A DNA stretch of 64,000 bases from Cupriavidus necator N-1 (GTDB lineage: Bacteria > Pseudomonadota > Gammaproteobacteria > Burkholderiales > Burkholderiaceae): the NCBI RefSeq assembly GCF_000219215.1, contig NC_015723.1, forward strand, positions 1,178,001 through 1,242,000, written 5' to 3'. Below the pieces are notes generated by a model that was not told the DNA's origin, made no database searches, and was given only the letters and a program-made list of their open reading frames with translations. The position numbers and the translations under genes were made by a program. Every line of letters begins with the position of its first letter. The first letter of the stretch is position 1. Below, piece after piece: positions 1-64,000 of the stretch.

Positions 1-110
1 CCGTCGAGCGGGGTGTTCACCTTCCAGGTGTCCACCCGTCCGTCGTCGAGTTCATAGCCAAGACCATTCCCGCTGCAGGGTGGCTCAAATTCCCCGCCGC
101 GTGACGCGGA
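1..110 (-). other. possible gene fragment running off the window edge
   Basis: Downstream of the AraC-family gene, one minus-strand frame stays open to the window edge and reads like protein, ending in a stretch rich in GYELDDGRVDTWKVN. No start codon can be assigned, and the same frame also runs back inside the upstream gene, so this may be only a fortuitous open frame. No function is proposed. Confidence 0.2.
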
Positions 111-120
111 AGCCGCTGCG

Positions 121-762
121 TCAGGCAGCTGTCGGCACAAGGCCGGGCCAGGTGGGGGCAGGCACTGTGATGCGGCTGCCAGCCCGGCAATCTTCCACCA
201 GGCGCACCGCATCGATGCCGAACCAGTTCTGCCAGCTGCGCGTCAGCGCGCTGCCGGAACGCAGGCCGGCATGCGCCGCCAGCACGTCCAGCGAGCACAC
301 CGGGCCGGCGGCGGCCAGCGCGTGCAGGGCATGGGCGGCGCGTTGCTCCCGCAGCAGCGGGTGCAGGGCCTCGCCTTCGGCGAAGAGCCGGGCGCGCACC
401 TGGCGTGCCGGCACCTGCCATTGCGCGGCCAGTCGCTCGACATTCCAGTCGGTATCGGGGCGGGAAAAGACCAGGCCGGCGAAGCGGCGCGACCAGGGCC
501 TGTCGCCGGGCTTGCCGGCCAGGCGGGGGCATTCACTGTCCGGGACGGCGGTCAGGACGATGGCGCAGGGGTGCTGCCACGTGCCGGGCAAGTCGCAGTC
601 GAAGTGGGCAAAGGCGTGGACCACGAACGGGTCGCCGGGCCGCACCTCGCGCCGCGCATTGGCGTCGCGCAGGCTCGCCGTGCCGTGCAGGGCTTGTACA
701 TGCACGGCAAAGGGAAAGCGCAGGCGGGCAAAGCGGACGTGGTGACGGCTGACAAGCGGCAT
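121..762 (-). CDS. AraC-family transcriptional regulator
   Basis: The 213-residue product has a cupin-like N-terminal half and a C-terminal AraC/XylS double helix-turn-helix. The first helix pair lies near residues 105-150 (WNVERLAAQWQVPARQV). The second, near 165-200 (LAAHAGLRSGSALTRSWQNWFG), has the family's recognition-helix pattern. It is shorter than most AraC members, which have 250-300 residues, so the sensor domain is reduced. It is followed on the minus strand by the possible edge fragment. The effector and targets cannot be read from sequence. Confidence 0.75.
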   Translation of the reverse strand: MPLVSRHHVRFARLRFPFAVHVQALHGTASLRDANARREVRPGDPFVVHAFAHFDCDLPGTWQHPCAIVLTAVPDSECPRLAGKPGDRPWSRRFAGLVFSRPDTDWNVERLAAQWQVPARQVRARLFAEGEALHPLLREQRAAHALHALAAAGPVCSLDVLAAHAGLRSGSALTRSWQNWFGIDAVRLVEDCRAGSRITVPAPTWPGLVPTAA

Positions 763-882
763 GCGGAAGACATCCCGGAAGCTGAGCGGGGGTGCGGCCG
801 GTAACTGTCGCAGGATTCCACGGGCCGCGCAAGGCCGCGGACATCGTCCGTTCGATCGTTCAAGCGCCCGGTGACGGCGGCG

Positions 883-1587
883 TTACAGCTCGGACAGCCC
901 GAAGTGGCGCAGCCGGGGCAGGTCGGTCACGCGGATGCTCTGGTAGGACAGGTGGACCATGCCGGCATCGGCCAGCCGGCGCAGCGCCTGGTTGACCCGT
1001 TGGCGCGACAGCCCGGTCAGCAGGCCGATCTCTTCCTGCGACAGCTCCAGCACGGGGCTGGTGCGCGGATACAGGTCCGGGTGGAACAGCTGCGCGATGG
1101 CCTGCGCCACGCGCGCATCGGCGCCCAGCAGGCGGTCGTTCTGCACGGTGGCGATGAACTGGCCCATGCGCTCGTTGAGCTGGCGCACGACAAAGCTGGC
1201 GAACGGCAGGCTCTGCGCCAGCAGCATGTTGAACACCGGCTCTGGCACCAGCAGCACCTGCGAGTCGCGGATCGCGATCACGTCATAGCGGCGGTCTTCG
1301 CGCTTGATCACGCTGCCTTCGCCGCACCAGCCGCCCGCGGGCACGCCTGAGAAGGTGCAGCCTCGCCCGTCTGGGGTGTACACCGCCAGCTTGATCAGGC
1401 CGCTGTCCACCCCGATCCAGTGGCGCGACGGCTCGCCGCGCCGGGCGATGAAGGCGCCCGCGGCAAAGGACTGCAGCAGCGTTTCGCGCGCGGCCAGCGC
1501 CTGGTGTTCCGGCGCCAGTGCGCCGAACCAGGCATGGCCGGCAAGGACTGCGGCAGGGGCGGAAATCGGGTCTGCAGGTTCGCTCAT
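883..1587 (-). CDS. Crp/Fnr-family transcriptional regulator
   Basis: The 234-residue product has an N-terminal cyclic-nucleotide-binding-like barrel (about 20-140), a long dimerisation helix (FASFVVRQLNERMGQFIATV) and a C-terminal winged helix with recognition motif SQEEIGLLTGLSRQRVNQAL. No FNR-type cysteine cluster is visible, so oxygen sensing by an Fe-S cluster is unlikely. The ATG at MSEPADP was chosen because the upstream extension of this frame is antisense to the acyl-CoA synthetase gene. It is divergent from that gene, which it may regulate. A clear paralogue lies at 47019-47684, also beside CoA-dependent catabolic genes. Confidence 0.85.
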   Translation of the reverse strand: MSEPADPISAPAAVLAGHAWFGALAPEHQALAARETLLQSFAAGAFIARRGEPSRHWIGVDSGLIKLAVYTPDGRGCTFSGVPAGGWCGEGSVIKREDRRYDVIAIRDSQVLLVPEPVFNMLLAQSLPFASFVVRQLNERMGQFIATVQNDRLLGADARVAQAIAQLFHPDLYPRTSPVLELSQEEIGLLTGLSRQRVNQALRRLADAGMVHLSYQSIRVTDLPRLRHFGLSEL

Positions 1588-1854
1588 GGCATGGACGCGC
1601 GGCTCGGGCCGGGTCCCTGTAAGAATCGTGTAAGCCTTGCCTGGCGCGGGTTTGCGGCAGGTTTGTCGTCTGGGCGACAGTGCGCCAGCGTGTGCGATGA
1701 TAGCCTTGTGCCAGAAAAAGTGACAGCGCCGGATGGCGCGGACAATGGTCACCTTGCCCCGGACATCGCTGCAGCCATGCAGCGCATTGACAGCATCACG
1801 CGGCCTGTTGCGCGGCCCCGCCGCCAACGCCGCAGATACGCGGAGACACAAGCA

Positions 1855-3489
1855 ATGCCCACCGATTTCGACAGCGGCCTGGCCCGCAACGCGGCCAACT
1901 TCGTGCCGCTTACGCCCATCGACTTCCTGGTCCGCGCCGCCGAGGTGTACGGCGAGCGCCTGGCCATCGTGCACGGCCCGCTGCGCCAGAACTGGCGCGA
2001 CACCTATGTGCGCGCACGGCGCCTGGCCAGCGCGCTGGCGCGGGCCGGCATCGGCAAGGGCGATACCGTGGCCGCGCTGCTGCCCAATACGCCGGCCATG
2101 GTGGAGGCGCATTTTGGCGTGCCGATGGCGGGTGCCGTGCTCAATGCGCTGAATATCCGCCTCGACGCCGCCAACCTGGTCTTCATGCTGCGCCATGGCG
2201 AGGCCCGCGTGCTGCTGGCCGATACCGAGTTTGCCGACCTCGCGCGCCAGATGGCGCTGGAGATCCCCGGCCTGAAGGTCATCGCCGTGCATGACGTGCT
2301 GGGCCCGCAAGAGGCGCCGTTCGGCGACACCGATTACGAAGCCTTCCTCGCCTCGGGCGACCCGGACTACGCGTGGCACATGCCGGCCGACGAGTGGGAG
2401 GCCATCGCGCTGAACTACACCTCTGGCACCACCGGCGACCCCAAGGGCGTGGTCTACCACCACCGCGGCGCGGCCATCAATGCCGTGTCCAATATCCTTG
2501 AGTGGGATTTGCCCAAGCACCCGGTCTACCTGTGGACCCTGCCGATGTTCCACTGCAATGGCTGGTGCTTCCCGTGGACCGTTGCGGCGCGCGCGGGCGT
2601 CAACGTGTGCCTGCGCAAGTTCGAGCCCAGGCTGGTGTTCGACCTGATGCGAGCAGAGGGCGTGACGCACTACTGCGCCGCGCCGATCGTGCATACCGCG
2701 CTGGTCAATGCGCCCGCCGCGTGGCGCGAGGGCGTGCGCGGCCCGGTGCGCGGCATGGTGGCCGGCGCACCGCCGCCGGCCGCGGTGCTGGCGCAGATGG
2801 AGGCGATGGGGTTCGAGCTGACCCATGTCTATGGCCTGACCGAGGTCTACGGCCCGGCCGCGGTCTGCGCCGAGCAGGATGACTGGAGCACGCTGTCCGA
2901 GCAGGACCGCGCGGTCAAGAAGGCGCGCCAGGGCGTGCGCTATCACCTGCAGTCGCAGGTGGCGGTGCTCGATCCCGATTCCATGCAGCCGGTGCCGGCC
3001 GATGGCGAGACCATCGGCGAGATCATGTTCCGCGGCAATATCTGCATGAAGGGCTACCTCAAGAACGAGAAGGCCACGCGCGAGGCCTTTGCCGGCGGCT
3101 GGTTCCATACCGGCGACCTGGGCGTGTGCATGCCCGACGGCTATATCAAGATCAAGGACCGCAGCAAGGACATCATTATTTCCGGCGGCGAGAACATCTC
3201 CAGCGTGGAGGTGGAAGACGCGCTCTACCGGCATCCCGCGGTGCTGGCCGCCGCGGTGGTGGCGCAGCCCGATGTCAAATGGGGCGAGACCCCATGCGCG
3301 TTTGTCGAACTGAAAGACGGCGCCAGCGTCAGCGCGGAAGAACTGATCGCGCATTGCCGCACGCTGCTGGCGGGCTTCAAGGTGCCCAAGGCGGTCTACT
3401 TCGGGCCGCTGCCCAAGACCTCGACCGGCAAGATCCAGAAGTTCGAACTGCGCCGCAAGGTGAAGTCGGATTCGGCGATCGACGTTTGA
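1855..3489 (+). CDS. AMP-forming acyl-CoA synthetase
   Basis: The 544-residue ANL-superfamily enzyme activates a carboxylic acid to an acyl-adenylate and then to the CoA thioester. The P-loop-like motif YTSGTTGDPKG is at about 188-198, the adenylate motif HVYGLTEVYGP at about 320-330, and the hinge and C-terminal domain carry GWFHTGDLG, then KDRSKDIIISGGENIS and the catalytic-lysine segment KTSTGKIQKFELR. Length and motifs fit the medium-chain/plant AAE-like branch, so a fatty or branched acyl substrate is likely but not fixed. The ATG follows a GGAGAC ribosome-binding site. The gene is divergent from the Crp/Fnr regulator. Confidence 0.9.
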   Translation: MPTDFDSGLARNAANFVPLTPIDFLVRAAEVYGERLAIVHGPLRQNWRDTYVRARRLASALARAGIGKGDTVAALLPNTPAMVEAHFGVPMAGAVLNALNIRLDAANLVFMLRHGEARVLLADTEFADLARQMALEIPGLKVIAVHDVLGPQEAPFGDTDYEAFLASGDPDYAWHMPADEWEAIALNYTSGTTGDPKGVVYHHRGAAINAVSNILEWDLPKHPVYLWTLPMFHCNGWCFPWTVAARAGVNVCLRKFEPRLVFDLMRAEGVTHYCAAPIVHTALVNAPAAWREGVRGPVRGMVAGAPPPAAVLAQMEAMGFELTHVYGLTEVYGPAAVCAEQDDWSTLSEQDRAVKKARQGVRYHLQSQVAVLDPDSMQPVPADGETIGEIMFRGNICMKGYLKNEKATREAFAGGWFHTGDLGVCMPDGYIKIKDRSKDIIISGGENISSVEVEDALYRHPAVLAAAVVAQPDVKWGETPCAFVELKDGASVSAEELIAHCRTLLAGFKVPKAVYFGPLPKTSTGKIQKFELRRKVKSDSAIDV

Positions 3490-3504
3490 CGAACAGCAGC
3501 GGCA

Positions 3505-3777
3505 CTAGTGCATCGCCGCGTCTTCGGCATCGTGCTGGCCGGCGATGTGCGTGTCGATGGCCTCGCGCCCCCAGGCAACGCCCGCGCGCGTGGCGTCGGT
3601 GGCGCAGCCAAAGCGCGTCTGCGCGGCCGGGCAGGGCAGAGCCAGCTTGTTGCCGTGATGCCAGATCTCCGCGCGCAGCGTCCACCACCCGTCATGCTGG
3701 CCGCCATAGCGCAGCGCCGCGACATGGATGCGGTGGCCGCGGTACGTCACGTTCTGGTCATGCCATCCGCTGGGCAT
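3505..3777 (-). CDS. hypothetical protein, 90 aa
   Basis: A small soluble protein with no recognised domain. It contains WWTLRAEIWHHGNKLALP and a cysteine pair. It is convergent with the acyl-CoA synthetase gene (15 bp gap) and lies 23 bp beyond another small ORF on the same strand. Coding potential is supported by its compact position, the absence of a competing ORF and a plausible composition. Confidence 0.5.
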   Translation of the reverse strand: MPSGWHDQNVTYRGHRIHVAALRYGGQHDGWWTLRAEIWHHGNKLALPCPAAQTRFGCATDATRAGVAWGREAIDTHIAGQHDAEDAAMH

Positions 3778-3800
3778 AGGCGTCGGGCGCGCGGGGCAAC

Positions 3801-4079
3801 TCAGCGCGCCCGCATCTCGGCGGGGGTGCCGGGCTTGGGCGGGCGGTGCCAGTCCTGATCGATGTCGGGGAACACCTCACATTCACCCCGCACGATGTTT
3901 TCAATGGTGGCGCATACGCATTCGGTGCCGCGCGGCCCCACGCAGACCAGGCTGCGCGGATGGTCGGTGTGCTGCGGGATGGCATAGACGCGCATGCCCT
4001 CGCGGAACAGGGGATGCTTGGCGAGGCGCTCGTTCATCAGTTCAACGAAGCGCTGGGGCGTGACGACCGGCTTATCCAT
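3801..4079 (-). CDS. hypothetical protein, 92 aa
   Basis: A small soluble protein (MDKPVVTPQRFVELMNERL...) with an amphipathic N-terminal helix and a CVCATIENIVRGECEVF segment containing three cysteines. No domain is recognised. It probably shares a transcript with the 90-residue ORF that follows it. Confidence 0.6.
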   Translation of the reverse strand: MDKPVVTPQRFVELMNERLAKHPLFREGMRVYAIPQHTDHPRSLVCVGPRGTECVCATIENIVRGECEVFPDIDQDWHRPPKPGTPAEMRAR

Positions 4080-4318
4080 TGCATGCTCCTGCGGCCTTGC
4101 CCACCGTGCCCGTTTCTAGGGGCGGCATGGCGACCAGGTCAGTTAAGGCCAGGAATATGACAGGCAGGTGGCAGGAAGCGCCCCGGGCAGCATACGTTGC
4201 CCGGGCGTGGCCGGAACGGAAAACCGCGGGTAAATGCATACCCCGCGTTGCCACTGCCACGCTTCCAGACTAGGACACGGGGCACGTAGTGCAAGTATTG
4301 CGCGACGCCGCGGACGCT

Positions 4319-4567
4319 TCAGGTGGCGCGCAGTTCGCCTGCGGCGCGCGGACCGTTCAGTATGCCGTTGCCGGCGGCCCAGCAGGCGGCCTCGGCCTCT
4401 GCACGGGAGCCGTAGGTGGATGGCGCTGCGACAGTGCAATCCTCGTCGGCGGCGCCACAGCGTTCTTCCATGACGATGCGCCAGGTGAACTGGCCGGGTG
4501 CATCTTCCAGGACGTGAAGCACCAATGTGCGGTGATCGTCAGTCAGCGTGAGGGGCAAAGTCGACAT
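4319..4567 (-). CDS. hypothetical protein, 82 aa
   Basis: A small acidic protein beginning MSTLPLTLTDDHRTL, with QFTWRIVMEERCG and an alanine-rich C-terminal helix. The internal ATG at 4567 was preferred over the longer frame because the extra N-terminus has poor protein character and a GGGAGAA-type ribosome-binding site precedes this ATG. The function is unknown. The 240 bases between it and the neighbouring 92-residue ORF hold no supported gene. Confidence 0.5.
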   Translation of the reverse strand: MSTLPLTLTDDHRTLVLHVLEDAPGQFTWRIVMEERCGAADEDCTVAAPSTYGSRAEAEAACWAAGNGILNGPRAAGELRAT

Positions 4568-4704
4568 GGGTTTCTCCCATTCGCGGGGGGGCGCCATTGA
4601 TGCTAGCAACTGGACGCCGCAAATGCCATGACTGTCTTTCGGCCGCGGCATGGCAAGATACGGCCTTTGCGGCCTCCGCCGCGCCTGTACTTCGTCGCCA
4701 GATC

Positions 4705-5835
4705 ATGCCCATCTCGCCTGAGCTCATCCAACGGGTCGCCGCCCTGACGGCACATTACGATGCCACCGTGCTGCCGCTGTGGACCGCCAGCGGCTGGAAT
4801 GCCGACCTGCTGTTGCCCTACGAGGCACTCGACGGCGCCAGTGCCGCGCCGCTGCCGCCGGCCCGCTATCGCGCCATGGCGTGCGCCCGCCAGCTCTATG
4901 TGTTCTCGCTGGCCGGCAACCATGCGCATGCGGATACGCTCTTCGGCTCGCTGCAGGCCTACTTCGGCAATGGCGAGGGCGCGTGGATCTACAGCGTCGA
5001 TCCGGCCGGCACGCCGCTCGATGCCACGCGCGACCTCTACACCCATGCCTTCGTGATCTTTGCCTGCGCCACTTATCATGCGCGGCGCGGCAACCCTGAT
5101 GCACTCGACGTGCTCGATGAAACCGTCGACATCGTCGAAGACCGCTTCGCGGACGGCGCGGGCCTGTACCAAGCCGCGCTCACCGAGCATTTCCGGCCCA
5201 AGGGCGCCGGCGTGCTGCAGAACCCCATCATGCACCTGACCGAGGCCTACCTGGCCGCGCTGGATGCGACCGGGGACGAGTGGTATGCCGAACGCCTGCG
5301 CGAGATCGCGATGGCCGTGCATGAGCGCTTTGTCGATCCGGCCAGCGGCTGCATTGCCGAGCTGCCGCAAGGCAGCGCCGGCAACCGCATCGAGCCGGGC
5401 CACCAGTTCGAGTGGTTCTCGCTGGTGGGCGGCAGGCCGGCATTGTTCGGCGACTTGCCACTGGCCGAGACGCTGCGCCAGGCCTTTGCCTTTGCGCAGC
5501 GGCACGGCGTGGTGCCGTCGACGCAGGGCGTCAGCGCGGCACTGAACGCCGATGGCTCCATGCTGGACGATACCCAGCGCATCTGGGCGCAGACCGAGTA
5601 CGCGCGCGCGCTCGCCGTGCATGGCGCGCCGGAGTCGATGGCGGCGCTGGAAGCCTGGACGCAGCAGTTCCGCAGCCGCTTCCTGCAGGAAAAAGGCTGG
5701 CATGAATGCGTGGCGCGCTCGGGAGAGGTGGTGCGCGCGGAGATGCCGTCGACTTCGCCCTATCACCTGGCCACGTCATACAGCGCGCTGGCCGCGCTGA
5801 CCGGCGCGGTGTGGCCGGCCACGCCAGCGGTCTAG
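4705..5835 (+). CDS. N-acylglucosamine 2-epimerase (AGE)-family sugar epimerase/isomerase
   Basis: The 376-residue protein has the AGE (alpha/alpha)6-barrel pattern. Features include ARQLYVFSLAGNHAHADTLFGSL, YTHAFVIFACATYHA (the conserved H near 118), NPIMHLTEAYLAAL, PGHQFEWFSL (the HQxEW motif near 235) and RIWAQTEYARAL. AGE-fold enzymes interconvert aldose/ketose or C2 epimers such as mannose/fructose or N-acylglucosamine/N-acylmannosamine. The sub-family substrate cannot be settled here, although the length is close to bacterial mannose/aldose isomerases. The ATG at MPISPEL was chosen over the upstream in-frame start, which adds a low-complexity tail. Confidence 0.85.
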   Translation: MPISPELIQRVAALTAHYDATVLPLWTASGWNADLLLPYEALDGASAAPLPPARYRAMACARQLYVFSLAGNHAHADTLFGSLQAYFGNGEGAWIYSVDPAGTPLDATRDLYTHAFVIFACATYHARRGNPDALDVLDETVDIVEDRFADGAGLYQAALTEHFRPKGAGVLQNPIMHLTEAYLAALDATGDEWYAERLREIAMAVHERFVDPASGCIAELPQGSAGNRIEPGHQFEWFSLVGGRPALFGDLPLAETLRQAFAFAQRHGVVPSTQGVSAALNADGSMLDDTQRIWAQTEYARALAVHGAPESMAALEAWTQQFRSRFLQEKGWHECVARSGEVVRAEMPSTSPYHLATSYSALAALTGAVWPATPAV

Positions 5836-5989
5836 GCAGCCCTGCGCGGGTCTCCTGCGCTCACTTTCCCCATGCGCTGCCTGCTGCGCGGGCAGCGCTC
5901 GCCAACACGTCTTCCAACCGGGCCACGCCATGCCTGCAATGGAAGGCGACAAGCAGCCTCCCTCTGCCTGCATCTATCGGAAGACATGA

Positions 5990-6275
5990 ACGTTCTTATG
6001 CGCAGGTTTTCCGATTCTCGGTCCCAGCCCGAGCGCAAACCGCTCAAAGGCTTCATGCCGCTTCAGGTCGATGGCATTGGTGACAAAGATGTCGCCAATG
6101 CCGGACGGATCCTGCCGATAGGCGGCCTCGCATACCAGCATCGGATAGTGGGGCGGTCAGTTAAGCCCGTTTTCCCACTGGTGCGTGACGACGATGTCGG
6201 TGAAGCGCGCAAGAAAATACGGCGTGCTGTAGCGCGCCTCGAACGAGGCCTTGCCCGCCTGCACGGTGACGGCCT
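5990..6275 (-). pseudogene. scrambled remnant resembling DUF2827 proteins
   Basis: The minus strand encodes two protein-like blocks in one frame separated by a TGA. The first ends in FLARFTDIVVTHQWENGLN. The second contains YPMLVCEAAYRQDPSGIGDIF and VTNAIDLKRHEAFERFAL. From memory of DUF2827 (glycosyltransferase-like proteins of Burkholderiales), the second block normally precedes the first, so the order is permuted. That would fit deletion between tandem copies. The rest of 5836-6470 shows no other supported gene. Confidence 0.4.
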
Positions 6276-6478
6276 ATGACGCGCTGCTGCGCGGCGTTTG
6301 TGGCGGTCCAGGCCTTGCGCCGGCAGTGGCGTAGCTGCTACGGCGCTCTTATCAATTCTTTGCAGTCGTCGGTGGGCACCGCGCCTACACTCAAGCCCGC
6401 GCTCCGGCCCGTGCTGTTGTTCTTCTTAACCACTGGTCGTCGTTCTGAAGTTACGGGCCGGGGCGCACCCGATGCGGC

Positions 6479-6700
6479 TCAGCGCCGCGCGCCCAGGACC
6501 TGCGACAGCCGCTCCGGCTGTTGCGCAGCGTGGGTCTGGATCAGGCCTGCGCCCGCGGGCTTCACCCGGACGGCCATTTGCTCGACCCTTTTGGCGGCCT
6601 GGGTCTCGGCGTGGTCATTCAGGATCAGGCACAGCAGTGTCAGCAAGGCTGCTGCGATCATGCTCAGCGCGATCCAGGCCAGGCAGTGCTTGCGTTCCAT
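6479..6700 (-). CDS. small single-pass membrane protein, 73 aa
   Basis: The product begins MERKHCLAWIALSMIAAALL, giving one hydrophobic helix at about residues 7-28 after a short positive N-terminus. A polar, basic C-terminal tail follows. No family is recognised. It lies in a low-density stretch of small ORFs on the same strand. Confidence 0.45.
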   Translation of the reverse strand: MERKHCLAWIALSMIAAALLTLLCLILNDHAETQAAKRVEQMAVRVKPAGAGLIQTHAAQQPERLSQVLGARR

Positions 6701-6797
6701 GGTAGGCGGGAGGGGGGCGTCATCAGTGCGCGAAGTTTACGCGCCCGCGCGCAATGCAACTGTCAATCTTTGCAAACGCCGCCCGCCGTCCCGCCCG

Positions 6798-7166
6798 CTA
6801 TTCCGTCACGCCGTTTTCATGCAGCAGCCGCTCGCATTCTTCGAGCATGTCGTAGGCAAATGCAGACTGGTAGTTGGGATCGAGGGCTTCCATCATCTCG
6901 TGCGCGGCATACAGGCCGGCCTCGCGTGACAGGGTCTCAGCCAGCTGGCGTGCGAACTGGTCGCTCAGTTCCGACAACAGGCGCCGCTCGGACAGCGGCA
7001 ACTGCAGTTTCGAGCGCGACAGCCATTCGCCGGCCAGCGTCGCACCCTGGGCGTCGGTCATCCATTGGCGGTGTTCGTAGTAGGCCGACAGCCGTTCGGC
7101 GGCCAGCGCGAACAGCAGTGCCTTGCGGGTATTGAAATCGATCCTGGGCAGTGGGGCGAGAGTCAT
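6798..7166 (-). CDS. hypothetical protein, 122 aa
   Basis: A soluble, mostly helical protein with an acidic C-terminus (AHEMMEALDPNYQSAFAYDM, then LEECERLLHENGVTE). No named domain is recognised. It has regular codon use and no competing ORF. It sits 60 bp beyond the esterase stop on the same strand. Confidence 0.65.
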   Translation of the reverse strand: MTLAPLPRIDFNTRKALLFALAAERLSAYYEHRQWMTDAQGATLAGEWLSRSKLQLPLSERRLLSELSDQFARQLAETLSREAGLYAAHEMMEALDPNYQSAFAYDMLEECERLLHENGVTE

Positions 7167-7226
7167 GCTTGCGGCGTGGTGCGATGCGCGGCGCAGCGGC
7201 CGGCAATCATCTTGTCAGGGAGCGGA

Positions 7227-7919
7227 TCAGGACTGCGCGGTGGCTGCCTGCGCAAAGCGCGCTGCCAGCCATGTGCCGATGGCGGCGATCTCTTCCAGGC
7301 AGACCGAATGGCCCATCGGATAGGTGTGCCACGTCACCGGGTGCTGCCGCGCCTGCACGAAATCGCGGGCGGCGACGCCCAGCTGCAGCGGCACCACGTC
7401 ATCCTGCGTGCCATGGGCGGCAAACACGGGCGTGGTGGCGTTGGCGGCGTTGGCCTCGGCCGCCAGCGCTGCCGGCGCAGGGATGTAGGTGGACAGCGCG
7501 ACGATGCCGGCCAGGGTCTCGGCATGGCTCAGTCCGGCCGTGTAGGCAATCGCGCCACCTTGCGAGAAGCCTGCCAGCACGATGCGGTGCGTGGGGATGC
7601 CACGGGCGTTTTCGCGCGCAATCAGTGCGCGAATGGCTTCGCATGAGGCACGGATGCCGGCTTCATCGGCGCGTCGGCCGGCTTCATCGAGGGAATAAAT
7701 GTCATACCAGGCCGGCATGACATAACCGCCGTTGCAGGTCACGGGGATAGCCGGCGCGTGCGGGAAGATAAAGCGCACGCCGGGCGATGCGGGCAGGCGC
7801 AGCTCAGGCACGACCGGGGCGAAATCGCTGCCGTCGGCGCCCAGCCCATGCATCCAGATGACGGCGCTGGCGGGATTGGGCGCGGTTTCGAATTCGATCG
7901 CGGGCAGCAGTTCGCTCAT
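7227..7919 (-). CDS. alpha/beta-hydrolase, phospholipase/carboxylesterase family
   Basis: The 230-residue protein matches the small bacterial carboxylesterase II/lysophospholipase family. It has the oxyanion segment VIWMHGLGADGSDF (about 20-33), nucleophile elbow GFSQGG (Ser about 119), acid-bearing GTQDDVVP and catalytic His in MGHSVCLEE. It hydrolyses carboxyl esters, probably in the cytoplasm because no signal peptide is present. The start at MSELLPAIEF was chosen because the longer frame adds a non-homologous Arg-rich leader. Confidence 0.9.
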   Translation of the reverse strand: MSELLPAIEFETAPNPASAVIWMHGLGADGSDFAPVVPELRLPASPGVRFIFPHAPAIPVTCNGGYVMPAWYDIYSLDEAGRRADEAGIRASCEAIRALIARENARGIPTHRIVLAGFSQGGAIAYTAGLSHAETLAGIVALSTYIPAPAALAAEANAANATTPVFAAHGTQDDVVPLQLGVAARDFVQARQHPVTWHTYPMGHSVCLEEIAAIGTWLAARFAQAATAQS

Positions 7920-8009
7920 GGGGCTGGTTCCTGTGGATAGTGCGCCTGCGCGCCGCACGGGCGCCAGGCAGCGCGAGTATCGCACAGGTCGGGGCCAGCC
8001 CCGGCTGCG

Positions 8010-8294
8010 TCAGGCCGCGGACGGAACGATCGGGACCGTGGTGAGGCCGGGCGTGCGTGCCGGCAGCTCCGGCACGGCAGGCGGCGTGGCGCGACGCTTG
8101 TCGACCACGTCTTCCACGCCCTTGGCCGCAACGGCTTCCAGGAAAGCCACCATGTCGCGGTAGTAGGCCACCTGCATCTGCGCTTCGAGCAAGCGTCTTT
8201 CGGCCTGGAACAGCGTCAGCCTCATGTCTTGCAGTTCCCTCTCGGCGATTTTCTCCGGGGTCGGCGGACTGAACAGGTTTGCAAGCCTACGCAT
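8010..8294 (-). CDS. hypothetical coiled-coil protein, 94 aa
   Basis: Residues about 12-62 form a continuous charged helix with heptad character (IAERELQDMRLTLFQAERR, then LLEAQMQVAYYRDMVAFLEA). A proline-rich tail ending VPIVPSAA follows. This suggests a small oligomerising or scaffold protein. No function is assigned. It lies between two hydrolase genes on the same strand. Confidence 0.7.
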   Translation of the reverse strand: MRRLANLFSPPTPEKIAERELQDMRLTLFQAERRLLEAQMQVAYYRDMVAFLEAVAAKGVEDVVDKRRATPPAVPELPARTPGLTTVPIVPSAA

Positions 8295-8477
8295 GGCAGT
8301 ACCTCCAGTGCTGTCAATGGCGAAATTGCGATGCTCGTGCCATGGGGTCCAATATAGACAAGAATCCGGCAGAAAGTCTCTCAGGCACCTCGCCGTGGCG
8401 CCTCGCCCACAAGGATGATTGCCGGTGGCGGACGTCTGCGGTAGATTGTCCGGCCAGGGTCCGGCCGTCCCGCGACC

Positions 8478-9482
8478 CTACTGCCCGCGCTTGCCGCTTG
8501 CTGTCGCCAACGTGCCTGTGCGACTGCCCGGTGTGCCTGCCTGATCCGTGTTTCCAGGTGGATCGCCTTCATATTTCGCGTCGTTTCCTGCCAACAGTGC
8601 CTGCACGGCATCGCCGTCCTGCGCGCGCACAAAGCGCAGGATCGGCGGCCAGAATGCATCGATATGTTCCGGCAGGATGGCTGCGTCATGCGGCATGGCT
8701 TCCAGCATCACCAGCGCATGCAGATGCCTGGCCGCACGGGCCACGCGTTCCGCGTGGGGTGGGACGATCACCGCGTCGTCTCGGCTGTGCACCACCAGCA
8801 GCGGCCGCTCCAGCCGGCTGGCACGCGCGGCGTTGTTCCACGGATCCGGCAGCAGCCACGCGGCCCATGCGGGGATGCGCCCGGTCTGCACCGCGGCCAG
8901 GCGCGCCGAACTGAAGCCCGCCGCAATGACATAGCCATCGGGCTGCGGATCGAAGCGCTGCGCCACCTCCAGCAGGATGCCCGATCCCAGCGAATGCCCC
9001 AGCACCACGCGCCGTCTTGCCTGCGGCGTGGTTGCCAGGAATTGCCGGTAGGCGGCCAGCGCATCCTCGCGCAGGCGGCGCACGCTTGGCCGCCCGCTGC
9101 TGCGGCCGTAGCCGCTGTAGTCGAAGACGTAGGAGGCGATGCCCGCGCCGGCCAGCATGGCCTGGACCGGGGCCCAGTCGGGCAGGCTCTCATTGTCGCC
9201 GTGGCACACCATCAGCGCCGGCGCTTCGGGGTCCGCGGCCGGCATGAAGGCGGCGTGCAGGATGCGACTGCCGCTGGCGAACGTGGCATGGCGCACCGTC
9301 AGGGCTGAAATGTCGGGTGCTGCCGCATCCTTTGTTTCATCCGTCGGCGTGACAAAGGCTTTGCGTTCCACCGCACGAAACAGTAGATGCCGCGCAACAC
9401 CCGCGGCCACGGCGAGTGCCGCGGCGGTGGCGAGCCAGCGGTGGCGGGATGCCGGCTGAGCGCTGCGGGGGCCTTCAGGCAT
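8478..9482 (-). CDS. membrane-anchored alpha/beta-hydrolase
   Basis: The 334-residue protein has an N-terminal hydrophobic anchor (about 16-35) and an alpha/beta-hydrolase (S9/BAAT-like) domain. Landmarks are YVFDYSGYGRSSGRP, nucleophile elbow GHSLGSG (Ser about 164), VVHSRDDAVIVP (Asp) and MPHDAAILPEH (His). It resembles the bem46-type hydrolases. The C-terminal 40 residues are polar and low complexity. The substrate is unknown. Confidence 0.85.
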   Translation of the reverse strand: MPEGPRSAQPASRHRWLATAAALAVAAGVARHLLFRAVERKAFVTPTDETKDAAAPDISALTVRHATFASGSRILHAAFMPAADPEAPALMVCHGDNESLPDWAPVQAMLAGAGIASYVFDYSGYGRSSGRPSVRRLREDALAAYRQFLATTPQARRRVVLGHSLGSGILLEVAQRFDPQPDGYVIAAGFSSARLAAVQTGRIPAWAAWLLPDPWNNAARASRLERPLLVVHSRDDAVIVPPHAERVARAARHLHALVMLEAMPHDAAILPEHIDAFWPPILRFVRAQDGDAVQALLAGNDAKYEGDPPGNTDQAGTPGSRTGTLATASGKRGQ

Positions 9483-9607
9483 GGCGATGTTTCGGGGAGG
9501 GCGTTCCCTTCAGGCTAGCAGGCTATCGGTGTCCGGGTGAAGAAAAGTTCATTCGCATGCGTGCCTCAAGTGGATTTGCGTCCCTATCGTGCAGCGTCGG
9601 CAGGCGG

Positions 9608-9663
9608 CTATCGACCCGATAGAAAACTTTTGCCTTGACTATCTACCTAGTAGTAGATAGCAT
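9608..9663 (+). promoter_or_regulatory. promoter with dyad operators, cassette copy 1
   Basis: A -35-like TTGACT (9635-9640) and a -10-like TAGCAT (9658-9663) are 17 bp apart. The spacer region carries a 22-bp dyad with arms CTATCTAC (9639-9646) and GTAGATAG (9653-9660). Just upstream is a second perfect dyad, CTATCG-ACC-CGATAG (9608-9622). The same arrangement recurs at 11243-11298. Binding by the cassette's TetR proteins is inferred from location and recurrence. Confidence 0.7.
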
Positions 9664-9733
9664 TCAGTCCATGGCACCGCTGCACCGCCGGAAGCAAGCA
9701 AGAACGGGCGGAAAAGTGGCGATCCCATCGCAA

Positions 9734-9755
9734 GACCGGCGCGGTCATTTTTTTA
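9734..9755 (+). terminator. leader hairpin plus T-run, copy 1
   Basis: GACCG-GCG-CGGTC is followed by ATTTTTTTA, a short Rho-independent-type terminator between the promoter and the secreted-protein gene. The equivalent in copy 2 (11368-11389) has a better 6-bp stem. It could end a short RNA or act as an attenuator. Confidence 0.5.
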
Positions 9756-9762
9756 GCACCTG

Positions 9763-9784
9763 GCATCTATCTACTGGTAGATGC
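9763..9784 (+). promoter_or_regulatory. second dyad operator, copy 1
   Basis: A 22-bp element has arms GCATCTA (9763-9769) and TAGATGC (9778-9784) and contains the inner dyad ATCTAC-TG-GTAGAT. It uses the same ATCTAC/GTAGAT half-sites as the promoter operator and lies 79 bp before the gene. Copy 2 has the counterpart at 11405-11418. Confidence 0.6.
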
Positions 9785-9862
9785 GGCTCGAAAGAGTGAC
9801 CCTGCCACAGCCACTGATACCGAATTGACGCGATCCCGAAACATCGCACCCAGGAGCCCATC

Positions 9863-10258
9863 ATGAATGCAAAGTTCGCCAAGACCCTGATCGCCGCCGC
9901 CACCCTTGCCGCCGCACTGGCAGGTGGCGTGGCGCAAGCCGCCAGCGTGCAAGACAACACCTCGGCTGGCGACAAGTACGGCTACAGCTACCGCGCCGGC
10001 AAGTTCGACACCTTCACGGAAGGTGCCCGCACCGGCAAGTTCGACCCGTTCACGGAAGGCGCCCGCGTCGGCAAGTTTGATCCGTACACCGACGGCGCCC
10101 GCGTCGGCAAGACCGATCCCTACACGGACGGCTACCGCACCGTTGCTGGCCTGGACCGTAGTGGCGTGTCGGCCGGGCCGGCCCGCAGCTTCGACCCGTA
10201 CACGGACGGCGCGCGCGTCGGCAAGGCTGACCCCTACACCGACGGCGCCCTGGCCTGA
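9863..10258 (+). CDS. secreted 12-residue-repeat protein, copy 1
   Basis: The 131-residue product begins with a Sec signal peptide (about 1-26, cleavage after GGVAQA). The mature part is almost entirely repeats of the form xGKxDPYTDGAR or FDPFTEGAR: four in a row, then a spacer TVAGLDRSGVSAGPARS, then two more. Each repeat holds D-P-Y/F-T-D/E-G, which is rich in acidic and hydroxyl side chains and could bind cations or a polysaccharide; that is inference. The 65 nt from 9802 to the start codon are nearly identical to copy 2. AGGAG lies 6 bp before the ATG. I do not recognise a named family. Confidence 0.8.
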   Translation: MNAKFAKTLIAAATLAAALAGGVAQAASVQDNTSAGDKYGYSYRAGKFDTFTEGARTGKFDPFTEGARVGKFDPYTDGARVGKTDPYTDGYRTVAGLDRSGVSAGPARSFDPYTDGARVGKADPYTDGALA

Positions 10259-10335
10259 TTGCTGCCGGCCTTGAGGTCGGCGGCCAACAACTTTACGGCG
10301 GCGGTCACGCTGACTGCCGTCCGATGGAGTTCATC

Positions 10336-10437
10336 ATGAGTTTGCGTGACAGTATCCTGCTGCTTGGCGGATGGCTGGTGCTTTGCGTGACGAGTGGCTC
10401 GATGATCACCTTCGCCGCGCAGGTCCTGCCTGGCTAA
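10336..10437 (+). CDS. 33-residue membrane mini-protein, copy 1
   Basis: The ORF encodes MSLRDSILLLGGWLVLCV followed by TSGSMITFAAQVLPG. It has one hydrophobic helix across about residues 6-29, starting after an Arg-Asp pair. A GGAG ribosome-binding site precedes the ATG. Copy 2 (12158-12259) has the same length and the shared skeleton RD-LGGW-LC-SGS-IT-AQ-LP, which is strong evidence that it is translated. It follows the secreted-repeat gene by 77 bp and is followed by a hairpin at 10452-10490. Confidence 0.7.
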   Translation: MSLRDSILLLGGWLVLCVTSGSMITFAAQVLPG

Positions 10438-10451
10438 AGCACATGCCGCGG

Positions 10452-10490
10452 ATGCCCCTGGGCTAGGGAATTACCCCAGCCCCGGGGCAT
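10452..10490 (+). terminator. strong hairpin after mini-protein 1
   Basis: ATGCCCC pairs with GGGGCAT and, one mismatch inward, GGGCT pairs with AGCCC. Only three T follow, so termination is probable but not certain. It separates the secreted-protein/mini-protein transcript from tetR copy 1. Confidence 0.5.
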
Positions 10491-10496
10491 TTCAAC

Positions 10497-10525
10497 TTGA
10501 GCGCCTATCTTCGCGTAGATACACT
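10497..10525 (+). promoter_or_regulatory. promoter/operator of tetR copy 1, possibly leaderless
   Basis: TTGAGC (10497-10502) and TACACT (10520-10525) are 17 bp apart. The dyad-like sequence TATCT-TCGCG-TAGATA (10506-10521) fills the spacer, so the regulator probably represses itself. Transcription from this -10 would begin about at the ATG (10532), and no Shine-Dalgarno sequence is present, which suggests a leaderless mRNA. Confidence 0.5.
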
Positions 10526-10531
10526 GCTTTC

Positions 10532-11098
10532 ATGAAAACGCAATCAGTACGCGAGCAACTGCTCGAGCACACCCTCGTCCTGATCCGCCGCCGCGGCTTC
10601 AACGGCTTCAGCTACCGCGACCTGGCGGAACTGGTGGGGGTCAAGACCTCCAGCATCCATTATTACTTCCCGGCCAAAGAGGACCTGGTCCTGGAGGCGG
10701 TGAAGGAATACAGCGCCCGCCTGGCCGAGCGCATCCGCTCCATCGACACCAGCCTGCCGGTTACCGAGCAGGCGGCCATCTACCTGGCGCCGTTTCGCGC
10801 CAGCTGCGGCTCGGACCAGATCTGCCTGTGCGGCATGTTGTCGACCGAGACACTGTGCCTGCCGGAGTCCGTGCACAAGCTGTTGCAGGGCTTCTTCCTG
10901 ATGAACGAACAATGGCTGGCCGGCCTGCTGGAGCGCGCGCAGCCGCAGCGCAGCACGCCGTTCCCGGTGCCGCCGGCGCGGCTGGCGCAGGTGGTGTTTG
11001 GCTCGCTGCAGAGCGGGCTGATTGCGGCGCGCCTGTTCGGGACGTCTGACCGGGTTGAGGCCGCGGCGGACACGCTGATGGCCGCCGTCGCCGGCTAA
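10532..11098 (+). CDS. TetR-family repressor, copy 1
   Basis: The 188-residue product has a classic TetR N-terminal domain: residues about 10-50 with FNGFSYRDLAELVGVKTSSI and HYYFPAKEDLV. The C-terminal ligand domain contains several cysteines (GSDQICLCGMLSTETLCLP), three within eight residues, and could sense a thiol-reactive compound or a metal; copy 2 keeps only one in that stretch. It is closely related to the TetR at 12293-12880. It lies in its own transcription unit with operator and terminator. Confidence 0.9.
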   Translation: MKTQSVREQLLEHTLVLIRRRGFNGFSYRDLAELVGVKTSSIHYYFPAKEDLVLEAVKEYSARLAERIRSIDTSLPVTEQAAIYLAPFRASCGSDQICLCGMLSTETLCLPESVHKLLQGFFLMNEQWLAGLLERAQPQRSTPFPVPPARLAQVVFGSLQSGLIAARLFGTSDRVEAAADTLMAAVAG

Positions 11099-11127
11099 AG
11101 TTTTCGCGCATATCAGTGGCGCGTCTG

Positions 11128-11166
11128 AAGCCGTCATGTGGCGCAAGCTGCATGGCGGCTTTTTTA
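11128..11166 (+). terminator. Rho-independent terminator of tetR copy 1
   Basis: AAGCCGTCATG (11128-11138) pairs with CATGGCGGCTT (11151-11161), with one G-T wobble, around a 12-nt loop. A T-run follows immediately. This cleanly ends cassette copy 1. Confidence 0.8.
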
Positions 11167-11242
11167 TTGACAGCCTGCCGACGCTGTGGGATCGGTGATA
11201 AGCGCTTTTAAAACAATGAGATAGAGCCAAGAAAGGCATAGG

Positions 11243-11298
11243 CTATCGGGCCGATAGAAATGTTTTTCCTTGACTCTCTACCTAGTAGTAGATAGTAT
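11243..11298 (+). promoter_or_regulatory. promoter with dyad operators, cassette copy 2
   Basis: TTGACT (11270-11275) and TAGTAT (11293-11298) are 17 bp apart. The overlapping dyad has arms CTCTCTAC (11274-11281) and GTAGATAG (11288-11295), one mismatch from copy 1. The upstream dyad CTATCGG-G-CCGATAG (11243-11257) corresponds to the one at 9608-9622. Layout and spacing match copy 1 exactly. Confidence 0.7.
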
Positions 11299-11305
11299 TT
11301 GACTC

Positions 11306-11398
11306 ATGGAAGCGCTGCACCGCCGGCAACAAGCAAGACAAGGCGAAAACGTGGCGGTCCCATTGCATGACCGGAGGCGGTCATTTTTTCGAGACTGA
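11306..11398 (+). other. leader mini-ORF, copy 2 (30 codons, doubtful)
   Basis: An ATG frame (MEALHRRQQARQGENV...) begins eight bases after the -10 hexamer and ends at a TGA just beyond the terminator hairpin. It is the counterpart of the 42-codon frame at 9671. No strong ribosome-binding site is present. The paired occurrence is the only support. Confidence 0.25.
11368..11389 (+). terminator. leader terminator, copy 2
   Basis: TGACCG-GAGG-CGGTCA is followed by six T. It lies between the promoter and the secreted-protein gene, at the same relative position as in copy 1, so a roughly 90-nt transcript is expected when it is active. Confidence 0.6.
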
Positions 11399-11404
11399 GT
11401 ATCT

Positions 11405-11418
11405 ATCTACTAGTAGAT
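11405..11418 (+). promoter_or_regulatory. second dyad operator, copy 2
   Basis: ATCTACTAGTAGAT is a perfect 14-bp palindrome using the same half-sites as the promoter operator. It lies downstream of the leader terminator, as does 9763-9784 in copy 1. Confidence 0.6.
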
Positions 11419-11498
11419 GCGGGATCGAAAGAGCGATCTGCCACAGCCACTGATACCGAATTGACGCGATCCCGAAACATCGCACCCTGGAGCCCATC

Positions 11499-12083
11499 AT
11501 GACCAAGATCACCAAGACCCTGATTACCGCCGCCACCCTTGCCGCCGCGCTCGCGGGCGGTGTTGCGCAAGCGGCCAGCGTGCAGGACAGCACCTTCACC
11601 GGCGACAAGTACGGCTACACCTTCCGCACCGGCAAGTTCGACACCTTCACGGAAGGCGCCCGCACCGGCAAGTTTGATCCGTTCACCGAAGGCGCACGCG
11701 CTGGCAAGGCCGATCCCTACACCGATGGTGCCCGCGTTGGCAAGGCTGATCCCTACACCGACGGTGCCCGCACGGTAGCCGGCCTGGATCGCAGCGGTGT
11801 CTCGGCCCAACCGTCGCGCAGCGTCGACCCGTACACCGACGGTGCCCGCACGGTAGCGGGCCTGGACCGCAGCGGCGTGTCGGCCCAACCGTCGCGCAGC
11901 TTCGACCCGTACACCGATGGTGCCCGCGTGGGCAAGGCTGATCCCTACACCGACGGTGCCCGCACGGTAGCGGGCCTGGACCGCAGCGGCGTGTCGGCCC
12001 AACCGTCGCGCAGCTTCGACCCGTACACCGACGGTGCGCGCGTGGGCAAGGCTGACCCCTATACCGACGGCGCCATCGCCTGA
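11499..12083 (+). CDS. secreted 12-residue-repeat protein, copy 2 (expanded)
   Basis: The 194-residue paralogue of the protein at 9863 has a Sec signal peptide (cleavage near GGVAQA). The mature part carries FDTFTEGAR, FDPFTEGAR and ADPYTDGAR repeats. The spacer TVAGLDRSGVSAQPSRS plus DPYTDGAR module then occurs three times, against once in copy 1. The repeats are also nearly identical as DNA (11767-12074), which points to recent expansion by slippage or unequal exchange. The leader before the ATG matches copy 1 at 64 of 65 positions. Confidence 0.8.
   Translation: MTKITKTLITAATLAAALAGGVAQAASVQDSTFTGDKYGYTFRTGKFDTFTEGARTGKFDPFTEGARAGKADPYTDGARVGKADPYTDGARTVAGLDRSGVSAQPSRSVDPYTDGARTVAGLDRSGVSAQPSRSFDPYTDGARVGKADPYTDGARTVAGLDRSGVSAQPSRSFDPYTDGARVGKADPYTDGAIA
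11767..12074 (+). repeat. near-identical tandem repeats inside copy 2
   Basis: A 78-bp or 114-bp module, beginning GCCCGCACGGTAG and including the DPYTDGAR coding segment, recurs three times with only a few third-position differences. The middle unit includes the extra VGKADPYTDGAR block and the first lacks it. It is a likely site of length variation. Confidence 0.75.
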
Positions 12084-12120
12084 GAGCCGGCCGGTGTGAT
12101 GCCGGCCATTGAAACCCGCC

Positions 12121-12140
12121 GGGCCGCCAGCGTGCGGCCC
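12121..12140 (+). other. hairpin between secreted protein 2 and mini-protein 2
   Basis: GGGCCGC-CAGCGT-GCGGCCC forms a perfect 7-bp stem in the intergenic RNA. No T-run of terminator strength follows. Another hairpin (GCCGGC arms) lies just before it. It could stabilise the upstream message or lower downstream expression. Confidence 0.5.
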
Positions 12141-12157
12141 GTCTTCAGGAGTTGATC

Positions 12158-12259
12158 ATGCGTTGGCGTGACACTGCGCTGATCCTTGGCGGATGGGTAG
12201 GGCTTTGCTTCGCAAGCGGGTCCCTCATCACGCTGATCGCACAAACGCTGCCGGCCTGA
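12158..12259 (+). CDS. 33-residue membrane mini-protein, copy 2
   Basis: It encodes MRWRDTALILGGWVGLCF then ASGSLITLIAQTLPA, with AGGAG before the ATG. Both length and pattern match the mini-protein at 10336-10437. One transmembrane helix spans about residues 7-29. It lies 33 bp before tetR copy 2 with no terminator between, so the two are probably co-transcribed. Confidence 0.7.
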   Translation: MRWRDTALILGGWVGLCFASGSLITLIAQTLPA

Positions 12260-12292
12260 ACGGCGCGGCAGCAAGACGATGGAGTTGATGCC

Positions 12293-12880
12293 ATGAACAC
12301 CCGATCCGTACGCGAGCAACTGGTCGAACATGCGCTGGTGCTGATCCGCCGCAGGGGGTTCAACGGCTTCAGCTACCGCGACCTGGCCGACCTGGTCGGG
12401 GTCAAGACCTCGAGCATCCATTATTACTTCCCGTCCAAGGACGACCTGGTGCTGGAAGCGGTGCGCGAATACGGCACCCGCAGGCGGGCGCGCCTGGATG
12501 CGATCGACGCCGGCCTGCCTCCTGCCGAGCAGGCGCGGCAATACCTTGCACCTTTGCTCGCGGGTGCCGGCACCGACCAGGCTTGCCTGGTGGGCATGCT
12601 GTCGGCCGACGTGCTGATGCTGCCAGACGCGGTGCGCGCCGCGATGCAGGACTTTATCCGCCTCAATGAGCAATGGCTGGCCCGTTTGTTCGAGCGCGCC
12701 GCCGCGCAGCGCAAGGCGCCCTATCCGGCGCCGCCGCAGCAGCTGGCGCAGGTGGTGTTCGGGGCGTTGCAGAACGGCTTGACCAGTGCACGGCTGTTTG
12801 GCACGCCGGACCGGCTGGATGCCGCGGCGGCGCTGCTGACCAGTGCCATGCCGGCGGAGCAGGCCTTAGCCGCGGCTTAG
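12293..12880 (+). CDS. TetR-family repressor, copy 2
   Basis: The 195-residue paralogue of the TetR at 10532 has a nearly identical DNA-binding domain (FNGFSYRDLADLVGVKTSSI, HYYFPSKDDLV) but a more diverged ligand domain (GAGTDQACLVGMLSADVLMLP, which keeps one of the cysteines). The two repressors should therefore read the same operators while possibly sensing different ligands. It has a GGAG ribosome-binding site (12281-12284) and no operator of its own. Its 3' end overlaps the convergent hydrolase by 15 bp. Confidence 0.9.
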   Translation: MNTRSVREQLVEHALVLIRRRGFNGFSYRDLADLVGVKTSSIHYYFPSKDDLVLEAVREYGTRRRARLDAIDAGLPPAEQARQYLAPLLAGAGTDQACLVGMLSADVLMLPDAVRAAMQDFIRLNEQWLARLFERAAAQRKAPYPAPPQQLAQVVFGALQNGLTSARLFGTPDRLDAAAALLTSAMPAEQALAAA

Positions 12881-13621
12881 CACCACCGAGCCGGCGACGG
12901 CATTGCACAGCCACTGCGGGTCATCGTGGGGCAGGTCATGCCCGGCCCAGTGGTGTGTCAGCAACTGGGCGTCCCAGGCTTGCGCGATGCGCGCCGAGCA
13001 CACCGGGTTGACCAGGCGGTCGGCCGCCGAGGCAAGCATCAGCGCCGGACAGCGCGGCGCACTGGCCGGGGCACGATAGCGGGCTGCGGCCAGCAACTGT
13101 GCCAGCGCGGATTGGCGGCTCACCGGTGCGTCGGCGGCAATGGCCTGCCAGGTCTCGATGTCGCGCGCCAGCGTATCGGTGCGCGCACAGGTGATGGCAT
13201 GGATAGTCCGCTCGCAGTATGCGCGGTCTTGCCAGCGCTGCGCCACGTGCAGCAGCTTGCCCCAGTTGCGCGGCCGCAGGCGCTGCGCCGGCGTGCAGAA
13301 CGGCCGCATGCTGGTATTGACCAGCACCAGGCCGCCGACTTCGTCCGGATAGGCGCTGGCCCACTCGGTCGCGGCCATCGCGCCGAGCGACATCGCCAGC
13401 ACGCGGTATGGTCCGGGCGCGCCGGCGGCAGACAACTGGCGCCGCACCGCGGTGACCATCTCAGGCACGCTCCACGGCGCCGGCTGCGCGGACAGCGCGC
13501 CGTTGCCGGGCAGGTCGGGCAGCAGTGGCCGCCCCAGCCCGGCCGCTTCCCAGCGCGCCGGCAAGCTTCCCCAGTGGCGCGATTCCCGCGTCAGTCCCCG
13601 CAAGAATACCCATCGGCTCAT
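12866..13621 (-). CDS. alpha/beta-hydrolase
   Basis: The 251-residue protein carries FLRGLTRESRHWG, PDLPGNG, nucleophile elbow AMSLGAMA (Ser about 78), SAADRLVNP (acid) and WAGHDLPHDDP (His). It is BioH/lipase-like and cytosolic. The start at MSRWVFLRGL overlaps the stop of the upstream carboxypeptidase-like gene (ATGA type), which indicates translational coupling. The substrate is unknown. Confidence 0.85.
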   Translation of the reverse strand: MSRWVFLRGLTRESRHWGSLPARWEAAGLGRPLLPDLPGNGALSAQPAPWSVPEMVTAVRRQLSAAGAPGPYRVLAMSLGAMAATEWASAYPDEVGGLVLVNTSMRPFCTPAQRLRPRNWGKLLHVAQRWQDRAYCERTIHAITCARTDTLARDIETWQAIAADAPVSRQSALAQLLAAARYRAPASAPRCPALMLASAADRLVNPVCSARIAQAWDAQLLTHHWAGHDLPHDDPQWLCNAVAGSVVLSRG

Positions 13622-14640
13622 GGCGGCGCCTCCGTCTGCCAGTGTGCGCGTGCCTGCAGCAGCAGGTCGTCGCGCTGCGCGCCGCGCGGCAGCCAGCGAT
13701 CTGGCGCAAAGGCCACGCGGCCCAGGAAGTCGAACAGGCTCACATGTCGGCGCAGCACGCGTGCGGTGCGGTGCGCCTTGATCGGGTTGAAGATGCCCTC
13801 GCGCGAGAACAGCTGGCGCGGGTTTTTCTTGATCCACAGCCACGAGCCCAGTTCCAGCGTCATCGGCAGGAACAGGTTGCCGTGCGGCGTCAGGTCATAG
13901 GCATGGTCCCACAGGTCGCCGTGCAGCAGGTACTGGTGGCTTTGCGGCTCGAAGGTGTAGCCGTGGTGCGGGTGGGCCTGCTCGAACAGCGTCTTGAGCA
14001 GGTACATCTCGGGCAGGTGCGCCATCGGCCGGCGCGTGCCCGCGTACGGAAACCAGATGCTGTCGCGCCAGCCGTAGCCTGAATGGCAGTCCACCGCAAA
14101 GCTGAGCGGGCGCGGCAGCAGTTCTTCCTGCACCACGCGCAGCAGCGCGCGGCTTTCCGCTTCCATCGGCGCGCCCGCCGTGCCGCGGTACCAGGGCAGC
14201 CAGGCGCCGATGCGCTGGCCGCCGGCCAGGAAGGGCACGCGCGCATCGGCGTCCTGCGGGCCGTTGCGCATCAGGTCGACGCCGTTTGGGTTGGCGCGGG
14301 TGCCGGCCCACATGCCACCGGGGTTGACGATCGGCATGAATACCAGCCGCACCGACTGCAGCTCGCGGTGCAGCAGCTCGTCCCACGCCAGCCGGCTCAG
14401 CACCGAGCGCAGGTAGTCCAGCACCAGTTGCGTGCCGATGCGCTCCAGCCCGTGGATGCCGCCGAAGATGCCGATCGCGGGCGCGCCCGGATCGCGGCTG
14501 CCGAGCGTGGCGGCATGGACGCCGAAGCGACGGCCCTGCACCATGGTTTCGCAGACCACCCGCGTATCCAGCACGTGGCTGCCCGTATCCAGCAAGGCCA
14601 GCAGCTGGTCGTACTCGGGGAAGCCGGCGTGCGGGTGCAT
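13618..14640 (-). CDS. M14-family zinc carboxypeptidase-like protein
   Basis: The 340-residue protein has the metallocarboxypeptidase zinc motif H-x-x-E in GGIHGLERIG (His about 63, Glu about 66). A third ligand is probably the His of DCHSGYGWRDS, and LELGSW supplies the catalytic Glu region. NPGGMWAGTRANPNGVDLMRN matches the family's substrate-binding stretch. No signal peptide is visible, so a cytosolic peptide or amidated amino acid may be the substrate. It is coupled to the downstream hydrolase gene and lies 4 bp from the upstream HAD gene. Confidence 0.85.
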   Translation of the reverse strand: MHPHAGFPEYDQLLALLDTGSHVLDTRVVCETMVQGRRFGVHAATLGSRDPGAPAIGIFGGIHGLERIGTQLVLDYLRSVLSRLAWDELLHRELQSVRLVFMPIVNPGGMWAGTRANPNGVDLMRNGPQDADARVPFLAGGQRIGAWLPWYRGTAGAPMEAESRALLRVVQEELLPRPLSFAVDCHSGYGWRDSIWFPYAGTRRPMAHLPEMYLLKTLFEQAHPHHGYTFEPQSHQYLLHGDLWDHAYDLTPHGNLFLPMTLELGSWLWIKKNPRQLFSREGIFNPIKAHRTARVLRRHVSLFDFLGRVAFAPDRWLPRGAQRDDLLLQARAHWQTEAPP

Positions 14641-14644
14641 GGGA

Positions 14645-15346
14645 TCAGGCGGTGGGCACGCCGGCCGTGCCGAACAGGTGCAAGACCGGCCACCCGCGTG
14701 ACTCGGCCGCGTCCTTCAGCGTTGAATCCGGATTGACGGCGACCGGGTGGCCAACGCTTTCGAGCAGCGGCAGGTCGTTGCGGGAGTCGCTATAGAAGGT
14801 GGCCTGCGCCAGCGCCGTGTGCGCAATGCCCAGCGTCTCGAGCCACGCCAGCACCCGCAGGACTTTGCCGGGGCCGAAGGCCGGTACGCCCGCCAGCGCG
14901 CCGGTGAATTCGCCATGCGCGTCGTGTTCGGCTTCTACCGCCAGCAGGTGCGGCACGCCCAGCTGGCGCGCGATCGGTTCGGTGACAAAGCGGCAGGTGG
15001 CGGTGACGATGCAGCACAGGTCGCCGGCGGTGAGGTGGCGCGCCAGCAGGTCGAGCGCTTCGGGCCGGATGGCGGGCACGATCACCTCGCGCATGAAGTC
15101 CGCGCGCCATTGCGTGAGGCGTTGGCGCGGGTGGCGTGCCAGCAAGCCCAGGGCAAAGCGGGCATGGCCGGCAAAGTCCAGGCGCCCGGCCTGGTAGGCG
15201 GCCAGCCAGCGCGCATTGTGCGCATCGATCTCGGCGGCCTCGGCGCCGCCCATGGCGACGAGGTAGCGGGCCCACTCATACTCGCTGTCCAGCGGCAGCA
15301 GGGTGTGGTCGAGGTCAAACAGGGCAAGGCGGGGGGCAGCGGGCAT
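14645..15346 (-). CDS. HAD-superfamily phosphatase (HAD-IB, SerB-like)
   Basis: The 233-residue protein has motif I DLDHTLLPLDS (Asp about 11 and 13), motif II IVTATCRF, and motifs III/IV at GPGKVLRVLAWL and YSDSRNDLPLLESVG. A helical cap lies between motifs I and II. Such proteins dephosphorylate small metabolites (phosphoserine, histidinol phosphate and similar). The exact substrate cannot be assigned. The first gene of a three-gene minus-strand run with the carboxypeptidase and hydrolase. Confidence 0.88.
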   Translation of the reverse strand: MPAAPRLALFDLDHTLLPLDSEYEWARYLVAMGGAEAAEIDAHNARWLAAYQAGRLDFAGHARFALGLLARHPRQRLTQWRADFMREVIVPAIRPEALDLLARHLTAGDLCCIVTATCRFVTEPIARQLGVPHLLAVEAEHDAHGEFTGALAGVPAFGPGKVLRVLAWLETLGIAHTALAQATFYSDSRNDLPLLESVGHPVAVNPDSTLKDAAESRGWPVLHLFGTAGVPTA

Positions 15347-15470
15347 GCGCGATAGCTCAGTTGGCGAAACCGGCAAGCTTGGCGCGGCGTGGTGACCGCG
15401 CGGTGATGAAGGACCCAAGTTTTCCGATACCGGCATTGGCGCTTTATCTGCCGCGGCAAGCATGCGGGTG

Positions 15471-16358
15471 TCAGGCGGCGTGGGTGGCGGCGGTCGGCTC
15501 GTCCAGCGCCACGCAGTCCAGGAAGGCGCCGACCAGCCGAGTCTCGCGCCGGCTCTGCAGGCAGTATAGGTATTCATGCAGCACCGGCGCGCCTTGCGCG
15601 AACGGCACCACGCGCAGCAGCGGGTCGCGCGGGACCTCGCCCAGCGGCACTACGCTGGCGCCCAGGCCCTGGCGGATGGCCTCGTAGATGGCCTCGCGGC
15701 TGCCGATCACGGTGTGCGGCGGCAGCTCCAGCCCGCACGCGGCCAGCGCCGTCTCGGTGGCCTTGCGCGTCATCGAGCCGTGCTCGCGCACCAGCAGGTG
15801 GCAGCCGCGCAGTTGCGGCAGCTCGACCTGCGGCAGCCGCGCCAGCGCATGGTCCGGATGGACCACCAGCACCATCGGGTCCGACGCCAGCCGGATGCAG
15901 GCAAGCCGGTCGTCGTCCACCGGGTGCGACGACACCGCGGCGTCGATGCGGTACTCGAACAGCGCCTCCAGCATCTGCTGCGAATTGCCGATGTCCAGGC
16001 TCACGTCGATCGCCGGGTAGCGCTGGCGGAACGCCGCCACCGCGCGCAGGATGTAGTAGGGGCCGGTGGCGCCGATGCGCAGGTTGCCGAAGCGCAGGTT
16101 GCCGGCGTTGCGCAGCAGGTAGTCGGCATTGCCTTCCTGCTGCATCAATTGCTCGACCACCGGCATCAGCGCCACGCCCACGTCGCTCAGGTCGACGCGG
16201 CTGGCGCGGCGGTGGAACAGTTCCACGCCGTAGGTCTCTTCAAGCTGGCGGATGCGGCCGGTGACGGTGGGCTGGCTGATGTGCAACTGCCTCGCCGCCA
16301 TGGTGATGCTGCCCTGGCGCGCCACTTCGAAAAAGGTCATCAGCAGGTCGCCAAGCAT
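15471..16358 (-). CDS. LysR-family transcriptional regulator
   Basis: The 295-residue product has the N-terminal winged helix (residues about 1-60, ITMAARQLHISQPTVTGRIR, then QLEETYGVELFHR) and a periplasmic-binding-like effector domain (IGATGPYYILRAVAAFRQRY, AIYEAIRQGLGASVVPLGEV). It lies next to, and in the same orientation as, the phospholipase C gene, 149 bp beyond its stop. A link to phosphate- or choline-ester use is possible but not shown. Confidence 0.9.
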   Translation of the reverse strand: MLGDLLMTFFEVARQGSITMAARQLHISQPTVTGRIRQLEETYGVELFHRRASRVDLSDVGVALMPVVEQLMQQEGNADYLLRNAGNLRFGNLRIGATGPYYILRAVAAFRQRYPAIDVSLDIGNSQQMLEALFEYRIDAAVSSHPVDDDRLACIRLASDPMVLVVHPDHALARLPQVELPQLRGCHLLVREHGSMTRKATETALAACGLELPPHTVIGSREAIYEAIRQGLGASVVPLGEVPRDPLLRVVPFAQGAPVLHEYLYCLQSRRETRLVGAFLDCVALDEPTAATHAA

Positions 16359-16506
16359 GGTTATCCGCAGGAAAGTTGGGGGGGCAGCCCGGACAGGCCC
16401 GGACGACCGCGCAGTCTAGCGGGCCAATATGACAAAACGGCGACGCCCGCCCGCGGCCGGAGCGGCCGGGGGCGGGCGTAGCGCTGCCCGTCAGGCGACG
16501 TGCGCG

Positions 16507-18663
16507 TCAGCCGTTGAGGCCCATCGCCGGATCGGACACGCTGTCCTTGCCGGTCTCGATGCGCCCGGCGAAGCGGCGCGTGAAGCCGCCTTGCGCGGTG
16601 GTGACGGTGAAGTCGTACCAGTTGCCCTGGCGGGCCACAGGCCAGTGCTGCTGCAGCTGCATGCCGGCCGGCACCTCGTAGGTCCAGGGACCGTCGGTGC
16701 GGTAGGCGTTGGGCTGCACGGTGAAGGTGCAGGGGGCGCTGCCGGTGTTGATCATGTCCACGTACACCGCGGCATTGGCGATGTCATAGCAGACGCGGAT
16801 CTCCGGGGCGCTGGCACCCGCCGCGGTCACGGCCCCCGCATTGCCGCGGAAGGCGCGGTGGAAGCCGTTGGGGCCAAGCACCCACAGGTCGTACTTGCCG
16901 TCGTCGCTGGCAAAGACGTCCCAGCTGCCATGCAGTTCCTTGCCCGGTTCGACCATGTAGCGGCGCGGCACGCGGTCCAGGTGCAGGCGGTCGTAGACGT
17001 GGAACACCGCCGCCGCCGTGCCGGTGTTGCTGAACAGCAGCCACACCGCGCGCTGGTCGCGGGCGTCTTCTCGGGCGCTCACGTGCAGCTCATAGGGCAG
17101 GGCGCGCGACGGGCGCGTGCCGGTCTCCTGCTGCGGCATCTGCTGGCTGCTGGCCGATGGCAGCGGTACTTGCGGCAGCACGCCTTGCGCGGTGCGGATG
17201 GCATCGGCGCTGGCCTTGTCGCGGCTGGGCAGCGTGGGCAGCGGGTTGGTGTTTGGGCTGACGAAGTTGAAGGCCGAGGTCAGGTCGCCCGCCACCGCAC
17301 GGCGGAAGCTGCTGATATTGGTCTCGGCCACGCCAAAGCGGGCTTCCAGGAAGCGCAGCACCGAGGTGTGGTCGGACACCTGCGAGTTGACCCAGCCGCC
17401 GCGGCTCCATGGCGAGACCACGTACATCGGCACGCGCGGGCCGGGGCCGTAGGGGTGCTTGTCGACGTGGTATTCCGGCCTGACCTGTTGTGGGTCGAGC
17501 GTGGTGGCGCCGGCCAGCGTGTCGCCGTCGTAGGCGGGCGCGCACGGCGGCGGCACGTGGTCGAAGTAGCCGTCGTTCTCGTCGAAGTTGATCAGCAGCA
17601 CGGTCTTGCTCCACACCGCCGGGTTGGCGGTCAGGGCATTCAGCACCTCTTGCGTATACCAGGCGCCCTGCACCGGGCTGGAAGGCCCGGGGTGCTCCGA
17701 GTACGTCGCCGGCGCCACGATCCACGACACCTGCGGCAGCTTGCCCGCGGCAACGTCGTCGCGCAGCGATTGCAGGAAGCCGCCGTCAGGCATGGTGTTG
17801 GCCACGCCCTTGAGCAGCGGGCTGATGGCTTCGTCGGCGCTGGTGTATGCCGGGTAGGGGCTGCCGTTGGCCTGGTTGCCGCGCGCGGCGTTGGCGTCGC
17901 GGTATTGCTTGAAGCCCGCCAGCGGGTTGTCGGTGAAGTTGTCCGGCATGTTCTGGTAGACCTTCCAGCTCACGCCGGCGGCTTCCAGGCGCTCCGGGTA
18001 GGTCTTCCAGGTGTAGGGCGGGGCCGACCCCGTGAACGAGTCGCCGCTGTTGTCGATCACCGGCCCGCCGTTGGCGCCGCTGGGGTCATTGGTGCCGGTC
18101 CAGTGGAACAGGCGGTTGGAGTTGGTGCCGCCATGGAAGCTGCAGTGATAGGCGTCGCAGAGGGTGAAGGCATTGGCCAGGGCCACCTGGAAGTCCAGTT
18201 CGGCTTCGGTGTAGTAGCCCATCGACTGGGTCTGCTTGTAGGTCGGCCACTTGTTCATGCGGCCCAGGTCCCAGGCGTTCTGCGCATCCGGGTACGAGTG
18301 CGGCGTGCCGCTGACGCGCTGCGCATTGCCGGCACTGCTGTCGAGGTGGTAAGGCAGCACGGTGCGGGTGGTGCTGCCGTTAGTATAGGTCTGCTGCCAC
18401 ACATTCAGGCCGCCCGCCAGCGGGATCGGGAAGCGGTCGCCAAAGCCGCGCACGCCGCGCAGCGTGCCGAAGTAATTGTCGAACGAGCGGTTTTCCTGCA
18501 TCAGGATGACCACGTGCTCGACGTCGCGGATGGTGCCGGTGGCGTTGTTGGCCGGGATCGCCAGCGCGCGGCGGATGGACGGCGGGAAGGCCGCCAGCGC
18601 GGCGGTGGCGGCGGCGCTGCCTCCGGCGAGCTTGAGGAAGTTGCGTCTGCTTTGCGGGTTCAT
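16507..18663 (-). CDS. TAT-exported phosphocholine-type phospholipase C
   Basis: The 718-residue product begins with a twin-arginine signal (SRRNFLKLAGGSAAATAALA). The phosphoesterase domain follows: HVVILMQENRSFDNYFGTL (about 48-66), CDAYHCSFHGGTNSNR, and the metal region WSKTVLLINFDENDGYFDHV. Two C-terminal DUF756-like beta domains occupy about 500-715. Length and order match PlcH/PlcN of Pseudomonas, which hydrolyse phosphatidylcholine or sphingomyelin to phosphocholine and a diglyceride or ceramide. With the lipoprotein genes upstream it suggests phosphate or choline scavenging outside the cytoplasm. Haemolytic activity cannot be judged from sequence. Confidence 0.92.
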   Translation of the reverse strand: MNPQSRRNFLKLAGGSAAATAALAAFPPSIRRALAIPANNATGTIRDVEHVVILMQENRSFDNYFGTLRGVRGFGDRFPIPLAGGLNVWQQTYTNGSTTRTVLPYHLDSSAGNAQRVSGTPHSYPDAQNAWDLGRMNKWPTYKQTQSMGYYTEAELDFQVALANAFTLCDAYHCSFHGGTNSNRLFHWTGTNDPSGANGGPVIDNSGDSFTGSAPPYTWKTYPERLEAAGVSWKVYQNMPDNFTDNPLAGFKQYRDANAARGNQANGSPYPAYTSADEAISPLLKGVANTMPDGGFLQSLRDDVAAGKLPQVSWIVAPATYSEHPGPSSPVQGAWYTQEVLNALTANPAVWSKTVLLINFDENDGYFDHVPPPCAPAYDGDTLAGATTLDPQQVRPEYHVDKHPYGPGPRVPMYVVSPWSRGGWVNSQVSDHTSVLRFLEARFGVAETNISSFRRAVAGDLTSAFNFVSPNTNPLPTLPSRDKASADAIRTAQGVLPQVPLPSASSQQMPQQETGTRPSRALPYELHVSAREDARDQRAVWLLFSNTGTAAAVFHVYDRLHLDRVPRRYMVEPGKELHGSWDVFASDDGKYDLWVLGPNGFHRAFRGNAGAVTAAGASAPEIRVCYDIANAAVYVDMINTGSAPCTFTVQPNAYRTDGPWTYEVPAGMQLQQHWPVARQGNWYDFTVTTAQGGFTRRFAGRIETGKDSVSDPAMGLNG

Positions 18664-18713
18664 GGATTCTGTGCCGGGTGGTTTCTGGAGGGGGAGACGG
18701 GCCAGGCCCGGCT

Positions 18714-18947
18714 TCAGGGCGCGCAGCGCAGTTGCGGCTTCACGGCGGGCGTCTCGCCCGGCCGGTCGCTGCCATTCCCCTGGCCGGGGTTGCCGCCGGT
18801 GCCCGGGCCACCCGGCGTGGTTGGTGCCGCGTTGGGCGAGCCGGTGGGGCTTTCGCCGGAGTCGCCGCCGCAGGCGGCGAGTGCTGCGCACATCAGCAGG
18901 GCGGCGAGCCAGTGCGGCCGCGCCAGGGTGGAAGGTCGGAAAGTCAT
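18714..18947 (-). CDS. small Pro/Gly-rich lipoprotein, 77 aa
   Basis: A lipoprotein signal ends in LAAC (Cys about 26), followed by a Gly/Ser/Pro/Asn-rich low-complexity tail (GGNPGQGNGSDRPGE). It lies between the phosphatase and the phospholipase C genes on the same strand and is probably in their operon. The ATG follows a GGAGATTG-type ribosome-binding site. The function is unknown. Confidence 0.6.
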   Translation of the reverse strand: MTFRPSTLARPHWLAALLMCAALAACGGDSGESPTGSPNAAPTTPGGPGTGGNPGQGNGSDRPGETPAVKPQLRCAP

Positions 18948-19030
18948 GGTGTCAATCTCCTGCAGGGGATCGGGCGGGGGTAAGGGTCGGTGAGGAACCC
19001 GTTCCATGACGAAACGGGTTCCGGCCGGAT

Positions 19031-21082
19031 TTATGGATTCAGCGTGGACAGCGGCTGGCGTGCGCCGGTGACGGTCTTCAACTCGTCCAGCGACAGCACT
19101 CGCGTCCACATCGCCAGGTCGTTGAAGCCCATCACGCCCTTGAGCGCGCCGGGGTTGTTGCCCACGTAGTTGTGCGTGGCATCGTCGTTCACGCCCCAGC
19201 CGGTGCCGAGCCCGGCCAGCTTGGTCACGTCGGTGTTGGCGATTGCCTTGTTCTCGGTCTTCTGCACGCCCAGCACCGGATCGATGACATAAGCGCTGAA
19301 GCGTTTGGCTGCCGCATCGACCGACAGCGCCAGGTAGGCCCACTGGTTGGCCGACACCTTCATGCCGTTGATGTCGTCGCGCTTGCCGCTGCCGCTGCCA
19401 AGGTTGAAGCGGATCTCGCAGCTGCCGAACAGCGCGACGGCAATGCCGGGGTTGGCGCCCGAGATGTAGTTCTTGTTGGACAGGATGGGCTCGCCGGTGC
19501 CGTTGCCCTGGGTGCAGTCGGTGCGGAACCAGAAGCCGATGGTGAACTGCGGGCTTTGCGCGATATCGGCAGCGTTGTAAGCCAGCTTGTAGCTGTCGAC
19601 ACGCGAGTCCAGCTGCAGCGACTGGCCGCTGAAGTTGTCGGCAGCCAGCGTGCCGCCATCAAGGCTTGCCACCCACGGGCCGAGCGTGGCGGCGTTCTTC
19701 GCGTCGGCGAACGGCTTGCTGTCGAGGCTGAAGTACGTGGCCAGGCCATTGAGCAGCGTCGGCGCCAGCGTGACCGGCTTGACGTAGTGGATCTGCACCA
19801 GGTACGACACCGGCACGTCATTGCGCACCAGCGTGTAGTTGAACTGGTACAGGCCCGTGGCCATGTTGAAGGCCTTGTCGGTGAACTGCCGCACCTCCGG
19901 TCCCAGCGAGGCGATCTGCACGCCGTCGCGCAGCACGCGGGTGACGCCGAAGGCTTCGGTCGGGTTCTGCCAGCTCAGCGTGATGGCGTCGTTGTACTGG
20001 CTGATGCTGGCGCCGATGGCGCGCACGCCTGCGGTGGCGGTGGTCAACGCCGAACCGTCCAGCCGCGTGGTGGCCGGGTCAAGCGCCACGCCGGCATGGG
20101 CCAGCAGGGTGGGGACGATGTCGGCTTCGGTCGGCAGCGCGGACAGGTCCGCCGGGGTGTCCGGCGCTGCTGCGCCAGGTCTGGCCAGCGCGCCGTTGAG
20201 CGTCTTGTTGGTGGCGAGGAAGGCGGTGCGGTTCTCCACCGTCGGCACCGTGGTGGTTGCGCCGGTGGCATCCAGGCCGTGGCTGGTGGTGACCATCACC
20301 AGCCAGTCTTCGGCCGGCTGCCCCTGGTGGCGCGCGGCGACGGCGCCGAGCAGTTCGCCCAGCGCCTTGTCGATGCCCGCGAGGGCCGTGGCATAGGCGC
20401 CGTTGCCGAAGCCGCCGGCTTCCGCCGCCTGTGCCGGCGCGCTGTATTGCGCAAACACCACGCCATAGCCGGACTGCACTTGCCGTACGGCGTTCTGCGT
20501 GACGCAGCTGTCGACCCCGGCGCAGTCAACCAGCGTATCGAGCATGCCAGCTTCCTGCTCGGCCTTGAGCAGGCCAGGCAGCGCCCCCGAACTGGTGGAT
20601 GCGCCCTGCTGCAGGCCGGGTTTGCCGGCCGCGCGCAGGTAGCGGAATACGGTGGGGGCCTGCAGTGCGGTGCTGCCGGTATCGTCTTCGATGCCGTGGC
20701 GGTTGGCCCAGGCGCCGGTCAGCACCGTGGCCCAGCTGGGCGCGTCCAGCGGCGGCTGCGCGGTGATGGTGCCGGGCATGCCCCCGGTAGCGGTGGGCAC
20801 CAGGTTCAGCTGGGCCAGGTTGGGCAGCTCACGCCGCAGGAGTGCGCCCTGCACCTGGGCATAGGTGGCACCGTCCACGCCCACCAGCAGCACGCGCGGG
20901 CCGCCGGCACCGGCTGGCGGCGGGGTCTTGATGGTGGTGTCGTTCGGTGCGGCTGCCGGCGCGGCGTCATCGCCGCCGCCGCAGCCCGCCAGTGTTGCTG
21001 CCAGTGCGGCGATCACGGTGCCGGCCAGCACACGGCCGCGCGCCATCCCCGCCAGGCTGCCCGGTGCAAGGTTCCCTGCCAT
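19031..21082 (-). CDS. lipoprotein, alkaline-phosphatase superfamily plus LamG-like domain
   Basis: The 683-residue lipoprotein (LAGC, Cys about 34) has an N-terminal phosphodiesterase/nucleotide-pyrophosphatase-like domain (LLVGVDGATYAQVQGALL; PSWATVLTGAWANRHGI; VMVTTSHGLDATG). The catalytic Thr region corresponds to WATVLTG. After a fibronectin-like linker there is a C-terminal concanavalin/LamG-type fold (about 450-675, FTIGFWFRTDCTQGNG...), typical of carbohydrate or surface binding. It sits upstream of the lipoprotein and phospholipase genes, so it could remove phosphate from released phosphoesters. Confidence 0.8.
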   Translation of the reverse strand: MAGNLAPGSLAGMARGRVLAGTVIAALAATLAGCGGGDDAAPAAAPNDTTIKTPPPAGAGGPRVLLVGVDGATYAQVQGALLRRELPNLAQLNLVPTATGGMPGTITAQPPLDAPSWATVLTGAWANRHGIEDDTGSTALQAPTVFRYLRAAGKPGLQQGASTSSGALPGLLKAEQEAGMLDTLVDCAGVDSCVTQNAVRQVQSGYGVVFAQYSAPAQAAEAGGFGNGAYATALAGIDKALGELLGAVAARHQGQPAEDWLVMVTTSHGLDATGATTTVPTVENRTAFLATNKTLNGALARPGAAAPDTPADLSALPTEADIVPTLLAHAGVALDPATTRLDGSALTTATAGVRAIGASISQYNDAITLSWQNPTEAFGVTRVLRDGVQIASLGPEVRQFTDKAFNMATGLYQFNYTLVRNDVPVSYLVQIHYVKPVTLAPTLLNGLATYFSLDSKPFADAKNAATLGPWVASLDGGTLAADNFSGQSLQLDSRVDSYKLAYNAADIAQSPQFTIGFWFRTDCTQGNGTGEPILSNKNYISGANPGIAVALFGSCEIRFNLGSGSGKRDDINGMKVSANQWAYLALSVDAAAKRFSAYVIDPVLGVQKTENKAIANTDVTKLAGLGTGWGVNDDATHNYVGNNPGALKGVMGFNDLAMWTRVLSLDELKTVTGARQPLSTLNP

Positions 21083-21259
21083 CTTTGATTCCCCTGTTCG
21101 TCTGCGTTGTTGTGTGCCGGCGGCAGGTGCCGCGTGGCCGATTGCGTTTGCCGCAATGCGCTCGCAGAGTAAGAACCGGGGTTGTCACCATGGTGACAGC
21201 GGGGCAAAGAATGCTGATGGGGCTATTCGGATTCTTGAGGTGAGGGTGGCGCCAGCGTC

Positions 21260-21979
21260 CTATGCTTGCGGCATGCCGCCGGCATCGCTTGCCTGGATCA
21301 GCAGCACCGCGTCGCGCTTGTCCAGCAGGTGCTGGCGCAGGATGGCGGCAAGGCGCTTGCCATCGCGCGCTTCAAGTGCCTGCAGCATCTCTTCGTGGTC
21401 GCGGATGGCGCTGTCCCACTTCGGCTTCTGATAGTTGGAGCGGAAGCGCAGCGCCTGCAGCCGCCGGTTCACCGACAGATAGGTCTGGCGCAGCGCCGAA
21501 TTGCGGGCCGCCAGGTTGATGCGGTCATGGATCTGGTGATTGATGCGGTAATAGCCGGGGAGGTCGTCATTTGCCCGGCAGGCCAGCATCGCATAGTGCA
21601 GGGCCTTGATCTCGGCCAGTTCGACGGCCGTGATGCGTTCGCAGGCCAGTTCGCCGGAAAAGGCTTCCAGCCCGCTCATCAGCTCAAACGTGTCCTGGAT
21701 CTCCGCGCCGGACAGGCGCGATACGGTCGCCCCGCGGTTGGGCGAGATATCGATCAGCCCCTCTGCCGCCAGCACCTTCAGGGCCTCGCGCAGCGGCGTG
21801 CGGGAGATGCCCAGGGTCTCGCACAGTTCGCGCTCATTGAGCTTCCTGCCCGGTTCCAGGGTGCCCTCGACAATGAACGTGCGCAGGTGGGCCACCACGG
21901 TGTCGTGCAAGCGTTGCCGTTCGAGCCTGGGTAGTATCGGGGCCGGCGAATCCGAGCCGGAAGTGGCGGAAATTTGCAT
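21260..21979 (-). CDS. GntR-family regulator (FadR/FCD subfamily)
   Basis: The 239-residue protein has an N-terminal GntR winged helix (about 25-90, KLNERELCETLGISRTPLRE, ALKVLAAEG) and a C-terminal FCD helical bundle with metal-ligand-like residues (HYAMLACRAND, HQIHDRI, DHEEMLQAL). It is divergent from the aminotransferase cluster, with 180 bp and repeated TTGCRTTCAA elements between. It most likely represses that cluster until a carboxylate-type effector is present; this is inferred from family behaviour. Confidence 0.9.
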   Translation of the reverse strand: MQISATSGSDSPAPILPRLERQRLHDTVVAHLRTFIVEGTLEPGRKLNERELCETLGISRTPLREALKVLAAEGLIDISPNRGATVSRLSGAEIQDTFELMSGLEAFSGELACERITAVELAEIKALHYAMLACRANDDLPGYYRINHQIHDRINLAARNSALRQTYLSVNRRLQALRFRSNYQKPKWDSAIRDHEEMLQALEARDGKRLAAILRQHLLDKRDAVLLIQASDAGGMPQA

Positions 21980-22141
21980 TCAAAATTCCTATCACGTGAT
22001 TGCGTTCAATTTTAGCAGACTCTCAACTGGAACTCAAAAACACATGTAAACCCTTATTTTTTCGGGTAAACGCTAGAGAATTTCCGCGCAATCTCCGCTG
22101 TTTTTCCATCCCTCCTCTGATAAAGTATTTTGCATTCAAAA
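21974..22141. promoter_or_regulatory. divergent control region with repeated TTGCRTTCAA boxes
   Basis: TTTGCATTCAAAA occurs at 21973-21985, overlapping the GntR start codon, and again at 22129-22141 just before the aminotransferase ribosome-binding site. A variant, TTGCGTTCAAT, lies at 22000-22010. A perfect palindrome ATCACGTGAT occupies 21991-22000. These are the best candidates for the GntR regulator's operators. Confidence 0.5.
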
Positions 22142-22159
22142 CTCAACAGGAGGAGTCAA

Positions 22160-23380
22160 ATGCTGAATCTCAACTTCCATCCCGCCGGCCGCCACTTCCT
22201 GCAGATCCCCGGACCGAGCCCGGTTCCCGATCGCATCCTGCGCGCCATCAGCTATCCGACCATCGACCACCGCGGCCCTGAATTCGGCGCGCTGGGCCTC
22301 AAGGTGCTGGACGGCATCAAGAAGATCTTCAAGACTGAGCAGCCGGTGGTGATCTATCCGGCTTCGGGCACTGGCGCCTGGGAAGCGGCGCTGTCGAACA
22401 CGCTGAGCCCCGGTGACACGGTGCTGATGTTCGAAACCGGCCACTTCGCCACGCTGTGGAAGAAGATGGCCGAGAACCTGGGAATCAGGCCCGAATTCCT
22501 CGGCCTGCCGGGCGTAGAGGGCTGGCGCCACGGGGTGCAGGCCGACATGATCGAGGCCCGCCTGCGTGCCGACAGCGCGCATGCGATCAAGGCGGTGTGC
22601 GTGGTGCACAACGAGACCTCGACCGGCGTGACCTCGGATATCGCCGCCGTGCGCCGCGCCATCGATGCGGCCGGACACCCGGCGCTGCTGCTGGTCGACA
22701 CCATTTCCGGGCTGGCGTCCGCCGATTACCGGCATGACGAGTGGGGCGTGGACGTGACCGTGTCCGGCTCGCAGAAGGGCCTGATGCTGCCGCCTGGCAT
22801 CAGCTTCAATGCGGTGTCGCCCAAGGCCATCGCAGCCTCCCGCACGGCCCGGCTGCCGCGCAGCTTCTGGGGCTGGGATGAAATCATCGAGATGAACCGG
22901 ACCGGCTACTGGCCCTACACCCCCAGCACGAACCTGCTCTATGGCCTGTCCGAAGCCCTCGACATGATCCTTGAGGAAGGGCTGGACAACGTCTTCGCCC
23001 GCCACCAGCGCCTGGCCGAAGCCTGCCGCCGCGCGGTCAAGGCCTGGGGCCTGGAGATCCAGTGCGCGGACCCCGCCGTCTACAGCCCGGTGCTGACCGG
23101 CGTGATGATGCCCGAGGGGATCGACGCGGACGTGGTGCGCAGGAACATCTATGACCGCTTCAACATGTCGCTAGGCGCCGGCCTGGGCAAGGTCAAGGGC
23201 CGCATGTTCCGCATCGGCCATCTGGGCGACTGCAACGACCTCACGCTGATGGCCACGCTGGCCGGCTGCGAGATGGGCCTGAAGATCTCGGGCGTTCCGC
23301 TCGCGGGCAACGGCACCGTTGCCGCCATGGACTATCTCGCCGCGCACGCCACGCCGCTGTCGCTCAAGGCTGCCGCCTGA
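22160..23380 (+). CDS. serine/alanine-glyoxylate aminotransferase family
   Basis: The 406-residue PLP enzyme of class V has GRHFLQIPGPSPVPDRIL at the N-terminus, YPASGTGAWEAAL, NETSTGVTSDI, LLVDTISGLASADYRHDEWG and the lysine segment VTVSGSQKGLMLPPG (Schiff-base Lys). It transfers the amino group of serine or alanine to glyoxylate, giving glycine. It has a strong AGGAGG ribosome-binding site. It is the first gene of a plus-strand cluster with two transporters, an amidase and a hydratase-like gene, so the true donor may be a cluster-specific amine. Confidence 0.88.
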   Translation: MLNLNFHPAGRHFLQIPGPSPVPDRILRAISYPTIDHRGPEFGALGLKVLDGIKKIFKTEQPVVIYPASGTGAWEAALSNTLSPGDTVLMFETGHFATLWKKMAENLGIRPEFLGLPGVEGWRHGVQADMIEARLRADSAHAIKAVCVVHNETSTGVTSDIAAVRRAIDAAGHPALLLVDTISGLASADYRHDEWGVDVTVSGSQKGLMLPPGISFNAVSPKAIAASRTARLPRSFWGWDEIIEMNRTGYWPYTPSTNLLYGLSEALDMILEEGLDNVFARHQRLAEACRRAVKAWGLEIQCADPAVYSPVLTGVMMPEGIDADVVRRNIYDRFNMSLGAGLGKVKGRMFRIGHLGDCNDLTLMATLAGCEMGLKISGVPLAGNGTVAAMDYLAAHATPLSLKAAA

Positions 23381-23499
23381 CGAGAGCCTCTGCCATCCGA
23401 GACGGGGGCGGGCGCCGCGCGTGCGCAACGCCCCCGCCGGACTGATCGCAACGGATCAGCGCAGCACTGCCGTACCTGACAAAAAACAGAGGAGACGCT

Positions 23500-24804
23500 G
23501 TGGATACAACCCTGCAGGCGGGAACAAAGATCAGGACGTTCGAGGATGCGACCTATCGCAAGGTGAGTTGGAGGCTGGTGCCATTCCTGATGGTCTGCTT
23601 CCTGATCGCTTATCTCGATCGTGTCAACGTAGGTTTTGCCAAGCTCCAGATGTCGCAGCAACTGGGCTTCAGCGAGACCGTCTACGGGCTGGGCGCCGGG
23701 ATTTTCTTTATCGGCTACTTCCTGTTCGAGGTGCCGAGCAACCTGGCACTGCACAAGTTCGGCGCCAAGGTGTGGATCGGCCGGATCATGATCACGTGGG
23801 GGCTACTCTCCGCGTGCTTTGCGTTCGTGCAGACGCCAACCCAGTTCTACACGCTGCGCTTCCTGCTGGGGCTGGCCGAAGCCGGCTTCACGCCAGGCAT
23901 CGTGTACTACCTGTCGTGCTGGTACCCGTCGCACCGGCGTGCCAAGATCATGGCCATCTACTGCATGGGTTCGCCGCTGTCCGGCATCATCGGCAATCCG
24001 CTGTCCGGCTACCTGATGGGCAGCATGGCCGGCGTGGCTGGCCTGGGCGGCTGGCAATGGATGTTCTTCATCGAGGCGGTGCCGGCGGTGCTGCTGGGGT
24101 GCTTCTGCTTCTACTACCTGGACAACTCCATTGCCAAGGCCAAATGGCTGACCAGCGCGGAGAAGCAGGTCCTTGAACTGGCCAAGTCGGAAGACGTCAA
24201 GGCGGTGGACCCGCAGGCACGCGTCGGCAAGGTGTTTACCGATCCGCGCGTCTGGCTGATCAGCCTGATCTGCTTCTGCTATGTCACGGGCCAGTACGGC
24301 ATCACGCTCTGGCTGCCCACGTTCATCAGGTCGACCGGTGTCAGCGACCCGCTCCATATCGGCCTGCTGAGCGCGATCCCGTATATGGCGGCCATTGTCG
24401 CGATGTACTTCTTCGGTCGCAGCGCCGACAAGCACCGCGAGCGGCGCTGGCACCTGATCATCCCGTGCATGATGGGTGCGATCGGTTTCCTGGCGTTGCC
24501 CTGGGTTATGCACAACACCGCGCTGTCCCTGGTGTTCCTGTCGATCGCCGCAGCCGGCATCCTGACCTGCACGCCGCTGTTCTGGTCCCTGCCGACGGCT
24601 TTCCTCAGCGGCGCGGCGTTGGCCACGGCCATCGCCATGAGCAACTCGATCGGCAACCTTGCCGGCTTTACCAGCGGCTACATGATCGGCTACCTGCGCG
24701 ACGTGACCCAGAGCGGCAACAGTGCTTACTACATGATTGCCGGGACGCTGATGCTGGGTGCGTTCTGCATCTGGACAATACCTGCCCGCCTGGTCAACCG
24801 ATAG
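23500..24804 (+). CDS. MFS transporter, anion:cation symporter family
   Basis: The 434-residue membrane protein has about 12 helices, with the first at KVSWRLVPFLMVCFLIAYLD, followed by RVNVGFAKLQM, the ACS-family signature. The central loop carries KWLTSAEKQ. Relatives import hexarates, phthalate or other carboxylates by proton symport. It starts at GTG after AGAGGAGA. It is in line with the aminotransferase gene and probably imports the pathway substrate. Confidence 0.9.
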   Translation: MDTTLQAGTKIRTFEDATYRKVSWRLVPFLMVCFLIAYLDRVNVGFAKLQMSQQLGFSETVYGLGAGIFFIGYFLFEVPSNLALHKFGAKVWIGRIMITWGLLSACFAFVQTPTQFYTLRFLLGLAEAGFTPGIVYYLSCWYPSHRRAKIMAIYCMGSPLSGIIGNPLSGYLMGSMAGVAGLGGWQWMFFIEAVPAVLLGCFCFYYLDNSIAKAKWLTSAEKQVLELAKSEDVKAVDPQARVGKVFTDPRVWLISLICFCYVTGQYGITLWLPTFIRSTGVSDPLHIGLLSAIPYMAAIVAMYFFGRSADKHRERRWHLIIPCMMGAIGFLALPWVMHNTALSLVFLSIAAAGILTCTPLFWSLPTAFLSGAALATAIAMSNSIGNLAGFTSGYMIGYLRDVTQSGNSAYYMIAGTLMLGAFCIWTIPARLVNR

Positions 24805-24897
24805 CGAGACAAAGCGGGGTGCGGCACCGTACCGCTGCCCCGCCTGCCCATCACCTCGCAAACACTTCGCGCCCTTGCCGGCGCATGGAAGGCTCTC

Positions 24898-26424
24898 ATG
24901 ACAAACTCGTACCAACCGGTGCCGGACGACCCCGGCCATCACGCGCCGTTCAGCGTGGTGGAAGCCACCGTCGCCAGCGCGCATGCCGCGATGCGCGACG
25001 GCAGGCTGACGGCGCGCCAACTGGCCAGCGCATGCCTGGCGCGCATCTCGGCCTATGACCAGGACGGTCCCGCCCTGCGCAGCATCCTGCAGCGCAACCC
25101 GCAGGCGCTGGAAGAGGCCGGACACATCGACGCCATGGCCGGGCGCAACCCGTCGCAGGTGCTGGCGCCGCTGCATGGCATCCCGGTGCTAGTCAAGGAC
25201 AACATCGAATGCGGCGGCATGGAAACCACCGCCGGCGCCGCCTGCCTGCGCGGCAACCTGTCCACCGGCGATGCCTTCGTGATCCGCCGGCTGCGCGAGG
25301 CGGGTGCCGTCGTCCTGGCCAAGACCAACCTGCACGAGCTTGCCTCCGGCGGCGAGACCGTTAGCACCCTGTCTGGCCAGACCCTCAATCCCTATGACCT
25401 GACCCGCACGCCCGGCGGTTCCAGCGGCGGGACCGGCGCCGGCATTGCCGCCAGCTTCGGCCTGCTTGGCATCGGCACCGACGGGGTCAATTCGATCCGC
25501 TCGCCGGCCTCGGCCAACAACCTGGTCGGCCTGCGCCCGACCATGGGCCTGATCAGCCGGGCCGGGCTGGTCCCTTGCGGGCTGACGCAGGACACCATCG
25601 GCCCGATCACCCGCACCGTCGCCGATACGGCGCTGCTGCTCGATGTCATCGCCGGCTATGACCCGGCCGACCCGGTCACCAGCCAGGGCGCGTCCCACAT
25701 CCCGGCGAGCTATGCCGCCAGCCTTGACCGCGACGGACTCAGGGGCGCGCGCATCGGCGTGCTGCGCCATTTCTTCGGCGACCAGGAGGTGCACCGTCCC
25801 GTCAACACCGTGATGCAGGCAGCGCTGGCCACCATCGCAGCACAAGGCGCCGAGCTGGTCACCCTTGACGACGCCATCAGCCCGGATGAGCTGCTGGCGT
25901 CCACGCTTGTGCACCACTACGAGATGGAGCACGATCTCGACGCCTACCTGGCGGGGCTGCCCCCCGGCGTCCCGGTGCGATCGATGCAGGACATCATCGC
26001 TGCCGGTTCTGTCCATCCAAGCGTGGCGGGAACCCTCGCCACCGCAGCGGCGCTGAGCGAGCGGGAAGGAGAGTACCGCGAACGCCTGCAGCGCCAGCAG
26101 GCATTGCGCCAGCGGCTGCAGGACCTGATGGCGCGGCATCGGCTTGACGCGCTGGCATTTCCGCACCAGCGGCGCCTGGTGGTGCCGGTGGGCGAGACCC
26201 AGGCAGAGCGCAACGGCGTGCTCGCGTCGGCCACCGGATTTCCGGCCATCGTGATTCCGGCCGGATTTTCGGCGCCGGACGGCAATGCCCCCCAGGGCGT
26301 GCCGGTCGGGCTGGAGTTCTTTGGCTTGCCCTTCACCGAACCCGTGTTGATACGGCTGGCCTATGCGGCCGAGCAGGCCTTGCGCGCGCGCCGGCCGCCG
26401 CACTCGACGCCCGCGCTGGAATAG
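24898..26424 (+). CDS. amidase-signature hydrolase
   Basis: The 508-residue protein contains the amidase catalytic Lys in PVLVKDNIE, the cis-Ser stretch GGSSGGTGAGIA, and the nucleophile region GIGTDGVNSIRSPAS. The usual consensus there is GTDTGGSIRxPA, so the Gly-Gly before the Ser is replaced by Val-Asn while the Ser itself stays. The fold is otherwise complete, with C-terminal FPAIVIPAGF and PVGLEFFG. It hydrolyses a C-N amide bond; the substrate is probably delivered by the adjacent MFS proteins. No signal peptide. Confidence 0.88.
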   Translation: MTNSYQPVPDDPGHHAPFSVVEATVASAHAAMRDGRLTARQLASACLARISAYDQDGPALRSILQRNPQALEEAGHIDAMAGRNPSQVLAPLHGIPVLVKDNIECGGMETTAGAACLRGNLSTGDAFVIRRLREAGAVVLAKTNLHELASGGETVSTLSGQTLNPYDLTRTPGGSSGGTGAGIAASFGLLGIGTDGVNSIRSPASANNLVGLRPTMGLISRAGLVPCGLTQDTIGPITRTVADTALLLDVIAGYDPADPVTSQGASHIPASYAASLDRDGLRGARIGVLRHFFGDQEVHRPVNTVMQAALATIAAQGAELVTLDDAISPDELLASTLVHHYEMEHDLDAYLAGLPPGVPVRSMQDIIAAGSVHPSVAGTLATAAALSEREGEYRERLQRQQALRQRLQDLMARHRLDALAFPHQRRLVVPVGETQAERNGVLASATGFPAIVIPAGFSAPDGNAPQGVPVGLEFFGLPFTEPVLIRLAYAAEQALRARRPPHSTPALE

Positions 26425-26533
26425 GCGCGCGCCGGAACGAAGTTTTATCGCTGCTCTACAAACGCCAGCCGGACACGGCGGCGACAAGGTCGCGGACACA
26501 CCGCGACAACCTCGAAACGAGGAGGAGACAAAG

Positions 26534-27982
26534 ATGGGCGCAGAAACTGTAGTTCAATCGCCGAATTCCCCACAGCAGCATGAGCTCGACCGGGCCATGG
26601 ATGGCATCGGGGTGACGGCGTCGCACAAGAAGATCATCTTCATGATCATGCTCGGGGTGATGTTCGATGTCTTCGAGCAGAACGCCGTCGGCCTGATCGG
26701 CCCCATGCTGCGCGAGCAGTGGGGCATCTCGGTGGCGGAGATCGGCTTTCTCAATACGCTGACCTTCAGTGCCGCCGCGCTGGGACGCATCGGCTCCGGC
26801 TATATCGCGGACCGCTACGGCAGGCGCACGATGCTGAGCGCCAACCTGCTGCTGTTCACGCTGGGCGCCATCATCTGCGCGCTGGCGCCGAACTATGGCG
26901 TGCTGGCGGCGGGCCGCTTTATCGTCGGCATCGGCCTGGGCGGGGAGATCTCGATCGCCGTGACCATGCTGGCCGAGCTGTGCTCGACGCGCTTCCGCGG
27001 TACCGCGGTGGGCCTGGTCAGCGTGGGCAGCGGCGGCCTGGGCAATATGCTGGCGCCGGCCTTCGGCCTGGCTGTATTCGCCATGTTCCCGGGTCCGGAC
27101 AGCTGGCGCTGGCTGTTTGCCTGCCTGGTGCTGCCGGCATTCTTCGTCGTGTTCTACCGGCGCTTTATTCCGGAGACGCCGCGCTTCCTGCTGTCCAAGG
27201 GGCGCGTGGACGAGGCCAACCGGGTGCTGTCGGTGCTCGCATCCGGCCGCCTGGGCAAGCTCGACGGCGAGCCGACGCCCTATATCAAGGCCGCGATCCA
27301 GGACGAGGCGCCGCGCACCAGGGTGCGCCTGAGCGACATCTTCAAGGGCCGCCTGGGACGGCGCACGATCGCGCTGGGGATTGCGGTGTCCATGACGTAC
27401 GGCGCGCAGATCTCGGTGCTGACGCTGATGCCGACCATCCTGATGTCGCAGGGCTACACCATCTCCAAGAGCTTTCTCTTCACCATGGTGATGCAGAGCG
27501 GCAGCCTGTTCGGCGCGCTCGCGGCGTCGTACTGCGGCTATCACTTCCCGCGCAAGCGGGTGCTGACGATAGGCGCGGGGCTGGCCTGCGCGGCCGGGTT
27601 GTGCTTCGGCTTCCTGACGTATAACGTGGGCTTGGTGCTTCTGTTTGGCGCCGCCTTCACGTTCTGCGTGGTGTTGCTGAACACGTCGATCTGGATCTTC
27701 GCGCCGGAGCAGTATCCCACCCACGTGCGCGCGTTCGGCACCTCGCTGATCCTGGCGCTCGGCACCCTGGCCGGCGCGCTGACGCCGCTGATCAGCGGGC
27801 GCGTGTTCCAAACCTACGGCGTTGGCGGCATGTTCAGCATGCTCGCGGCGATGTACGCAGTGTTTGCGCTGGCCGTGCAGTTCGCGCCGGAAACCTTCGG
27901 CCGCGCCATGGGCGAGACCGCCGCCGACGACGAAAACGGGCCTGCCGTCAGTGGCACCGCGCCCAGCGCCAGCGGTTCCTGA
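26534..27982 (+). CDS. MFS transporter, sugar/aromatic-acid type
   Basis: The 482-residue protein has about 12 helices with MFS signatures GSGYIADRYGRRTML (loop 2-3) and the PETPRFLLSKGR sequence after helix 6, seen in sugar- and carboxylate-porter branches. The start follows GAGGAGACAAAG, a good ribosome-binding site. It is the second transporter in this cluster and differs in subfamily from the one at 23500, so the two probably carry different compounds. Confidence 0.88.
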   Translation: MGAETVVQSPNSPQQHELDRAMDGIGVTASHKKIIFMIMLGVMFDVFEQNAVGLIGPMLREQWGISVAEIGFLNTLTFSAAALGRIGSGYIADRYGRRTMLSANLLLFTLGAIICALAPNYGVLAAGRFIVGIGLGGEISIAVTMLAELCSTRFRGTAVGLVSVGSGGLGNMLAPAFGLAVFAMFPGPDSWRWLFACLVLPAFFVVFYRRFIPETPRFLLSKGRVDEANRVLSVLASGRLGKLDGEPTPYIKAAIQDEAPRTRVRLSDIFKGRLGRRTIALGIAVSMTYGAQISVLTLMPTILMSQGYTISKSFLFTMVMQSGSLFGALAASYCGYHFPRKRVLTIGAGLACAAGLCFGFLTYNVGLVLLFGAAFTFCVVLLNTSIWIFAPEQYPTHVRAFGTSLILALGTLAGALTPLISGRVFQTYGVGGMFSMLAAMYAVFALAVQFAPETFGRAMGETAADDENGPAVSGTAPSASGS

Positions 27983-28074
27983 GACCGGCCCGCTCCCGGC
28001 AGCGTGCTGCGCGCGCTTGCCGGGAGCGGGATACCGGGCAATATTCATCCCTCATTCAAGGAAATACCCAAGGC

Positions 28075-28839
28075 ATGACATCTTCCAATATCGATCGGGT
28101 CGCGCAGGCCCTGCTCAGCGCGCGTAGCGAACAGGGTTGCGCCGATGCAGGGCAATTTGCCAGCGCGCTTGAGAATGCGGAACAGGCCTACGCCGTACAG
28201 TCGGCCGTGGCCCGCGCGCTTGGCTGGCCAGTGACAGGCGCCGGCTACTGGAAATCCGGCGGCGCCACGCGCGAGGCGGTGCTGACGCATGCCCAACTGC
28301 CGCCGGCCGGGGTCTGGACCAGCCCCGCGCATGCCGGCGGCTGGCCGTTCACATGGCGCGGCATCGAGGCGGAAATTGCGTTGCGGCTGGGGCAGGGCGT
28401 TGACGCCGCGCAGGCTGCCGCCCTCGACTACGCCGGCGCGGCCGGGCTGATCGAAGCGATGGCGGTGTCGATTGAAATCGTCGATTCGCGCTGGCGGCAG
28501 TATCTCGCCGCGCCCGCGCTGCTGAAGCTGGCCGACCTGCAGTCCCACGGCGCACTGGTGCTTGGCGAATGGCGTGACTATGCGGCGCGGGACTGGGCGG
28601 CACAGCATTGCCGGGTGCGGATCGGCACGCAAACGACCGAGCGCCGCGGCACCCACGCGCTGGGCGATCCGGCCTATGGGCTGGTCGCCTGGCTGCGCCA
28701 CGCCACGCGCGACGGGCGACGCGTAGAGGCCGGCACGGTCGTCACCACCGGCACCTGGGTTGGCATCCTGGATGCATCGGCTGGCGACCTGGTGACTGCG
28801 GAGTTCGATGGCATCGGCGAGGCCTCGGTCCAGCTCTGA
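28075..28839 (+). CDS. 2-keto-4-pentenoate hydratase / FAH-fold family
   Basis: The 254-residue protein belongs to the fumarylacetoacetase-fold family. Landmarks are AYAVQSAVARALGW, the metal/substrate region GIEAEIALRLGQG (acidic ligands), AVSIEIVDSRW, and TGTWVGILDASAGD near the C-terminus. These enzymes hydrate or cleave 2-oxo acids with Mg or Mn. It ends the plus-strand cluster and is convergent with the cytochrome bd genes. Confidence 0.8.
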   Translation: MTSSNIDRVAQALLSARSEQGCADAGQFASALENAEQAYAVQSAVARALGWPVTGAGYWKSGGATREAVLTHAQLPPAGVWTSPAHAGGWPFTWRGIEAEIALRLGQGVDAAQAAALDYAGAAGLIEAMAVSIEIVDSRWRQYLAAPALLKLADLQSHGALVLGEWRDYAARDWAAQHCRVRIGTQTTERRGTHALGDPAYGLVAWLRHATRDGRRVEAGTVVTTGTWVGILDASAGDLVTAEFDGIGEASVQL

Positions 28840-28864
28840 GGCCAACTGACCGGGGCACGGGGCG

Positions 28865-29026
28865 TCAGCTGCGCAAGCCGACGCCCTGCATGATGATCCG
28901 CAGCACCCACGCGGCCACGCCCAGTGCCGCCACGCTGGCGGCCCAGATCAGCACCAGCCAGCCGATGCGGCGCAGCCAGGTGCCGCTGCCCGTCCCTGTC
29001 CCCGGGCGCTGTGTATCCATATCCAT
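28865..29026 (-). CDS. DUF2474-family small subunit of bd oxidase
   Basis: The 53-residue ORF has a polar N-terminus and one hydrophobic helix (RRIGWLVLIWAASVAALGVA). Its ATG overlaps the cioB stop (TGATG), so translation is coupled. DUF2474 proteins are commonly encoded after cioB and resemble CydX in size and position. It likely stabilises the oxidase complex in the inner membrane. Confidence 0.8.
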   Translation of the reverse strand: MDMDTQRPGTGTGSGTWLRRIGWLVLIWAASVAALGVAAWVLRIIMQGVGLRS

Positions 29027-30033
29027 CAGTGGTAGCCGTCGCCGTGGCGCACCTTGCCGCGGAACACGTAGTAGGCCCACACCGTGTACATCAGGATGAA
29101 GGGAATGATGAACAGCGCCCCCACCAGCGCAAAGCCCTGGCTTTGCGGCGGTGCGGCGGCATCCCAGATCGAGATGCCCGGCGGGATGATATTGGGCCAG
29201 ACACTGATTGCCAGCCCGCTGTAGCCCAGGAACACCAGCCCCAGCGCATACATGAACGGCGAGATATCCGGCTCGTGCCGCAGCGCGCGCATGAGCATGA
29301 ACATGCACAGCGCCACCAGGATCGGCACCGGCGAGAACCAGAACAGGTTGGGCAGGCTGAACCAGCGCTCGGCAATCTCGGGATGCGTCAGCGGCGTCCA
29401 CAGGCTGATCACGGCGATCACCGCCAGCAGCAGCCACGCCAGCGTGCCGGTCAGCTTGATCATGCGCTGCTGCAGCTCGCCCTCTGTCTTCATGATCAGC
29501 CAGGTGCTGCCCAGCACCGTGTAGGCCACCATAAGCCCCACGCCGCAGAACAGCGGGAAGGGCGTGAGCCAGTCCAGCGGGCCGCCGGCAAAGCGGTGGC
29601 CCTCCAGCTTGATGCCGTCGATATAGGCGCCCAGCGCCACGCCCTGGAAGAAACTGGCCGTGGCCGAGCCCAGGATAAAGGCGGCATCCCACACCGGGCG
29701 CTCGCGGTCGTTGGCCTTGAAGCGGAACTCGAACGCCACGCCGCGGAAAATCAGGCCCAGCAACATCAGCATCAGCGGCAGGTAGAGCGCGCTCAGCACC
29801 ACCGAATACGCCAGCGGGAACGCCGCCAGCAGCCCGGCGCCGCCGAGCACCAGCCAGGTCTCGTTGCCGTCCCAGACCGGCGCCACCGTGTTCATCATGA
29901 CATCGCGGTCATGCCGGTCCGGCACGAACGGGTAAAGCATGCCGATGCCCAGGTCGAAGCCGTCCATCACCACGTACATCATCACGCCGAAGAAGATGAT
30001 GACGATCCAGAGAAGCGAGAGGTCGATGCCCAT
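29026..30033 (-). CDS. cioB: cytochrome bd / cyanide-insensitive quinol oxidase subunit II
   Basis: The 335-residue integral membrane protein starts MGIDLSLLWIVIIFFGVMMY and has about 8 helices. It contains VVMDGFDLGIGMLYPFVP and NGNETWLVLGG-like NETWLVLGGAGLLAAF, the subunit II hallmarks. It partners subunit I in quinol oxidation and oxygen reduction. The stop overlaps the DUF2474 ORF, and the start lies 4 bp after the cioA stop. Confidence 0.93.
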   Translation of the reverse strand: MGIDLSLLWIVIIFFGVMMYVVMDGFDLGIGMLYPFVPDRHDRDVMMNTVAPVWDGNETWLVLGGAGLLAAFPLAYSVVLSALYLPLMLMLLGLIFRGVAFEFRFKANDRERPVWDAAFILGSATASFFQGVALGAYIDGIKLEGHRFAGGPLDWLTPFPLFCGVGLMVAYTVLGSTWLIMKTEGELQQRMIKLTGTLAWLLLAVIAVISLWTPLTHPEIAERWFSLPNLFWFSPVPILVALCMFMLMRALRHEPDISPFMYALGLVFLGYSGLAISVWPNIIPPGISIWDAAAPPQSQGFALVGALFIIPFILMYTVWAYYVFRGKVRHGDGYH

Positions 30034-30037
30034 GGTG

Positions 30038-31471
30038 TCAGCTCCGGGTGCGTGCAGTGGTGGCGGGGGCGAGCGCTTCGTCGTCATCCACCGCTGACAA
30101 TGGCCGTGCCGGCGTATGCCCGCGTCCGGGGCCGCCTTCCGGCTTGGCTTCTTCCAGCGCCGGACCCTTGCGCACCAGCCGCATCATGTAGGCGATGCCC
30201 ACGCCGAACACGAAGAAGTACGCCACCACGAAGATCGCCAGCGTCGCCGCCAGCTCGGGCACGCCGTGCGGCGACACCGCGTCGGCGGTGCGCTGCAGCC
30301 CGTAGACCACCCACGGCTGACGCCCGACTTCGGTGGTGAACCAGCCGGCCAGGATGGCGATCAGGCCGGTGGGCCCCATCCACAGCGCCATATGCAGGAA
30401 GCCGCGCGAGCGGTACATGCGCTCGCCCCGGCGCAGCAGCAGGCTCCACACGCCCAGCAGGATCATCAGCAGCCCCAGCCCCACCATCACGCGGAACGAC
30501 CAGAACAGGATCGTGGAATTGGGCCGGTCCTGCGGCGCGAACTCCTTCAGGCCCTTGATCTGCCCGTCCCAGGTATGGGTCAGGATCAGGCTGCCCAGGC
30601 GCGGCACCTCGACCGCGAAGCGTGTCTCTTCGCGCGCCATGTCGGGCCAGCCGAACAGCAGCAGCGGCAGGCCTTCATTGCCCTTGTTCTCCCAGTGGCC
30701 TTCCAGCGCGGCGATCTTGGCGGGCTGGTGCTTGAGCGTGTTCAGGCCGTGCATGTCGCCGATCACGGCCTGGATCGGCGCGACGATCAGCAGCATCCAC
30801 ATCGCCATCGACAGCATCTTGCGGATGGCGGGGTTGTCGCGCCCGCGCAGCAGGTGCCAGGCGGCGGACGCGCCGACGAACAGCGCCGTGGCCAGGAACG
30901 CCGCCACGCTCATATGCACCAGTCGGTAGGGGAACGACGGGTTGAAGATGACTTCGAACCAGTTGGTCGGCACCACGCGGCCGTTGATGATCTCGAAGCC
31001 CGCCGGCGTCTGCATCCAGCTGTTGGATGCCAGGATCCAGGTGGCGGAGATCAGCGTGCCGAGCGCCACCATCACCGTGGCAAAGAAATGCAGCCCCGGC
31101 CCGACGCGGTTCCAGCCGAACAGCATCACACCCAGGAAGCCTGCTTCCAGGAAGAAGGCGGTCAGCACCTCATAGGTCAGCAATGGCCCGGTGATGCTAC
31201 CCGCGAACTCCGAGAAGAAGCTCCAGTTGGTGCCGAACTGGTAGGCCATCACCAGCCCGGACACCACCCCCATGCCGAAATTGACGGCAAAGATCTTGGA
31301 CCAGAAGTGGTAGAGGTCGCGGTAATGCGTGCGCTGCGTGCGCAGCCAGCAGCCTTCCAGCACCGCCAGGTAGGCGGCCAGGCCGATGGTGATCGCCGGA
31401 AAAATGATGTGGAAGGAAATCGTGAACGCAAACTGCGTGCGGGCGAGGTCTAGCGCGGTCAAACCAAACAT
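30038..31471 (-). CDS. cioA: cytochrome bd / cyanide-insensitive quinol oxidase subunit I
   Basis: The 477-residue subunit I carries QFAFTISFHIIFPAITIGLA (haem b595 ligand region), YQFGTNWSFFSEFAG, and the GRQPWVVYG motif. The Q-loop between helices 6 and 7 is short, as in CioA-type oxidases rather than E. coli CydA. Haem ligands include His in the first helix and Met in the SFRVMVGLGLLM region. It reduces oxygen with electrons from ubiquinol, with high affinity or cyanide resistance in relatives. The start at MFGLTALDLART follows GAGAACA. Confidence 0.93.
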   Translation of the reverse strand: MFGLTALDLARTQFAFTISFHIIFPAITIGLAAYLAVLEGCWLRTQRTHYRDLYHFWSKIFAVNFGMGVVSGLVMAYQFGTNWSFFSEFAGSITGPLLTYEVLTAFFLEAGFLGVMLFGWNRVGPGLHFFATVMVALGTLISATWILASNSWMQTPAGFEIINGRVVPTNWFEVIFNPSFPYRLVHMSVAAFLATALFVGASAAWHLLRGRDNPAIRKMLSMAMWMLLIVAPIQAVIGDMHGLNTLKHQPAKIAALEGHWENKGNEGLPLLLFGWPDMAREETRFAVEVPRLGSLILTHTWDGQIKGLKEFAPQDRPNSTILFWSFRVMVGLGLLMILLGVWSLLLRRGERMYRSRGFLHMALWMGPTGLIAILAGWFTTEVGRQPWVVYGLQRTADAVSPHGVPELAATLAIFVVAYFFVFGVGIAYMMRLVRKGPALEEAKPEGGPGRGHTPARPLSAVDDDEALAPATTARTRS

Positions 31472-31896
31472 GTTGTTCTCCGTGGCGCTGGCCTGGCGCA
31501 CGCCTGTGACGGGCGCGGCACTGCCGTCTGGCAGGCCGGGGGCCGGTCGGCAGGGCGCGCCGGGGCGCGGGCCGTAGGCGCGTGCGGTAAAGCGTAGTGT
31601 ACGCCGCGCGCGCAGCAAAGGGCACCGTTGCTGCCGGTGTCGTACGGGTGACATATCGCCGCACCCGGTGCCGCCGGCGCCGCTTCCCGCGGCCCGGTGC
31701 CCTTGTTGATAGCGACCATGCTAACGGAGCCCGGATGAACGAAACAGCATCACCTCATTGAAAAAATACCGTATCAGTTTTGCGCGGCGCAGCAGAGGCA
31801 GCGGCTGACAAGCAGGGCAAAGAAGTGCATAGTCATGCGCTTCCCAGAAGCCTTTGAACATCGCGTCCGCCACTGCCTGACGCGGCCCCGCCTGCC
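31472..31896. other. divergent intergenic region, no gene seen
   Basis: The 425 bases lie between the divergent cioA and TauE genes and should hold both promoters. I found no convincing ORF and no clear FNR-type TTGAT-N4-ATCAA site. An AT-richer stretch at 31755-31780 is the likeliest promoter area. Confidence 0.5.
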
Positions 31897-32652
31897 ATGG
31901 ATTCCACCTTGCTGATCGTGATCGCCGGCGCCGCCGTGGCCGGCTTTGTCCAGGGGCTGTCGGGCTTTGCCTTCGGCATGGTGGCGATGTCGTTCTGGGC
32001 CTGGGCGATCGAGCCGCGTCTGGCCTCGGCCATGACCGTGTTCGGCGCGCTTACCGGCCAGCTGCTGGCGGCGGCGTCGGTGCGTCGCGGGCTGTCGTGG
32101 CGGCGGCTGTGGCCGTTCGTGGCCGGTGGCGTGGCCGGCATCCCCCTGGGCGTTGCGATCCTGCCGATGCTCGACGCGCTGTGGTTCAAGGTCGTGCTCG
32201 GCGGCTTCCTGACCCTGTGGTGCCCGGTGATGCTAATGGTGCGCAAGCTGCCGCATATCGGGGTGGGCGGGCGCGTGGCCGATGGCGTTGCCGGTGCGGC
32301 CGGCGGCGTGATGGGCGGCATCGGTGGCTTTTCCGGCGTGATCCCCACGCTATGGTGCACGCTGCGCGGATTCGACAAGGACGAGCAGCGCGCGGTGATC
32401 CAGAACTTCAACCTCGCAACGCTGGCCATGACCATGGCCGCCTATGTGGGCAAGGGCATCGTCACGCGCGAGATGCTGCCGATGTTCCTGGTGGTGGCTC
32501 CCGCAATGCTGGTGCCCACGCTGCTGGGCACGCGGCTTTACCTGGGTATCAGCGAGGCCACCTTCCGCAAGGTCGCGCTGACGCTGCTGACCGTATCCGG
32601 CGTGGCCCTGCTGGCCACGTCGGTGCCCGTATTGATGGCGCGTGCGGGCTAG
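31897..32652 (+). CDS. TauE/SafE-family (TSUP) permease
   Basis: The 251-residue membrane protein has about 8 helices. Features are AVAGFVQGLSGFAFGMVAM at the N-terminus and GGVMGGIGGFSGVIPTLWCT in the second half, the paired motifs of TSUP permeases that export sulfite, sulfoacetate or related organic anions. It is convergent, with a 4-bp overlap, with the LysR gene. Any functional link to the sugar-acid cluster is only a suggestion. Confidence 0.85.
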   Translation: MDSTLLIVIAGAAVAGFVQGLSGFAFGMVAMSFWAWAIEPRLASAMTVFGALTGQLLAAASVRRGLSWRRLWPFVAGGVAGIPLGVAILPMLDALWFKVVLGGFLTLWCPVMLMVRKLPHIGVGGRVADGVAGAAGGVMGGIGGFSGVIPTLWCTLRGFDKDEQRAVIQNFNLATLAMTMAAYVGKGIVTREMLPMFLVVAPAMLVPTLLGTRLYLGISEATFRKVALTLLTVSGVALLATSVPVLMARAG

Positions 32653-33590
32653 ACGGCCCTGACCTGCGCCGCAGCCTCGCGCAGGCATTCCACCAGCTGG
32701 TCGGTGCCGAGCGACGGCGCCCGTTCGCGCAGCGTAATAATTCCGACCGGGGGCAGGTCGACCGGCACGGCCATCTTCAGCACGTGCAATTGGCCTTCCT
32801 CCTGCAACGACAGCGCCACCGACTCAGCCATGAAGCCGGCCGCACCGCGCTGGCCGACAAAGGTGGCCTGCGCCAGGTAGGACGAGGTCTCGATGACATC
32901 CTGCGGCGGGTGCAAGCCGTAGCGATAGAAGGCCTGCTCGATTTTCACGCGCAGCGAGGCCCACGGCGGTGGCAGCACGCAGGGCATCGCCGCCAGGTCG
33001 GCCCAACTGGGGCGGGCCTTGCGCGCCAGCTTGTGGCCGCGCCGGACCACCACCACCATCGGTTCTTCATAGAGAGCTTCGGTCAACAGGTCCGGCGCCG
33101 CATAACCCGGCTCCAGCCGGCCCACGATCAGGTCCAGCTCGCGCAGGCGCAGCTTGGGCAAGAGGTGGGTCAGGTCGCCTTCCTCCACCAGCACGGTAGC
33201 GCGCGCGTGGCGGTCCTTGAGCATGCCCACGGACTGCGCCAGCAGCACCGGCAGCGCCGCCCCCATCGAGCCCACGCGGATGCGGCCGGAAGCGCCGCTC
33301 TGCACCGCGGCGATCTCGTCGCGGGTCTGCTCGTACTGGGCCAGCACCGAGCGCGCAAAGCGCACCAGCGATTCCCCGGCGGGGGTGGGCTCGGTGCCGC
33401 GGGTGGAGCGCGTGAACAGCGACAGACCCAGCATCCTTTCGACTTCGGTCAGCACCTTGGACACCGCCGGCTGGCTTACGGACAGGAACTCCGCGGTGCG
33501 GCCGAGGTGGCGGAACTCATCCAGCGCCACCAGCAATTGCAGGTGGCGCAGCTTGATATTGGAGCGCAGCGCGCGATCGATCTGGACCAT
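32649..33590 (-). CDS. LysR-family transcriptional regulator
   Basis: The 313-residue protein has a winged helix at about 12-70 (HLGRTAEFLSVSQPAVSKVL, TEVERMLGLSLF) and an effector domain of the type often beside TTT binding proteins. It is divergent from the binding-protein/dehydratase operon (144 bp gap), which it probably controls. The start at MVQIDRALRSN was chosen because the rest of the frame is antisense to the neighbouring genes. Confidence 0.9.
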   Translation of the reverse strand: MVQIDRALRSNIKLRHLQLLVALDEFRHLGRTAEFLSVSQPAVSKVLTEVERMLGLSLFTRSTRGTEPTPAGESLVRFARSVLAQYEQTRDEIAAVQSGASGRIRVGSMGAALPVLLAQSVGMLKDRHARATVLVEEGDLTHLLPKLRLRELDLIVGRLEPGYAAPDLLTEALYEEPMVVVVRRGHKLARKARPSWADLAAMPCVLPPPWASLRVKIEQAFYRYGLHPPQDVIETSSYLAQATFVGQRGAAGFMAESVALSLQEEGQLHVLKMAVPVDLPPVGIITLRERAPSLGTDQLVECLREAAAQVRAV

Positions 33591-33734
33591 GCCCGCCAGT
33601 CTATCTAACCTTAAGGTTATGAAGCAATGCCGTTTTTTGATTGGATTGTTATGTTGAGGCGCGACAGAATGCGGGCATGACGAGGCTGGCTGCGCCGGTC
33701 CCGCCGATAATGAAAACATCGGAGACACCCGCAA

Positions 33735-34751
33735 ATGACTCAAGGCTTCACCATCGATTCCAAGCGCCGCCGCCTGCTCATCGGAGCCGCAGCGGGTGCT
33801 GCCGCGGGCGCCGTCGGCGTGCTGCTGCCTGCTGCACGGGCGCTGGCCGCCGAGTATCCCGAGCGTCCCATCACCTTTATCTGTCCCTGGCCGGTGGGCG
33901 GCACCGCTGACCAGTCGATGCGCGCGCTGTGCCAGGTGGCCGGCGGCATTCTCAAGCAGTCGATCGTGGTCGAGAACCGCGCCGGCGCCTCCGGCATGAT
34001 CGGCACCAAGGCCCTGGCGCGCGCCAATCCGGATGGCTACACCATCGGCCAGATCCCGATCTCGGTGACGCGTTTCGCGCAGCTCGGCATGCTGCAGCTG
34101 GATCCGCGCAGCGAGCTGACCTACCTGGCGCGCACCTCGGGCCAGACCTTCGGCATCGCCGTGCCGGCCAATTCGCGCTACAAGACGCTGCAGGACGTGG
34201 TGGCCGCCGCCAAGGCCAGCCCCGGCAAGATCACCTATGCGCACGCCGGCATCGGCGGCGCCACCCACGTCGGCATGGAGCAGTTCGCGCTGGCCGCGGG
34301 CATCCAGTTCAATGCGATCGCCTACAAGGGCGGTGCCGCCGCGCTGCAGGACGTGCTGGCCGGGCAGGTGGACCTGCTGGCCGATTCCAGCTCGTGGGCG
34401 CCGCACGTGGAAGCCGGCAAGCTGCGCCTGCTGGCCACCTGGGGCGAACAGCGCGCGACCCGCTTCAAGGACACGCCGACGCTCAAGGAGCTGGGCTACA
34501 ACGTGGTGGTGGAAGCGCCCAACGGCATCGGCGCCCCGAAGGGCCTGCCGCCCGCCGTGGAAAAGAAGCTGCGCGACGTCTTCCGCGCCGCGGTGGCCAG
34601 CAACGAGTTCAAGCAGGTGGCGGCGCGCCTGGATGCGCCCGTGATGTACCTGGACGGTCCTGACTACAAGAAGTACGTGGCCAGCGTCTATGACCAGGAA
34701 ACCCAGCTGATCCAGCGCCTCAAGCTCAAAGAACTGCTGCAGCAAGGCTGA
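33735..34751 (+). CDS. TTT/Bug-type periplasmic solute-binding protein
   Basis: The 338-residue protein has a positively charged, twin-arginine-like N-terminus (KRRRLLIGAAAGAAAGAVGV) and then the TctC family pattern: YPERPITFICPWPVGGTADQ (the PxGGxxD ligand loop), VVENRAGASGMIGT, and YAHAGIGGATHVGMEQFALA. These bind carboxylates or sugar acids. No membrane TctA/TctB genes lie nearby, which is common for Bug proteins in Burkholderiales. It is first in the dehydratase operon and probably supplies its substrate. Confidence 0.9.
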   Translation: MTQGFTIDSKRRRLLIGAAAGAAAGAVGVLLPAARALAAEYPERPITFICPWPVGGTADQSMRALCQVAGGILKQSIVVENRAGASGMIGTKALARANPDGYTIGQIPISVTRFAQLGMLQLDPRSELTYLARTSGQTFGIAVPANSRYKTLQDVVAAAKASPGKITYAHAGIGGATHVGMEQFALAAGIQFNAIAYKGGAAALQDVLAGQVDLLADSSSWAPHVEAGKLRLLATWGEQRATRFKDTPTLKELGYNVVVEAPNGIGAPKGLPPAVEKKLRDVFRAAVASNEFKQVAARLDAPVMYLDGPDYKKYVASVYDQETQLIQRLKLKELLQQG

Positions 34752-34774
34752 TTGCCGTCAAAGGCCAAGTCCAA

Positions 34775-36298
34775 GTGAATCCCAATCCCGTCATCCGCCT
34801 GCACGCCAACGACAACGTGCTGGTCGCCCGCAGCGACCTCAGCCTTGGCCAGCAGCTGGCCGACCCCGCCGTGCGCGTGCGCGCACAGGTGCCGGCCGGC
34901 CACAAGATCGCTGCCTGCGCCATCGCGGCCGGCACGCCGGTGCGCAAGTTCGATACCGTCATCGGCGTGGCCGCGCGCGATATCGCCCAGGGCGACCACG
35001 TGCATTCGCACAACCTGACCCTGGTCGATTTCTACCGCGACCCGGCGTTCTGCCAGGACGTGCGGCCGGTGGACTATGTGCCCGAGGCCCGGCGCGCCAC
35101 CTTCAACGGCTTTGTGCGACCGGACGGGCGCGTGGGCACGCGCAATTTCATCGGCATCCTGTCGTCGGTCAATTGCTCGTCCACCGTGATCCGCCAGATT
35201 GCCGCGCATTTCACAGCGGAGCGGCTGGCAGCGTATCCGAATGTCGATGGCGTGGTCGCCTTCGCGCAGACCAGCGGCTGTGGCATGTCGTCGCCGAGCG
35301 AGCACTTCGACGTGTTGCGCCGCACGCTGGCCGGCTACGCGCGCCATCCCAACCTGGCCGGCGTGCTGATCGTCGGCCTGGGCTGCGAGCGCAACCAGGT
35401 GGCCTCACTGGTGGAATCGCAGGGGCTGGAGCCTGGCCCCGCGGTGCACACGCTGGTGATGCAGGATGCCGGCGGCACGCGTGCCACCATTGCCGCAGGC
35501 ATTCGCGCGATCGAATCGATGCTGCCCGCGGCCAATGCCGCGGTCCGCCAGCCGGTATCGGCCAGCCATCTGAAGATCGGGCTGGAATGCGGAGGCTCGG
35601 ACGGCTTTTCCGGTATCAGCGCCAACCCGGCGCTGGGCGCGGCGATGGATATCCTGGTGCGCCATGGCGGCACCGCCATCCTGTCCGAGACCCCGGAAAT
35701 CCATGGCGTTGAGTTCATGCTGACGCGCCGCGCGGTAACCCCCGAGGTCGGCCAGAAGCTGCTGGACCGCCTGGCCTGGTGGGAGCGCTACACCGCCGGC
35801 CACAACGCCCAGTTCAACGGCGTGGTCGGCCACGGCAACCAGCAGGGCGGCCTGGCCAATATCTTCGAGAAATCGCTGGGCTCGGCCATGAAGGGCGGCA
35901 CCACGCCGCTGCAGGCGGTGTACGAATACGCCGAGCCGATCGACCAGGCCGGCTTTGTGTTCATGGACTCGCCCGGCTATGACCCGGTGGCCGTCACCGG
36001 CCAGATCGCCAGCGGCGCCAACCTGATCTGCTTTACCACGGGCCGCGGTTCGATGTTCGGCTCCAAGCCCGCGCCGACGATCAAGCTCGCATCCAACTCG
36101 GCGATGTATAACCGCCTGGAGGAAGACATGGACATCAACTGCGGGCTGGTGCTCGACGGCGAGCTGACCGTGCCGCAGATGGGCCAGCGGATTTTCGAAC
36201 ATATCCTGCGCGCGGCCTCCGGCGAGCCGACTAAGAGCGAGGCACTGGGCCTGGGCGACAACGAGTTCGTGCCCTGGCACCTCGGCATCGTCAGCTGA
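34775..36298 (+). CDS. UxaA/GarD-family sugar-acid dehydratase
   Basis: The 507-residue protein has an N-terminal SAF domain (about 1-95) and a dehydratase domain with RPDGRVGTRNFIGILSSVNC (Cys), FAQTSGCGMSSPSEH, GLGCERNQVA, LECGGSDGFSGISANPALG and DINCGLVLDGE. The conserved Cys residues probably bind iron. Full length matches altronate (UxaA) and galactarate (GarD) dehydratases, which remove water from a C2/C3 hydroxy acid. The GTG start follows the binding-protein stop by 23 bp. Substrate choice among D-altronate, galactarate or another hydroxy acid is open. Confidence 0.85.
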   Translation: MNPNPVIRLHANDNVLVARSDLSLGQQLADPAVRVRAQVPAGHKIAACAIAAGTPVRKFDTVIGVAARDIAQGDHVHSHNLTLVDFYRDPAFCQDVRPVDYVPEARRATFNGFVRPDGRVGTRNFIGILSSVNCSSTVIRQIAAHFTAERLAAYPNVDGVVAFAQTSGCGMSSPSEHFDVLRRTLAGYARHPNLAGVLIVGLGCERNQVASLVESQGLEPGPAVHTLVMQDAGGTRATIAAGIRAIESMLPAANAAVRQPVSASHLKIGLECGGSDGFSGISANPALGAAMDILVRHGGTAILSETPEIHGVEFMLTRRAVTPEVGQKLLDRLAWWERYTAGHNAQFNGVVGHGNQQGGLANIFEKSLGSAMKGGTTPLQAVYEYAEPIDQAGFVFMDSPGYDPVAVTGQIASGANLICFTTGRGSMFGSKPAPTIKLASNSAMYNRLEEDMDINCGLVLDGELTVPQMGQRIFEHILRAASGEPTKSEALGLGDNEFVPWHLGIVS

Positions 36299-36331
36299 GC
36301 GGCCTCCTGCAAATCTCTCTCCCACACACTT

Positions 36332-37804
36332 ATGCTGACGCTTTCCGAGCAAGCGCTGCTGCGCAGCCAGAACCTGATTGACGACCGGTGGTGCGATGCC
36401 GGCCTTGGCGCCCGCCTGCCGGTCGCCGACCCGGCCACCGGTGAGACCTTTGCCAACGTGCCAGACAGCGATGCCGGCGATGCCCGCCTTGCCGTCGATG
36501 CCGCTGCCGCCGCCTTCCCGGCGTGGAGCCGCCGGCCCGCGCGCGAACGCGCCCAGTTGCTCAAGCGCTGGCATGCGCTGATCCTCGCGCACCAGGAAGA
36601 CCTGGCGCGCATCATCTCGACGGAGCAGGGCAAGCCCCTGAAAGAGGCACGCGGCGAGGTGCAGTACGGCGCGTCGTATGTCGAGTGGTTTGCCGAAGAG
36701 GCCACCCGCATCTGCGGCGATATCGTCGCCGAAGCCGTGCCGGGCCGCAAACTGCTGGTGCTGAAGGAACCGGTGGGCGTGGTCGCGGCGATCACGCCGT
36801 GGAACTTCCCGCTGGCGATGATTGCCCGCAAGATCGCCCCGGCGCTGGCCGCCGGCTGCACGGTGGTGGCCAAGCCCGCCGAGGACACGCCGCTGACCGC
36901 GCTGGCGCTGGTATGGCTGGCGCAGCAGGCCGGCATGCCCGCGGGCGTGCTCAACATCGTCACCGCATCGCGCGAGCACACGCCGGGCGTGGTCGACGCC
37001 TGGCTGGCCGACAGCCGCGTGCGCAAGATCACCTTTACCGGCTCCACGCCCGTGGGCAAGCACCTCGCGCGCGAATCGGCGGCCACGCTGAAGAAGCTGT
37101 CGCTGGAGCTGGGCGGCAATGCGCCCTTCATCGTCTTTGAGGACGCCGATCTCGATGCCGCGATCGATGGCCTGATGGCGTCCAAGTTCCGCAACGGTGG
37201 CCAGACCTGCGTGTGCCCGAACCGCGTCTATGTGCACGACGCCGTGCACGACGCCTTTGTCGAGCGCCTGGCACAGCGCGTTGGCGCGCTGCATGTCGGT
37301 CCGGCCACGGAAGAGGCCGCGCAGATCGGTCCCATGATCAATGCCCGCGCCGTCGACAAGATCGCACGCCATGTGGAAGACGCCGTCGCCCGGGGCGCGC
37401 GCGTGGTCACCGGCGGCAAGCGCGTGCGCACCGCCGATGGCCCGCACTACTACGCACCAACGGTGCTGGCCGATGCGACCCCCGCGATGGAGCTGTCGTG
37501 CGAAGAGACCTTCGGCCCGGTCGCGCCAATCTTCCGCTTCCGCGATGAAGCCGAGGTGATCCTCGACGCCAACGACACCCCGTTCGGCCTCGCCGCGTAC
37601 TTCTACTCCAACGACATCCGCCGCATCTGGCGCGTGGCGCAGGCGCTGGAAACCGGCATGGTCGGCATCAACGAGGGCGCGATCGCGGCCGAGGCGGCGC
37701 CGTTTGGCGGCGTCAAGGAATCCGGCTACGGGCGCGAGGGCTCGCGCCACGGGCTGGACGACTATATGCATACCAAGTACCTTTGCCAGGGCCAGCTCGG
37801 CTGA
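36332..37804 (+). CDS. NAD(P)-dependent semialdehyde dehydrogenase
   Basis: The 490-residue ALDH has [53 protein letters not shown] (Glu) and the nucleophile in [16 protein letters not shown] (Cys about 288). It belongs to the GabD/ketoglutarate-semialdehyde branch. In sugar-acid pathways such an enzyme oxidises 2-oxoglutarate semialdehyde or succinate/tartronate semialdehyde. It is 33 bp after the dehydratase and in the same operon. Confidence 0.88.
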
Positions 37805-37841
37805 AGCGCCGGGCCCAGCGATCATCGAACCGGAACACACC

Positions 37842-38651
37842 ATGCCCGCAAACAATCCCTTCAAGACCGCGCTGGCCGCCCGCCAGGCGCAGATCGGCCT
37901 GTGGCTGTCGATGGCAACGCCGTACCTGGCCGAAGTGTCGGCCACCGCAGGCTTTGACTGGCTGCTGATCGACGGCGAACACGCCCCCAACGACCTGCGC
38001 TCGACACTGCACGCGCTGCAGGCCGTGGCACCATACCCGGTCCAGCCCGTGGTGCGTGCCGTCGCCGGCGAAGTGCCGCTGATCAAGCAGTTGCTCGACA
38101 TCGGCGCGCGCAGCCTGCTGGTGCCGATGGTGGATACGGCAGAACAGGCCCGCATGGTGGTCAGCGCCACGCGCTACCCGCCACAAGGCATCCGCGGCGT
38201 GGGCAGCGCGATTGCGCGCGCCTCGCAGTGGAGCGCCCGCACCGACTACCTCGATGTGGCCGACGATGAAGTCTGCCTGCTGGTGCAGGCCGAAACCGTC
38301 ACCGCATTGCAGAACCTGGAAGCAATCTGTGCGGTGGATGGCATCGACGGCGTCTTTATCGGCCCGGCCGACCTGGCTGCGTCGATGGGCCACCGCGGCC
38401 GCCCCGGACACCCGGAGGTGCAGGCCGCCATCGAAGGCGCGATGCGTACCATCATCGCCAGCGGCAAGGCCGCCGGCACGCTAACGTCGGACCCGGCACT
38501 GGCACGCCGCTACTTCGACCTGGGCTGCACCTTCGTGGCCACGGGCGTGGACGTGATGTTGTACGCCAACGCCGCGCGCAAGCTTGCCGCATCGTTCCGT
38601 GCGCAGCCCGCGGACGCTCCCGCTGCAGACAAGCCCTCCGCCGCGTACTGA
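37842..38651 (+). CDS. HpcH/HpaI-family class II aldolase
   Basis: The 269-residue TIM-barrel aldolase carries [33 protein letters not shown] (catalytic His), [44 protein letters not shown] (metal Glu) and [12 protein letters not shown] (metal Asp). This family (GarL, RhmA, HpcH) splits a 2-oxo-3-deoxy acid into pyruvate plus an aldehyde. It is 37 bp after the aldehyde dehydrogenase, which could oxidise the aldehyde product. Confidence 0.9.
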
Positions 38652-38676
38652 CCTGTATTTCCTAGGCCTTACACAC

Positions 38677-40122
38677 ATGCCAGCTGACCTCCCGACCCCA
38701 GACACCACCTTGCGCGCGATGCATGCCATCGTCGGCGCCAACGCCTGCCGCAGCGGCGACGCCGACACGCAGGCCTATGTGACCGACTACCGCGGCATCT
38801 ACCGCGGCCAGGCCCAGGTAGTGGTGCTGCCGTCATCGACGGAAGAGGTCAGCCAGGTGCTGCAGTGGTGCCACGCCCAGCGCGTGCCGGTGGTGCCGCA
38901 GGGCGGCAATACCTCGCTGATGGGCGGCGCCGTACCGGACGACAGCGGCACCGCCGTGGTGGTCAACCTCAGCCGCATGAACCGGGTGCTGGACATCGAC
39001 ACCATCAACGACACCATGACCGTGCAGGCCGGCGTCACACTGAGCGCGGCACGCGGCGCCGCCGAGGCCCGGCAGCGCCTGTTCCCGCTGCGCATCGGCT
39101 CCGAAGGCTCGTGCCAAATCGGCGGCAACCTGTCGACCAATGCCGGCGGCACCGCGGTGCTGCGCTACGGCAATATGCGCGACCTGGTGCTCGGCATCGA
39201 AGTAGTGCTGCCCGATGGCCGCATCTACTCGTCGCTGCGTGGCCTGCGCAAGGACAACACCGGCTACGACCTCAAGCACCTGTTCGTCGGCGCGGAAGGC
39301 ACGCTGGGCATCATCACCGGCGCCGTGCTCAAGCTGATGCCGCAGCCGCGCAGCAGCGCCGTGGCCTTTGTCGCCGTGCAGGACCCCGCCGCGGCCGTGG
39401 CCTTGCTGGGCGAAGCCAAGCGCCTGTCCGGCCAGGCCGTGACCGCGTTCGAGCTGATCTCGCGGCCCGCGCTGGAACTGGTGCTTGAGTATCTTGGTAA
39501 CGTGGCTTCCCCGCTGCAGGACAAGCACGACTGGATGGTGCTGATCGAGCTCACCTCCGGCACCGATGCGGAAAGCCTGAACGCTACGCTGATGGAAATC
39601 CTCGAATCCGGCTTCAGCCAGGGCCTGGTGCAGGACGCCGCCGTGGCCGCCAGCCTGTCCGATGCCCAGACCTTCTGGCGCATCCGCGAAGAGATCTCCG
39701 ACGCCCAGACCCGCACCGGCGGCAGCATCAAGTGCGATGTCTCGGTGCCGCTGTCGCGCATCGCCGCGTTTGTCGAGGAAGCCTCGGTCAAGGTGCTGGA
39801 ACTGGTGCCGGACGCGCGCATGGTGATCTACGGCCATATGGGCGACGGCAATGTGCACTTCAACCCGCTGCGGCCCAGGGATCAGCCAGGCAAAGCGTTC
39901 CTGGCTCAGTGGTATGAGCGGGTCTCGGCGCTGGTCGACGGCATGGCCCACGCGGAAAACGGCTCGATCTCGGCCGAGCATGGCATCGGCGTGGCCAAGC
40001 GCGATGACCTGACGCGCTACAAGTCCCAGGTGGAGCTGGAGCTGATGTGGCAGGTGAAGCAGGCGCTTGATCCGTTGAACCTGCTTAATCCGGGCAAGGT
40101 GCTGCCGGCGCCGGCCCGATAG
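38677..40122 (+). CDS. FAD-linked 2-hydroxy-acid dehydrogenase (GlcD/D2HGDH-like)
   Basis: The 481-residue flavoprotein has the FAD-binding PCMH domain (VPVVPQGGNTSLMGGAVPD, IGGNLSTNAGGTAVLRYGNM, FVGAEGTLGIITGAV) and a C-terminal cap with YGHMGDGNVHFN and ENGSISAEHGIGVAKR, the substrate/metal region. Relatives oxidise D-2-hydroxyglutarate, D-lactate or glycolate to the 2-oxo acid. It is the last gene of the sugar-acid operon, 25 bp after the aldolase. Confidence 0.9.
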   Translation: MPADLPTPDTTLRAMHAIVGANACRSGDADTQAYVTDYRGIYRGQAQVVVLPSSTEEVSQVLQWCHAQRVPVVPQGGNTSLMGGAVPDDSGTAVVVNLSRMNRVLDIDTINDTMTVQAGVTLSAARGAAEARQRLFPLRIGSEGSCQIGGNLSTNAGGTAVLRYGNMRDLVLGIEVVLPDGRIYSSLRGLRKDNTGYDLKHLFVGAEGTLGIITGAVLKLMPQPRSSAVAFVAVQDPAAAVALLGEAKRLSGQAVTAFELISRPALELVLEYLGNVASPLQDKHDWMVLIELTSGTDAESLNATLMEILESGFSQGLVQDAAVAASLSDAQTFWRIREEISDAQTRTGGSIKCDVSVPLSRIAAFVEEASVKVLELVPDARMVIYGHMGDGNVHFNPLRPRDQPGKAFLAQWYERVSALVDGMAHAENGSISAEHGIGVAKRDDLTRYKSQVELELMWQVKQALDPLNLLNPGKVLPAPAR

Positions 40123-40278
40123 CTCACGGCTATTCCACACCACGGAACGCGGGCAGGGCGCGCGTAGCATGAATCGCCCATCTGGGCTAAGGTATCTGCT
40201 ATCCAGAACGCGCGGAGCCGGGGCATTGCCGCACCGGCCACTGCGCACAGCACGGCCGGCCCACCGGCCCAGATACCG

Positions 40279-41367
40279 ATGAGCGCCCATTCTCCCGACA
40301 TCGCCCTCGCAGCTGCCCCCATCTCCCTCGAAAAGCCCGAACTCGACTACCCCTGCGGTGACGCCCCCGAACCCGGCCGCGCCTGCGAGGTAGCGCCCGG
40401 TGTACTGTGGCTGCGCATGCCGATGCCGCTGGGCCTGAACCACATCAACCTGTGGGCCATCCGCGACGGCAATGGCTGGGCCGCCGTCGACGCCGGGCTG
40501 CAGACGCCGGAAACCGCCCAGGCCTGGCGCGCGCTGTTCGCCGAAAGCGGGCCGCTCGCCGGCGGCCTGACGCGCCTGTTCGTGACCCATATGCACCCCG
40601 ACCACATCGGCATGGCCGGGTGGCTGACCGGCAAGTTCGATTGCCAGCTGTGGATGACGCGGCTGGAATACCTGATGTGCCGCGTGCTGGCAGCGGATAC
40701 GGGACGAGCGGCGCCGGATGACGCGACCGATTTCTATCGCAAGGCCGGCTGGGACGACGAAGCGATCGAGGTGTACCGCACCCGCTTCGGCGGCTTCGGC
40801 AAATATGTCCACGCCTTGCCCGAGAGCTTCCACCGGCTGTCCGATGGCGACACCGTGCGCATCGGCGCGCACGACTGGCAGGTCATCGTCGGCACCGGCC
40901 ACTCGCCCGAACATGCCTGCCTGTACTGCCCGGCGTTGAAGCTGCTGGTGTCCGGCGACCAGGTGCTGCCGCGCATTTCTTCCAATGTCTCGGTGTTCCC
41001 GACCGAGCCCGATGCCGATCCGATGCAGGACTGGCTGGCCTCGCTCGACAAGGTACGCGCCGCCGTGCCGGACGATGTGCTGGTGCTGCCGGCGCATAAC
41101 GAGCCGTTCCGTGGGCTGCATGCGCGCATCGATTATTTGCGGGCGAGCCAGATGCAGGCGCTGGACCGGTTGCGTGGGGCGTTGGGGACGCCGAAGCGGG
41201 CGGTGGATGTGTTTGGTGAGTTGTTCTCGCGCCCCATCACCGGAAGCGGCGGGCTGCTGGGGATGGCTACCGGCGAAAGCATTGCGCACCTGAACTACCT
41301 GCTGGAGCGGGGCGAGGCGGTGCGCGAGACCGGTTCCGATGGCTGCCACTGGTACCGCATGAGGTAA
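40279..41367 (+). CDS. metallo-beta-lactamase-fold hydrolase
   Basis: The 362-residue protein has the zinc motif VTHMHPDHIGMAG (HxHxDH), GTGHSPEHACLYC (third His), SGDQVLP (bridging Asp) and PAHNEPFRGLH (fourth His). The helical C-terminal extension resembles LACTB2/glyoxalase-II-like hydrolases acting on thioesters or esters. It is 156 bp downstream of the FAD dehydrogenase and likely a separate unit. The substrate is not resolved. Confidence 0.85.
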   Translation: MSAHSPDIALAAAPISLEKPELDYPCGDAPEPGRACEVAPGVLWLRMPMPLGLNHINLWAIRDGNGWAAVDAGLQTPETAQAWRALFAESGPLAGGLTRLFVTHMHPDHIGMAGWLTGKFDCQLWMTRLEYLMCRVLAADTGRAAPDDATDFYRKAGWDDEAIEVYRTRFGGFGKYVHALPESFHRLSDGDTVRIGAHDWQVIVGTGHSPEHACLYCPALKLLVSGDQVLPRISSNVSVFPTEPDADPMQDWLASLDKVRAAVPDDVLVLPAHNEPFRGLHARIDYLRASQMQALDRLRGALGTPKRAVDVFGELFSRPITGSGGLLGMATGESIAHLNYLLERGEAVRETGSDGCHWYRMR

Positions 41368-41411
41368 TCCCGGGGCGGCGGGAACTGCCGCGTCGCCTTG
41401 ACTTCCGATCG

Positions 41412-41447
41412 TACGATATATATCGTAAGATATGTTTTACGACATAT
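41412..41447 (+). promoter_or_regulatory. overlapping dyad operators before the PadR gene
   Basis: TACGATATATATCGTA (41412-41427) is a perfect 16-bp palindrome. It overlaps TCGTAA/TTACGA arms (41423-41442) and ATATGT-N6-ACATAT (41430-41447), the last matching the ATGT/ACAT half-sites used by many PadR proteins. The region is unusually AT-rich for this genome and ends just before the ribosome-binding site. Autoregulation is inferred. Confidence 0.75.
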
Positions 41448-41458
41448 CGGAGGTAATC

Positions 41459-42166
41459 ATGCGCCATCATTCCCACCCTTTGGGCTTCTCAGGCCGCGGC
41501 CGTCACCTGTTGATGCGCCTTGTGCCGCACTTTGAGCGCCACTTCGCCCACCACGCCATGGGCCGCCACGGCGGCGGCTTCTGGGGCGGCGGCCATGACG
41601 ACGGCTTCGGCCCGGGCGGCGCCGATGGTCCCGGCAGCTTCGACGGCGAAGGCTGGCGCCGGGGCCGCAAGTTCAGCGCCGATGACCTGCAGTTGCTGCT
41701 GCTCGCCATGCTCGAAGAGAAGCCGAGCCACGGCTACGAACTGATCAAGGCGATCGAGACCCGTACCAACGGTTTCTACAAGCCGAGTCCCGGCGTGGTC
41801 TACCCGGCCCTGACTTACCTAGAGGAAGTCGGCTACGCCACCGTCGATACGGAAGGCAACAAGAAGCGCTACCAGCTGTCCGAGCCCGGCAAGGCCCACC
41901 TGGCGGCCAACCGCGAGCGGGTCGAGGTGATGATTGCCAAGCTGCGCCACGTGGCGCGCAAGGTGGAGTGGATGCGGCGCGCCATGAGCGGCGAGCCGCA
42001 GGCTGAGCCGGAGCAGGGCGGCTGGCTGCCCGAGCTGATGCAGGCCCGTGCCGCGATCAAGCGAGCCATTGCGCTGCGCAGCGATGCGGGCGCCGACGAG
42101 CAGCGCCGCATCGCAGAAATCCTGCTGCGCGCGGCGGCTGAGATCGAAGCGGTCCGCAAGGCCTGA
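41459..42166 (+). CDS. yqjI: PadR-family metal-responsive regulator, YqjI-like
   Basis: The 235-residue protein has a His/Gly-rich N-terminal extension (MRHHSHPLGFSGRGR; HFERHFAHHAMGRHGGGF) with many potential metal ligands. The PadR winged helix follows (about 80-160, LLLLAMLEEKPSHGYELIKA, YKPSPGVVYPALTYLEE). In E. coli the nickel-responsive repressor YqjI with the same layout controls the neighbouring ferric reductase yqjH, and the same pair is found here. The ATG after GGAGGTAATC was chosen over the upstream start, which lies inside the operator. Confidence 0.85.
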   Translation: MRHHSHPLGFSGRGRHLLMRLVPHFERHFAHHAMGRHGGGFWGGGHDDGFGPGGADGPGSFDGEGWRRGRKFSADDLQLLLLAMLEEKPSHGYELIKAIETRTNGFYKPSPGVVYPALTYLEEVGYATVDTEGNKKRYQLSEPGKAHLAANRERVEVMIAKLRHVARKVEWMRRAMSGEPQAEPEQGGWLPELMQARAAIKRAIALRSDAGADEQRRIAEILLRAAAEIEAVRKA

Positions 42167-42244
42167 CGCGTGGCACTGACGCTGGCTGCGGCCATCGGCA
42201 ACCTGACCCGGCAGGCGCCGGGTTTAATCCCAAGGATTTCCAAT

Positions 42245-43072
42245 ATGAGTGAGAACAACCAAGCCTCCGCACGCGACTTGACTGTGCAGCGCGTGCGCCA
42301 TCCGCTCAAGATGCGCCTGCTGCAGGTGGTGCGCACCACGCAGGTGTCACCGCAGCTGCTGCGCGTCACGCTGGGCGGCGCTGATCTGCAGGACTTTGTC
42401 TCGGCGTCGTTCGACGACCACGTCAAGGTCTTCTTCCCGGTTGATGGCGCAGACAAGCCGGTGTTGCCGCAGGTCACCCCGGACGGCATCACCTTCCCCG
42501 AAGGCCAGCCGCGGCCGGCCGCGCGCGACTACACGCCGCGCCGCTACGACGCGGCGAAGCAGGAACTGGATATCGAGTTCGTGCTGCATGGCGATGGTCC
42601 CGCCTCGACCTGGGCTGCCCAGGCGCAGCCGGGCCAGTACCTGGGCATGGGCGGGCCGCGCGGCTCGTTCGTGGTGCCCACGGCGTTCGACTGGCACCTG
42701 CTGATCGGCGACGATACCGCGCTGCCGGCAATCGCCCGGCGCCTGGAAGAGCTCGGGGCCGATACGCGCGCCATCGTGGTGGTGGAAGTAGGCGATGCCG
42801 CGGCGCAGATTCCGCTGCCGACGTCCGCGCAATGCGATGTGCATTGGCTGAATCGTGGCGATGGGCTGGAAGGCAGCCTGCTGGAAGGGGCGCTGCGCAA
42901 GCTCACGCTGCCGCGCGGCGAGGGCTATGCGTGGGCCGCTGGTGAAGCGGCGGCGATGAAGGCCGTGCGCCAGTATCTGGTCAGCGAGCGCGGCATCGAC
43001 AAGAAGCGCATCCGCGCATCGGCCTACTGGAAGCGCGGCGACGCGGCGGTGCACGAGACGCTGGACGACTGA
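42245..43072 (+). CDS. yqjH: siderophore-interacting ferric reductase, YqjH-like
   Basis: The 275-residue protein is a SIP/ViuB-family flavoprotein. It has the FAD-binding motif ARDYTPRRYD (RxYTxR), GPASTWAAQAQPGQYLGMGG and a C-terminal NAD(P)H domain ending AAGEAAAMKAVRQYL, then RASAYWKRG. It reduces ferric-siderophore to release iron. It lies 78 bp after the yqjI-like gene and is expected to be repressed by it. Confidence 0.9.
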   Translation: MSENNQASARDLTVQRVRHPLKMRLLQVVRTTQVSPQLLRVTLGGADLQDFVSASFDDHVKVFFPVDGADKPVLPQVTPDGITFPEGQPRPAARDYTPRRYDAAKQELDIEFVLHGDGPASTWAAQAQPGQYLGMGGPRGSFVVPTAFDWHLLIGDDTALPAIARRLEELGADTRAIVVVEVGDAAAQIPLPTSAQCDVHWLNRGDGLEGSLLEGALRKLTLPRGEGYAWAAGEAAAMKAVRQYLVSERGIDKKRIRASAYWKRGDAAVHETLDD

Positions 43073-43150
43073 GCCACGGCGGCGATATGGTGTACGAGGG
43101 CGCGGCGTTGCCATAAGATGGCAGGCAACGTCACCGCCGGGAGGACTGCC

Positions 43151-43543
43151 GTGTTGCCTGCATCCAAGCCGTTGCGCATCATCGCCGCCGCCGCGGCATC
43201 CGTTGCCATCCTGGCCGCCTGTGCGCCGGACGCCGTGCGCAATCGCCAGGCGACCGACTTCAATGCCTATCTCGATTCGCTGCGGACCGCGTGCCCGAAC
43301 ATGATCGTCGGGACGAACAATATCAGCGACTGGCTGCGCACCAGCGGCAGCCGCAGCGACGACGACTACGTCTACTGGCTGGACCAGACGTCGCGCCTGT
43401 ACTACCAGCGCATTTCTGCGCAGCAGTACCGCGATTCGGTCAGCGCGGCGCTGGGCGGGCGCTCCGATTCTCCCGCGCTGGACTGCATCGTGCGCCATCT
43501 GCCCGCGAACCGGCCGACCGGTCTGCCGGGGGGCAGGCTCTAG
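43151..43543 (+). CDS. hypothetical lipoprotein
   Basis: The 130-residue product has a lipoprotein signal (LRIIAAAAASVAILAAC) and a soluble domain with FNAYLDSLRTACPN, two more Cys residues and YVYWLDQTSRLYYQRISAQQ. The GTG start, preceded by GGGAGG, fits better than the upstream ATG, which lacks a ribosome-binding site. The family is not recognised. Confidence 0.7.
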   Translation: MLPASKPLRIIAAAAASVAILAACAPDAVRNRQATDFNAYLDSLRTACPNMIVGTNNISDWLRTSGSRSDDDYVYWLDQTSRLYYQRISAQQYRDSVSAALGGRSDSPALDCIVRHLPANRPTGLPGGRL

Positions 43544-43664
43544 GCATCTGCGCACGCCGGTTGTGCAATGGCCGCATCCCCGCTAACATGAGTCCCGGCA
43601 GCCGAGACAACGGCTGCCGACGTCGCTCGGACGGTTCCGGGCGCTTACGTAAAGGACTCCCTCC

Positions 43665-44873
43665 ATGACTGCCGCTTCTGGCAAGCGCCGCTTTGCGCGC
43701 ATCGATCGCCTTCCCCCGTACGTTTTCAATATCACCGCCGAGCTGAAGATGGCCGCCCGCCGCCGTGGCGAGGACATCATCGACATGAGCATGGGCAACC
43801 CCGATGGCGCCACGCCGGCGCATATCGTGGCCAAGCTGACTGAAGCGGCGCAGCGGCCCGATACGCACGGCTACTCGGCCTCCAAGGGCATCCCGCGGCT
43901 GCGCCGCGCGATCGCGCACTGGTACCGCGAACGCTATGACGTGGAGATCGACCCGGATACCGAGGCCATCGTCACCATCGGTTCCAAGGAAGGCCTGGCG
44001 CACCTGATGCTGGCCACGCTGGACCGCGGCGACACGGTGCTGGTGCCCGATCCCAGCTACCCCATCCATATCTACGGCGCGGTCATTGCCGGCGCGGATA
44101 TTCGCTCGGTGCCGCTGGTGCCGGGCATCGATTTCTTTGCCGAGCTGGAGCGCGCCATCCGCGGCAGCTATCCCAAGCCGAAGATGATCGTGCTGGGCTT
44201 TCCGTCCAACCCCACCGCGCAATGCGTGGAGCTTGACTTCTTCGAGCGCGTCATTGCGCTGGCACGCAAGCACGATATCTTCGTGGTGCACGACCTGGCC
44301 TATGCCGACATCGTCTTCGATGGCTGGAAGGCTCCGTCGATCATGCAGGTGCCGGGCGCCAAGGACATCGCGGTGGAGTTCTTCACGCTGTCCAAGAGCT
44401 ACAACATGGCGGGCTGGCGCGTGGGCTTCATGGTGGGCAACCCGGACCTGGTGGCGGCGCTGACGCGCATCAAGAGCTATCACGACTACGGCACCTTCAC
44501 GCCGCTGCAGATCGCGGCCATTGCCGCGCTGGAGGGCGACCAGCAATGCGTCAGCGAGATCGCCGCGCAGTACCAGTCGCGCCGCGACGTGCTGGCGCGC
44601 GGGCTGATCGAAGCGGGCTGGCCGGTGGAGATCCCGAAGGCGTCGATGTATATCTGGGCGCGGATTCCCGAGCCGTACCGCGCGCTGGGCTCGCTGGAAT
44701 TCTCCAAGCAGCTGCTGGCCAAGGCCAAGGTATCGGTCTCGCCGGGCATCGGCTTTGGCGACTATGGCGACGAGTATGTGCGCTTTGCCCTGATCGAAAA
44801 CGAATCGCGCATCCGGCAGGCGGTGCGGGGCATCAAGGCGATGTTCCGGGCCGACGGGCTCGTGAAGGGCTGA
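43665..44873 (+). CDS. alaC: alanine transaminase, AlaC-type
   Basis: The 402-residue class I/II PLP aminotransferase has [34 protein letters not shown], the [15 protein letters not shown] region, [12 protein letters not shown] and the Schiff-base Lys in [19 protein letters not shown]. Strong pattern match to AlaC, which forms alanine from pyruvate with glutamate. The gene has a single, well-placed ATG and no obvious operon partner. Confidence 0.9.
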
Positions 44874-45020
44874 GGGGCTGCGAGCGGGGCCTAATTCCGG
44901 CCTTTCATTTCCCCCGAACGGGTCATGTGGTGTGCCGCGATGCGATGCTTTAATGTTTGCGCATCGCGGCGGCCCGACAAGAAGGTCGCCGGAAAACTAT
45001 AACTTCCGGGTCCTTCTGTC

Positions 45021-46969
45021 ATGATCTCCCTTGCCAGCCGTGCGCACGCGTCCACGTATCCTGCTTGGCGGCACTTCCTCCAGTCTTGCCTCGTTGTCCT
45101 GGCCTTGCTGTGGGCAGCCATGCTGTCCGGATGCGTTGCCGAGGAAGATGCAGCAATCGAGCCGCCAGCAGGCCTCAACTACAGCATGCCATCCGCCAGC
45201 TACGTGCAAGGCGAGGCGATCGTGCCGAATCGTCCCAGCGCCAGCGGCGGTGCGATCGCCCGGTATATGGTGGCGCCGCCGTTGCCGGCGGGGCTGAGCC
45301 TCGATGAGGGCACGGTGTCATCGCCGGGACGCCGACAACCACCACGGCTGCCACGATCCACGTTGTGACCGGCACGAACAGCGCAGGTTCGGCGACTGCC
45401 CGCGTGCAGATCGAGGTGCGCGACGGCACGGTGGCGCCGACTGGCCTGGCGTATCAGGCGTTGGCCGTCATCTTTACCGTTGGCGATCCTGTTGCCGCCA
45501 GCGGCCCCACCAGCAGCGGTGGCGCGATCACGCACTACAGCATTGCGCCCGCGCTGCCTGCCGGACTTGCCTTCGATGCGCAAACGGGTGTCATCAGCGG
45601 GACGCCCGCCGCTGCGGCCGCGCAGGCGCTCTACATCATCACGGGCACAAATTCGGCGGGCAGTACCACGACGGAACTCCGCATGGAGGTGCAGGCCGCG
45701 GTCGCGCCGCCCGCCAGCCTCCAGTACGGCAATACAGCAGCCCTGTACGTGGTGGGGGAGGTCATCGTTCCCAACCCGCCGCAAGTCACCGGCGGCGCTG
45801 TCGCCAGCTTCTCCGTTGCGCCCGCGTTACCGGGCGGGCTGAGCCTGAACACACAGACCGGCGTGATCGCCGGTACGCCACAGTCCGTGCAGATGCAGGC
45901 CAGCTACACCATCACCGCAAGCAATCGCGCGGGCAGTGTGCAAGCGCAGGTGCGGATATCTGTGACGGCGCGTGGCAGTTGGGTGGCTGCCGCACCCATG
46001 CCGCAAGCGAAGCACTACCACACGGCAACCCTGCTCGCCGACGGCAAGGTGTTGACCGCTGGCGGCATTGGTGCGGGGGGCGTGACAACAGGCGCTGCGC
46101 TCTATGACTCCAGCGTAAATGCCTGGTCTGCGACCGGAAGCCTTGGCATGCCCCGGTATGAGCACACCGCCACGCGCCTGCTGAATGGCAAGGTCCTGGT
46201 TGCTGGCGGTGCATCGGGTATCTCGACGCCACTGGCTTCGGCAGAGCTGTTCGATCCGGCTACCGGAACCTGGACCCCGACCGGCAGCCTGGCAGCGGCT
46301 CGCGTCAGGCACACGGCCACGCTGTTGCCGGATGGAAGAGTCCTGGTCATCGGTGGCAATCAGTCAGGGGTGGCGCCCCTGAGTACCGCTGAACTGTACG
46401 ATCCCGCCCTCGGCGCCTGGACCGTGGCAAGTATGACTCTGACAACGCCGCGCACCCAGCATGCCGCGACACTGCTGCCGGATGGCGCCACCGTGCTCGT
46501 GGTCGGTGGTCTCAACAGCACGGGAGCGGTCCTGTCAGCCGAGTTGTTCCCCGCGAGCGGCAGTGGCGCCAGCGTGACAGTGCCGTTCCCCGGCGGGTCG
46601 CACAACGTCGTGCAGTCCGTCCTGCTGGGCAGTGGGAAGGTACTGGTCGTGGGGGACTTTGCAAGTGCCCCGCAGGCCTGGGTGTACGGTCCCGCAACGT
46701 CAGGCTGGACCGGCAGCACCATGAACGCCCGGCGTCTGTTGCCTGCCCTGATTCTGCTGGCCGATGGCCGGGTGCTGGCAGTGGGGGGAAGCCTCCCGGC
46801 AAGTGCGGAGATCTATCACCCGGATGCCAATGCCTGGACCGCAGCAGCCTCCGTGTCCGTTCCGCTCAGCGGGGTCGCCGCCGCCCTGTTGCCGGACGGG
46901 CGGGTGCTGGTGACAGGTGGCGCCGATGGCGGTGTTGAGTCCGATGCCACGGAGCTATATCTGCCCTAG
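45021..46969 (+). pseudogene. Ig-like/Kelch-repeat lipoprotein with a frameshift
   Basis: The gene begins with a lipoprotein signal (ALLWAAMLSGC). It then has Ig-like (He_PIG-type) repeats marked by APALPAGL, LDxxTGVIxGTP and TNSAGS, followed from about 45970 by six Kelch-type blades (ATLLADGKVLTAGG, LLPDGRVLVIGGN, and so on). The first Ig repeat changes frame: at about 45311-45317, GGCACGGTGTCATC lacks one G relative to the later ACGGGTGTCATC. Before this point frame 3 is used (45021-45368) and after it the second frame (45365-46969). Either the gene is broken, or the base is a sequence error or phase-variable. A surface adhesin or carbohydrate-binding role is possible. Confidence 0.75.
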
Positions 46970-47018
46970 CAACGTTCGCCCGTTGGCGGCGCGTAGCGAT
47001 GCCGGACAGCCCCGGCGC

Positions 47019-47684
47019 TCAATACCGCCGCAATCCTTCCAGCTCCAGCACGTGCACGACGCCATAGTCGACGCGCACCAGCCCATGCTGCTCCAGCACC
47101 TTGAGCGCGGCATTGGCCCGCTGGCGCGAGATGCCCGCCAGCAGGCCGACTTCCTCCTGCGTCAGATGCAACGCCGGACCCAGCCCAGGACATAACACGG
47201 GATGGAATAACGTGGCCAGCGCCCGGGCCACGCGGCCTTCGATGCCGTGCAGCCGCTCATGCTCGACGGTGGCGATGAACAAGCCCAGCCGTTCGTTGAG
47301 CTGGTCTAGCAGATAGCGGTTGAAGGGCAGGCTGGTCTCCTGCAGCCAGCGGAACGTCGCCGCAGGCATGCAGGCGATGCTTGAATCGCGCAGCGCGACC
47401 ACGTCATAGCGCAGCGCCTCGCGCTTGAGCAGGGAGCCTTCGCCAAGCCAGCCGCCGGCCGGCACGCCGGTCAGGGTGGCGCGCTTGCCCGATGGCGATG
47501 CGCAATGCACCTTGACCAGGCCCTGTGCGATGCCAAGCCAGTTGTCGGCCAGGTCGCCCTTGCGGCTGACATAGGCGCCTTGCGGCACGGCACGTTCACG
47601 CAGTTCGGCGCGCACGCGCTGGCGTTGTTCCGGGGTCAGTGCTGCCGCCCAGGGGCTGCACGCCAGCAGCGCGTCGAGGCTCAC
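47019..47684 (-). CDS. Crp/Fnr-family transcriptional regulator
   Basis: The 221-residue product has a cNMP-like barrel (GAYVSRKGDLADNWLGIAQG, VPAGGWLGEGSLLKREALRY) and a winged helix (LTQEEVGLLAGISRQRANAA). It is clearly paralogous to the regulator at 883-1587, sharing GVPAGGW-GEGS and the HTH pattern. No Fe-S cysteine motif. The GTG at VSLDALL was chosen; a longer GTG start at 47747 would overlap the hibch gene. It may regulate the neighbouring valine-degradation genes. Confidence 0.85.
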   Translation of the reverse strand: MSLDALLACSPWAAALTPEQRQRVRAELRERAVPQGAYVSRKGDLADNWLGIAQGLVKVHCASPSGKRATLTGVPAGGWLGEGSLLKREALRYDVVALRDSSIACMPAATFRWLQETSLPFNRYLLDQLNERLGLFIATVEHERLHGIEGRVARALATLFHPVLCPGLGPALHLTQEEVGLLAGISRQRANAALKVLEQHGLVRVDYGVVHVLELEGLRRY

Positions 47685-47698
47685 AATGGCGCATCCGC

Positions 47699-48832
47699 TC
47701 AGGCGGGCAGGGCGAGGGGCAGCGGCTGTTCGCCCGGCGCCCACCACGGCCGGAACAGCGCCTGCACGGCGGCGTCATCGACGGCGTCATAGCTGGTGAT
47801 GCGCCAGTGCGGCGTGTTGTCCTTGTCGACGATCAGCGCACGCACGCCTTCGATGAAATCCCCCTGCGAAAACGTGCCGACCACCACCGCCAGCTCCATG
47901 CGGAAGCAGTCGGCCAGGTCCATGCGGCGGCCGCGCAGCAGCAGCTCGCGCGTGGCGCAGGCGGACAGCGGCGAGCGGGTGCGCAGCACGTCGATAGTGC
48001 GGGTGGCCCAGGCGGAGTAGGCCGGGTCGTCCTGGCAGGCCAGTCCGGCCAGGATCTCGGGCAGCGTTGCATGCGCGGGGAAATGCCGCAGCAAGGCCGG
48101 CAGCACTTGCAGCAGCGGTGCGTCGGCGGCGCTGGCGACATGCTCGCGCACCAGCGCATGGCGCAGGTCTGACAGCGCGTCCTCGCTCCAGGCGATGCCG
48201 TCGAGCGTCTGCTCCAGGCCGGCCAGTGTGGCGCTGTCGACCGCGGCGTCGGCCAGCCCGCACAGCAGGGCATCAGCCGCGCCGATGGTGACCCCGGTCA
48301 GCCCCAGGTACAGGGCCAGCTGCACCGGCAGCTTCGACAGGAAATGGCTGGCGCCCACGTCCGGCACCAGGCCGATGCCGGTTTCGGGCATGGCCACGCG
48401 CGAGCGTTCGGTGACGAGGCGCAGGTGTGCGGCTTGCGCCAGGCCCATGCCGCCGCCCATGACGATGCCGTCCATCAGCGCCACCAGCGGTTTGGGGTAG
48501 CGGTGCAGGCGGTAGTCCAGCGTGTATTCGTCGATAAAGAAACGCCGGTGCAGCGGGGTGCTGTCGCGGTAGCTGTCGGTCAGCGCGCGGATGTCGCCGC
48601 CGGCGCAGAAGGCCTTGGGGCCGGCGCCGCGCAGCACCACTGCACGGACGGCGTCATCCTGCGCCCAGGCTTCCATCTGCGCACCGAGCGCGACGATCAT
48701 CGGGTACGACAGGGCATTGAGCTGGCGCGGCCGGTTCAGCGTGGCAATGCCGACACCGTTGACGACTTGGAACAGCACCTCCGGCTCGGCGGCATCCAGG
48801 TTGGCGGCCTTGGTCTCTTCAGTCAGGCGCAC
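47699..48832 (-). CDS. 3-hydroxyisobutyryl-CoA hydrolase
   Basis: The 377-residue crotonase-fold enzyme has VVNGVGIATLNRPRQLNALS, GAGPKAFCAGGDIRAL (oxyanion), DGIVMGGGMGLAQAAH and PETGIGLVPDVGASHFLSKL (catalytic Glu/Asp). The C-terminal domain present in HIBYL-CoA hydrolases extends it beyond ordinary enoyl-CoA hydratases. It converts 3-hydroxyisobutyryl-CoA to 3-hydroxyisobutyrate in valine breakdown, the substrate of the neighbouring MmsB. Confidence 0.92.
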   Translation of the reverse strand: MRLTEETKAANLDAAEPEVLFQVVNGVGIATLNRPRQLNALSYPMIVALGAQMEAWAQDDAVRAVVLRGAGPKAFCAGGDIRALTDSYRDSTPLHRRFFIDEYTLDYRLHRYPKPLVALMDGIVMGGGMGLAQAAHLRLVTERSRVAMPETGIGLVPDVGASHFLSKLPVQLALYLGLTGVTIGAADALLCGLADAAVDSATLAGLEQTLDGIAWSEDALSDLRHALVREHVASAADAPLLQVLPALLRHFPAHATLPEILAGLACQDDPAYSAWATRTIDVLRTRSPLSACATRELLLRGRRMDLADCFRMELAVVVGTFSQGDFIEGVRALIVDKDNTPHWRITSYDAVDDAAVQALFRPWWAPGEQPLPLALPA

Positions 48833-48841
48833 GGCGGCCTC

Positions 48842-49612
48842 CTAGGCGTTGCGCCATTGCGGCGTTCGTTTCTCGAGGAAGGCGTTGACCCCCTCGCGCT
48901 GGTCGACATCGTCGAACAGGTCGACAAAGCGCTCGCGCTCCAGGGCCAGCGCGGCCTGGCGCGGCACGCCCTGGCGCGCCAGATGTACCAGCCGCTTGCT
49001 GTGGGCGGCGGCCCGGGGACTGACATTGCAGGCGCGCTCAGCCATCGCCAGCGCGGTGGCGAAGGCCTGGCCGCGCGGCACGACTTCTTCCACCAGCCCG
49101 ATGCGCAACGCCGTGGCGGCATCCACGCGCTCGTTGGTCAGGATCATGCGCTTGGCCCAGCCTTCGCCCACCAGCCACGGCAGCGTCTGGGTGCCGCAGC
49201 CGCACGGCAGCAGGCCGACGGCGGCTTCGGGCAGGGCCATCTGCGCCTGTTCCTCGGCGATGCGGATATCGCAGGCCAGGGCGCATTCCAGCCCGCCGCC
49301 CATGGCATAGCCGTTGATCGCGGCGATCACCACGGGCCGCGCGTTCTGCAGTGCCTCGAAGGCGCTGCCGAACTGCTGCGCCATCACGCGGGCATGGGCA
49401 CGGTCGCCCTCGGCAAAGCCGTTCAGGTCCGCGCCGGCGCTGAAGAACTTCGCGCCGGCACCGGTGACCACCACGGCGCGCACTTCGGGGTTGGCGTCGA
49501 TCCTTGCCACCAGCTCGCGCAGCTGCTGCAGGCCTTCTGCAGTGAAGGCGTTGGCGGGCGGGCGGCTCAGCGTCAGCGTGGCGACGTGGCCTTGCAGGGC
49601 GAACTCGATCAT
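48842..49612 (-). CDS. enoyl-CoA hydratase/isomerase
   Basis: The 256-residue crotonase-fold protein has LTLSRPPANAFTAEGLQQL, GAGAKFFSAGADL, NGYAMGGGLECALACDIRIA and LPEAAVGLLPCGCGTQTLP. It likely hydrates methacrylyl-CoA in the valine route. Its ATG overlaps the mmsB stop, which indicates coupling. The second catalytic Glu expected in hydratases is replaced by a Cys-Gly stretch (LLPCGCG), a small point to check. Confidence 0.9.
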   Translation of the reverse strand: MIEFALQGHVATLTLSRPPANAFTAEGLQQLRELVARIDANPEVRAVVVTGAGAKFFSAGADLNGFAEGDRAHARVMAQQFGSAFEALQNARPVVIAAINGYAMGGGLECALACDIRIAEEQAQMALPEAAVGLLPCGCGTQTLPWLVGEGWAKRMILTNERVDAATALRIGLVEEVVPRGQAFATALAMAERACNVSPRAAAHSKRLVHLARQGVPRQAALALERERFVDLFDDVDQREGVNAFLEKRTPQWRNA

Positions 49613-50514
49613 TGCTTGCCCTCCTTGTCGGCGGCGGACAGATACTGGCGGATCACACCGGAGAAGTCGAGCTGGCCGTCGCCGGCATGGCTCACGGCCT
49701 GGTAGACCTGCTGCGCCAGCGCGCCCAGGAACAGCGGCTGCTTCACGCTGCGCGCGGCGTCGTTGGCCAGGCCCAGGTCCTTGAGCATCAGGTCGGCGCC
49801 AAAGCCGCCGGTGTAGCCGCGCCCGGCCGGCGCGGTCTCGATCACGCCGGGCCAGGGGTTGCAGGTATCCGAGGCCCAGCAGCGGCCGGTGGAGGTATTG
49901 ACGATGCCGGCCAGCACGTTGGCGTCGATGCCGAGCTTGACGCCCAGCGCCATCGCCTCGGATACGCCAATCATGGAGATGCCGAGGATCAGGTTGTTGC
50001 AGATCTTGGCGACCTGGCCGGTGCCGGTGCCGCCGCAGTGGACCAGGTTGCGCCCCATGCCGGCCAGCACCGGGCGCACCTGGGCGAACAGCGCTTCGGA
50101 GGCGCCGACCATGAAGGTCAGCGTGCCGGCCTGCGCGCCAACGGTGCCGCCGGAGACCGGTGCATCGGCCAGCGCATTGCCGTGCGCCTCGGCGGCAGCG
50201 GCCAGTTCGCGCACGGTGGCGGGGTCGATGGTGCTTGAGTCCACCAGCGGCACGCCCGGGCGCACGCCCGCCAGCACGCCTTCCGGGCCCAGGTAGGCGC
50301 TGCGCACATGGGCGGCGGCGGGCAGCATGGTGATGACAAAGTCCGCTTCGGCCACCGCCTTGCGGGCGGAATCCGCGGTGGCGGCGCCCTCGGCGCACAG
50401 CGACGCCACCGCCGCAGCGTTGAGGTCGAATACGGTCAGCGTATGGCCGGCCTTGAGCAGGTTGCGCGCCATGGGCGCGCCCATGTTGCCCAGGCCGATG
50501 AAGGCGATATGCAT
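49609..50514 (-). CDS. mmsB: 3-hydroxyisobutyrate dehydrogenase
   Basis: The 301-residue NAD-dependent beta-hydroxyacid dehydrogenase begins IAFIGLGNMGAPMARNLLKA (Rossmann motif), has DAPVSGGTVGAQAGTLTFMV (substrate motif) and KICNNLILGISM with catalytic Lys. It oxidises 3-hydroxyisobutyrate to methylmalonate semialdehyde. It is located between the mmsA and enoyl-CoA hydratase genes, and overlaps the latter by 4 bp. Confidence 0.95.
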   Translation of the reverse strand: MHIAFIGLGNMGAPMARNLLKAGHTLTVFDLNAAAVASLCAEGAATADSARKAVAEADFVITMLPAAAHVRSAYLGPEGVLAGVRPGVPLVDSSTIDPATVRELAAAAEAHGNALADAPVSGGTVGAQAGTLTFMVGASEALFAQVRPVLAGMGRNLVHCGGTGTGQVAKICNNLILGISMIGVSEAMALGVKLGIDANVLAGIVNTSTGRCWASDTCNPWPGVIETAPAGRGYTGGFGADLMLKDLGLANDAARSVKQPLFLGALAQQVYQAVSHAGDGQLDFSGVIRQYLSAADKEGKQ

Positions 50515-50551
50515 GGGGTCTCCTTCCGTGTCGTTCTTGAATGTCGGCCGA

Positions 50552-52075
50552 TTACTTCAGGCTGATGGTGGTGTTCACCCCATCGTTGACCGTCGCGTCA
50601 TCAAACCACCGCGCCGTCACCGTCTTGGTCTGCGTATAGAACTGCACCACCTGCTTGCCATACGGACCCAGGTCGCCCAGCTTGGAGCCACGCGATCCGG
50701 TGAAGCTGAAGTAGGGCACCGGCACCGGGATGGGGATGTTGATGCCGACCTGGCCCACGTCGATCTCGCTCTGGAACTTGCGCGCCGCGGCGCCGCTCTG
50801 CGTGAACACGCCGGTGCCGTTGCCAAACGGGTTGCGGTTGACCAGGGCGATGGCCTCGTCAAGCGTATCGACGCCGACCACCACCAGCACCGGCCCGAAG
50901 ATCTCTTCGGTGTAGATCGACATGTCGGTCCGGACATCGGTAAAGATGGTCGGGCCGATGAAGTTGCCCTGCGGATAGCCCGGCACCTCCACGCCACGGC
51001 CATCCAGCACCAGCGTCGCGCCTTCGCGCTCGCCGGCGGCGATGAGGCCGAGGATCCGTTCTTTTGCCGCCACCGATACCACGGGGCCGACATCGGTGCC
51101 AGCCTCGGCGCCGGCGCCGACTTTCAGGGTCTTGGCGCGTTCGACCAGGTCGGGCACCCAGTCGCGTGCCGCCCCCACCAGCACGATCACCGAGGTGGCC
51201 ATGCAACGCTGGCCGGCCGCGCCGAAGCCTGCACCGGCCAGCGCGTTCAGCGTCTGCTCCTTGTGCGCATCAGGCAGCACGACAGCATGGTTCTTGGCGC
51301 CCATCATCGACTGCACGCGCTTGCCGTGCGCGCCGGCCAGGTTGTAGACGTGGGTGCCAACGGCGGTCGAGCCCACGAACGACACGGCCTTGATGTCCGG
51401 GTGCGTGCACAGCGCATCGACCACGTCCTTGGCGCCGTGCACCACGTTCAGCACGCCCGGCGGCACGCCGGCTTCCAGCGCCAGCTTGACCAGCTCCACG
51501 GTGGACAGCGGGTCCTGCTCCGAAGGCTTGAGCACGAAGGTATTGCCGCAGACGATCGCCATCGGGAACATCCACAGCGGAATCATCGCCGGGAAGTTGA
51601 ACGGTGTAATACCCGCGCAGACGCCGATCGGCTGCTGCAGCGTGTAGGTGTCGACGGTGGCGGCCACGTTCTCGGCAAAACCGCCTTGCTGCAGGGTGCC
51701 GATCGAACAGGCGTGTTCCACCACCTCCAGCCCGCGGAAGATGTCGCCCTCGGCATCGGCCAGGGTCTTGCCCTGCTCGGCGGTCAGGATGGCGGCGATA
51801 CGCTTGCTGTGCTCGCGGATCAGTGCCTGCAAGCGCAGCATGACGCGCAGCCGCGCGCCGATGGGCGTATGGCGCCACGTGGCAAAGGCGCGGTGCGCGG
51901 CGCCCACGGCAGCGGCGACCTCGCTTGCTGTGGCCAGCGGCACGCGTGCGAGCACCTCCTGCGTGGCGGGATTGACCACGTTGCGGAACTCGGTGGCGGA
52001 CGAATCCACCCATTCGCCATTGATCAGCAGCGGCACGGTCGGCACGGCATTGTCGGTCTTGGGCACGGCAGTCAT
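50552..52075 (-). CDS. mmsA: methylmalonate-semialdehyde dehydrogenase (CoA-acylating)
   Basis: The 507-residue ALDH has [17 protein letters not shown] [46 protein letters not shown], and the nucleophile in [13 protein letters not shown] (Cys about 290). This pattern and the lack of the usual Glu general base are those of MmsA, which forms propionyl-CoA and CO2. The start at [13 protein letters not shown] follows GGAGACAACC. Confidence 0.95.
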
Positions 52076-52120
52076 GGTTGTCTCCGGAAGGTCTGGTTCT
52101 GTTGGCAAGGGATGGTGGGA

Positions 52121-53254
52121 CTACAGGCTGCGCGCGATCAGCATGCGCTGGATCTCGCTGGTGCCTTCGTAGATCTGGGTGATGCGGGCGTCGCGGTAGT
52201 GACGCTCGACCGGGTAGTCTTCGAGATAGCCGTAGCCGCCGTGGATCTGCAGCGCCTTGGAGCACACGCGCTCGGCCAGTTCCGACGCATACAGTTTGGC
52301 CTGCGAGGCTTCGGACAGGCACGGCACGCCTTCGCTGCGCATGCGCGCGGCGCGGTGCACCAGCAGGCGCGCGGCGTTCAGCTCGGTGGCCATGTCGGCC
52401 AGCATGTTGGCGATGGGCGGGTGTTCGCGCAGGGCGCGGCCGAACTGGATGCGTTCCGATGCATAGCGGCACGCCGCCTCGAAGGCCGAACGCGCAATGC
52501 CGATTGCCTGCGCGGCGATGCCGATGCGCCCGCCTTCCAGGTTTGACAGCGCGATGCGGAGGCCCTCGCCGGGCTCGCCCAGCAGTGCGTCGTGCGGTAC
52601 GGTGCAGTCTTCCAGCGTGATCGCGCAGGTGTCCGAGGCTCGGATGCCCAGCTTCTTCTCGGGGGCGTGGACGATGAAGCCGGGGGTGTTTGTGGGGACC
52701 AGGAAGGCCGAGATGCCCTTCTTGCCGCGCTCGGGCTCGGTCGAGGCGAACACTACGGCGACACCGGCGCGCTGGCCGTTGGTGACGAACTGCTTGCTGC
52801 CGTTGAGCACCCAGCCGTTGTCGGTGAAGCGGGCGCGCGTGCGCAGGTTGTGCGCCTCGGAGCCGGCCTGCGGCTCGGTCAGGCAGAACGCGCCGATCAG
52901 CTCGCCGCTGGCCAGGCGCGCCAGGTAGCGTTCTTTCTGCGCATCGGTGCCATAGTGCAGGACCGGCCCGCAGCCGACCGAGTTGTGCACGCTCATCATG
53001 GTGGCGCAGGCGGCGCAGCCGGCGGCGATTTCTTCGATGGCCAGCGCATAGGCGACGTAGTCGGTATAGGTGCCGCCCCATTCCTCGGGCACGATCATGC
53101 CCAATAGCCCCAGCGCGCCCATTTCGGCGACGACTTCATCGGGCAGGCGGCCGTCGCGGTCCCATTGCGCGGCGCCCACGGCCAGCCGTTCGCTGGCAAA
53201 GGCGCGCGCGCTGTCGCGGATCATGGTTTGCTCTTCGGTATAGTCGCTGTGCAT
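52121..53254 (-). CDS. acyl-CoA dehydrogenase (isobutyryl-CoA type)
   Basis: The 377-residue flavoenzyme has the ACAD signature [19 protein letters not shown] (FAD/substrate), [13 protein letters not shown], and C-terminal [20 protein letters not shown] then [16 protein letters not shown] (catalytic Glu in YEGTSEI). It starts the valine operon and probably dehydrogenates isobutyryl-CoA or 2-methylbutyryl-CoA. Divergent from the AraC regulator. Confidence 0.92.
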
Positions 53255-53406
53255 GGCAGTTAGGGGTGGGCGTTTTGAGCCGCGCGGCAAGTCAGGCAGA
53301 ATGCGCGCTTGGCGTTTGACCTGCGGGCAGTGTAGGAACGCCGGGGGCGGGCTCCTATGCCAAAATCCGCCAATCTTCTTGAACTCGTTTGCCACCCGCC
53401 AGCGCC

Positions 53407-54423
53407 ATGGAAAAAGGCAGTGTCGCCATCTGTTTCGTCCACCACGCCATCGCGGGGCTGCGCGCGCGTGGCATCGACCCCGATCCGGTGCTGCGTAGCG
53501 CCGGCATTGCGCCGGCGCTACTGGCGGTGCCGCAGGCGCGCGTCTCGTCCGCCAGCTACAGTGAGCTGTGGATGGCCGTGGCGGCGGCGCTGGACGATGA
53601 ATTCTTCGGGCAGGATTCGCGCAGCATGAAATGCGGCAGCTTTGCCATGCTGTGCCACGCGGTGGCCGGCAGCCGCACGCTTGCGCAGGGGCTGGAGCGC
53701 ATCACGCGGTACTTCCGGCTGCTGCTGGACGATATCGGCGTGCGGCTGGAGCGCCACGGCGATGAGGCCGCGTTGGTGCTGACCGCGCCCTGCGCGCACT
53801 TGGGGCGGCAGCCCGGCGTGTTTGCCAAGGAAACCATGCTGATCATGCTGCATGGCCTGATGAGCTGGCTGCTGCGGCGGCGCGTGCCGGTGCGGCTGGC
53901 GGCCTTCGACTACGACGAGCCGCCGTACAGCGCCGAATACCGCGTGATGTACTCGCGCCAGCTGGCCTTCGACCAGCCCGCCACGGCGCTGGTGTTCGAC
54001 GCTGCGCTGCTGGACCAGCCGGTGCGCCAGGACGAGCGCAGCCTGAAAGCCTTCCTGCGCGATGCGCCGCACAACGTGGTGGTCAAGTACTCCGACCGCG
54101 CCAGCGTGGGCGCACGGGTGCGCCGGCTGCTGCGCAACCAGCGGCCCGAGCTGTGGCCCACCTTCGACGCGCTGGCGGTCAGCCTGAACCTGTCGGCCTC
54201 ATCGCTGCGGCGCCGCTTGATGGACGAGGGCGTGAGCTACCAGGACCTGAAGGACGGGCTGCGGCGCGACCTTGCCATCGAGGCGTTGAGCCACTCCGGG
54301 CGCCCCGTGGCGGATATTGCGGCGGAACTCGGATTTGCCGAGCCGGGCGCGTTCCACCGGGCATTCCGGCGCTGGACCGGATCGCGCCCCGGCGCTTACC
54401 GTAAGTTTGCGGACGAAGCCTGA
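53407..54423 (+). CDS. AraC-family regulator, probably of the valine operon
   Basis: The 338-residue protein has an N-terminal arabinose-binding-like (PF12625-type) domain and a C-terminal double HTH ([54 protein letters not shown]). It lies divergent from the acyl-CoA dehydrogenase gene, the same relative position as MmsR in pseudomonads, where an AraC-type activator responds to 3-hydroxyisobutyrate. The second ATG ([10 protein letters not shown]) was preferred as start, being closer to the family length. Confidence 0.88.
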
Positions 54424-55203
54424 CCGCGGCCGATCGGTCAAAGTGGACGGGGCTAAACTGGCTTTGGCCTCGAGGGATTGAAGGTCCTGCTGCGGGCCGG
54501 GGCTGGGGTGGTCTCGGCCGATGAGGCTCTGGTGATCGAGCGCAGTCCGCCACACGTCCAAGCGCGGTGCGGCCCAAGCTCATTACTTCGCTGCAACTCG
54601 CTGATCGCGTGCCAAACCGCATCGTGTCCGTACCGCCTTGCGCCGGCGCGGCGCCGCTTTCTTATCCGGCAAGAAAACAACAGGCCTAAAGCATGAAGCC
54701 CTCAGCCTTGGACGAAGGCACCACCTGTGGGCTGTAGCAATCCTTGGCTGTCGTCAAAGCTGTTTGCTCCAGCAGTTGCACTCGACCCGTATCGTGGCTG
54801 GGGTCGACATCCGTGGGCACACATCCGCTGGCCTTCTGGCCTCGCATGTCCATGACAGCACCGCGAGGCGCGCACCGTTGCAGAAGGTGACATGCGCTGG
54901 CGTATCCCGCGGGATGCGGGAGCTTGGCTCCGCCGTCGAATACAGCCGGCGTGGCGCGGGTTCGTGGGCGTCAGCGTGACCTGTCATGATGACCTGCAAG
55001 ATGCACGCCGCCTGCGCGACGTGCCGCGCTGCCTCTCCGAGATCTTCAGCGTGGGTTTCTCTGGGCATGAAGCCTTCTTGCAAATGTGCAGTTCATCGGA
55101 TGCACAACAGCATGAATGCCTTGGATGAGACCGGCAGCAAGAAAGCTGGACGGCATGGATACCGACTTATGATCGATGGGAAACGGTTGCCGCAGTGGTA
55201 GCG
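54424..55203. other. degraded DNA, no supported gene
   Basis: Only short, mutually overlapping frames are present. A 109-codon minus-strand frame (54754-55083) contains RIPRDTPAHVTFCNGARLAV but I cannot match it to a family. Base composition is less GC-rich than the flanks. It fits a decayed mobile-element segment joined to the DUF3158-like remnant. Confidence 0.4.
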
Positions 55204-55653
55204 TCAATGGCGGCAGCCTGCGGGGCGAGAAACTCGCCTCACGAGGGCGGGTGGAACCCGGTGGGACCGCAGTAAGACTACCCCCAAGGGGATGCCCAGG
55301 ATACGCCACAGGTGAATCGCCTCGGCCCGTGCCATGTTGCTAGTGCATTCCTTGGCGTGGCGGGCGATGCTGTGGGTCAGGCTTATCTGCATGTTGAGCG
55401 CGATGCGCCACAGCTACATCACATACAGGTCGTCGTCGATCAGCGAGTCCGGTATTACGAGGCGGCCGAGCAGCGACTCCCACAAGGCCACGCCCATGGA
55501 TGAGCAGTCAATATAGCGCCAGCGCAGGAGAGTCGTCCCTGCGCCAATGGTTTTCGTGGCCAGTTGCACATCGAGCAGGTCAAATGGGTAGGCGCTTGCC
55601 TGGGGCAGCACGCGCCGCTGTGCCAGGACGATCAAGCTGGCGCGCAGCGCCAA
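55204..55653 (-). pseudogene. DUF3158-like ICE gene remnant with in-frame stop
   Basis: One minus-strand frame stays open over about 150 codons except for one TAG between 55393 and 55414. It reads LIVLAQRRVLPQASAYPFDL, then GAGTTLLRWRYIDCSSMGVA, LWESLL, and after the stop LWRIALNMQISLTHSIARHA. From memory this matches DUF3158 proteins of integrative and conjugative elements (T-x-LRWR, MGVALW, RIALNMQISL-HTIAR). The N-terminus is short and the C-terminal 40 residues look unrelated, so the gene is broken. Confidence 0.55.
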
Positions 55654-55688
55654 GTCATTGGCTGGTCAAGGCCTCCAGACTCTCCCTT

Positions 55689-55716
55689 ACCTTTAAAAGG
55701 TTGTAAAAGGCCTTTT
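55689..55716. repeat. clustered AAAAGG palindromes
   Basis: ACCTTT-A-AAAGGT (55689-55701) and AAAAGGCCTTTT (55705-55716) are both perfect dyads, sharing the AAAAGG half-site, just upstream of the DUF3158-like frame. They may be a regulator or replication-protein binding site from the old element. Confidence 0.5.
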
Positions 55717-55754
55717 AGGTAGGCTACGTGTTCCAGCCGTTGGAAGGCCGGCTG

Positions 55755-55783
55755 TGCCAGCTATCCCCTGGGGATAGCTGGCA
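55755..55783. repeat. perfect 29-bp inverted repeat
   Basis: Arms TGCCAGCTATCCCC (55755-55768) and GGGGATAGCTGGCA (55770-55783) surround a single T. No T-run flanks it, so it is not a typical terminator. Its location next to element remnants suggests a partition, transfer or recombination site. Confidence 0.8.
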
Positions 55784-55953
55784 GTGTTCGGCTAGTTCAT
55801 GGGCTGTGCACGCTGTACCTCTCGTGCTCAATACCAGGCGACCTGTTTGTCAGTGCGCGTCTGCCTTCTTCCTCAAGCCCCATGCCTGGGGCGAGTCGGA
55901 TGGTTGGGCTTGGAGCGGCGCTTGCAAGCGCGAATCTTGACCCTTCAGCCCTT

Positions 55954-56646
55954 CTACAGACGGATATCAACGGAAGTTGGCGTGGCGAATAGCTTGGGTT
56001 CCTTGCCGAGCGGAAACCCGATCACGTACAGGACGTTAGCTGGCATTGGCCTGTCCGGGTCCGAGCTTCCCTTCAGCAGCACTTGGCGCTCGGCATAGCA
56101 GAGCGAAACGCCAAGGGTCTTGAGCACATCGATGTTGGCTTGCATCGTGTCCGACGCCTCGCGCTTCTCTGCTTCGGTATAGGCGTCCAGGGCATCGCGG
56201 TAGTTGCGGAAATATTCCATCAGTGCGGCGAAGCGTTTGTCCGCTTCGCCGCCCATTTCGAAGGCCAGCTCCGACATGTCCATCGTGCTGGTCTGCGCCA
56301 GCTCCGCCAACTGCTTACCCGTGGTCAGCCGAATCGCCGCGAAGGTGACGTGCTCCCGGTCGAACTGTTCCTGCGCTGCCTTGAGTTCGTCTTCTGGTGG
56401 AATCGCGAATGGCTTGTTAAGCGCGTCGATGTCCAGGAAATCGAACGCGCTAGCCAGCGCCCGGCAGATGTCGGGGCCAGCGGGCCAGCCTTGTTCGACG
56501 CGCTGAACGGTCCGCACGTTGAGTCCTGCGATCACGGCTAGCTGCTCTTGCGTCCATTGCCGGGCGTCGCGGAATACCTTGATGCAGACAGCCAGCTCGG
56601 CGGGAGTCAGTAGGCGTACTGGTGGCGTGTTTTCCGTTGCATTCAT
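55954..56646 (-). CDS. XRE-family helix-turn-helix regulator
   Basis: The 230-residue protein has an N-terminal Cro/CI HTH (about 18-70, QWTQEQLAVIAGLNVRTVQR, VEQGWPAGPDICRALA) and a helical C-terminal domain of unknown function. It lies 15 bp after the MFS gene on the same strand, so it is probably in an operon with it and part of the island. The cargo signal is unknown. Confidence 0.75.
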   Translation of the reverse strand: MNATENTPPVRLLTPAELAVCIKVFRDARQWTQEQLAVIAGLNVRTVQRVEQGWPAGPDICRALASAFDFLDIDALNKPFAIPPEDELKAAQEQFDREHVTFAAIRLTTGKQLAELAQTSTMDMSELAFEMGGEADKRFAALMEYFRNYRDALDAYTEAEKREASDTMQANIDVLKTLGVSLCYAERQVLLKGSSDPDRPMPANVLYVIGFPLGKEPKLFATPTSVDIRL

Positions 56647-56661
56647 TTCGTTGCTCCTTCG

Positions 56662-58032
56662 TTATCGACTGACTTGGCCAGCCGTGCTGGCCACGCCATT
56701 GCGCATGGCATGGCCGCATTTGGCGAGGGGCCAGAGCGCTAGCGAGAGGCCGACAGCTGCCAGTACTGCCACATAGTGAGCCGGCGCCATTGCGTCGTGC
56801 TGTAGCCACAGCGTGAGGATCATCGGCGTGACGCCGCCAAAGACTGCGTAAGACATGTTGTAGGCAAACGAGAGACCGGTGAACCGCACCGGTGCCGGAA
56901 AGGCACGCACGCCGGCAATCGGCACAGTGGCGATGGTGCCGACGAACAGACCCAGCAGTCCGTAGTGCCAGAACAGCGTGCCAGGCGTGCCGGGCAGGCT
57001 GTCGTAGAAGAGGTAAGCGGTCACGAACAGGCCACCCCAGCCGATCAGCATGACGGCGCGGGTGCCAATGCGGTCGCTCGCCCAACCGACGATCACGCAG
57101 CCGATGGTCAGCGCGAGTGTAGCGAAGGCATTGGTCTCGAGCGCAAGCGCGGCGGGAATGTGGTGCACCTTCTGTAGGTAGGCGGGCGTGTACAGCACCA
57201 CCACGACGATAGAGGTAGAAAGTACCCAGGTCAGCAATGCGACGAACAGACTGGCCGAGCGGTGCTCGCGCAGCACGGTGCGGATCGGGAGTTCGCGCGC
57301 CAGATTGCTGCGCTCAGCCAACTCGCGGAACACGGGGGTCTCATGAAGAAACCGGCGCAGGTACACCGACACAAGTCCGAAGACGCCGCCCAGGATAAAA
57401 GGGATGCGCCAGGCGAAATCGCTCACCTGCTCAGGCGTGTAGTGGCGATTGATGGCGACCGCCACGAGCGAACCCAGCAGGATGCCACCCGTGATGCCCG
57501 AGGTCAGGGTCCCGATGCCGAAACCGTAGTGCCGGCTCGGCACGTGTTCGCCGACAAACACCCAGGCACCAGGCATCTCGCCACCGATGGCCGCGCCCTG
57601 CAGCACGCGCATCGCCAGCAGCAGCAGCGGTGCCGCGACGCCGATGCTGGCGTAGGTGGGCAGCAGGCCGATCATCAGCGTGGGCGCGGCCATCAGCAAG
57701 ATCGACAGCGTGAACATGCGCTTGCGGCCAAGCCGGTCACCAAAGTGGGCGATCACGATGCCGCCCAGCGGGCGTGCCAGGTAGCCGGCGGCGAAAATGC
57801 CGAACGTCTGCAGTTGTCGCAGCCAATCTGGCATGTTGGGCGGGAAGAATAGCGCGCCCAGTACCGTGACGAAGAAGACGTAGATGACGAAGTCATAGAA
57901 TTCGAGCGTGCCGCCGAGGGCGGCAAGACCCAAGGTCTTGTAGTCGCGAGCAGCCAGCGTGCGCGCCGGTGCGGGTAAGGCGCCGCCCGGTACGCTCAGG
58001 AGATTCACATGCGGTTCTTGTTGTGGATTCAC
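56662..58032 (-). CDS. MFS transporter, metabolite:H+ symporter (MHS) family
   Basis: The 456-residue membrane protein has about 12 helices. It carries GGTLEFYDFVIYVFFVTVLG, HFGDRLGRKRMFTLSILLMA (loop 2-3), RVLQGAAIGGEMPGAWVFVG and HETPVFREL, the ProP/KgtP/ShiA-like pattern. It probably imports a carboxylate or betaine-type solute. With the downstream XRE gene it forms the intact part of the decayed island. Confidence 0.88.
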   Translation of the reverse strand: MNPQQEPHVNLLSVPGGALPAPARTLAARDYKTLGLAALGGTLEFYDFVIYVFFVTVLGALFFPPNMPDWLRQLQTFGIFAAGYLARPLGGIVIAHFGDRLGRKRMFTLSILLMAAPTLMIGLLPTYASIGVAAPLLLLAMRVLQGAAIGGEMPGAWVFVGEHVPSRHYGFGIGTLTSGITGGILLGSLVAVAINRHYTPEQVSDFAWRIPFILGGVFGLVSVYLRRFLHETPVFRELAERSNLARELPIRTVLREHRSASLFVALLTWVLSTSIVVVVLYTPAYLQKVHHIPAALALETNAFATLALTIGCVIVGWASDRIGTRAVMLIGWGGLFVTAYLFYDSLPGTPGTLFWHYGLLGLFVGTIATVPIAGVRAFPAPVRFTGLSFAYNMSYAVFGGVTPMILTLWLQHDAMAPAHYVAVLAAVGLSLALWPLAKCGHAMRNGVASTAGQVSR

Positions 58033-58302
58033 GTTCGGTCCTCGTCAGGTAGTGATCAATGGACTTCGGTCAGGGCCGGTCCTTTTGAGACCAAGACCCC
58101 CATCGTTTGCGCGTGAGGGATGCCGATCAGGCATCGTCCGGTGCGCCACGCCTGCATGGAAATGCACAGTTGGTGCGCGGACATCAAGTCGTGCGCACCT
58201 TCTTTCCATGCTGGTCTTTGTGCGGAATCGACGCCGTGCTGCAACCAATGAGGCGCAGCAGAGGGCTGCCGGGCCGGCTACCGGAATGGCCAGCGGGTCC
58301 GG

Positions 58303-58653
58303 TCAGTCGGGGATCGAACCGTCAACCTGCGCCAGCTGCGCATACGCCGAAAGCGGTCGGTTTGGCCGGAAGTACAGGTCGCGAAGAATCGGCTTTTTGA
58401 GCGGTCCAACGATGGATGCCAGGTCGGACAGCTTCACATGGCCCAGTTCGGGCATGCCGATACCCACGTCGCACAAACCGTATGCGGTGTCGCCATCGGC
58501 GGGGTCGAGCGCGGCCAAGACCCATGTCGCATGCGCGTCAGGGGTAAACAGCCGCACCACGGGCAGCGGGTCGCTGGCGTGGCCGGTTGCGTACGCGCGG
58601 CCGTTTGCGAGCAGTTGCTCGCGTTGTTCGACGGTGATCAGGGGTTGATTCAT
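58303..58653 (-). CDS. DUF2958-family protein
   Basis: The 116-residue protein (MNQPLITVEQREQLLANG...) has RLFTPDAHATWVLAALDPAD, GDTAYGLCDVGIGMPELGHV and KLSDLASIVGPL, the DUF2958 pattern found on plasmids and Tn4371-type elements. The function is unknown. A truncated second copy lies upstream at 58878-59000. Its ATG is preceded by AGGATGC. Confidence 0.75.
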   Translation of the reverse strand: MNQPLITVEQREQLLANGRAYATGHASDPLPVVRLFTPDAHATWVLAALDPADGDTAYGLCDVGIGMPELGHVKLSDLASIVGPLKKPILRDLYFRPNRPLSAYAQLAQVDGSIPD

Positions 58654-58877
58654 GGTTGCATCCTCATGAGAGATTCGCTCCACGGCGAAGCGAAGCGATA
58701 CCGGCCGCACGCCATAGCGCGAGCCGTGAGACCCGAACACGGTCGATGCGGGCCGGCGTTGACGGCTAGCGGCGTGCGGCAGCGTTGAACACTTTTCCCC
58801 GCAGCGTGAATAGCGGCGGCCGCGGAACACGCTCGCCCATGGCCTACTGGCGCGGGTTCGGCGGGAGGTTGAGGCTA

Positions 58878-59000
58878 GCATGCGCGTCCGGCGTGAACAG
58901 CCGCACCACGGGAAGCGGGTCAATGCCCTGACGGGCAGCGCGCGCCTCGCCATCGCCGAGCAGTTGCGCACGTTCATCAATAGCGGTGAGCCGACGGACG
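58878..59000 (-). pseudogene. truncated second copy of the DUF2958 gene
   Basis: The minus strand reads LTAIDERAQLLGDGEARAAR, then QGIDPLPVVRLFTPDAHA, aligning with the N-terminal half of the gene at 58303-58653, then switches abruptly to unrelated SLNLPPN. The join at DAHA, near 58878, is the breakpoint. The segments 58654-58877 and 59001-59191 show no other supported gene. Confidence 0.7.
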
Positions 59001-59191
59001 GTGACGGAATCGTGGATAGCAGAAAAAGCACGGATGTGGCCTCCCTAATCTGTCTGAATCCGCAGATGCAGATTTCAAGGAAAAGCGTTGGGCGAACAAC
59101 AAACACAGGCTGCACCGCTTGCAATCGAGGCACAGTGGTGAACCTGGAGGGGCGAGCCATTTTCCCGCCCCAACGGACGGCTTCCCACTCG

Positions 59192-59221
59192 GGGAATATC
59201 CCATTTTGGACTATTCCAAAA
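59192..59221. promoter_or_regulatory. dyad operators before the small XRE gene
   Basis: GGGA-ATA-TCCC (59192-59202) and TTTTGGA-CTAT-TCCAAAA (59204-59221) are adjacent perfect dyads sharing a GGA/TCC core, 44 bp before the XRE gene start. They probably bind that regulator. Confidence 0.6.
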
Positions 59222-59264
59222 CAGACTGCAAGGTGCTGCTTTACCTCAGCCTCGCCTTGCTGTA

Positions 59265-59522
59265 ATGGAAAAGACGATCTACACGGAGCAATACGGCCAC
59301 ATGCTCGCAGCCCTTCGTTCAGCCAGAGAAGCGGCGAAGCTCACCCAGATTCAACTTGCTGAGAAGTTGGATGCTCCGCAGTCGTTCGTGAGCAAATGTG
59401 AACGCGGAGAGCGAAGATTGGACGTCATCGAGTTGCGGCTCTGGTGCGCCGCTCTCGGTGTATCGCTGAGCGAGTTCGTCACCAGTCTTGAACAGGCGAT
59501 TGCCCGTTCCAAAGGGCGCTGA
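59265..59522 (+). CDS. small XRE-family regulator, 85 aa
   Basis: The protein is almost only a Cro/CI HTH (about 10-70: LRSAREAAKLTQIQLAEKLD, APQSFVSKCERGERRLDVIE). Size and lack of a second domain resemble phage repressors or restriction-modification controller proteins. No partner restriction or toxin gene is seen beside it. It has strong dyads upstream, so it is probably self-regulated. Confidence 0.8.
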   Translation: MEKTIYTEQYGHMLAALRSAREAAKLTQIQLAEKLDAPQSFVSKCERGERRLDVIELRLWCAALGVSLSEFVTSLEQAIARSKGR

Positions 59523-60234
59523 GCGATTGGCGCGAGCGGTAGAGGATATGCAAAGGCACATCGCGATCAGGACTGCCAAAAGGGCGACGACCGGGCGCGT
59601 TCGTAACAGGCTGAGTCAGCGGCATAGTTCCCCGGCGCCATGGGATCGTTTTGGGGTGAATCAGGCCGCTTGCTTACTGCGCGGCCAGTTCAGGTTGTGC
59701 ATGCTGTCGTCTTCCTTGATCAGACGAACGTAGATCGTCGCCGGAGCGAGGGATCACCGATGGTCACGGACGGGTAGGATCGCTCGGACTGGCTAACGCT
59801 CTTCCACGCCGCCCCAATGTACGTGGCCGCAGGGATGCGGAAATCGAGGGCTCTTGCTGGACGGGCCCGTTCGCGACGCGCACGCGAGTGTGTTGATTTG
59901 AGCCGATCGAGGTGCGGGCGGGTTGTATTCGCCCGAAGGTTGCTTGCAACGACGGGTTCATCTTACGATGGACGTCGGCGTACGAGGTGCAAGGGTTGGC
60001 CGGTCTTGCGTGGTTGGCCCTGGCCGCTGCCCTAGAGCCTGGTGGCCAAGCTGGAGGACGAATGTGCTGGAGCGAACGCCCAGTCAGGCATCCTACCAAA
60101 AGGGACTTGACATACTAAAGCTGCCGCAAGTTGGCAGCCGAACTTGGCAATGTATTGTCTCTCCGCGATGCAACGCAGCCAGTCAAGCATGGCGTTCGTC
60201 CTCTTCGAATTAATGCCCGCAGGATCTCCATCGA
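59523..60234. other. gene-poor island end
   Basis: Apart from the DUF736-like remnant, no gene is supported here. The frames seen are short and lack ribosome-binding sites. The island appears to end before the GGDEF gene stop at 60235. No direct repeat that would mark an attachment site was found by eye. Confidence 0.4.
59661..59850 (-). pseudogene. DUF736-like remnant with frameshift
   Basis: The minus strand reads LDFRIPAATYIGAAWKSVSQ then SERSYPSVTIGDPSL in one frame. After about 59743-59747 it continues in another as APATIYVRLIKEDDSMHNLN, WPRSKQAA and a stop. DUF736 proteins have PDFRI, GAAWK-T, DPSF-APIYA-L and a WSR end, which fits if one base is lost. Such proteins sit near DUF2958 on conjugative elements. 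Confidence 0.55.
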
Positions 60235-61448
60235 TCAGAGCGCGTGCGCGGCCTCTGGTGCCGCGTGAGTAGCCGAGGCAGACTCGCTATGCGCCGTTAC
60301 GCGATTGCGCCCGCCCACCTTGGCGCGATACAGCGCCGCATCGGCACGCGCGCTCAGCTGCGCCAGCGTCAGGCCCGGATGCCAGTCGGCGGTGCCGCCG
60401 CTGACGTTATAGCGCACGGTGTGGCTGGCGCCGTCCGACGCGACCGTCGTGACCGCTTGGCGCTGCACGCTGGCGCGGATGCGCTCCGCCAACGCGCTGG
60501 CACCCGCCTCGCCGGTCGCGGGCAGCAGCACCATGAACTCTTCGCCGCCGAGGCGGCCCAGCAGGTCGCCGGGCCGCAGTTGCGCCGCCGCCAGTCTTGC
60601 GAACGCCTGCAGCACGGCATCGCCGGCCGCGTGGCCGTAGGTGTCGTTGACCGACTTGAAATGGTCGATGTCGACGATCAGCAGCGCGGGGGCCGGATTG
60701 CCGCCGGCGGCGCGCGCCAGCTCGCGCTGGGCGCCTTCCTCGAACGCCTTGCGCGACAGCACGCCCGTCAGCGTATCGGTATTGGCGACCGCTTCAAGCC
60801 GGCGCACGATGGCGTCATGGATCATCAGCACCGCGCCCATGGTCATCGCCGGCATCACCAGTGCGCCCAGGGTCAGGAAAAAACTGTGTTGACCAGCATC
60901 GATTCCGGCAGGTAGGGATTGCCCAGCCACTGCAGCGCGGACAGTGTGCCGCGCACTGCATGGCCGGTGGCGAAGAACAGCGCGAAGCAGGCGGTCGTGA
61001 TAAAGAACCGTGCCGATTGTCCGCGCGGGCGGCGGCGCAGCAAGGTCAGCCCGACCAGCGCGCACAGCACCGCATGGAAGACCGAGACAATGACGACGCG
61101 CGTGGTGAAGACGTCGACGGCATGGCGCCAGACAATCACGCCCGCAGTTGTCACCGCCGTTGCCGCCAGCAGCCGCCGCCACGGCGGCACGCCGCCGCAG
61201 AAGCGAACGCTGCCGGCGTAGAACAGCGCCAGCGACCACGCCAGCGCGGCGTTGGCAACGCCGACCGACAACAAATCCGGAATCATGCTGCGCAGCGAGA
61301 ACAGCACCAACGCTCCGGTTGCGGTCAGGTTGGCATTGCACCATTCGCCCACGCCGGGCAGCTCGCAGCGGCGCAGCGACCACACGATGGCCAGCATCAT
61401 GGCGCTGAGCGCAGTCGTGATGGTGAGCAGGGCGATCGGCACGGACAT
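60235..61448 (-). pseudogene. membrane GGDEF diguanylate cyclase with one-base frameshift
   Basis: From MSVPIALLTITTALSAMM the first frame encodes about six hydrophobic helices, ending ESMLVNTVFS and a stop at 60873. The second frame continues it as FFLTLGALVMPAMTMGAVLM, DTLTGVLSRKAFEEG, DIDHFKSVNDTYGHAAGD and the active-site GRLGGEEFMVLLPA. Adding one base to the A6 run at 60878-60883 (T6 on the coding strand) joins them. The intact protein would make c-di-GMP at the inner membrane. It may be a decayed gene, a sequence error or a slippage site. Confidence 0.7.
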
Positions 61449-61641
61449 CGGACAGGGGCTGGCGGCGGCGTGGCTGGAATGCGCCGGACCGGCGCGACCC
61501 GTAATGATAAGGGGCGAGCGGGCCCTGCGGGCGCCGCCGGGGGGCGCCGTCGCGCTGTCCGTGGCATGTGAGGCGGCCGCCTCCTGTGCCGGGGCTGCCG
61601 CGGCGCCTGGGCTAGTCGCTTCGTCGTGGCGCTTCGCGCGG

Positions 61642-61749
61642 CTAGTCGGCGCACAGCGCCGGGTCATTGCGCAACAACCACCGCGCGGCGATCAGCAGCG
61701 CTGCCAGGCAGCCGAGGATATAGCCGCCGAGGGAGACGACGTGGTTCAT
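61642..61749 (-). CDS. 35-residue membrane mini-protein
   Basis: The ORF encodes MNHVVSLGGYILGCLAALLI followed by AARWLLRNDPALCAD. It has one hydrophobic helix (about 6-26). It starts 107 bp before its stop and lies upstream of the GGDEF gene on the same strand. The ribosome-binding site (GGGG) is weak, so the call is tentative. Confidence 0.45.
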   Translation of the reverse strand: MNHVVSLGGYILGCLAALLIAARWLLRNDPALCAD

Positions 61750-61876
61750 GATGTGACCCCATCTTGTTCCGGCTCTGGGGCCGGTCGAGCAGCAATTATG
61801 GGGTCGGGCCCGGCACCGGGCATCCCCTGATTGGGGGGGCGGTGCGGGGCAGTGGGTGCGTTTGAGCGCTCAGGCG

Positions 61877-62719
61877 CTAGAGCTGTCCGGCGTGATGCCG
61901 GATGTGGTCGGCGATAAAGGTCGTAATGAAGTAGTAGCCGTGGTCGTAGCCGCTATGCCGGCGCAGCGTCAGCGGCTGGCCGACGGCCTGGCAGGCCGCC
62001 GCGAATGCTTCCGGATGCAGCTGGCTTTGCAGGAACTGGTCGTCCAGTCCCTGGTCGACCAGGATGCCGGCCGGGAAGGGCGCGCCCTGCTGGCGTGCCA
62101 TCAGCTCGCTGGCGTCATATTCGGCCCACGCGGCGCGGTCGCTGCCCAGGTAGCCGGTAAAAGCCTTCTCCCCCCACGGGCAGCGTGACGGCGCGGCGAT
62201 CGGCGCAAACGCCGACACCGAGCGGAAGCGCTGCGGATGGCGCTGTGCCAGCACCAGCGCGCCGTGCCCGCCCATGGAATGCCCGAAGATGCCGACACGG
62301 CCGGCATCGCCCGGCAACGCGGTGGTGACCAGCCCGAACAGCTCGTCGGCCACGTAGCTTTCCATGCGCCAGTACTCCTGCCACGGCGCCTCGGTGGCAT
62401 CGACATAGAACCCGGCACCCACGCCGAAGTCCCAGGCATCGGCCTCGCCCGGCAGGCCCGCGCCGCGCGGGCTGGTATCGGGCGCCACCAGCATCAGGCC
62501 GTGCTCGGCGGCAAAGCGCTGCGCACCGGCCTTGATCATGAAGGTTTCTTCGGTGCAGGTCAGGCCGGCCAGGTAGAACAGCACCGGCACCTTGCCGCCT
62601 CCCTGCGCCTGCGGCGGCAGGTAGACCGAGAAACGCATCGGCAGCCCGATGGCCGCCGAGTCATGGCGATAGAAGCGCTGCACGCCTCCGTAGCAGCCGT
62701 GTTGCGAGATCAGTTCCAT
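61877..62719 (-). CDS. fghA: S-formylglutathione hydrolase
   Basis: The 280-residue esterase-D-fold enzyme has VLFYLAGLTCTEETFMIKAG, DTSPRGAG, nucleophile elbow GHSMGGHGAL (Ser about 148), VDQGLDDQFL (Asp) and SGYDHGYYFI (His). It hydrolyses S-formylglutathione to formate and glutathione, the second step of formaldehyde detoxification. It lies 13 bp after the frmA stop and is clearly in its operon. Confidence 0.95.
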   Translation of the reverse strand: MELISQHGCYGGVQRFYRHDSAAIGLPMRFSVYLPPQAQGGGKVPVLFYLAGLTCTEETFMIKAGAQRFAAEHGLMLVAPDTSPRGAGLPGEADAWDFGVGAGFYVDATEAPWQEYWRMESYVADELFGLVTTALPGDAGRVGIFGHSMGGHGALVLAQRHPQRFRSVSAFAPIAAPSRCPWGEKAFTGYLGSDRAAWAEYDASELMARQQGAPFPAGILVDQGLDDQFLQSQLHPEAFAAACQAVGQPLTLRRHSGYDHGYYFITTFIADHIRHHAGQL

Positions 62720-62732
62720 GTCGGCGCCGTCC

Positions 62733-63839
62733 TCAGTACAGCACCACGGAGCGGATCGACTCGCCGCGCTTCATCAGGTCGAAGCCCTCGTTGATGCGCT
62801 CCAGCGGCAGCGTATGCGTGATCAGGTCGTCGATATTGAGCTTGCCTTCCATGTACCAGTCGACGATCTTCGGCACGTCAGTGCGCCCGCGAGCGCCGCC
62901 GAAGGCCGAACCCTTCCATTCGCGCCCCGTCACCAGTTGGAACGGGCGCGTTGAGATCTCCGCGCCGGCCTCGGCCACGCCGATGATGATCGACTTGCCC
63001 CAGCCCTTGTGGCAGCACTCCAGCGCCTGGCGCATGACCTGCGTGTTGCCGATGCATTCGAACGAATAGTCGGCACCGCCGTCGGTCAGCTGGATGATGT
63101 GGTCGACCACGTTCTCCACGTCCTTCGGGTTGATGAAGTGGGTCATGCCGAACTTGCGCGCCATGGCTTCGCGGCCAGGGTTCAGGTCTACGCCGATGAT
63201 CTTGTCGGCGCCTACCATCTTGGCCGCCTGGATCACGTTCAGGCCGATGCCGCCCAGGCCGAACACCACCACATTGGCGCCGGCTTCCACCTTGGCGGTG
63301 AACAGCACCGCGCCCACGCCGGTGGTGACGCCGCAGCCGATATAGCAGACCTTGTCGAACGGCGCATCCGGGCGGATCTTGGCCAGCGCGATCTCCGGCA
63401 CCACGATGTGGTTGGCGAAGGTCGAGGTGCCCATGTAGTGGAAGATCGGCTTGCCGTCGATCGAGAAGCGCGAGGTGCCGTCCGGCATCAGGCCCTTGCC
63501 CTGGGTGGCGCGGATTGCCTGGCACAGGTTGGTCTTGCGCGACAGGCAGAACTTGCACTGGCGGCATTCCGGCGTGTACAGCGGGATCACGTGGTCGCCA
63601 GGCTTGAGCGAGGTGACGCCAGGGCCGACGTCGGTGACGATGCCTGCGCCCTCGTGGCCCAGGATCGCCGGGAAGATGCCTTCCGGGTCGGCTCCAGACA
63701 GTGTGTAGTAGTCGGTATGGCAGATACCGGTGGCCTTGACTTCCACCAGCACTTCCCCGGCGCGCGGGCCGTCCAGGTCCACGTCTTCAATGGTCAGCGG
63801 GGCACCGGCTTTCCAGGCGATGGCGGCTTTGGTTTTCAT
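62733..63839 (-). CDS. frmA: S-(hydroxymethyl)glutathione dehydrogenase, class III ADH
   Basis: The 368-residue zinc enzyme has catalytic-zinc ligands in [10 protein letters not shown] (Cys about 40) and GHEGAGIV (His about 62). The structural zinc loop [15 protein letters not shown] has Cys at about 92, 95, 98 and 106, and the NAD motif is [16 protein letters not shown]. It oxidises the adduct of formaldehyde and glutathione; class III enzymes also reduce S-nitrosoglutathione. It begins after AGGACTCC and precedes fghA. Confidence 0.96.
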
Positions 63840-63968
63840 GGGGGAGTCCTCCGGGATCAGGAATGTGGGGGGGGCTTGCAGGCTGCGCGGCGACGGCCGG
63901 CGCGGCGCGGGGGCAAGCCAGGTCCGAGGACATGACTATACGATCTTCCTGCCGCAGCAGGCCAGTTT

Positions 63969-63985
63969 TGGCCGATCATCGGTCA
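63969..63985. promoter_or_regulatory. near-palindrome upstream of frmA
   Basis: CCGAT-C-ATCGG forms the perfect core of a 17-bp near-palindrome upstream of frmA, close to the window edge. It could be an operator of a formaldehyde-responsive regulator. The rest of 63840-64000 has no gene; it includes a G8 run at 63867-63874. Confidence 0.3.
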
Positions 63986-64000
63986 GCGAAACTGCCCAGG

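Follow-up and report, generated by a model that had tools for sequence, protein, structure and literature searches.

Twin CopQ-like cassettes of Cupriavidus necator: a candidate thiol-stress module under probable TetR control

Results

Cassette layout

Two adjacent cassettes of Cupriavidus necator N-1, each with a CopQ-like repeat protein, a 33-residue predicted membrane protein and a TetR-type repressor, are on balance best read as self-regulated thiol-stress operons held by a double lock of TetR repressors that would sense through Cys98. The module itself, ie the CopQ-like gene with its TetR gene, operators, mini-protein and terminator-bearing leader, appears to be what is new. A literature search, mostly without subscription journals, found no paper linking copQ-like genes to any of those other components, and the TetR mentions in the accessible parts of PMC2864759 and PMC7380067 proved unrelated to the cassettes.

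The window is the whole stretch of DNA analysed, 64,000 nucleotides. The sequence-only reading had placed two adjacent cassettes at 9600-12880, each with an exported repeat protein, a 33-residue predicted membrane protein and a TetR, and both are found there. Their features are listed by position in the window.

9608..9622, CTATCG-N3-CGATAG dyad, cassette A, just 5' of the -35; factor not assigned; read from sequence
9635..9663, plus strand, promoter P1, cassette A, TTGACT-17-TAGCAT; promoter scan
9641..9658, operator Op1, cassette A, within the P1 spacer; operator scan
9671..9754, plus strand, predicted leader RNA, cassette A; terminator-like hairpin at its end, T7; 5' end placed from the -10
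9765..9782, operator Op2, cassette A, 3' of the terminator; operator scan
9863..10258, plus strand, copQ-like gene A, repeat protein of 131 aa, probably exported
10336..10437, plus strand, mini-protein A, 33 aa, predicted single-pass membrane protein, dN < dS; alternative ATG upstream at 10324
10504..10520, weak operator Op3, 5' of tetR-A; 3 mismatches
10532..11098, plus strand, tetR-A, 188 aa; Cys92/98/100/109
11243..11257, CTATCG-N3-CGATAG dyad, 5' of the cassette B promoter
11270..11298, plus strand, promoter P1, cassette B, TTGACT-17-TAGTAT; promoter scan
11276..11293, operator Op1, cassette B; operator scan
11306..11389, plus strand, predicted leader RNA, cassette B; terminator-like hairpin at 11367-11384, T6
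11401..11418, operator Op2, cassette B; operator scan
11499..12083, plus strand, copQ-like gene B, repeat protein of 194 aa, probably exported
12158..12259, plus strand, mini-protein B, 33 aa, predicted membrane protein
12293..12880, plus strand, tetR-B, 195 aa; single Cys98

The common architecture claimed for the two copies is supported by gene order and by DNA repeats between A and B in the promoter region (149 nt, 79% identity), the 5' UTR (65 nt, 98%), the repeat gene (300 nt, 84%) and tetR (300 nt, 77%). The description as a tandem duplication holds in that the copies are truly adjacent, but the duplication is probably older than this adjacency implies; the copies are apart in 34 of 59 genomes, some owing to contig ends. 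In the window, where annotation was limited to the flanks, the pair lies between two hydrolase genes.

Conservation in the genus

In 59 Cupriavidus genomes a CopQ-like gene, its ORF ending no more than 700 nt upstream, lies just 5' of tetR at 120 of 122 orthologous tetR genes; TetRs of less than 50% identity (L092, L100) were left out of these counts. L114 has neither CopQ nor operator; L154 has operators and mini-protein and no CopQ match. Proteins of 33 residues are easily overlooked by annotation. The mini-protein was found by a regex search in the copQ-tetR gap of 102 of 108 cassettes with a gap of at least 180 nt, a lower bound as the regex passed over real ones (eg L123), and with a gap limit chosen after inspection of the data. 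It is coding, with dN below dS, which supports the mini-protein of the sequence-only reading, and a conserved predicted membrane protein is added to CopQ loci.

Operators and the shared regulon

The operator was defined as ATCTA-N8-TAGAT with at most 1 mismatch within 450 nt upstream of copQ. Upstream regions shorter than 200 nt were skipped, leaving 114 of 120, and the 18-bp dyad is present in all 114, in two copies in 109, compared with 0.7% of mononucleotide-shuffled regions. The window's genome (8.48 Mb) has four exact matches, all within the two cassettes. Two further places with one mismatch are not above the reversed control pattern, which at up to 1 mismatch matches 3 times in this genome and 11 times in that of C. 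metallidurans CH34; an isolated site with one mismatch is therefore of little value as evidence. In CH34 the operator itself has 8 matches at 0-1 mismatch, and every one of them precedes mmtQ, mmsQ or mmsQ1. A dyad of the Op3 type (up to 3 mismatches) lies 5' of tetR at 62 of 122 loci, against 3 of 1220 shuffles. Op1 and Op2 lie 87-147 bp apart, most often 123-125 or 133-134; the distance varies and does not keep to one helical phase, and DNA looping between them is thus not favoured.

TetR-A and TetR-B are identical at 121 of 186 positions (65%). Counted on the alignment, the DNA-binding parts share 52 of 60 residues and the remainders 69 of 126 (55%), in agreement with the earlier observation of near-identical DNA-binding and differing ligand domains. 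From this likeness we infer that both proteins bind the operators, in which case each cassette would answer to both repressors. The suggestion that two TetRs control one regulon is strengthened by the near-identical DNA-binding domains, the common operator and the four exact sites; because these four are the genome's only exact operators, the shared regulon is probably small.

The promoter, leader and terminator

The promoter scan gave two promoters in the region, against a mean of 0.6 in shuffled sequence. The -35 TTGACT occurs at 79 of 109 loci and a loose version of the CTATCG-N3-CGATAG dyad at 51 of 109. Each promoter has, between its two dyads, a terminator-like hairpin of which the sequence-only reading makes no mention. 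Five or more T in a row are found in 108 of 109 leaders, after a stretch folding at -6.5 kcal/mol on average, and T6-T8 in 101 of 103 distinct leaders, ie the 109 less one without a T tract and five duplicates. The leaders share an ATGG start and a TCCA..GCA block. A translated leader peptide 5' of copQ was considered, A and B being alike, but the leader ORF ranges from 5 to 66 codons across loci with one-base indels, and as its length is not kept the leader is taken as non-coding. A riboswitch or conserved RNA fold was also rejected: RNAalifold returned no structure from a gappy alignment, and Rfam gave nothing above a gathering score, its single match below threshold lying elsewhere and on the opposite strand.

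These features would also fit an arrangement in which the transcript of P1 is a small RNA in its own right, mostly of 78-107 nt, while a further promoter near Op2, not recognised here, serves copQ; each operator would then govern one transcript. The nearly universal T run behind a folding stretch, the shared blocks in a leader of unconserved ORF length and the retention of two operators in nearly all testable regions speak for it. We nevertheless consider it rather unlikely, since a simple scan found no sigma-70-like promoter between Op2 and copQ, the fold and Rfam searches were negative, and 27 of 108 hairpin stretches fall short of -5 kcal/mol, so that the terminator is possibly leaky. It does count against the double lock that Op2 could lie in a second promoter that escaped recognition.

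The repeat proteins are CopQ-like

The repeat proteins had been described as unlike any recognised family, a description that does not survive comparison with the published CopQ-like family (PMC2864759). A profile HMM built from 120 cassette proteins matched the CzcJ locus (3.8e-21; placed through its czcE neighbour and the reported start site), the CopQ locus (3.6e-9; placed by coordinates only) and a second pMOL30 locus, perhaps MmrQ (2.1e-14), while 1395 shuffled decoys gave no hit up to an E of 10. A new repeat family is thereby ruled out. Membership of a known characterised family, which the sequence-only reading had named as grounds for giving up its claim of an undescribed module, holds for the proteins, although PMC7563307 calls the family poorly characterised, and not for the module. 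Each of the 120 proteins, which had been selected with a similar motif, has 3 to 15 copies of the relaxed motif DXXTDG or DXXTEG. The family motif RDXXTDG (3 to 4 repeats with defined spacers) is present in relaxed form only, the leading R being mostly K, F, A or V.

The repeats have a 12-residue unit, spaced 36 nt apart in the DNA and mixed with a longer TVAGLDRSGVSAQPSRS spacer. D-P-Y-T-D-G in such a unit has some resemblance to an EF-hand, but the match fails at positions 3 and 8 and that reading was dropped. By eye the N-terminus has a positive start, a hydrophobic stretch and an AQA-like end, and the structure model makes a low-confidence helix of residues 3-26. The earlier claim of a secreted product is supported in the form that the proteins are probably exported. 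With a pLDDT of 47.6 the model shows no fold with confidence, and the protein is probably unstructured. Over 17,170 residues the cassette proteins contain 0.0% Cys, 0.0% Met and 0.2% His, and this near-absence counts against thiol chelation of soft metals; a role as periplasmic buffer or protectant is a guess. As to the family criterion of occurrence in Cupriavidus and Ralstonia only, all 19 records with a CopQ-like match in a plasmid collection are from Cupriavidus. A common theme beside the other CopQ paralogues of the genome was sought in 20 chosen neighbour proteins and dropped, 6 having no family and the rest being mixed.

In C. metallidurans, a model organism for metal resistance, the family consists of CopQ, CzcJ, MmrQ, MmmQ, MmtQ, MmsQ/MmsQ1 and PrsQ1/PrsQ2. 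Several of its genes are strongly metal-induced, and the family is still called poorly characterised (PMC2864759, PMC7563307). For mmtQ and mmsQ/mmsQ1 of CH34 induction by metals is reported in PMC2864759. That mmsQ is the CH34 counterpart of the cassettes is well supported; mmtQ would be the locus L105, judging from gene-number spacing. With these assignments mmsQ/mmsQ1, and by extension mmtQ, gain a probable regulator, operator and regulon. Another reading takes the cassettes for ordinary copper or zinc resistance genes that a two-component system controls, the TetR genes being mere neighbours; CzcJ and CopQ do sit in czc and cop clusters. We hold this to be very improbable: mmtQ and mmsQ are described as unlinked to metal-resistance loci in the part of PMC2864759 consulted, the flanks in the window are hydrolases, and the exact dyads are confined to the cassettes in this genome and recur by the same TetR elsewhere, in other genera.

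The TetR proteins and Cys98

Both proteins match TetR_N (41.0 and 43.7 bits, Pfam cut-off 24). For TetR_C_13 (cut-off 27) TetR-B is above at 30.3 and TetR-A below at 21.2; the TetR-A model is all-helical (pLDDT 93.7). After identical sequences were collapsed, and without L169, whose tetR has a frameshift, and L083, whose C-terminus is aberrant, both kept out of the alignment and tree, Cys98 is found in 117 of 117 distinct orthologues. The DNA-binding core is nearly invariant and most of the ligand domain varies while Cys98 is constant. It is also invariant across 47 sequences including Collimonas and Paraburkholderia. Through an intermediate, L024, Cys98 aligns with NemR's GCL cysteine. Related TetR chains for which no ligand is known often have a cysteine there too, so Cys98 may be structural.

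The same operator recurs beside the orthologous TetR in other genera. Among 29 TetR-bearing loci examined there, 13 have the motif of an Ohr-type peroxidase and 16 have none, so the link to Ohr is not a general one. Operators lie between tetR and ohr in 12 loci, which were picked, and the annotated order at L306 is TetR-Ohr-hydrolase. Most loci lacking Ohr have either an exported hydrolase-like gene or, in Collimonas (7/7), a DUF4148-like repeat protein. In the accessible part of PMC2830190, BCAS0084-0086 (TetR, Ohr, exported lipase) are up with H2O2 and NaOCl. BCAS0084 is an apparent orthologue, judged from gene order and from loci in B. pyrrocinia and a second strain of B. cenocepacia, and through it the regulator is connected with a Burkholderia Ohr unit that oxidants induce. 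The best reading is that the regulator was recruited to CopQ-like proteins in Cupriavidus.

Alternatively, the TetRs could sense small molecules in the classical way, with an acrylate-like, acyl or aromatic ligand, metal or oxidant induction being indirect and two ligands being integrated through one operator. The best-scoring NCBIfam model is that of AcuR (NF051457; 37.6 and 41 bits, below the cut-off of 247), the ligand domains of A and B have diverged to the extent given above, and of the 29 loci of other genera 17 carry a hydrolase motif, against 13 with that of Ohr. Set against these are the invariance of Cys98 in a mostly variable ligand domain, the OsmC/Ohr gene sharing the operator in 12 loci, and the oxidant and metal induction reported for the relevant loci in the sources as available. 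We judge such sensors to be unlikely.

Discussion

Proposed mechanism

In the thiol-stress operon that we favour, TetR dimers on Op1, which lies in the P1 spacer, would block this promoter, the one that can be recognised, while the same repressors on Op2, behind a leaky terminator, would form the second lock. As both TetRs would read the same operators, each cassette would respond to both. Thiol-reactive stress (soft metals, for instance Cd, Hg or Pb; hypochlorite, peroxides or electrophiles) would modify Cys98 and, in TetR-A, the added Cys92, Cys100 and Cys109. The modified repressors would release DNA and P1 become active. Read-through past the terminator would then yield the exported, disordered CopQ-like protein, the 33-residue membrane protein and TetR, and newly made TetR would reset the switch. 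Less probably, a small RNA from P1, the CopQ-like protein and its membrane partner might be released together by a double-locked switch common to the genus, with two TetR thiol sensors of unlike cysteine make-up sharing one operator set. The leader would in that case be an attenuator or small RNA controlled by TetR, for which we know of no parallel in a metal or oxidant response.

Comparison with known systems

NemR (nemRA-gloA) is a TetR repressor freed by cysteine modification, and it is its GCL cysteine that falls on Cys98 in the intermediate alignment. The cassette TetRs have other targets. Two points weigh against the parallel: their identity to the NemR-like paralogue of the genome is about 25%, and PMC7464077 assigns the electrophile response of NemR to Cys21/Cys116 and the hypochlorite response to Cys106. 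AltR and DitR, compared by their available descriptions alone, are thiol-sensing TetR repressors with other targets. The acrylate repressor AcuR aligns over nearly full length, at the scores far below cut-off given above. The CopQ-like family of C. metallidurans shares with the cassettes the N-terminal signal-like segment, DXXTDG-type repeats and HMM homology; the accounts of it, in their accessible parts, report metal induction and control of prsQ2 by AgrR, and tie no TetR, operator pair, mini-protein or terminator leader to mmtQ/mmsQ. The Burkholderia unit BCAS0084-BCAS0086 has, to judge from gene order, a TetR of this type, and it shares an exported product and published induction by H2O2 and NaOCl; the Burkholderia loci examined have the same operator and cysteine. 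The targets are Ohr and a hydrolase instead of CopQ, and in the loci examined two operators lie about 67 bp apart before ohr and one before tetR.

Organisation and distribution of the cassettes

The sequence-only reading had described two adjacent cassettes of common layout, and these were indeed present in the window:

9600-12880: two consecutive cassettes, A and B, each with promoter and operators, repeat-protein gene, 33-residue-protein gene and tetR, in that order
9608-9622: CTATCG-N3-CGATAG dyad, immediately 5' of the -35 element
11243-11257: second such dyad, likewise immediately 5' of -35

The repeat proteins are probably exported and the 33-residue mini-protein is a predicted membrane protein. 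Compared block by block, the DNA of the two cassettes was 77-98% identical. TetR-A and TetR-B were 65% identical and, as had been proposed, nearly identical in the DNA-binding domain (52/60 residues, counted manually on the alignment) and divergent in the remainder (69/126). The dyad, sought with a loose pattern, occurred in 51 of 109 loci and may bind a further factor.

The TetR was found at E <= 1e-20 in 59 of 60 Cupriavidus genomes, the sole exception being a 78%-complete assembly. Ninety-seven regions were fetched around every genus match outside the window, giving 124 TetRs including the window's two, of which 122 were orthologues (>= 50% identity). For 120 of these 122 a CopQ-like gene ended no more than 700 nt upstream of tetR. 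Of the exceptions, locus L154 kept the operators and mini-protein and had no CopQ match; L114, with neither CopQ-like gene nor operator, lacks the module and counts against reading the cassette as a TetR-controlled stress switch. The tandem pair was seen in 25 genomes and not in 34, partly owing to contig ends. In the TetR tree the first tandem copies formed one group and the second copies grouped together with a few single-locus copies, a pattern suggesting that the two lineages are old and did not arise by recent duplication. The group containing the mmsQ-linked TetR of C. metallidurans CH34 adjoined the second copies with modest support (89/82); the mmtQ-linked group had no settled placement relative to copy A.

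Where the gap reached 180 nt, 102 of 108 cassettes had the mini-protein; of the 12 with a shorter one, none did. Its gene is coding, judged by substitution pattern: of 600 pairs drawn, 561 were usable, and 99% of these had a dN lower than their dS (median dN 0.30 vs dS 1.02).

The repeat protein

No match to the cassette repeat protein reached the cut-off in Pfam or NCBIfam, and it had been thought unlike any family. That claim did not survive. Searching the whole N-1 genome gave 27 matches, several being fragments of one gene, and 19 plasmid records matched, all from Cupriavidus. Among them was pMOL30 of CH34, where the match adjoins czcE, the place at which the start of czcJ is reported (PMC9045368, excerpt). 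An HMM built from 120 cassette proteins matched CH34 CzcJ (3.8e-21), a second pMOL30 protein (2.1e-14) and CopQ (3.6e-9), and none of 1395 shuffled decoys. By this sequence comparison the repeat proteins are CopQ-like, a family with 21 copQ homologues in CH34 (PMC7563307, excerpt) and including PrsQ1 and PrsQ2, which are connected with silver resistance (PMC7380067, excerpt).

Structure prediction gave a single N-terminal helix, a mean pLDDT of 47.6 and no confident fold. Gly, Ala, Asp, Arg and Thr are abundant; Cys, His and Met are nearly absent. Because of this composition and the lack of a confident fold, a disordered periplasmic protectant or buffer is preferred to a thiol chelator, although as a function it is put forward only tentatively.

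Other CopQ-like paralogues in N-1 (loci L025-L042; 20 neighbour proteins scanned) adjoin unrelated genes, namely those for an RND pump, MdoG, MlaA, a K+ transporter and a dioxygenase. At locus L024, 2300-6200 (C3 of the N-1 genome, about 1746300-1750200), a NemR-like TetR is grouped with genes for an old yellow enzyme, an OsmC-family protein and a MarR regulator, and CopQ-like genes flank the group on both sides. This arrangement would connect CopQ-like proteins with thiol stress a second time.

The genome taken here as CH34 has its TetR matches at CH34's coordinates. In it, the repeat proteins encoded at 1570798 and 2348832 are 99% twins. Since mmsQ (Rmet_4908) and mmsQ1 (Rmet_5594) are published as near-identical twins (PMC2864759, excerpt), identification of the gene at 1570798 as mmsQ is well supported. 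The gene at 770787 is the closest family match to the position of mmtQ (Rmet_4187), about 753,000 by interpolation from gene-number spacing, the next nearest on that replicon lying at 458387 and 1058908; from this spacing we infer that it is mmtQ. PMC2864759 (excerpt) reports high induction of mmtQ by Cd, Hg and Pb, moderate induction by Zn and none by Cu or Ni.

Operators and leader

The operator core is TCTAYCTANNRRTAGAT. Its frame, ATCTA-N8-TAGAT with at most one mismatch, was found in all 114 copQ upstream regions (shuffles 0.7%), and in two copies in 109. Exact 16-base matches in the 8.48-Mb N-1 genome numbered four, every one in the two cassettes; one mismatch added two places, the reversed control pattern giving 3 matches. 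In CH34, all eight matches with 0-1 mismatch lay ahead of mmtQ, mmsQ and mmsQ1 (reversed control, 11). Among 299 genomes drawn from the family, 154 carried the operator, covering 11 of 25 genera and all 40 genus members; the reversed control gave one match among those listed. A third, weaker site 5' of tetR (<= 3 mismatches) occurred at 62 of 122 loci (shuffles 3/1220). Op1 sits within the 17-base spacer of promoter P1, and the promoter spacer is a classic repressor site.

CopQ-like genes with an operator pair and without an adjacent tetR were seen at 2348579-2349326 of C4 in CH34 and at L226 (C12 of genome G008). As the TetR search found no tetR of mmsQ1's own though its operators are present, mmsQ1, and likewise the L226 gene, are probably regulon members acted on in trans.

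The leader between Op1 and Op2 (109 loci) opens with ATGG, or GTGG in at least one locus, at the expected P1 transcription start. In 108 of 109 a run of at least five T lies close to its end, 78-107 nt from ATGG in 97 of 103 distinct leaders and 47-75 nt in six. The 21 nt before the T run had a mean folding energy of -6.5 kcal/mol; in 27 of 108 leaders folding was weaker than -5, which makes terminator read-through plausible. Reading-frame length was not conserved across loci, and a simple scan of the promoter region gave no second promoter. The leader may act as an attenuator, or P1 may give rise to a small RNA of its own. In another genus, L208 (2149-2231) likewise has a hairpin and T run between two operators 5' of ohr; in the other-genus loci set beside it no such hairpin was clearly seen.

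The TetR and organic hydroperoxide resistance

Cys98 was present in all 117 distinct orthologues; mean conservation was 0.91 in the DNA-binding part vs 0.67 in the remainder. It is the only cysteine of TetR-B, TetR-A having also Cys92, Cys100 and Cys109. In the predicted structure Cys92 lies in a loop and Cys98 immediately before helix 99-104. The GCL-motif cysteine of NemR aligns at Cys98 through an intermediate sequence, and from a two-residue offset we infer that it is Cys106. AltR (PMC13178969, excerpt) and DitR (PMC9342713, excerpt) are thiol-sensing TetR repressors dependent on particular cysteines. The cassette TetR is a candidate thiol-stress sensor; against this, a cysteine at this position is common in related TetR chains.

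Thirty-three loci, from other genera and from related sites, were mostly chosen by operator or TetR match and included 29 with the TetR. An Ohr motif was found in 13 of the 29 and a hydrolase motif in 17, some loci ending early; the 16 without an Ohr motif weigh against thiol sensing and the Ohr link. Eight Ohr loci came from one genus, two from Burkholderia, two from Paraburkholderia and one from elsewhere. The operators lay between tetR and ohr in the first 12 of the 13, OsmC being confirmed by Pfam in two of these 12. In B. pyrrocinia the annotation has TetR first, then an organic hydroperoxide resistance protein and last an alpha/beta hydrolase, and by gene order BCAS0084 (TetR), BCAS0085 (Ohr) and BCAS0086 (exported lipase) are taken as the same unit. 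These rose 5.9-, 49.3- and 96.6-fold with H2O2 and 3.8-, 20.3- and 11.3-fold with NaOCl, respectively (PMC2830190, excerpt).

A DUF4148-type motif was found in all seven Collimonas loci. In L284, L289 and L304 the same TetR and operators stand divergently to the gene of a secreted repeat protein that is DUF4148-like, assigned by Pfam in L284 alone of the three; a switch of this type would thus govern a further exported repeat protein.

Comparison with known systems

The duplicated cassette is confirmed and its earlier interpretation, as an undescribed module, partly supported. No description of the three-gene module, the double-operator terminator leader or the Ohr-type regulon link was found among the papers listed by a literature search with most subscription journals outside its reach. 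Its components are familiar: the repeat proteins belong to the known CopQ-like family, and the TetR is a regulator of a known kind.
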